Shown here in pieces: positions 1-19,743 of a DNA stretch of 19,743 nt. The notes beneath the pieces were generated by a model. It made no database searches. It saw only the letters and a list, made by a program, of their open reading frames with translations, and was not told where the DNA came from. Position 1 is the stretch's first letter; every line of letters begins with the position of its first letter. Source of the stretch: Promethearchaeota archaeon (GTDB lineage Archaea > Asgardarchaeota > Lokiarchaeia > Sigynarchaeales > SOKP01). Made by a program: the position numbers and the translations under genes. The DNA lies in the NCBI GenBank assembly GCA_019057975.1, contig JAHLWJ010000048.1:1-19743 (forward strand), in the 5' to 3' direction.

Positions 1-504
1 AAGAAAAAAATCATAGTTAACGATGTAAGTTGCTTAAAAACTGATCCTGGTTTAGTTGATTTTATTGTGGAGAATGGTCTGCCAATAATCTTAATGGCGT
101 CAAAGAAAGTTCCAGGAGATTTGCTAACTATAACGGAAATTATACATGAACTTAATAAAACTTTTGAATTACTCGAACGAAAAGGATACGACCAAAAAAA
201 AATCATTATCGATCCTGGAATTGGAAGATGGATAGATGAAAAAACTCCTGAGTTTGACTTGAAAATCATAGGAAATTTGGATAAACTTCGATCTCTTAGA
301 AAACCGATATTAGTAGCAATCTCCAGAAAATCGTTTATAGGTGCTGCCTTAAATATCACAGAACCAGAAAAGAGACTAAATGGGTCTCTGTCAGCAACAG
401 CTATAGCTGTTTATAAAGGAGTACATATAATCCGTACTCACGACGTAAATCAACAGTTGATGGAAATCATAAAAATTGCCGAGAAAATAAGAAAAAGTGA
501 ATAG
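1..504 (+). CDS. folP: Dihydropteroate synthase, C-terminal part (cut by window start)
   Basis: This is the C-terminal part of a pterin-binding TIM-barrel enzyme that joins p-aminobenzoate (or an aryl analogue) to a dihydropterin diphosphate in folate or tetrahydromethanopterin-type cofactor synthesis. The frame is open from base 1, so the start lies outside the window. Family motifs appear in order: NDVS near the edge, DPGIG at 211-225, ISRKSFIG (phosphate/PABA site) around 322-345, and RTHDV near 433-447. The residues from NDVS onward number about 160, as expected for the second half of a DHPS of about 270 residues. The stop is TAG at 502-504. A second, 5'-truncated copy of the DPGIG region lies at the far end of the window. 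Family identity is firm; the exact aryl substrate in this archaeon is not known. Confidence 0.88.
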   Translation, partial: KKKIIVNDVSCLKTDPGLVDFIVENGLPIILMASKKVPGDLLTITEIIHELNKTFELLERKGYDQKKIIIDPGIGRWIDEKTPEFDLKIIGNLDKLRSLRKPILVAISRKSFIGAALNITEPEKRLNGSLSATAIAVYKGVHIIRTHDVNQQLMEIIKIAEKIRKSE

Positions 505-689
505 ATCTCGCATAATTTCTCATAAAAAATTGAGGTATATGAAAAGCTTCAAAACTATAAAATCAATCATCCTAAAAAGAAAATGAATTTTCAAAAGAAA
601 AAAATGAATATTTATGGAAATTTGTTTATCTCCTCCACTAATTGACGATTTAAGGTGAAAAAAGGGCAGGACTATTAGAATTTTCGCTT

Positions 690-872
690 ATGAAAGACGA
701 AATGGGAGAAAAACAGAAAAAACACATAAAATTATGGGACCAATTATTTAGAAAAAAAGCTGTTGTGACTCAAAACAACTACGATGTAGTAATGAACTAT
801 TTTTTAATCGTTTTTCATTCGATAACCCCAAAAATTCTTCATGCTCTACTTAAATTTCAAGGGGATGATTAA
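690..872 (+). CDS. Small hypothetical protein, doubtful
   Basis: A 60-codon ATG ORF lies in the gap between the dihydropteroate synthase and the cyclase-family gene. The product is a lysine-rich N-terminus (about 20 residues) followed by a mixed hydrophobic stretch. I recognise no family motif. A GGTGA at 655-659 is too far upstream to serve as its ribosome site, and nothing better precedes the ATG. It ends 30 bases before the next start, and that gene's TATA box lies just after its stop. It may be a real small protein or a chance ORF. The rest of 505-689 is A-rich with no other recognisable element. Confidence 0.22.
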   Translation: MKDEMGEKQKKHIKLWDQLFRKKAVVTQNNYDVVMNYFLIVFHSITPKILHALLKFQGDD

Positions 873-874
873 TC

Positions 875-884
875 TTTTATTATA
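875..884 (+). promoter_or_regulatory. TATA box for the cyclase-family gene, leaderless type
   Basis: The TTTTATTATA stretch is centred about 24 bases before the ATG at 903. Archaeal transcription starts about 25 bases after the TATA centre, so the transcript probably begins at or next to the start codon. No Shine-Dalgarno-like sequence precedes the ATG, which agrees with leaderless translation. Confidence 0.5.
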
Positions 885-902
885 TTTTTACTTCTTAGAA
901 GT

Positions 903-1706
903 ATGAAGTTTATTGATCTTTCAATACCTATTATAAATCCGGATGAAGAGGTTTTTGATCCTCCTCTTGGACAACCTCATATTGAATATGGAAATCACGA
1001 AAAAGGCGCTGAAGAAATGAGTTTTGTATTCTCTAGGCTCAATCCAAAGGAACATCTCCCCGATGGAAAAGGTTGGGCTACAGAATTAATTACCTTAGGT
1101 ACTCATAGTGGAACTCACATGGATGCACCTTGGCACTTTGCTCCCATTCAAGATCGACTCATTGGGGAAAGGAAAGCACATACAATAGACAAATTCCCTT
1201 TAGAATGGGGAATAGGACGACTAGTAGTTCTTGATTGCACGAATTATGAAGAAGGGTATGTCATGACACCAGAGGATGTGGATGGAAAGCTAGCTGACAT
1301 CGGACATACTTTAAAAGAAGGAGATATTCTTTGTATTCATACTAACGCTCCTAAATTTTATGGAACGAAGGATTACATTAATACAGGTGTAGGTGTAGGT
1401 AGAGATGCAACAATACATATCGTTAAACAAGGAGTTCATGTAGTTGGTATTGATGCATGGTCCTGGGATGCTCCATTTGCATTAACAGCAAAAAAATGGA
1501 AACAATCAATAAGGGAGAAAAATCCTAACTCATCAATTATTTGGGAAGGCCATTTTGCGGGAATAGAGTTGGGGTATTTTCAAATGGAGAAAATGAATAA
1601 TTTAGACAAAGTTCCTCCTGTAGGAGCCACAATATACTGTTTTCCCGTGAAAATCGCTAGAGCTAGCGCTGGTTGGGTAAGAGCCGTAGCAACTATTCCT
1701 GACTAA
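903..1706 (+). CDS. Cyclase-family metal hydrolase (kynurenine formamidase/isatin hydrolase-like)
   Basis: A 267-residue member of the cyclase family (COG1878), which hydrolyses amide or lactam-type bonds using a divalent metal held by a His-rich motif. The hallmark H-x-GTH-x-D-x3-H is present as H68, GTH72, D74 and H78. A second conserved block near the C-terminus has H217 and E222 (GHFAGIE), typical of the catalytic His/Glu pair. There is no signal peptide, so it is cytoplasmic. The start has a leaderless-type promoter. The next gene, BKACE, has its own promoter after a 333-base gap, so they are neighbours and not a strict operon. Characterised relatives act on N-formylkynurenine, isatin or other cyclic amides. 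With an importer and an M24-fold hydrolase nearby, a role in opening an amide or lactam of an imported compound is likely. The substrate is inferred, not seen. Confidence 0.85.
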   Translation: MKFIDLSIPIINPDEEVFDPPLGQPHIEYGNHEKGAEEMSFVFSRLNPKEHLPDGKGWATELITLGTHSGTHMDAPWHFAPIQDRLIGERKAHTIDKFPLEWGIGRLVVLDCTNYEEGYVMTPEDVDGKLADIGHTLKEGDILCIHTNAPKFYGTKDYINTGVGVGRDATIHIVKQGVHVVGIDAWSWDAPFALTAKKWKQSIREKNPNSSIIWEGHFAGIELGYFQMEKMNNLDKVPPVGATIYCFPVKIARASAGWVRAVATIPD

Positions 1707-1743
1707 GTTAGAAAGAAGTTCATAATGATAAACAAATCCTCTA

Positions 1744-1752
1744 TTTTTTTTT
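1744..1752 (+). terminator. T-run terminator after the cyclase-family gene
   Basis: Nine consecutive T's lie 38 bases after the stop codon, as in archaeal intrinsic termination, which relies mainly on T-tracts. Confidence 0.5.
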
Positions 1753-1890
1753 CCTTAACACAATTAATAGTCAATTTTTATAAATCATTTATTTAGTGAT
1801 AACTCTAAAAAGAATCTCGCTTTAAATAAAATCTCTCAAGAATTTAGGTCGATAACCCTCATTCTAACAATTTGATAAGTCACTATTTCC

Positions 1891-1909
1891 AGTTCCTCTC
1901 TGAGGAACT
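1891..1909. other. Compact perfect hairpin in the gap before BKACE
   Basis: AGTTCCTC and GAGGAACT form an 8-bp perfect stem with a 3-base TCT loop. It is G/C-richer than the surrounding AT-rich 1707-2039 gap. It lies about 130 bases before the BKACE start, upstream of its TATA box, so it could be an operator or an RNA end. The rest of the gap is AT-rich with no ORF of note. Confidence 0.4.
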
Positions 1910-2011
1910 TAATCTAACTTTAATTATTATTAGTTAAATTGAGTAAATCTTTTCTTTTTAAAATTTAAATATTATTAAACTTAATATTTTAATCAATAAA
2001 TCAAATAGTTA

Positions 2012-2022
2012 CAATATAAAAA
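2012..2022 (+). promoter_or_regulatory. TATA box for BKACE, leaderless type
   Basis: CAATATAAAAA is centred about 23 bases before the ATG at 2040. No ribosome-binding sequence stands before the start (ATTACAAAAATG), so a leaderless transcript is likely. Confidence 0.5.
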
Positions 2023-2039
2023 AAAGAGATATTACAAAA

Positions 2040-2930
2040 ATGTCAGAAGATAATCCAGAAAATAAGTTGGTTATTACAGCAGCATTAGCTGGTTCATTTC
2101 CATCTAAGCAAAATAATCCTAATGTTCCATATACCCCAGAGGAGTTTGGAGGTGAAGCAAAAAGATGTTATGATGCAGGTGCTGCAATTGTCCACATTCA
2201 TGCTCGAGATCCAGAAACAGGCTATCCCACTCATGATTTAGATTTAATAAAGGCAATATTAAAGAATATTAAATCAAAAGCTCCCGACTTAATAATCAAC
2301 ATAACCACGTCTATTGGTGAAGATGATCAACGAATAATTCCTATTCAAACATACAAACCACCTTTTGCTTCCCTAAATACAGCGTCTATGAATTATGCAG
2401 TAGGCAATTTTAAAACTGGCAAAGTTCTTTGGGGAGCAGGGAATATATTTGCAAATACTTTTGAAACAATTTTAGAATTTGCAAAAGAGATGAAAAAAGC
2501 AGGGACCAAGCCGGAGATTGAAATTTATGACTTAGGCGGTTTGTATAACATACTTTTCTTAAACAAACAAGAAGGAGTTTTTACGCACCCTCTTCATTTT
2601 CAATTTGTATGGGGCGTGCTTGGAGGGATTCCATTCACTCCAAAGAACCTCCTGTTATTGCTCGATTTAATACCTCCAGGTGCTACATGGAGCGTATGTG
2701 GTGTTGCTAAGCAACAATTTCAAGCAGGATTATGTGCTGTGGCGATGGGGGGCCATATTCGTGTCGGTTTAGAAGATAATATACGAGTTATAACAGGTGA
2801 ACTAGCTAAAGGAAGTTACGAACAAGTTGCATGGGCTAAAAGAGTGGCGGAGGATGCAGGACGGGATATTGCTCAAGGAGAAGAAGCTAGAAAAATTTTT
2901 CATCTGAAACAAGAACATGTGGTGCTATAA
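2040..2930 (+). CDS. Beta-keto acid cleavage enzyme (BKACE, DUF849)
   Basis: This 296-residue TIM-barrel enzyme belongs to the BKACE family (COG3246). Family members use zinc and acetyl-CoA to convert a beta-keto acid into acetoacetyl-CoA plus a shortened CoA ester; the lysine-fermentation enzyme Kce is the type case. Zinc ligands are visible as H52 and H54 (VHIHARDPETG), and the hallmark HIRVGLEDN carries R241, E245 and D246. These correspond to catalytic and metal residues of Kce. The length is typical. There is no signal peptide. BKACE members act on 3-keto-5-aminohexanoate, dehydrocarnitine, beta-ketoadipate and others, and the subgroup cannot be assigned here. The neighbouring importer and CoA enzymes suggest it makes acetoacetyl-CoA from the carbon skeleton of an imported compound. 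Confidence 0.9.
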   Translation: MSEDNPENKLVITAALAGSFPSKQNNPNVPYTPEEFGGEAKRCYDAGAAIVHIHARDPETGYPTHDLDLIKAILKNIKSKAPDLIINITTSIGEDDQRIIPIQTYKPPFASLNTASMNYAVGNFKTGKVLWGAGNIFANTFETILEFAKEMKKAGTKPEIEIYDLGGLYNILFLNKQEGVFTHPLHFQFVWGVLGGIPFTPKNLLLLLDLIPPGATWSVCGVAKQQFQAGLCAVAMGGHIRVGLEDNIRVITGELAKGSYEQVAWAKRVAEDAGRDIAQGEEARKIFHLKQEHVVL

Positions 2931-2970
2931 TATTTCATGCAGCCTTTAGACGATCAAAAACAACTTACAA

Positions 2971-2985
2971 TTATTTTTATTTTTT
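2971..2985 (+). terminator. T-rich terminator after BKACE
   Basis: A T-rich tract (13 of 15 bases) begins 41 bases after the stop codon. It has no strong hairpin and fits an archaeal T-tract terminator. Confidence 0.4.
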
Positions 2986-3027
2986 AATAGGTTCTTCTTA
3001 TCTTCAGATATTTCTATTGAATACATC

Positions 3028-3067
3028 TTCTTAAAAACCTTAAGAACTTCTTAAAAATCTTAAGAAT
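3028..3067. repeat. Two tandem 20-bp repeats, each a dyad, upstream of the binding-protein promoter
   Basis: TTCTTAAAAACCTTAAGAAC is followed directly by TTCTTAAAAATCTTAAGAAT, with 18 of 20 bases identical. Each unit holds TTCTTAA and TTAAGAA arms around a 5-base spacer. The pair lies about 85 bases upstream of the TATA box at 3153, a position suited to an activator or a cooperative repressor site. No similar pair was noticed elsewhere in the window. Confidence 0.5.
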
Positions 3068-3142
3068 CACTTAAATTAGGTTATGCAAAGATTTTCTTGT
3101 TTGATATGGAAAATATTTAAATTTTTCTTGAATAAAAAAACA

Positions 3143-3214
3143 ATTATGAAAAGTTTAAATACTCTCGTATCGTATGATGAAATAAGTATGTTTAATCCAT
3201 ACTGTATATTTAAT
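3143..3214 (+). promoter_or_regulatory. Binding-protein gene promoter, nearly identical to the M24 gene promoter
   Basis: This 72-base block holds a purine-rich BRE-like GAAAAG and the TATA box TTTAAATA (3154-3161), with a predicted start near 3183. A dyad follows: AGTATG (3185-3190), a 7-base spacer, and CATACT (3198-3203). It matches the reverse complement of 6923-6994 at 68 of 72 positions, including exact runs of 36 and 31 bases. The dyad lies just after the predicted transcript start, where a bound repressor could block transcription. Confidence 0.75.
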
Positions 3215-3247
3215 AAAAAATAACAAGATACAACGGAGAGAATAAGA

Positions 3248-5383
3248 ATGAAAAGATTTACAAAAAATTTAGTCTTACTTTTGATCGTTAGTACTTTAGT
3301 TATACCATTTATCCCAGTTATAGCAGAACCTAAATCCGCTCAAGAAGATAAAGTGGTCTTTAGGTATGGTGTCCAAATATCTCCCGCAGGAGGAGATTGG
3401 GACCCAGCAATTCGTCGTGCATCTAACGCTGATTCGGCCCGTTTCCCTAGCCTAGAGGGTTTTGTAAGATATCCTGCTTATTGGAATGGCGATATCGCTG
3501 ATTTACAACCATGGCTCGCAACCGATTGGACATTCGAATTTTGGCCACAAGAAAATAATTCAAAAGGATTTGTTAATAGAGCAGGGATTAAGTCGACTAC
3601 TTTAACATTGCGAGAAAATGTAACCTTCCATGATGATTCACAATGGAACGCAACGGTAGCAAAGTGGAATCTGGATCGAATCATAATAGTTTCGGGTAAT
3701 TTAACAGGAAGGGGTAATACACAATATTTATCTGATTTTTGGGAAGATGCAAGTGATTATCTCCCTTTTTATACTCCAGGTTGGAATATGTCATCTTATA
3801 TTGACAAAATGCCTTCCTATAATGGCATGGTTGCAACTATTCCTCAATTAAACGGTACTTTTCCTAAAATTAAGAATATAACCATCATAGACGCGGGAGG
3901 ACCCAATGGAGGGGGAACAATCAAAATCAACTATAATGATTGGGCTTCTTTTTCAGTCTGGGAGGTTTTAGCTACTAATCCTCAACATTATATATTGATG
4001 ATATCGATGGAGGCTTATAATGATTATTGGGATAGGCCAATTTTAGGTTTTGGAGAAAATCCCGCCTTTCCTCAGGATGAAACCTTCAAACACTTGGTTG
4101 GAACGGGGCCATATATATTTGATCATTGGACGGCCACAGGACCGACAACGGGAGGTTTAATGACAAAAAACGAGAATTATTGGAATAAAACCGCTCTTGA
4201 AAGTGTCGGTTGGTTCGAGATTGATGAAATACAATTTGTGTTATTTTCCGCTGATGCAGATGGTACGCAAGCACGTAATTTAGCTATGAAGTCTGGTGCA
4301 ATAGATTTTTCTCCCGACGTCAGTGGTTTTAATTTTGCTTATGACGAAGTTCTCGCTCAAGCTGATGTGACATATTATACAAACCCAATTGGAGATTATC
4401 CTATCGGAATTATATTGAATTGCATTAATGATACATATTGGAAGACATTATACGATGCTGGAACCCCGGGTATACCTCGCACCAATGGACTCCCTCGCTT
4501 AACCCGGAAAGCAATATCATACGCATTCGACTATGAAGGCTTTATGCAGACAGCTTATAATGGACGTGCGGATCGTATGAATAGTTATCTTGGTAAAGAT
4601 CAGCTCTATGCTAATCCAAGCATTCCCATAGCAAATTTTAACCTCACAATTGCACGACAAGCCATACTTGCTCAATATCCAGCTGAATGCGCTGCAAGAT
4701 TTCTTGATGAAAATAGTACAGCTCTAGATTGGACAGATGTTGCAAATTCAAATCCCATATACACGGTTGATTTCTATTGGGATATAACTTCGGTTCAGCA
4801 GGTTCTTAAGGATTATATGGGAACAGCTCTTAATAATATTGGACTTGCTTACTACGATGATCCTGCTCATGAATTACCTACTGTATGGGCACATATATTA
4901 ACTGGGGGAGCGTTTACTGCACAAATATGGGCATCGACTTGGGCTATAGCACCGAATGATATAGGTCACGCACATATTAATGCGTACTTCAAGTATCCAG
5001 GTCTATTTTCGATATATTATAACTTAGCTTTCAGTTATCTTGATAATGTCACAGACTGGATAGATCAAATCTATTTCTCTAATAGCAGCACAAGACAAGC
5101 ACTATACGATAATATAGGTACCACACTACAAAACTACCAGTACCCATGGATGTGGGTATGCCATGGTAAATTTGGATACGTTTATAGGAGAGAATGGGAA
5201 GTACGTGAGTTTGAGTTCTATCATGGAATGCCAACGATTGTTGGAGATCTTACCCATATAAAGTGGGTAGGATGGGAAGCACCCATACCTGAAATACCCG
5301 GATTTTCGATGTATATCACATTAGCTGTTTCGGTTACTACAACTGTTGGAATTATTTACATAATGATGAGAAAAAGAAAGTAA
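3248..5383 (+). CDS. Family 5 solute-binding protein of a peptide-type ABC importer, C-terminally anchored
   Basis: This 711-residue extracellular binding protein of the OppA/DppA class (SBP family 5) should capture the substrate and hand it to the OppBCDF-type transporter encoded at 7184-13399. It starts with a signal peptide (MKRF, a hydrophobic core, then cleavage near residue 27). It ends with a hydrophobic helix of about 20 residues and RKRK, an archaeal way of fixing binding proteins to the outer membrane face. There is no lipobox cysteine. Many N-x-S/T sequons and abundant W/Y suit a glycosylated surface protein. LTLRENVTFHDDSQWNATV near residue 120 is the classic SBP5 segment. GGAGAG at 3235-3240 stands 7 bases before the ATG. 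It is separate from the importer operon but shares its promoter sequence with the convergent M24 gene. Substrate unknown. Confidence 0.88.
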   Translation: MKRFTKNLVLLLIVSTLVIPFIPVIAEPKSAQEDKVVFRYGVQISPAGGDWDPAIRRASNADSARFPSLEGFVRYPAYWNGDIADLQPWLATDWTFEFWPQENNSKGFVNRAGIKSTTLTLRENVTFHDDSQWNATVAKWNLDRIIIVSGNLTGRGNTQYLSDFWEDASDYLPFYTPGWNMSSYIDKMPSYNGMVATIPQLNGTFPKIKNITIIDAGGPNGGGTIKINYNDWASFSVWEVLATNPQHYILMISMEAYNDYWDRPILGFGENPAFPQDETFKHLVGTGPYIFDHWTATGPTTGGLMTKNENYWNKTALESVGWFEIDEIQFVLFSADADGTQARNLAMKSGAIDFSPDVSGFNFAYDEVLAQADVTYYTNPIGDYPIGIILNCINDTYWKTLYDAGTPGIPRTNGLPRLTRKAISYAFDYEGFMQTAYNGRADRMNSYLGKDQLYANPSIPIANFNLTIARQAILAQYPAECAARFLDENSTALDWTDVANSNPIYTVDFYWDITSVQQVLKDYMGTALNNIGLAYYDDPAHELPTVWAHILTGGAFTAQIWASTWAIAPNDIGHAHINAYFKYPGLFSIYYNLAFSYLDNVTDWIDQIYFSNSSTRQALYDNIGTTLQNYQYPWMWVCHGKFGYVYRREWEVREFEFYHGMPTIVGDLTHIKWVGWEAPIPEIPGFSMYITLAVSVTTTVGIIYIMMRKRK

Positions 5384-5399
5384 CTAACGAAAATTTTAA

Positions 5400-5412
5400 T
5401 TTTTTTTTTTTT
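5400..5412 (+). terminator. T-tract terminator of the binding-protein gene
   Basis: Thirteen consecutive T's begin 17 bases after the stop codon of the binding-protein gene, a strong archaeal T-tract terminator. Confidence 0.65.
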
Positions 5413-5530
5413 AAATTAATACACTAGAACAATTGTTTTTTCTAATAATAAAGAGATTTATTCCTTTTTAAGCTTAAAATTACTATTATTATTAATATAT
5501 TGCTTAAGCTATTTTATTAATAGTTTTTTT

Positions 5531-5540
5531 AAAAAAAAAA
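5531..5540 (-). terminator. T-tract terminator of the M24 gene
   Basis: Ten A's on the plus strand read as ten T's for the minus-strand transcript, about 109 bases after the M24 stop. Seven T's directly before them on the plus strand could also end plus-strand read-through. Confidence 0.45.
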
Positions 5541-5549
5541 GAATCCTTT

Positions 5550-5586
5550 ATTCAGTTGAAATTGTCGTCTACACATTCAACTGAAT
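5550..5586. other. Inverted repeat between the convergent genes
   Basis: ATTCAGTTGAA (5550-5560) and TTCAACTGAAT (5576-5586) are perfect 11-base inverted arms around a 15-base loop. They lie between the two convergent stops. The minus-strand transcript would form the stem just before its T-tract at 5540-5531, so it may support termination or protect the 3' end. Confidence 0.5.
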
Positions 5587-5648
5587 TTTATCAGGATGAA
5601 TTTTAATAGTGAAAGTGCCAGATTCGATGTATATTATTTTGACTATAT

Positions 5649-6896
5649 CTAAATTGGAACTATACGTAGTTTACTGATTGGATATTTATTAAAGTTCTCA
5701 TAACCATTTTGTGTGAAGACACCTGAGGAACCGACCCAAAGACCTTTCTTTGTATTGGGAATCCTAACCCATATATGTAAAGTAACAGTGTGACCAGGTT
5801 TAAACTCGAAATCATGGTACATCTTTGCAAACATAACAGTACGAGTACCTGGGGCGGCTCCTGCTAACGGTGGCTGCATCATAAAACACCAACCAGCTAT
5901 TAATAAACTTGGTACTTGCTCAAAACCAGCATCATAAATTGGTTTAAGAAAATTATCAATATCTTTTCCTTTCATTCCTGGTTTTAGTTCGGAAACCAAA
6001 TTATCGTGAACCGTAGCTGCAACATTGAAAAGTCTTTTATACTCAGGTGTTGGATCACCGACAAACCAAGTTCCCCAGAGCTTTCCCCAGTAATTACCGT
6101 ATCCCAAACAAAACTCTGACATGAGCAAGTCGCCTACTCTCACTCGTTTACCTGTTGAATAAGGCGTAGGATAATAATATTCAGGATTTTCCATTGAGAA
6201 GGAACTGACATGACCGAATGGAAATGTTCCATAATGACGAACAGCTGTCAAATTCATTGCTCTTTGTAAATCTTTGTGTTTGATTCCAGGACGAGTCAAT
6301 TGAACTACCTCTTCTTGAGCAAGATCTGTTAAAGCTCCTGCACGCCTAAGGAGTGCAATTTCTTCTTCGCTTTTAATAAGTTGAAGAGCTTGAAACCAAG
6401 GATTAGCACTGACAATTTTCGCATCTGGAAGACTTTTATCCAAAATCTCACGCTGCTCCGTAAATAATGTAATGTCTCCAAATTGGGCTCCACCAGGACC
6501 AATAAGTCCAATCGTTCCTCTTTCGTATCCAAGATCTTTGATTTTCTGAATCGCATTTGGAAAAGCGTCTCCATCTTGTATATCTTTAACATAGGAAATG
6601 GTGGCTGCATTTACGCAATGATAATCTAAATTAATATACATTGTGGGTTCACCTTCTACTGGAACAGTAAGAAATGTTTCAAAAACATTTGCAAAACGGG
6701 TGAGATACTGAAGATGTATCTGACCAGGACTATTTCCTACCCCTACATGCCCATATACTAGAAGTATATCTATTCCTCTTTCTTTCATCTCCTTTCGGAC
6801 ATTTTTGTAACGTTGAGCCATTTCTTTATCCGAAAAATATGGTAAAAAGTTATTATCGGCAGATTCATCTATTATATCATAAATTTCTTTACTCAT
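5649..6896 (-). CDS. M24-fold hydrolase (creatinase/prolidase-like) lacking the metal ligands
   Basis: This 415-residue protein has the creatinase-type two-domain layout: an N-terminal domain of about 170 residues, then a C-terminal pita-bread domain. Metal-dependent M24 peptidases need two Asp, one His and two Glu. Aligned by eye to prolidase, those positions hold E261, K272, W336, H374 and G389, so the dinuclear metal site appears lost. Creatinase in the same fold also works without metal, splitting a C-N bond. H221 or H229 (HYGTFPFGH) could be the active-site His, but this is unproven. There is no signal peptide, so it is cytoplasmic. GAGAG precedes the ATG. It is transcribed toward the binding-protein gene from an almost identical promoter, so the two are probably co-regulated. 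Amidinohydrolase-like action on the imported compound is inference. Confidence 0.8.
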   Translation of the reverse strand: MSKEIYDIIDESADNNFLPYFSDKEMAQRYKNVRKEMKERGIDILLVYGHVGVGNSPGQIHLQYLTRFANVFETFLTVPVEGEPTMYINLDYHCVNAATISYVKDIQDGDAFPNAIQKIKDLGYERGTIGLIGPGGAQFGDITLFTEQREILDKSLPDAKIVSANPWFQALQLIKSEEEIALLRRAGALTDLAQEEVVQLTRPGIKHKDLQRAMNLTAVRHYGTFPFGHVSSFSMENPEYYYPTPYSTGKRVRVGDLLMSEFCLGYGNYWGKLWGTWFVGDPTPEYKRLFNVAATVHDNLVSELKPGMKGKDIDNFLKPIYDAGFEQVPSLLIAGWCFMMQPPLAGAAPGTRTVMFAKMYHDFEFKPGHTVTLHIWVRIPNTKKGLWVGSSGVFTQNGYENFNKYPISKLRIVPI

Positions 6897-6922
6897 TTTT
6901 ATCTCTCTATTAATTTTGCTAA

Positions 6923-6994
6923 ATTAAATATACAGTATGGATTAAACATACTTTGATAATCATACGATACGAGAGTATTTAAACTTTTCATAAT
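6923..6994 (-). promoter_or_regulatory. M24 gene promoter, inverted near-copy of the binding-protein promoter
   Basis: On the minus strand this holds GAAAAG, the TATA box TTTAAATA (6983-6976), and the AGTATG-n7-CATACT dyad (6952-6934). The predicted transcript start is near 6954, so the leader is about 58 bases. The only differences from 3143-3214 are four bases between the TATA region and the dyad. The 6995-7183 remainder up to oppF holds a small AGAAG-AAAA-CTTCT dyad (7007-7020) and nothing else clear. Confidence 0.75.
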
Positions 6995-7183
6995 AAAAAA
7001 TACACCAGAAGAAAACTTCTAATAAGTTCAAATTTAGAGGCCCTGCAGGTTTATTTACTCTAAAAAGTTCTTGGGTAACTCTCAATCCCATGGTAGTAAT
7101 ATTCGTTATTAGAAATATATTATCTATAGATCTAAGGATAGCTGGAAATAAATGACTAATTAAAATGCTACTTTACGAAGAAA

Positions 7184-8227
7184 TTATTGTTTCGGGGGAT
7201 TTACACACCAGATATAATGACCATCTTCGATTCTTATCTTACGAGGTAAATCAAATTCACATTCCTTAGTACGTACATCTGAGGAACAGCGAGGGTGAAA
7301 GGTACATCCCGAAGGTGGGGCTATAGGACTTGGAACTTCACCTTGAAGTATAAATTTTATATCCCTATTTTTCATATCAACTTCAGATCTTGATGCTAAA
7401 AGCGCTTGGGTGTAAGGATGTGTAGGTTTTGAAAAAATTTGATCAGTATCACCGATTTCAACAATTTGACCAAGATACATAACTGCAATTCGATCAGCAA
7501 TATGATTTACTACAGCTAAATTATGTGTAATGAATAAATAACAATATCCATAATTTTTTTGTAATTTTTTTAGTAAGTTAAGGATTTGTGCTTGCACCGA
7601 TACATCAAGTGCAGAAGTTGGTTCGTCAAGAACTATAAGTTCTGGATTGGTTGCAAGTGCTCGAGCAATAACAATTCTTTGCTTTTGCCCTCCTGAAAAC
7701 TCGTGAGGATAACGATCCATGTGTTCTCGCTTCAATGCTACCTCCTTCATTATTTCTAAGACTTTCTTTCTTAGTTCATCCTTTTTTTTGAGACGCAACA
7801 AATTTTTAAGAGGTTCTGCAATGATATCAAACACTTTCAAGCGAGGATTTAAAGAAGCATCTGGATCCTGATAGACAATTTGAATTTTCTGTCTGATAAA
7901 TCTTGAATAAGGGAAAGGGAGAGACTTGTCGTGAAATCGAATATCACCATTAGTCTTTTTTACTAAACCTAAAATCGAAAGAGCTGCTGTTGTTTTCCCG
8001 CAACCACTTTCTCCAACTAATCCAAGGGTTTCACCTGTCTTAATTTCGAAAGATATACCGTTAACAGCTTTAATGACACCTATTTGTCTTCTAAATATTC
8101 CTCCAATAAGAGGATAAAAAACTTTCAAATCTTTAACAATTAAGAGATTTTTGCCTTTTTCAAGATTACTATATTTGACCAAATTTTTCAACTCTAATAA
8201 CTTTAAATGTAATATATTTAACAGCAA
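7184..8227 (-). CDS. oppF: Peptide-type ABC importer ATPase, OppF/DppF-like
   Basis: One of the two cytoplasmic ATPases powering the peptide-type importer. Motifs are in order: Walker A GESGCGKT (72-79), Q-loop YQDPDASLNP (from 119), signature FSGGQKQR (177-184), Walker B with LDEPTSALD (200-208), and H-loop His235. The C-terminal oligopeptide-transporter extension has C308, C314, C323 and C341, the pattern linked to an iron-sulfur cluster in some DppD-type subunits. The ORF opens with TTG at 8227 and has no ATG near its N-terminus. Relatives begin a few residues before LLIVKDLKV (28-36), so the true start may be a TTG further in, for example 8191. It follows the oppD fusion gene after 137 bases. 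A possible internal promoter (TTTTATAATAA, 8304-8294) lies in that gap. Confidence 0.9.
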   Translation of the reverse strand: MLLNILHLKLLELKNLVKYSNLEKGKNLLIVKDLKVFYPLIGGIFRRQIGVIKAVNGISFEIKTGETLGLVGESGCGKTTAALSILGLVKKTNGDIRFHDKSLPFPYSRFIRQKIQIVYQDPDASLNPRLKVFDIIAEPLKNLLRLKKKDELRKKVLEIMKEVALKREHMDRYPHEFSGGQKQRIVIARALATNPELIVLDEPTSALDVSVQAQILNLLKKLQKNYGYCYLFITHNLAVVNHIADRIAVMYLGQIVEIGDTDQIFSKPTHPYTQALLASRSEVDMKNRDIKFILQGEVPSPIAPPSGCTFHPRCSSDVRTKECEFDLPRKIRIEDGHYIWCVNPPKQ

Positions 8228-8364
8228 AACTAGTAATCGTTGCTATTAAACAGAAGAATCAAACTCATCCATCATATTTTTTTTTCATTAAGGTTTATTA
8301 TAAAACACTTTTTTGTTCAATTACTGAAATTTTTCTTTTCTAACTCTTTTAATTTAAGGGTTAC

Positions 8365-11280
8365 TTAATTTTTATATTGAGGATCATAAAGGTGGCATGC
8401 CACGAAATACTCTGGTTCAACTTCTATGCTTTTTGGCACTTTAGAATTACAAGGTTCAAAACGATATTGACAACGAGGGTGAAATCGACATCCTGAGGGG
8501 GGATATATTAGATTTGGCACTAATCCTGGGATTACTTCAAGTTCCTCTTTTTTTTTCCCAACAACGGGTATCGACGCAATAAGACCCTTTGTATATGGAT
8601 GAGAGGGTCTTTCAAATATCCTATAAACATCTCCATATTCAACTATAAACCCACTATACATGACTGCGACTCTATCACACATTTTTGATATGATTCCAAG
8701 ATCATGTGTAATAAAAAGAATAGATGTATTGTATTTTTGTCCGAGAATCTTCATTAAATGAAGAATTTGATTTTGGATTGTAACATCCAATGCGGTTGTC
8801 GGCTCATCTGCTATTAATAATCTAGGACTACATGCAAGAGCCATAGCAACTTGAATTCTTTGTCGCATTCCCCCACTTAATTCATGGGGATATAAGTCAT
8901 AGATCCGTTCTGGGGAAGGAATGTTAAGTTCTCTTAGTAATTGCTCACTTAATTCTCGAGCAATACTGTATATACTTTTGCCAGGATGTTTCGTTGCTTC
9001 TAAGAGAAGTTCATCTTCCATGTGTAGGAGAAATACTTCAGAGATTTGTCTGCCTACTTTAAAAACTGGATTTAGAGAATTAAGAGGATCCTGAAAGATC
9101 ATTGTTATTTTGTTTCCGCGATAGTTTAAAATTTCCTTCTCAGATTTTTGGAGTAAATCTTCACCGTCAAATATAACTTTTCCACTCTCAATTTTCCCAG
9201 GCGGACGAACAACCTGAAGTATAGATAAAGCAGTAACTGATTTCCCACAACCTGTTTCTCCTACAAGACCAAGAGTTTCGCCTTCATAGATTTTAAAAGA
9301 TACTCCTTCTACCGCGCGTACAACACCTTCTTCACTGTAAAAATAGGTCGTAAGATCATTAACATCTAAAATAATTTTTTTTCCTTCAATTCTTTTATCT
9401 TGAATTTGTGTTTCCGTCACTGCTGGTAAGATTACTTGGCCTTGTCTCATTTCTTTCTTGAAGTGTTCTGGATAAAACTTCACTTTTAAAGATATGGCAT
9501 AAAAAATAAGAAAAATAGTTATATCGACAATAAGATGCACTCGAATATCCTGAACGTTGAAATTATAATTTGGTAAAATTATTAGAAATAAATTTAACAA
9601 GATGTCAATAATAATTATACTCAAGAAAAATGTGATAACTTCAATATTAAACGCAAAAATTAAGGATTGTTTAAACTCTTTACTATAAAGCTTCATAACA
9701 ATAACTGAACCAATAGTGATATCTATAACTAGAATAAGAACATTATTCAGAAGATTATCACCAAAAACATAAACAAAAAATAATTTAAGTGGTAAATTTA
9801 TAATAAACCATAGTAAATTCATAATAACTGCCTTTCTAAGAGATGCATCAAATCCTTTCTTACTTGAAAGCCATCTCGTAATATATATTCCTATAATAAA
9901 TATAATAATCAAAGAAATTATTGTAGAGAAAAGATCAGAGATAATGATTTGATAGATACCCATAAAAAAATAATAATAAATAAAGAAGAGAGGAACTACC
10001 CAAATCCATAGTAGAATAATTCCACCAATGAAAATAGAATCTCTAAGAAATTTTTTTGTAATCCGGTTCTCAGTAGGTATGAGTTTGTTAAGAATAATAT
10101 TAATAGAGATGTCGATAAGAACCATAAAAAAAGCCCATTTAACACTAAGAACAAACATGTCAAAAATAGGATTTAAGGTAGATAATAATTGTATTAAATT
10201 GATTAATACAATAACAAAAGTAATAATCCACAATAACCCTACGATTATAATTTTAATCATCCTTCTATTTTTTTCCTTTAAATGAATGCTATCATCTAAA
10301 AGATGTAAGTTCCTAAGTTTTTTCAATAAATAGAGATAAAATTTACAAGAAACACTTTCTACAAGGTAAACATCATTTTCATGCTCATTAAAACTAACAT
10401 CAAAATCTTGAGCGTCTACTATAGCTTCCTTTTCTCTAAATTGTTGTTTTTGAATTGGTTTTTCTTTCTCTTTTATTATCGCTTCTAGAAATTTCTTCTT
10501 ACTTTTTATAACTGCTTCTGGTAAAAACTTAATTCTTAACAAATTGAAATAGCTTACAATAAATATACCTAGAACAACAACCATTATCACGCGAAGATCT
10601 TGTTTTATAATAGTTATTCCGAATAATCTAGAGATATACATTTCAATAACGATAAATTGGACAAACCAGATCCCAAACGAAATTATTCCACTCGCGATTA
10701 AAGAATTTTTGAATTCCACTTTTGGAGTCTGTTTCTCAACTGGTTTTGCTTTATTTATTAAATATGTAAGAATTGTAATAAAAAAGACGGTAAAGAAAGC
10801 CGTGAAAACCCCAATATATAACATATCATAATCTGGTTTATTTGGTTCCCATACCAATTGAATTCCTAATATATCAAATGAGAGAAATATTAATGCTATA
10901 CCCCAAACTAAACCAACCATTATTATATATATTTTTTTGAATATTTTACGCAGATCAATATCTTCAAATGGACGAGATTTATCAAACTTTTTTAAAAAGG
11001 CTTTATATAAGGGGAAATATATGCATATTGCTATTGCAAAGAAGAGATAATTGTTATTCAAATATCCAATTATAGTATAATAATATTCTAAACTTTCAAT
11101 AACAAACCCAATACCAAATATAATTCCAAAGACTATTAACAAACTCAAAGCTAGACTCCCAGCATTTGTTAGTATCCTTTGATCCTTTGGAAGTAGTTTG
11201 TTTATTAGACTAATTACAAGAAATAATACTATTAAGATCGCAACAACTTCAACAAGAAGTAGTCCATAATTAAAAGCCAT
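8365..11280 (-). CDS. oppD: OppD-type ATPase fused to a large N-terminal multi-pass membrane domain
   Basis: A 971-residue protein, about three times the normal OppD length. Residues 1 to about 620 are a membrane domain of some 14-17 hydrophobic helices arranged as repeated two-helix modules, with a charged soluble stretch at about 255-335. Residues 635-971 are a complete OppD/DppD ATPase: Walker A GETGCGKS (674-681), Q-loop FQDPLNSLNP, signature LSGGMRQR (801-808), Walker B ADEPTTALD (824-832), H859, and a tail with C931, C937, C944 and C962. The frame is uninterrupted, and the ATG follows AAAGGA, so this is a true fusion and not two genes. It lies 33 bases after oppC. The ATPase must pair with OppF under the OppBC pore. 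The membrane domain may anchor, regulate or add a channel or sensor. I know no named family for that domain. Confidence 0.9.
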   Translation of the reverse strand: MAFNYGLLLVEVVAILIVLFLVISLINKLLPKDQRILTNAGSLALSLLIVFGIIFGIGFVIESLEYYYTIIGYLNNNYLFFAIAICIYFPLYKAFLKKFDKSRPFEDIDLRKIFKKIYIIMVGLVWGIALIFLSFDILGIQLVWEPNKPDYDMLYIGVFTAFFTVFFITILTYLINKAKPVEKQTPKVEFKNSLIASGIISFGIWFVQFIVIEMYISRLFGITIIKQDLRVIMVVVLGIFIVSYFNLLRIKFLPEAVIKSKKKFLEAIIKEKEKPIQKQQFREKEAIVDAQDFDVSFNEHENDVYLVESVSCKFYLYLLKKLRNLHLLDDSIHLKEKNRRMIKIIIVGLLWIITFVIVLINLIQLLSTLNPIFDMFVLSVKWAFFMVLIDISINIILNKLIPTENRITKKFLRDSIFIGGIILLWIWVVPLFFIYYYFFMGIYQIIISDLFSTIISLIIIFIIGIYITRWLSSKKGFDASLRKAVIMNLLWFIINLPLKLFFVYVFGDNLLNNVLILVIDITIGSVIVMKLYSKEFKQSLIFAFNIEVITFFLSIIIIDILLNLFLIILPNYNFNVQDIRVHLIVDITIFLIFYAISLKVKFYPEHFKKEMRQGQVILPAVTETQIQDKRIEGKKIILDVNDLTTYFYSEEGVVRAVEGVSFKIYEGETLGLVGETGCGKSVTALSILQVVRPPGKIESGKVIFDGEDLLQKSEKEILNYRGNKITMIFQDPLNSLNPVFKVGRQISEVFLLHMEDELLLEATKHPGKSIYSIARELSEQLLRELNIPSPERIYDLYPHELSGGMRQRIQVAMALACSPRLLIADEPTTALDVTIQNQILHLMKILGQKYNTSILFITHDLGIISKMCDRVAVMYSGFIVEYGDVYRIFERPSHPYTKGLIASIPVVGKKKEELEVIPGLVPNLIYPPSGCRFHPRCQYRFEPCNSKVPKSIEVEPEYFVACHLYDPQYKN

Positions 11281-11313
11281 AGATATAATCCTTTTTTAAT
11301 GTATTTTTATTTT

Positions 11314-12303
11314 TTATATATGTAATCGTGGATCTAATGCATCTCTCAAACCATCACCAATTAATATAAATCCAATTGCAGTAATTCCTATGAAAAATCC
11401 TGGCCAAAGAGCTGCTCCTGGTGTTTCGAAATGACCTCTTGCATACATAATATCTGCTCCCCAATTAGCAACATCTGGATCCCCCAAACCTATAAAGGCA
11501 AGACCTGCTAGACCTATAACAGTTACCCCCATTGCTCCAAAGAAAGATATAATAATGGGAGAGATAGCGTTAGGAAAAATATGTTTAAACATAACTCTAA
11601 ATTTAGTTGCACCACTACTTATTGCAGCTCTAACATAATCATTTTGTTTTACTTGTAAAACTAAAGATCGCATAAATCTAATGTTAAAGGGTATAAAAAG
11701 AATACCATAAATTAGTAGAGTAGTATATAAATCCTTTCCAACCAAGGGAGCAATAACTAAAACAATTATCAACATTGGTAAACTTAAGAATATATCACAG
11801 ATGCGCATAATGATGAAATCAACCCTACCTCCAAAATATGCCGAAATTGTTCCTATAAAAACACCTCCACCTATAGAAATTGCAACTGGGAACACTGCTG
11901 CCTGTATCGTAGTCCTAGTACCCCAGATCAATCTTCCAAGAATATCCCATCCAAATTGTGTTGTACCTAATGGGTGTTCTGGCGATGGTGGTTGGAACGC
12001 GGGTTCTCCCGGATATAGTGGTGGAGTTACGTTCGCTAAAGTAAGTTCAGTAAGCCCAGGAGCATAAACGGCTATAAATACCACAATTAAAACCAAGAAG
12101 AAACCAACCAGGGTTAAAGGCGTAATAAGACGGCGGAATACTCTTCTTTTTGATTTTAATTTTTCAATCTGATATTCTCGTGCAGAAAATTCAGGGTTTC
12201 GCCAACCAGGCATTAAATAAAATTTGATTAATCGCTTAATCTTTGCATTACTATTCTTTAGTGGATATTCCTCAATTTTATCTTTTTCGCTATAATCTTG
12301 CAT
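11314..12303 (-). CDS. oppC: Peptide-type ABC importer permease, OppC/DppC-like
   Basis: Inner-membrane permease that forms the importer pore with OppB. The N-terminus has a long basic cytoplasmic part and a helix near residues 60-80 (PLTLVGFFLVLIVVFIAVY). The family segment HPLGTTQFGWDILGRLIWG follows, then about five more helices. The ATPase-coupling EAA loop is visible as RAAISSGATKFRVMFKHIFPN, and the protein ends with the typical GDGLRDALDPRL. I chose the ATG at 12303 because GTGAT lies 7 bases upstream; an in-frame GTG at 12315 would add four residues. Only 25 bases separate it from the oppB stop, so the two are cotranscribed. Confidence 0.93.
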   Translation of the reverse strand: MQDYSEKDKIEEYPLKNSNAKIKRLIKFYLMPGWRNPEFSAREYQIEKLKSKRRVFRRLITPLTLVGFFLVLIVVFIAVYAPGLTELTLANVTPPLYPGEPAFQPPSPEHPLGTTQFGWDILGRLIWGTRTTIQAAVFPVAISIGGGVFIGTISAYFGGRVDFIIMRICDIFLSLPMLIIVLVIAPLVGKDLYTTLLIYGILFIPFNIRFMRSLVLQVKQNDYVRAAISSGATKFRVMFKHIFPNAISPIIISFFGAMGVTVIGLAGLAFIGLGDPDVANWGADIMYARGHFETPGAALWPGFFIGITAIGFILIGDGLRDALDPRLHI

Positions 12304-12328
12304 TATTAATATCACAATTTCTAAATCA

Positions 12329-13399
12329 TTAAGTATATGTTATCCTCGGATCGATAATGGTATATATTACATCTGTTGCTAATGTTCCACCAATTATAAT
12401 TAAGCACGAACATACTAAAAATCCGTTTATAAGTAAATAATCACCTTGAGTTACAGAACGAACAAAGTAATATCCAAATCCTAAATATTGAAAAGTTGCT
12501 TCTAAGAAAATTGATCCTAAAAGTGACCCTGTTATCGTGGTTATTATGAGATTACTTGAAGGAATTAAAGCATTCCGAAGGGCATGTGAGTTGATGACCT
12601 TTTTTTCCGGAACTCCCTTAGCTCGGGCTGTCCGAATATAATCCTGATCCATGACATCTAACATACTAGAACGAGTTTGTCTAGTGATACCCGCCAGAGA
12701 AGCAAAAGATATACAAATTACTGGAATAATTAAATGGAGGACAGTATCAAAAAAGAAGATAGGGTCGTTATTGAAAATAGCATCAATAAGTCGAAATCCA
12801 GTAAAGTATTCACCTTTTAATTCAAGTCCAGATGTATTCGAAAACATAATCGGTAGATCAATTTCACCATATGTAAATTTATGTAAAGAAACACCAAAAA
12901 ATAATTGTAGTAGGTTACCTATAAAAAAAATTGGCACTCCCGCACCTAGAACCGCAAGAAAACGAATAGAGGTATCTTTTAGTTTATCCTTGTTTGTTGA
13001 GGATACAATTCCAAGCTTAACGGCAATAAGGGGAATTATAACAATCGGAACTATCATTAATTCAATTGTTTTAGGAAAAACCAAACCGATAACTTCGGTT
13101 ACAGGGGTGTTACGCATAATAACATAGGAATCACCCCAATTTCCAGTGAAAAAATTCTGTAGATAAATTATTAACTGAACATATATTGGTTTGTCATATC
13201 CCATTCTTCTTTTTTCTTCTGCAATCATTCTTTGTATTTGTTCTATATCTTCGCCAAACGCCACCTGTGAAATAACAGGAAACACATTCATGAATTTTGA
13301 TAAAACAAAAGTAATTATTAAAACTATGATTAATATTGGAATCATCATCAATATGCGCTTGATAATATATTTAATCATATTCTGAGCTTGACGAGCCAT
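12329..13399 (-). CDS. oppB: Peptide-type ABC importer permease, OppB/DppB-like
   Basis: A 356-residue inner-membrane permease, the partner of OppC. It opens with the classic YIIKRILMMIPILI helix. It has about six transmembrane segments, a large external region near residues 50-100 and 165-215, and the ATPase-contacting EAA-type loop DYIRTARAKGVPEKKVI. The C-terminus ends with VIYTIIDPRI, typical of DppB. AGGAAG stands 5 bases before the ATG. It follows the small membrane protein gene by 59 bases. The length is slightly above the family norm because the external loop is longer, which suits an archaeal version. Confidence 0.92.
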   Translation of the reverse strand: MARQAQNMIKYIIKRILMMIPILIIVLIITFVLSKFMNVFPVISQVAFGEDIEQIQRMIAEEKRRMGYDKPIYVQLIIYLQNFFTGNWGDSYVIMRNTPVTEVIGLVFPKTIELMIVPIVIIPLIAVKLGIVSSTNKDKLKDTSIRFLAVLGAGVPIFFIGNLLQLFFGVSLHKFTYGEIDLPIMFSNTSGLELKGEYFTGFRLIDAIFNNDPIFFFDTVLHLIIPVICISFASLAGITRQTRSSMLDVMDQDYIRTARAKGVPEKKVINSHALRNALIPSSNLIITTITGSLLGSIFLEATFQYLGFGYYFVRSVTQGDYLLINGFLVCSCLIIIGGTLATDVIYTIIDPRITYT

Positions 13400-13458
13400 A
13401 ATTTCTTCCTGCTTAAAAACTTTGTATGAGTTTATATCAATTATTATTTCTGTCTATT

Positions 13459-13887
13459 CTAATATTTTTCTCTTTTTCGTACTGATAATTGTTTGAATTT
13501 CATCCCTATCAAAGAACCGCTTAGAGTTAATCCGATTAAAATTAAAATGTTAAGATATCCCTTGTAATGAGCAAATTGTAAAATAAAGGGCTCTAAACTC
13601 AACCCAAACATAACAAAATAAAAAATAAACCCTTCCAAGATTATCGTGGGAACTAGCCAAATCGATGCTCTAATTCCATAATGGGGGATTTCTTCCTTGT
13701 AAGTCAGAATGAAACACACTATAAATAATAATATTAAAGGCAAAAAGAAAGTGTCCACATACACTTCATATGTCCAAAATAACACCGTTCGATCTATTTC
13801 AGTAAAAGATATCCATGTTTGTTCCGTAAGAGATATCCACTCATCAACCAAAACGATGTTGATGACAAGACCATAATATCCTAGCAA
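13459..13887 (-). CDS. Small membrane protein heading the importer operon, related to the OppD membrane domain
   Basis: The canonical-start ORF opens at a TTG (13887) and gives 142 residues with about four hydrophobic helices and a basic tail (KFKQLSVRKREKY). That TTG falls inside a hydrophobic stretch. The same frame stays open upstream to 14028 with no ATG, GTG or TTG, and it encodes an acidic, soluble-looking segment. GAGGG stands 7 bases before an ATT at 14004, so the true start may be that ATT (181 residues). Residues 113-130 match residues 513-530 of the OppD fusion at 9 of 18 positions (N-x-LIL-x6-GS-x-I-x-MK). It may therefore be a stand-alone relative of that membrane domain and an accessory importer subunit. 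I recognise no named family. Confidence 0.6.
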   Translation of the reverse strand: MLGYYGLVINIVLVDEWISLTEQTWISFTEIDRTVLFWTYEVYVDTFFLPLILLFIVCFILTYKEEIPHYGIRASIWLVPTIILEGFIFYFVMFGLSLEPFILQFAHYKGYLNILILIGLTLSGSLIGMKFKQLSVRKREKY

Positions 13888-14060
13888 TACAATTATATAA
13901 CCTAATATAACGGCTCCTTGCCTACCCCAATCAATTTTAAAATGAGAATGAAAATCCGTCTTATCTTGAAACTCTTCTTCTTGAACCTCAATATGTTTCT
14001 TAATTGTTGCTCCCTCAGTTTTGTTTTAACTCTAAGATTCTATATTATTTTTCCAACAAT

Positions 14061-14090
14061 ATATTTAAATCCACATTGTATATTATATCT
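14061..14090 (-). promoter_or_regulatory. Importer operon promoter with a motif resembling the binding-protein operator
   Basis: On the minus strand ATTTAAATAT (14070-14061) is a good TATA box, placing the transcript start near 14040 and leaving a leader of about 35 bases to the possible ATT start. On the plus strand, TTTAAATCCACATTGTATAT (14064-14083) resembles TTTAATCCATACTGTATATT at 3191-3210, with one inserted base and two substitutions. Confidence 0.5.
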
Positions 14091-14154
14091 TTTAAATTTT
14101 ACCATAATATAGATCTTTTACATTTTACTATTTAGCTTTTTTTTTGGAAAAATT

Positions 14155-14164
14155 AGTTTAAAAA
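14155..14164 (+). promoter_or_regulatory. Possible TATA box for the truncated ORF and dienoyl-CoA reductase
   Basis: AGTTTAAAAA is preceded by GAAAAATT, a BRE-like purine stretch. The predicted transcript start is near 14186, upstream of the AGGGAG site and the ATG at 14233. A second AT-rich candidate, TTATATTAAATATA (14380-14393), lies right before the reductase start. Confidence 0.35.
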
Positions 14165-14232
14165 ACATTTTTAATGAGTGCTGTCTATTTATTACACATC
14201 ACATCAAAAATATTAAAAGGGAGCGATATGAT

Positions 14233-14367
14233 ATGGGAGAAAAAAATATAGTAATGCTTGGTTTTGGTGATATGGGAAAAAAAATTGCCCAAGTATGTTT
14301 ACTGGCAACTTTCTTTGTCCTATGCAATATACAAAGACTAACTATAAAAAGCTTAGCCCATTTTTAA
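14233..14367 (+). pseudogene. Truncated Rossmann-fold N-terminus (44 codons)
   Basis: An ATG with AGGGAG upstream starts MGEKNIVMLGFGDMGKKIAQ, a beta strand plus G-x-G-x-x-G nucleotide-binding turn like the start of NAD(P)-dependent dehydrogenases. After about 20 residues the likeness ends, and a stop follows at residue 45. It is far too short for a Rossmann domain, so it looks like the remnant of a decayed or interrupted dehydrogenase. It is also possible that it is a short translated leader. It ends 46 bases before the reductase gene. Confidence 0.45.
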
Positions 14368-14413
14368 GGGAGAATAATTTATATTAAATATATTTCTAGT
14401 AGGTGATATGTAA

Positions 14414-16429
14414 ATGAAATTTGTCAAATTGTTTGAACCATTTAAGATAGATGACCTTGAATTACGAAATCGAATTGTAATGCCTGCTATGGCATTAAAT
14501 TTTTCTCGAGACGGAGGAATTAATGATAAAACAATTGATTTTTATGTAGAGCGTGCGAAAGGAGGAGTGGGTTTAATTATAATTGGAGGTGCTGGAGTTG
14601 AACCTAGAGGAGGAGGTCCAACAATGTTCGCAATCCATGATGACAAATACATCCCCAGTTATACAAAGTTTACTGAAAGTATGCACCATCATGGTACGAA
14701 AACTTTTGTACAACTTTACCACGCTGGAGCATATTCTGGTATGCCAGATATGGTCTCTTCTTCTGCAGTAATGTCTAATCTTACAAGAAGGGTTCCCAAA
14801 GAATTATTGATAGACGATATTAAGGTTGTTCAAGAAAATCATGTTCTAGCCGCAGAAAGAGCCTTAAAAGCAGGTTTTGATGGCGTAGAACTATTAGGAA
14901 GTGCAGGATATCTTATCAATCAATTTTTAAGTCCAGTTACCAATAAAAGGACGGATGAATATGGAGGTTCTTTAGAAAACAGATTAAGATACCCCTTGGA
15001 ATTAATACAATTGGTAAAAGAAAGAATAGGAGAAAAAATGATTGTAGGAATGAGAATAGCCGGTGATGACTTCGTACCTGGATCTAATACATATAAAGAA
15101 AGTGCAGTCTTTGCAAAGCATTATGCTAATGCGGGAATTGATTACATTAATGTAACTGGAGGTTGGCATGAAACTAGAATTCCTCAAATTCCCATGATGG
15201 TTCCACAAGGAGCTTATGCTTATCTGGCTGAGAATATAAAAAGTGTTGTCGATGTACCTGTCTTCTCTAGTAATCGTATCAATAGCCCTATCGTAGCAGA
15301 ACAAATTCTAAGAGATCAAATGGCAGATGCAATTTGTATGGGAAGAGCACTCATTGCAGATGCTTATTTACCTCTCAAAGCAAAACAGAATAAACTCTGG
15401 GACATCCGAAAATGTGTAGGTTGTAATCAAGGTTGTTTTGATCATATTTTTACTGGAAAGGCTGTTGAATGTATGAGGAATTATATGGTTTCAAGGGAGG
15501 GCAAAATTGATCTTGATGTCTTAACAGAGCATCCTATAAAAGTCTTAATAATAGGCGCTGGTCCTGGTGGATTGGAAGCAGCAAGAATAGCAAAAGTTTT
15601 GGGACATAATGTCACAATACTCGAAAAAAGACTCAACCTTGGTGGTCAAGCGAATCTTTCATGGGTCCCTCCTGGACGATATGATATTCATGAAATTTTG
15701 GATTATTATTCCTCACAAATAGAAAATCTAGGAATTGAATTGCATCTAGGAGTGGAAGCAGATTTAGAATCTATTAACAAATATCAACCTGATGCAGTCA
15801 TTTTCGCGACAGGTGTTAAATATAATATTCCTGACATACCAGGAATTGATGGTAGTTTAGGGAGTGAAATCTATTTAGCTGAAAAAATTCTTGAGGGAGA
15901 ATATCCTATTGGAAAAAATGTTGTAGTGGTTGGTGGTTCAGCGACAGGAATGGAAACTGCTATTTGGGCGGCAGAACAAGGGGCAATTAGTTCTGAAATT
16001 GCAAAATTCATAGCATTTTACGAATTATTGCCTAAAGAAGAATTATTTAAGCGATGGTTGAGAGGTAATCGTAAGGTTACTATCATTGATATGCTTCCCA
16101 AACTAGGTATGAGTATTGGAAGAACGACTCGAGGATTTTTAATTGGTCAAATCACGAAATTAGGAATTATTAGCATCCTAAATGTTCAAATTAAAAAATT
16201 TGAAGGTAAAACCTTAATTTATGAGCATGGGAATGAAACAAAAACATTAGAAAATATTGACACCTTTATAATAGCTGCAGGAGTAACCCCTAATGACGAA
16301 CTATTTAATAAAGTAAAGCAAACTAATCCCCCTTATAAAATATTTAAAATAGGAGATTGCAAAAAACCACGAACGATGATGGAAGCAATTCATGAAGGAT
16401 TTAGAACCGCCTACAATCTCGATAAATGA
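14414..16429 (+). CDS. 2,4-dienoyl-CoA reductase / 2-enoate reductase-type flavo-iron-sulfur enzyme
   Basis: A 671-residue enzyme with the FadH layout that reduces activated C=C bonds using FMN, a 4Fe-4S cluster, FAD and NAD(P)H. Residues 1-330 form an Old Yellow Enzyme barrel with Y166 and H252, placed as the catalytic pair of 2,4-dienoyl-CoA reductase. The cluster ligands are C334, C337, C341 and C353. A dinucleotide-binding GAGPGG (381-386) and VVVGGSATG (504-512) follow. The usual HGAHGYL of the barrel reads LGSAGYL here, as in enoate-type members. GGTGA at 14402-14406 stands before the ATG. It converges with crotonase 1. Reduction of an unsaturated acyl-CoA feeding the crotonases is likely; the exact substrate is unknown. 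Confidence 0.9.
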   Translation: MKFVKLFEPFKIDDLELRNRIVMPAMALNFSRDGGINDKTIDFYVERAKGGVGLIIIGGAGVEPRGGGPTMFAIHDDKYIPSYTKFTESMHHHGTKTFVQLYHAGAYSGMPDMVSSSAVMSNLTRRVPKELLIDDIKVVQENHVLAAERALKAGFDGVELLGSAGYLINQFLSPVTNKRTDEYGGSLENRLRYPLELIQLVKERIGEKMIVGMRIAGDDFVPGSNTYKESAVFAKHYANAGIDYINVTGGWHETRIPQIPMMVPQGAYAYLAENIKSVVDVPVFSSNRINSPIVAEQILRDQMADAICMGRALIADAYLPLKAKQNKLWDIRKCVGCNQGCFDHIFTGKAVECMRNYMVSREGKIDLDVLTEHPIKVLIIGAGPGGLEAARIAKVLGHNVTILEKRLNLGGQANLSWVPPGRYDIHEILDYYSSQIENLGIELHLGVEADLESINKYQPDAVIFATGVKYNIPDIPGIDGSLGSEIYLAEKILEGEYPIGKNVVVVGGSATGMETAIWAAEQGAISSEIAKFIAFYELLPKEELFKRWLRGNRKVTIIDMLPKLGMSIGRTTRGFLIGQITKLGIISILNVQIKKFEGKTLIYEHGNETKTLENIDTFIIAAGVTPNDELFNKVKQTNPPYKIFKIGDCKKPRTMMEAIHEGFRTAYNLDK

Positions 16430-16453
16430 AATATTTTATATTTATTTTACTCA

Positions 16454-16495
16454 TTTTTTTAATTATTTTCTACTAAAAATAAAAATTAAAAAAAA
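16454..16495. terminator. Bidirectional T-tract region between convergent genes
   Basis: Seven T's (16454-16460) serve the plus-strand reductase, and eight A's (16488-16495) give a T-run for the minus-strand crotonase. Both lie in the 103-base gap between the two stop codons. Confidence 0.5.
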
Positions 16496-16532
16496 TATTG
16501 TTGATATCTTTTTGGTATTCTTTTTACGCTTT

Positions 16533-17357
16533 CTACTCACCAGTGAACTTGGGTTCTCGTTTCTGTAGAAATGCTGTAACACCCTCAATTACATCTTTAG
16601 ATTGGGAATTAATAGCATAACCTAAATGCTCAAATTGAAGCCCTAAATTCAAAGGTGCTTGAGATCCATAATCAATAGCTTTCTTTATCACAAAAAGACT
16701 TTTAGTTGGTGCGTTCCCTATCCAAGACGCTTTTTGATGTACAAAATTTTCAAATTTTTCATCATCTACAAGAAATGATATTATTCCCCATTTGAACATT
16801 TCCTCAGCATTATAATGATCACCAAAAAAGATCATAGTTTTTGTTCTTATCTTACCAAGATTTCTGATTAACCTTTGAGTCCCTCCATTAAATGGTGCAA
16901 CTCCTCTTTTTATTTCAGGGAAGCCAAATGTTGAACGTTTCGATGCAATAATAATATCGCAGACTAATGCTAATTCAAACCCACCTCCTAAAGCGTACCC
17001 ATCTACAGCTGCAATTAGCGGTTTGGGAAAACTCTCAATGATATCATAATATTTGTGCCTTATATACATTCCAAAACTTTGATCCATTAAGTTTTTAGGA
17101 TCTATATCAGGATGACCACGGACAGATAAATCTGCTCCTGCAGAAAAAGCTGGCTTTTTTGTATATTCTTTTGTCCCTCTTAGAACAACGCATCTCACAG
17201 ACTTATTAAAAGCCATTTTCTCAAGTGCCTCAGCAATCTCTCTTAAAGTGATGGTGTGTAAAGCATTTAGTTTCTCAGGCCTATTTATTGAAATGACTGC
17301 ATAATTATTTTCTTTATTTTCTTCAACTTTTATATGTTCAAATTGCTTTTCAGACAT
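16533..17357 (-). CDS. Enoyl-CoA hydratase/isomerase (crotonase family), catalytic residues kept
   Basis: A crotonase-fold enzyme acting on enoyl-CoA esters. INRPEKLNAL, the oxyanion segment FSAGADL, and GYALGGGFELAL are all present. Both catalytic glutamates of enoyl-CoA hydratase are kept: E128 (GGGFELAL) and E148 (FGFPEIKRG), numbered from the ATG at 17357. GGTGA at 17370-17366, 8 bases ahead, favours this ATG. An in-frame GTG at 17369 overlaps that site and is less likely. The length of 274 residues is normal. It is divergent from the TetR gene across 500 bases and convergent with the dienoyl-CoA reductase, a natural partner in unsaturated acyl-CoA breakdown. Confidence 0.9.
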   Translation of the reverse strand: MSEKQFEHIKVEENKENNYAVISINRPEKLNALHTITLREIAEALEKMAFNKSVRCVVLRGTKEYTKKPAFSAGADLSVRGHPDIDPKNLMDQSFGMYIRHKYYDIIESFPKPLIAAVDGYALGGGFELALVCDIIIASKRSTFGFPEIKRGVAPFNGGTQRLIRNLGKIRTKTMIFFGDHYNAEEMFKWGIISFLVDDEKFENFVHQKASWIGNAPTKSLFVIKKAIDYGSQAPLNLGLQFEHLGYAINSQSKDVIEGVTAFLQKREPKFTGE

Positions 17358-17764
17358 AATATTTCTCACCTTATTATAGAATATTTTTCTTTGTTATATT
17401 TAATTAATAATACTCAAAAATATTTTTTAATAAATATACAATATCTATTTTTATTTCATAATTTTGTGAAAAATTTAAAAATTTATTGAAAATGATGTAT
17501 TCTAGACTTCTAAATAATAGCAATTAAAGCTTTGAACCTAAATTTTCATCAAAAATCTTTTTAAATTTCCTTGAATTTAATAATAGCACAAAAGCTTTAA
17601 GCGAAAACCAATCAAATCCACAGTGTCTATTAATTTCAAATAACATATAATAATAGCGATCAATTGTAAGTTCAATTAAATTTAATTAAATACCCAAGTA
17701 AATTCTCAATTAGGAGATGTAGAATTCATTTTCTAATTCCTTATCTATTCTTTCGCAGACTTTA

Positions 17765-17791
17765 TTCACATTTGTGAAAATCTTTAAATAA
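17765..17791 (+). promoter_or_regulatory. TetR gene promoter with an adjoining palindrome
   Basis: TTCACA-TT-TGTGAA (17765-17778) is a perfect 6-base-arm palindrome ending five bases before the TATA box TTTAAATA (17783-17790). A related partial dyad, TTTCA-n8-TGAAA, lies at 17455-17472 near crotonase 1, and TTTTGTGAAA recurs at 17871-17880 at the regulator start. This suits autoregulation by the TetR protein. The rest of the 17371-17874 gap is AT-rich with no ORF. Confidence 0.5.
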
Positions 17792-17874
17792 TATAGATAT
17801 AAATCAGTATTTGAGAAATTATTACTATTTAAAATACTTAAAGAGATTATTTTTTAAAAAAATTTTTTGGTTTT

Positions 17875-18615
17875 GTGAAAAAAATAAGTAAACTTATGAA
17901 AAATAAAATTAAACAAACGAGAAGTAGATCCCCCGAAAAGAAAGCTAAACAATTTGAACGCATAATAGATGCAGGAAAGCAATTTTTCCAAGAAAAAGGA
18001 CGGGAAGGGTTTAGTTTACGAGGTTTAGCAAATATGCTGAATATGAATCCGAAAAATATTTACAATTATGTTGAAAGTAAGCGTGAGCTTTGGATATGTA
18101 TTCGAAAAAAGTTTTATGAGCAATACAGGGATGAAAATAAAGTCATGATTAAAACCCATGAAGGATCTACTTTTGAGTTATTATTAGATTTATTTGATCA
18201 CTTCTTAAAATTTGCTGAAGAAGATTTTGGCGCATTTGCTATGATGTATATTATTCCTTCACCCCCTTCAGATAAGATAGGACCTTTTGAGAAGCAGTAT
18301 AAACCATTTAACTTTCTTAAGGGAACAACAAGAGTTATACAAAAAGCTATAAATGAGGGTGAGATAGATGAAAATAATGCTTCTTTACTCTCATTCTTTA
18401 TATTTAGTCTAGTCTTAGGAGCTACCATTGTAAAATATACTATGCGATCTGTTGAGGAAAATAGTGATTATAAAGTTACTGAAGCAGATGAACGTATTCA
18501 ATATGGTAATCAACCGTTCACTAGCAAGGAATTTCATAGATATGTATTACGCAAAATCCAATTAGGATTAACAGATCCCAATCTTATCGTAGACGAATCC
18601 GATTATAAATATTAA
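17875..18615 (+). CDS. TetR-family transcriptional regulator
   Basis: A TetR-type DNA-binding protein. The N-terminal helix-turn-helix spans about residues 28-72: the first helix includes FERIIDAGKQFFQEKG, and the recognition part is FSLRGLANMLNMNPKNIYNY, followed by the usual K-x-EL. The C-terminal region (75-246) is the ligand and dimer domain and is not diagnostic. The first start is GTG (17875); an ATG at 17896 would drop seven lysine-rich residues. Neither has a ribosome site, so the choice is open. It lies between two crotonase genes, a common setting for regulators of acyl-CoA metabolism that respond to an acyl-CoA, but the ligand is inferred. It probably controls its own promoter through the palindrome at 17765. 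Confidence 0.87.
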   Translation: MKKISKLMKNKIKQTRSRSPEKKAKQFERIIDAGKQFFQEKGREGFSLRGLANMLNMNPKNIYNYVESKRELWICIRKKFYEQYRDENKVMIKTHEGSTFELLLDLFDHFLKFAEEDFGAFAMMYIIPSPPSDKIGPFEKQYKPFNFLKGTTRVIQKAINEGEIDENNASLLSFFIFSLVLGATIVKYTMRSVEENSDYKVTEADERIQYGNQPFTSKEFHRYVLRKIQLGLTDPNLIVDESDYKY

Positions 18616-18622
18616 CTAAATA

Positions 18623-18638
18623 AAAATCAATCGATTTT
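18623..18638 (+). terminator. Hairpin with a T-run after the TetR gene
   Basis: AAAATC and GATTTT form a 6-base stem around AATC, eight bases after the stop codon. The second arm ends in four T's. The stem is weak but well placed. Confidence 0.35.
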
Positions 18639-18665
18639 CTTAAAAACTCAAGTTTATTACTATAG

Positions 18666-18674
18666 TTTTAAATA
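18666..18674 (+). promoter_or_regulatory. TATA box for crotonase 2
   Basis: GTTTTAAATA-type sequence at about 18665-18674, with a predicted start near 18696 and a leader of about 50 bases holding GGTGA at 18731-18735. Confidence 0.4.
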
Positions 18675-18744
18675 GACGTCTCTCATTAAATTTATTTATC
18701 AATCACTTTTTTAATTAATGAAAAAATATAGGTGAAGAAGAAAA

Positions 18745-19503
18745 TTGGTAGAAAAGGAATATGAGACTGTTTTGTATGAAGAAAAGAAGAAAATAGGGTA
18801 TATTACTCTTAATAGACCAGAAAAGCATAATGCTTTGAGTTCTCAATTATTGGATGATATAGATGCCGTCTTTGATTATGCTGAAGCAGATAATAAAGCA
18901 AAAGTAATAGTATTAAAAGGAGCGGGTAAAAGTTTTTGTTCTGGCTATGATCTCAAGCAATCCTATTATATAACACCTCCAGAAGGAGGATGGAAATATA
19001 GAAATTCCTATGATATCTTGAACAAGAAAATATTTGCGAAATATCCAAGGATATTGAATTTTCCTAAACCAACTATTGCTCAAGTTCATGGACATTGTAC
19101 TGACGCGGGTTGTTATTTACAGCTGTTATGTGATATTACAGTAGCTGCTGATGATGCAGTTTTAGGCCATCCTGCCCAATTATGGGGTGGTGCACAGAGC
19201 ATGCCATTATGGCAATTCTACTTAGGAGTTAAAAAAGCACGATATCTTCTTATGAGTGGAAGAAAAATTTCTGGAAAGGAAGCGGCGGAAATGGGCCTAG
19301 TGAGTATAAGCGTGCCTCGAGAAAATCTTGAAGCCGAAGTTAACAAGCTAGCTGCGGAGATTGCCCAAATACCATACCAAGGAGCTTTACACAATAAGAT
19401 CGCTCTTAACACTGATCTTAAGATGAGAGGTATTGATGCTTTATTTGAATATTATGGTCAAATGAATCGATACGGGAGATTGTTTCGAGGATGGGAGAGA
19501 TAG
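18745..19503 (+). CDS. Crotonase-fold protein lacking both hydratase glutamates
   Basis: A 252-residue crotonase-family protein with LNRPEKHNALS, the oxyanion segment FCSGYDL and the typical C-terminal helices (SGRKISGKEAAEMGLV). The active-site region reads HGHCTDAGCYLQLLCD and LGHPAQLWGG. The two glutamates of enoyl-CoA hydratase are replaced by Y124 and A144, so normal hydration is unlikely. Crotonases with other residues do isomerase, hydrolase, lyase or decarboxylase chemistry. The start is TTG at 18745 with GGTGA 9 bases upstream; no in-frame ATG is available near the N-terminus. It has its own promoter after the TetR gene. Confidence 0.87.
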   Translation: MVEKEYETVLYEEKKKIGYITLNRPEKHNALSSQLLDDIDAVFDYAEADNKAKVIVLKGAGKSFCSGYDLKQSYYITPPEGGWKYRNSYDILNKKIFAKYPRILNFPKPTIAQVHGHCTDAGCYLQLLCDITVAADDAVLGHPAQLWGGAQSMPLWQFYLGVKKARYLLMSGRKISGKEAAEMGLVSISVPRENLEAEVNKLAAEIAQIPYQGALHNKIALNTDLKMRGIDALFEYYGQMNRYGRLFRGWER

Positions 19504-19645
19504 TCAAAAAAAATAAAGAGATTTAAAGAAGGGGAGAATCCTCTCTTCATAGATTTCTATCGGTGTATTTTTTTGATACATCCAACCGCCTTGAACCTGA
19601 GTTTGAAATAAGCAGGTGTCATATTTGGCTAATTAATTGTTTCCA

Positions 19646-19743
19646 CAAAAAAACATTTTTGATTTTGGAATAGGAAGATGGATCGATGAAAAAACACCTG
19701 AATTTGACTTGAAAATAATTGGAAATTTAGATAAACTTCGTTC
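19646..19743 (+). pseudogene. 5'-truncated second copy of dihydropteroate synthase (cut by window end)
   Basis: From 19661 to the window end, the sequence matches 211-293 at 73 of 83 bases. The peptide is the same over 27 codons except DPGIG, which becomes DFGIG. Weaker likeness extends back to a QK codon pair at 19646. An in-frame stop stands at 19634, and no start codon or N-terminal half exists upstream in any frame. Eight of ten base changes are silent, so the copy was under selection for a long time. Whether the 3' end is complete lies outside the window. Confidence 0.7.

Follow-up and report, generated by a model that had tools for sequence, protein, structure and literature searches.

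The window, meaning the whole 19,743-nucleotide stretch of DNA analysed here, contains an importer operon on its minus strand in the order small membrane protein (13459..13887), oppB (12329..13399), oppC (11314..12315), fused oppD (8365..11280), oppF (7184..8227) and M24 peptidase (5649..6896), with a binding-protein gene on the opposite strand (3248..5383, plus). Both permeases were recognised by Pfam and NCBI models and were complete by Pfam. The binding protein, placed in family 5 of the substrate-binding proteins by the same two model sets, ends in a Loki-CTERM tail that scored 20.0 bits against a cut-off of 19.9. The peptidase, a Pfam assignment, was present among the loci examined only in the window and in its relatives L045-L048. 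The small membrane protein lies upstream of oppB in fused and soluble sister operons alike and had no Pfam match over the cut-off. The window also encodes, at 14414-16429, a long-form OYE/FadH-like oxidoreductase that matched the mycofactocin OYE 2 and BaiCD models best, at scores below their cut-offs, and beyond it lie genes that by eye resemble those of enoyl-CoA hydratases.

The fused oppD-type gene is a single uninterrupted frame of 971 codons, opening with ATG and running from 11280 to 8365 on the minus strand; plus-strand frame 1 over 8365-11280 is stop-rich. It encodes about 612 membrane residues, with the N-terminus predicted outside, followed by a complete OppD-type ATPase (residues 637-971, 8368..9372). 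Pfam placed ABC_tran at residues 658-829 (93.8 bits, cut-off 25) and oligo_HPY at 880-944 (74.6 bits, cut-off 27.1). Using what we take to be the consensus patterns, all the expected ATPase motifs were located: Walker A at 674, the Q-loop at 727, the signature at 801, Walker B at 821 and the H-loop at 857. The C-terminal part contains four cysteines, at 931, 937, 944 and 962 (8395..8490), spaced 6/7/18. The top NCBI model was OppD PRK09473 (328.5 bits, residues 637-964), for which the curated cut-off is 575 bits, so that the ATPase is OppD-like and falls outside that subfamily. Judged from these sequence features, the fused protein is an OppD/DppD-type ATPase of the peptide/opine/nickel-type ABC importer family. 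The original prediction of one 971-codon frame with many helices before a complete OppD ATPase was borne out, on the minus strand and with 15 helices modelled.

An in-frame ATG stands 26 codons ahead of the ATPase in the window, L045, L046 and L048, with GTG in its place in L047. A Shine-Dalgarno-like word accompanies this start in L045 and L046 only, and 6 of 29 genes have any start with such a word in the stretch before the ATPase. Because of the internal start, a second, soluble ATPase product may be made in this closest group (the window and L045-L048).

In ABC exporters the membrane domain likewise comes first and the ATPase follows, which would fit an exporter-type half-transporter in which the two fused parts form a pump of their own, apart from OppBC. 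We consider this extremely improbable. The ATPase is of the OppD type with oligo_HPY, and Pfam lists no exporter membrane family up to E = 1, although a very divergent one could escape. Moreover, the fused gene keeps the company of an importer, as had been predicted from the window. Among the distinct fused genes examined, oppC adjoined oppD in 32 of 32, with a spacing within 200 nt in 31 and an overlap of 93 nt in one if its first start codon is used, and oppF lay within 200 nt in all 31 in which it could be seen (the L010 contig ends about 850 nt past oppD). These counts omit contig-cut OppDs (such as L008, L051, L065, L066 and L123), duplicates and the short loci L014-L043.

A structural model of residues 1-625 contained 15 helices of 20 or more residues (mean pLDDT 74.6, pTM 0.61). 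Counts of lysine and arginine over eight long forms, with helix ends trimmed by hand, fit an outside N-terminus and an inside C-terminus at all 14 loops: the seven loops expected inside each averaged at least 2.6 such residues and the seven expected outside at most 1.6. TM1-3 (residues 1-107, unit U0, 10960..11280) are present in short and long forms of the family by alignment. They are followed by TM4-7 (residues 108-270, unit U1, 10471..10959), which carry a QD(I/L)RV motif and end in a long helix; by a linker that is charged, evolves fast and, from its lysine and arginine counts, should lie in the cytoplasm (271-332, 10285..10470); by TM8-10 (333-442, 9955..10284); by TM11-14 (443-570, 9571..9954); by TM15, again with QDIRV (571-612, 9445..9570); and by the linker into the ATPase (613-636, 9373..9444).

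TM1-7 of the long form correspond to the whole membrane domain of the short forms, and a long gap appears when the second half is aligned with the first. When residues ~444-570 were removed, hhalign matched U1 to the remainder of the second half over 141 columns (probability 99.6, E 9.4e-25), with TM8-10 corresponding to TM4-6 and TM15 to TM7. The reversed sequence gave a probability of 0.4, and TM8-10 joined to the wrong helix matched over 96 columns only. Since TM8-10 and TM15 match TM4-7 once the insert is taken out, the long form is, on these alignments, TM1-3, TM4-7 and a second copy of TM4-7 that received a foreign four-helix segment, TM11-14, before its last helix. The 620 residues had been predicted to be one domain; they are instead a duplicated unit with an insertion.

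Internal duplication is a pattern known from carriers, and together with the 15 helices it could indicate a second transport path, a channel or carrier that the attached ATPase drives or gates. We rate this as very unlikely. The commoner form of the domain has only seven helices, a mobile module interrupts the duplication, and neither a transporter family over the Pfam cut-off nor a solved fold by Foldseek was matched. One OppD, L125:5917-7596, has a shortened membrane domain of two to three hydrophobic segments, which also counts against such a path. As OppB and OppC are intact, the extra helices are an addition and not a substitute permease.

Searches of the membrane part against families and structures, which the original prediction had called for, gave no family or fold match over the cut-offs. 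Pfam found no family ahead of residue 658 of the fused OppD and none over cut-off for the membrane part, a PDB sequence search with the 7-helix profile had no match, and Foldseek at E 0.001 matched no solved fold to the 15-helix or 7-helix models. VIA-align values for the 7-helix model were within helical-bundle noise. Because the models are of moderate confidence, the lack of a fold match does not prove a new fold.

Four residues, D152, D228, R230 and P254, were invariant in 52 aligned proteins. In the 7-helix model the last helix is unbroken over residues 225-277 and points to the ATPase, and the charged D228 and R230 stand at the beginning of the corresponding helix. Such a continuous helix might connect a sensor to the ATPases, with the membrane domain detecting lipid, tension, a ligand or membrane potential and inhibiting or licensing the ATPases through the helix and linker; that both ATPases are extended in 30 of 31 operons would also suit a regulator. 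However, the linker before the ATPase is among the fastest-evolving pieces of the protein (dN/dS 0.55-1.0 over 24 codons) and therefore a poor candidate for a tight signal path, and Pfam recognised no ligand-binding family. We think a regulatory or sensory role unlikely.

With residues 1-625 as the query (7996 candidates scored), at least 24 proteins were matched, including the window's own: at least 17 of 971-1022 residues share the full layout, again counting that of the window, and at least 7 of 616-664 residues have the first membrane half only. Selection was assessed in four gene pairs, three with the window and one of L047 against L048. The two membrane halves gave dN/dS of 0.26-0.50, compared with 0.05-0.11 for the ATPase, and their dN exceeded the ATPase value three- to ninefold. 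Because at least 17 proteins share the full layout and dN/dS is below 1 in the membrane halves, the fused OppD is no assembly accident, chance frame or product of joined reads; the same two results counter the possibility, raised earlier, of separate genes or a frameshift near residue 620.

A short-form query matched 125 proteins, and 119 of the 120 among the matches listed had an ABC ATPase domain; the exception has 381 residues and comes from a 3.5-kb contig. A scan of the genomes of 84,980 species with one peptide pattern returned 13 loci, every one bearing the title Lokiarchaeota or Lokiarchaeia. Proteins matched in the protein searches were in addition assigned to Promethearchaeota, Thor-, Hod- and Heimdallarchaeota and, in one case, to a Neomarinimicrobiota MAG. 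The protein named as from that MAG, P0076, is a short form and possibly misbinned. The Loki-CTERM tail of the window's binding protein is in keeping with the same group of archaea. No fused OppD was found in searches of viral contigs and plasmids. Among 227 genomes of the phylum, the 7-helix domain was matched in at least 20; with up to 11 (7-helix), 9 (OppD ATPase) and 12 (OppF extension) candidates scored per genome, counts from these scans are lower bounds, and the 7-helix and ATPase scans missed the divergent fused OppDs L121 and L122 (genomes G092 and G093). OppD ATPases of at least 70% identity, among the matches listed, lay in frames of 633-1103 residues at all 30 uncut places, with 4 more cut by contig ends and no complete soluble OppD, whereas those at 57% identity or less lay in shorter frames of at most 423 residues.

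The tree of 73 OppD ATPases put the fused proteins on one side of a branch and the 12 soluble ones on the other. Support for this branch was 98/77, which by the tree program's own standard neither shows nor rejects it; the first tree, built before L121, L122 and L125 were added, gave 97/85. As the fused OppDs share one side of the branch, a single gain of the fusion would be the simplest reading, the branch itself not being decisive. On the first tree, three changes are required to explain the long form, one of them forced by strong branches. L065 was excluded from the character-state count on both trees.

OppF is also usually extended in these operons. The relatives' OppF extensions, scanned for hydrophobic segments, are longer than that of the window and hydrophobic, and vary widely in length and helix number, and the N-terminal extension had at least 118 residues in 30 of the 31 operons. 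The exception is the window, in which OppF (347 residues, by reading frame an ATPase only) has 34 residues. Compared with L045, the window oppF lacks about 220 nt of the extension and the remainder has a one-base offset; alignment and reading frames place a remnant of the membrane extension at 8172..8252 (minus) in another frame. The missing stretch and the offset may be biological or may stem from the assembly. Several other OppF genes are of unusual build. L058:6842-8851 has three copies of the module described below, the third weak, and L120:3459-5495 has two; L047:12648-14486, L048:5791-7629 and L066:1480-3360 have a longer membrane extension, the first ~195 residues of which match neither module type.

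The inserted TM11-14 matched the N-terminal helices of the 7-helix extension of OppF by profile comparison (probability 99.3, E 6.5e-21) and, by BLASTP, at up to 41% identity. A search with the OppF extension matched at least 39 of the 227 genomes, and the places matched included open frames of ~127-176 and 350-455 residues; some of the stand-alone matches contain stops inside the matched frame. In a tree of the modules, those inserted in long-form OppDs (8 rows) formed one clade apart from those of OppF (14 rows) in 98% of bootstraps. A database search for the module (7993 candidates scored) matched at least 73 proteins, 72 of them of 88-144 residues, and the named sources among the matches found were Lokiarchaeota or Promethearchaeota.

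We then used a profile made from stand-alone proteins only, with no ABC sequence inside, the seeds of which had originally been found via the OppF-extension profile. It matched residues 443-570 of the window OppD at E 1e-25 and OppF extensions at best at 1.4e-29, and the best score among shuffled and reversed copies of 1205 ORFs was 0.011. The same profile matched the N-terminus of six permeases (L097, L098, L099, L102, L105 and L106; E 6e-19 to 3e-36) and the C-terminus of a seventh, L101:7706-9049 (E 4e-34). Pfam assigned PF00528 to L097, L099 and L102, which we take to be of the His/Gln type, and PF02653 to L101, presumably nucleoside-type; L098, L105 and L106 were called permeases by their likeness to those tested. 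Five of the six permeases with an N-terminal module are accompanied by a binding protein, an ATPase and another permease in an arrangement that by eye resembles an amino-acid importer, and the L098 contig ends right after the permease. L100 was not counted as a fusion, because its frame passes through masked bases into another gene.

Pfam gave no family over cut-off for the module in module-bearing or stand-alone proteins. Kinship with DUF2070 (PF09843) was rejected: below-cut-off matches were confined to 3 of 12 and 4 of 9 proteins, and profile-profile comparison (first ~230 residues, 10 DUF2070 proteins) gave a probability of 0.1, no better than reversed. Every fusion partner identified for the module was an ABC importer subunit (OppD, OppF, or a PF00528 or PF02653 permease), and the attachment of one piece to subunits from three families of importers points to an accessory role common to them. 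As the module also exists free-standing, the stand-alone protein may act in trans on ABC importers. At 12 stand-alone loci judged by eye, no ABC gene was seen beside it. We propose only tentatively, with the odds somewhat against it, that the four-helix module is a general ABC-importer accessory of Asgard archaea, in trans as the ~136-residue protein and in cis on peptide-type ATPases and on amino-acid- and nucleoside-type permeases, and that the window's importer is one of a class with obligatory membrane ATPases.

The extensions could also be neutral accretion, a harmless anchor gained once and grown by duplication and insertion with no specific role. Their wide differences in length and helix number, the loss of the extension from the window OppF and the faster evolution of the membrane halves are all in keeping with this. 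However, the absence of any complete soluble OppD among the matches listed at 70% identity or above, the dN/dS below 1, the four invariant residues and the recurrence of the module on three kinds of importer all oppose it, and we judge neutral accretion distinctly unlikely. The faster dN of the membrane halves and the missing extension of the window OppF do suggest that the OppD and OppF extensions may be partly dispensable.

The reading we favour, with a probability of roughly one half, is that the extra helices form an accessory domain beside OppBC, comparable to a TMD0, that anchors the ATPases and serves as an assembly or docking scaffold. The classical core of OppB, OppC, the OppD and OppF ATPases and an anchored binding protein would run the usual alternating access. 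The OppD ATPase subunit would have turned into an integral membrane protein, its 15 extra helices sitting beside OppBC, holding the ATPase at the membrane and probably providing the scaffold. A domain beside the core is favoured because OppD and OppF alike are extended in 30 of 31 operons, and because one module is shared with permeases of other importers. From the computed architecture, topology signal, conservation, operon, duplication, insertion and presence of the module in other ABC subunits, we infer the position beside OppBC, the scaffold role and the trans-acting partner. Counting against a scaffold are the fast membrane halves, the loss in the window OppF, the stand-alone modules with no ABC neighbours seen and the moderate-confidence models with no solved-fold match. 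The third membrane component for the importer that was originally predicted stands as a multi-pass addition to OppBC, but it is not specific to OppD, being found also on OppF, on the permeases of other importers and as a free protein. In TAP and TAPL, TMD0 is reported to be an interaction and targeting domain (PMC3437018, PMC6199259). The fused OppD resembles a TMD0 protein in having, at its N-terminus, a membrane domain over and above the transport core, and the position of that domain in the complex is a prediction.

Separate soluble ATPase subunits are the textbook arrangement for peptide-type importers. This rule is broken by a group whose two ATPases usually bear membrane helices, numbering about 3, 7 or 15 depending on the operon. 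Operons with differing helix numbers offer a natural series for studying the effect of an extra membrane domain on an ABC importer, and the module gives a definite starting point for finding out what an unnamed Asgard membrane protein does. A search of open-licence papers found no description of such an OppD-membrane fusion, and a survey of Asgard transporters lists PepT homologues with, in its available text, no mention of one (PMC7997004). The original remark that no importer with this layout had been described holds to that extent, but the layout is not unique to the window and belongs to a conserved archaeal group, mostly with seven helices.

Among known systems, E. coli DppABCDF (8z1v and others) resembles the present operon in having separate D and F ATPases, B and C permeases and a binding protein, and the cysteine spacing of the fused OppD equals that of the DppD [4Fe-4S] ligands, Cys284/290/297/315 (PMC12136057). 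The chains of DppD (8z1v and others) and of the OppD of PDB 8z21 have 327-336 residues, whereas the ATPase of the window follows 15 predicted membrane helices. The best solved-structure sequence match of the fused OppD ATPase was to M. tuberculosis OppABCD/DppABCD (PDB 8j5q, 8wd9; E 1.3e-105), which differ in carrying two ATPase domains in one chain of 548-612 residues; the match starts near residue 4 or 23 of those chains, leaving no room for such an N-terminal membrane domain. Like the TMD0 of TAP, TAPL and ABCB6, the extra domain is an N-terminal membrane domain outside the transport core. A TMD0 sits ahead of a membrane-plus-ATPase subunit, whereas the domain of the fused OppD precedes an importer ATPase, and no homology to TMD0 was detected in PDB sequences or, with the moderate-confidence models, by Foldseek at E 0.001. 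Within the phylum, a comparison can be made with four soluble sister operons (L073, L074, L077 and L078), which have the oppC, oppD, oppF order of the window, the upstream small membrane protein in three of four cases and OppDs that score 414-458 bits against the window ATPase. They differ in that OppD has 416-425 residues and OppF 340-349 (463 in L073 by its first start codon), with no hydrophobic segments predicted ahead of the ATPase. The unnamed family of stand-alone four-helix proteins of ~136 residues is homologous to residues 443-570 of the fused OppD and has no ATPase attached.
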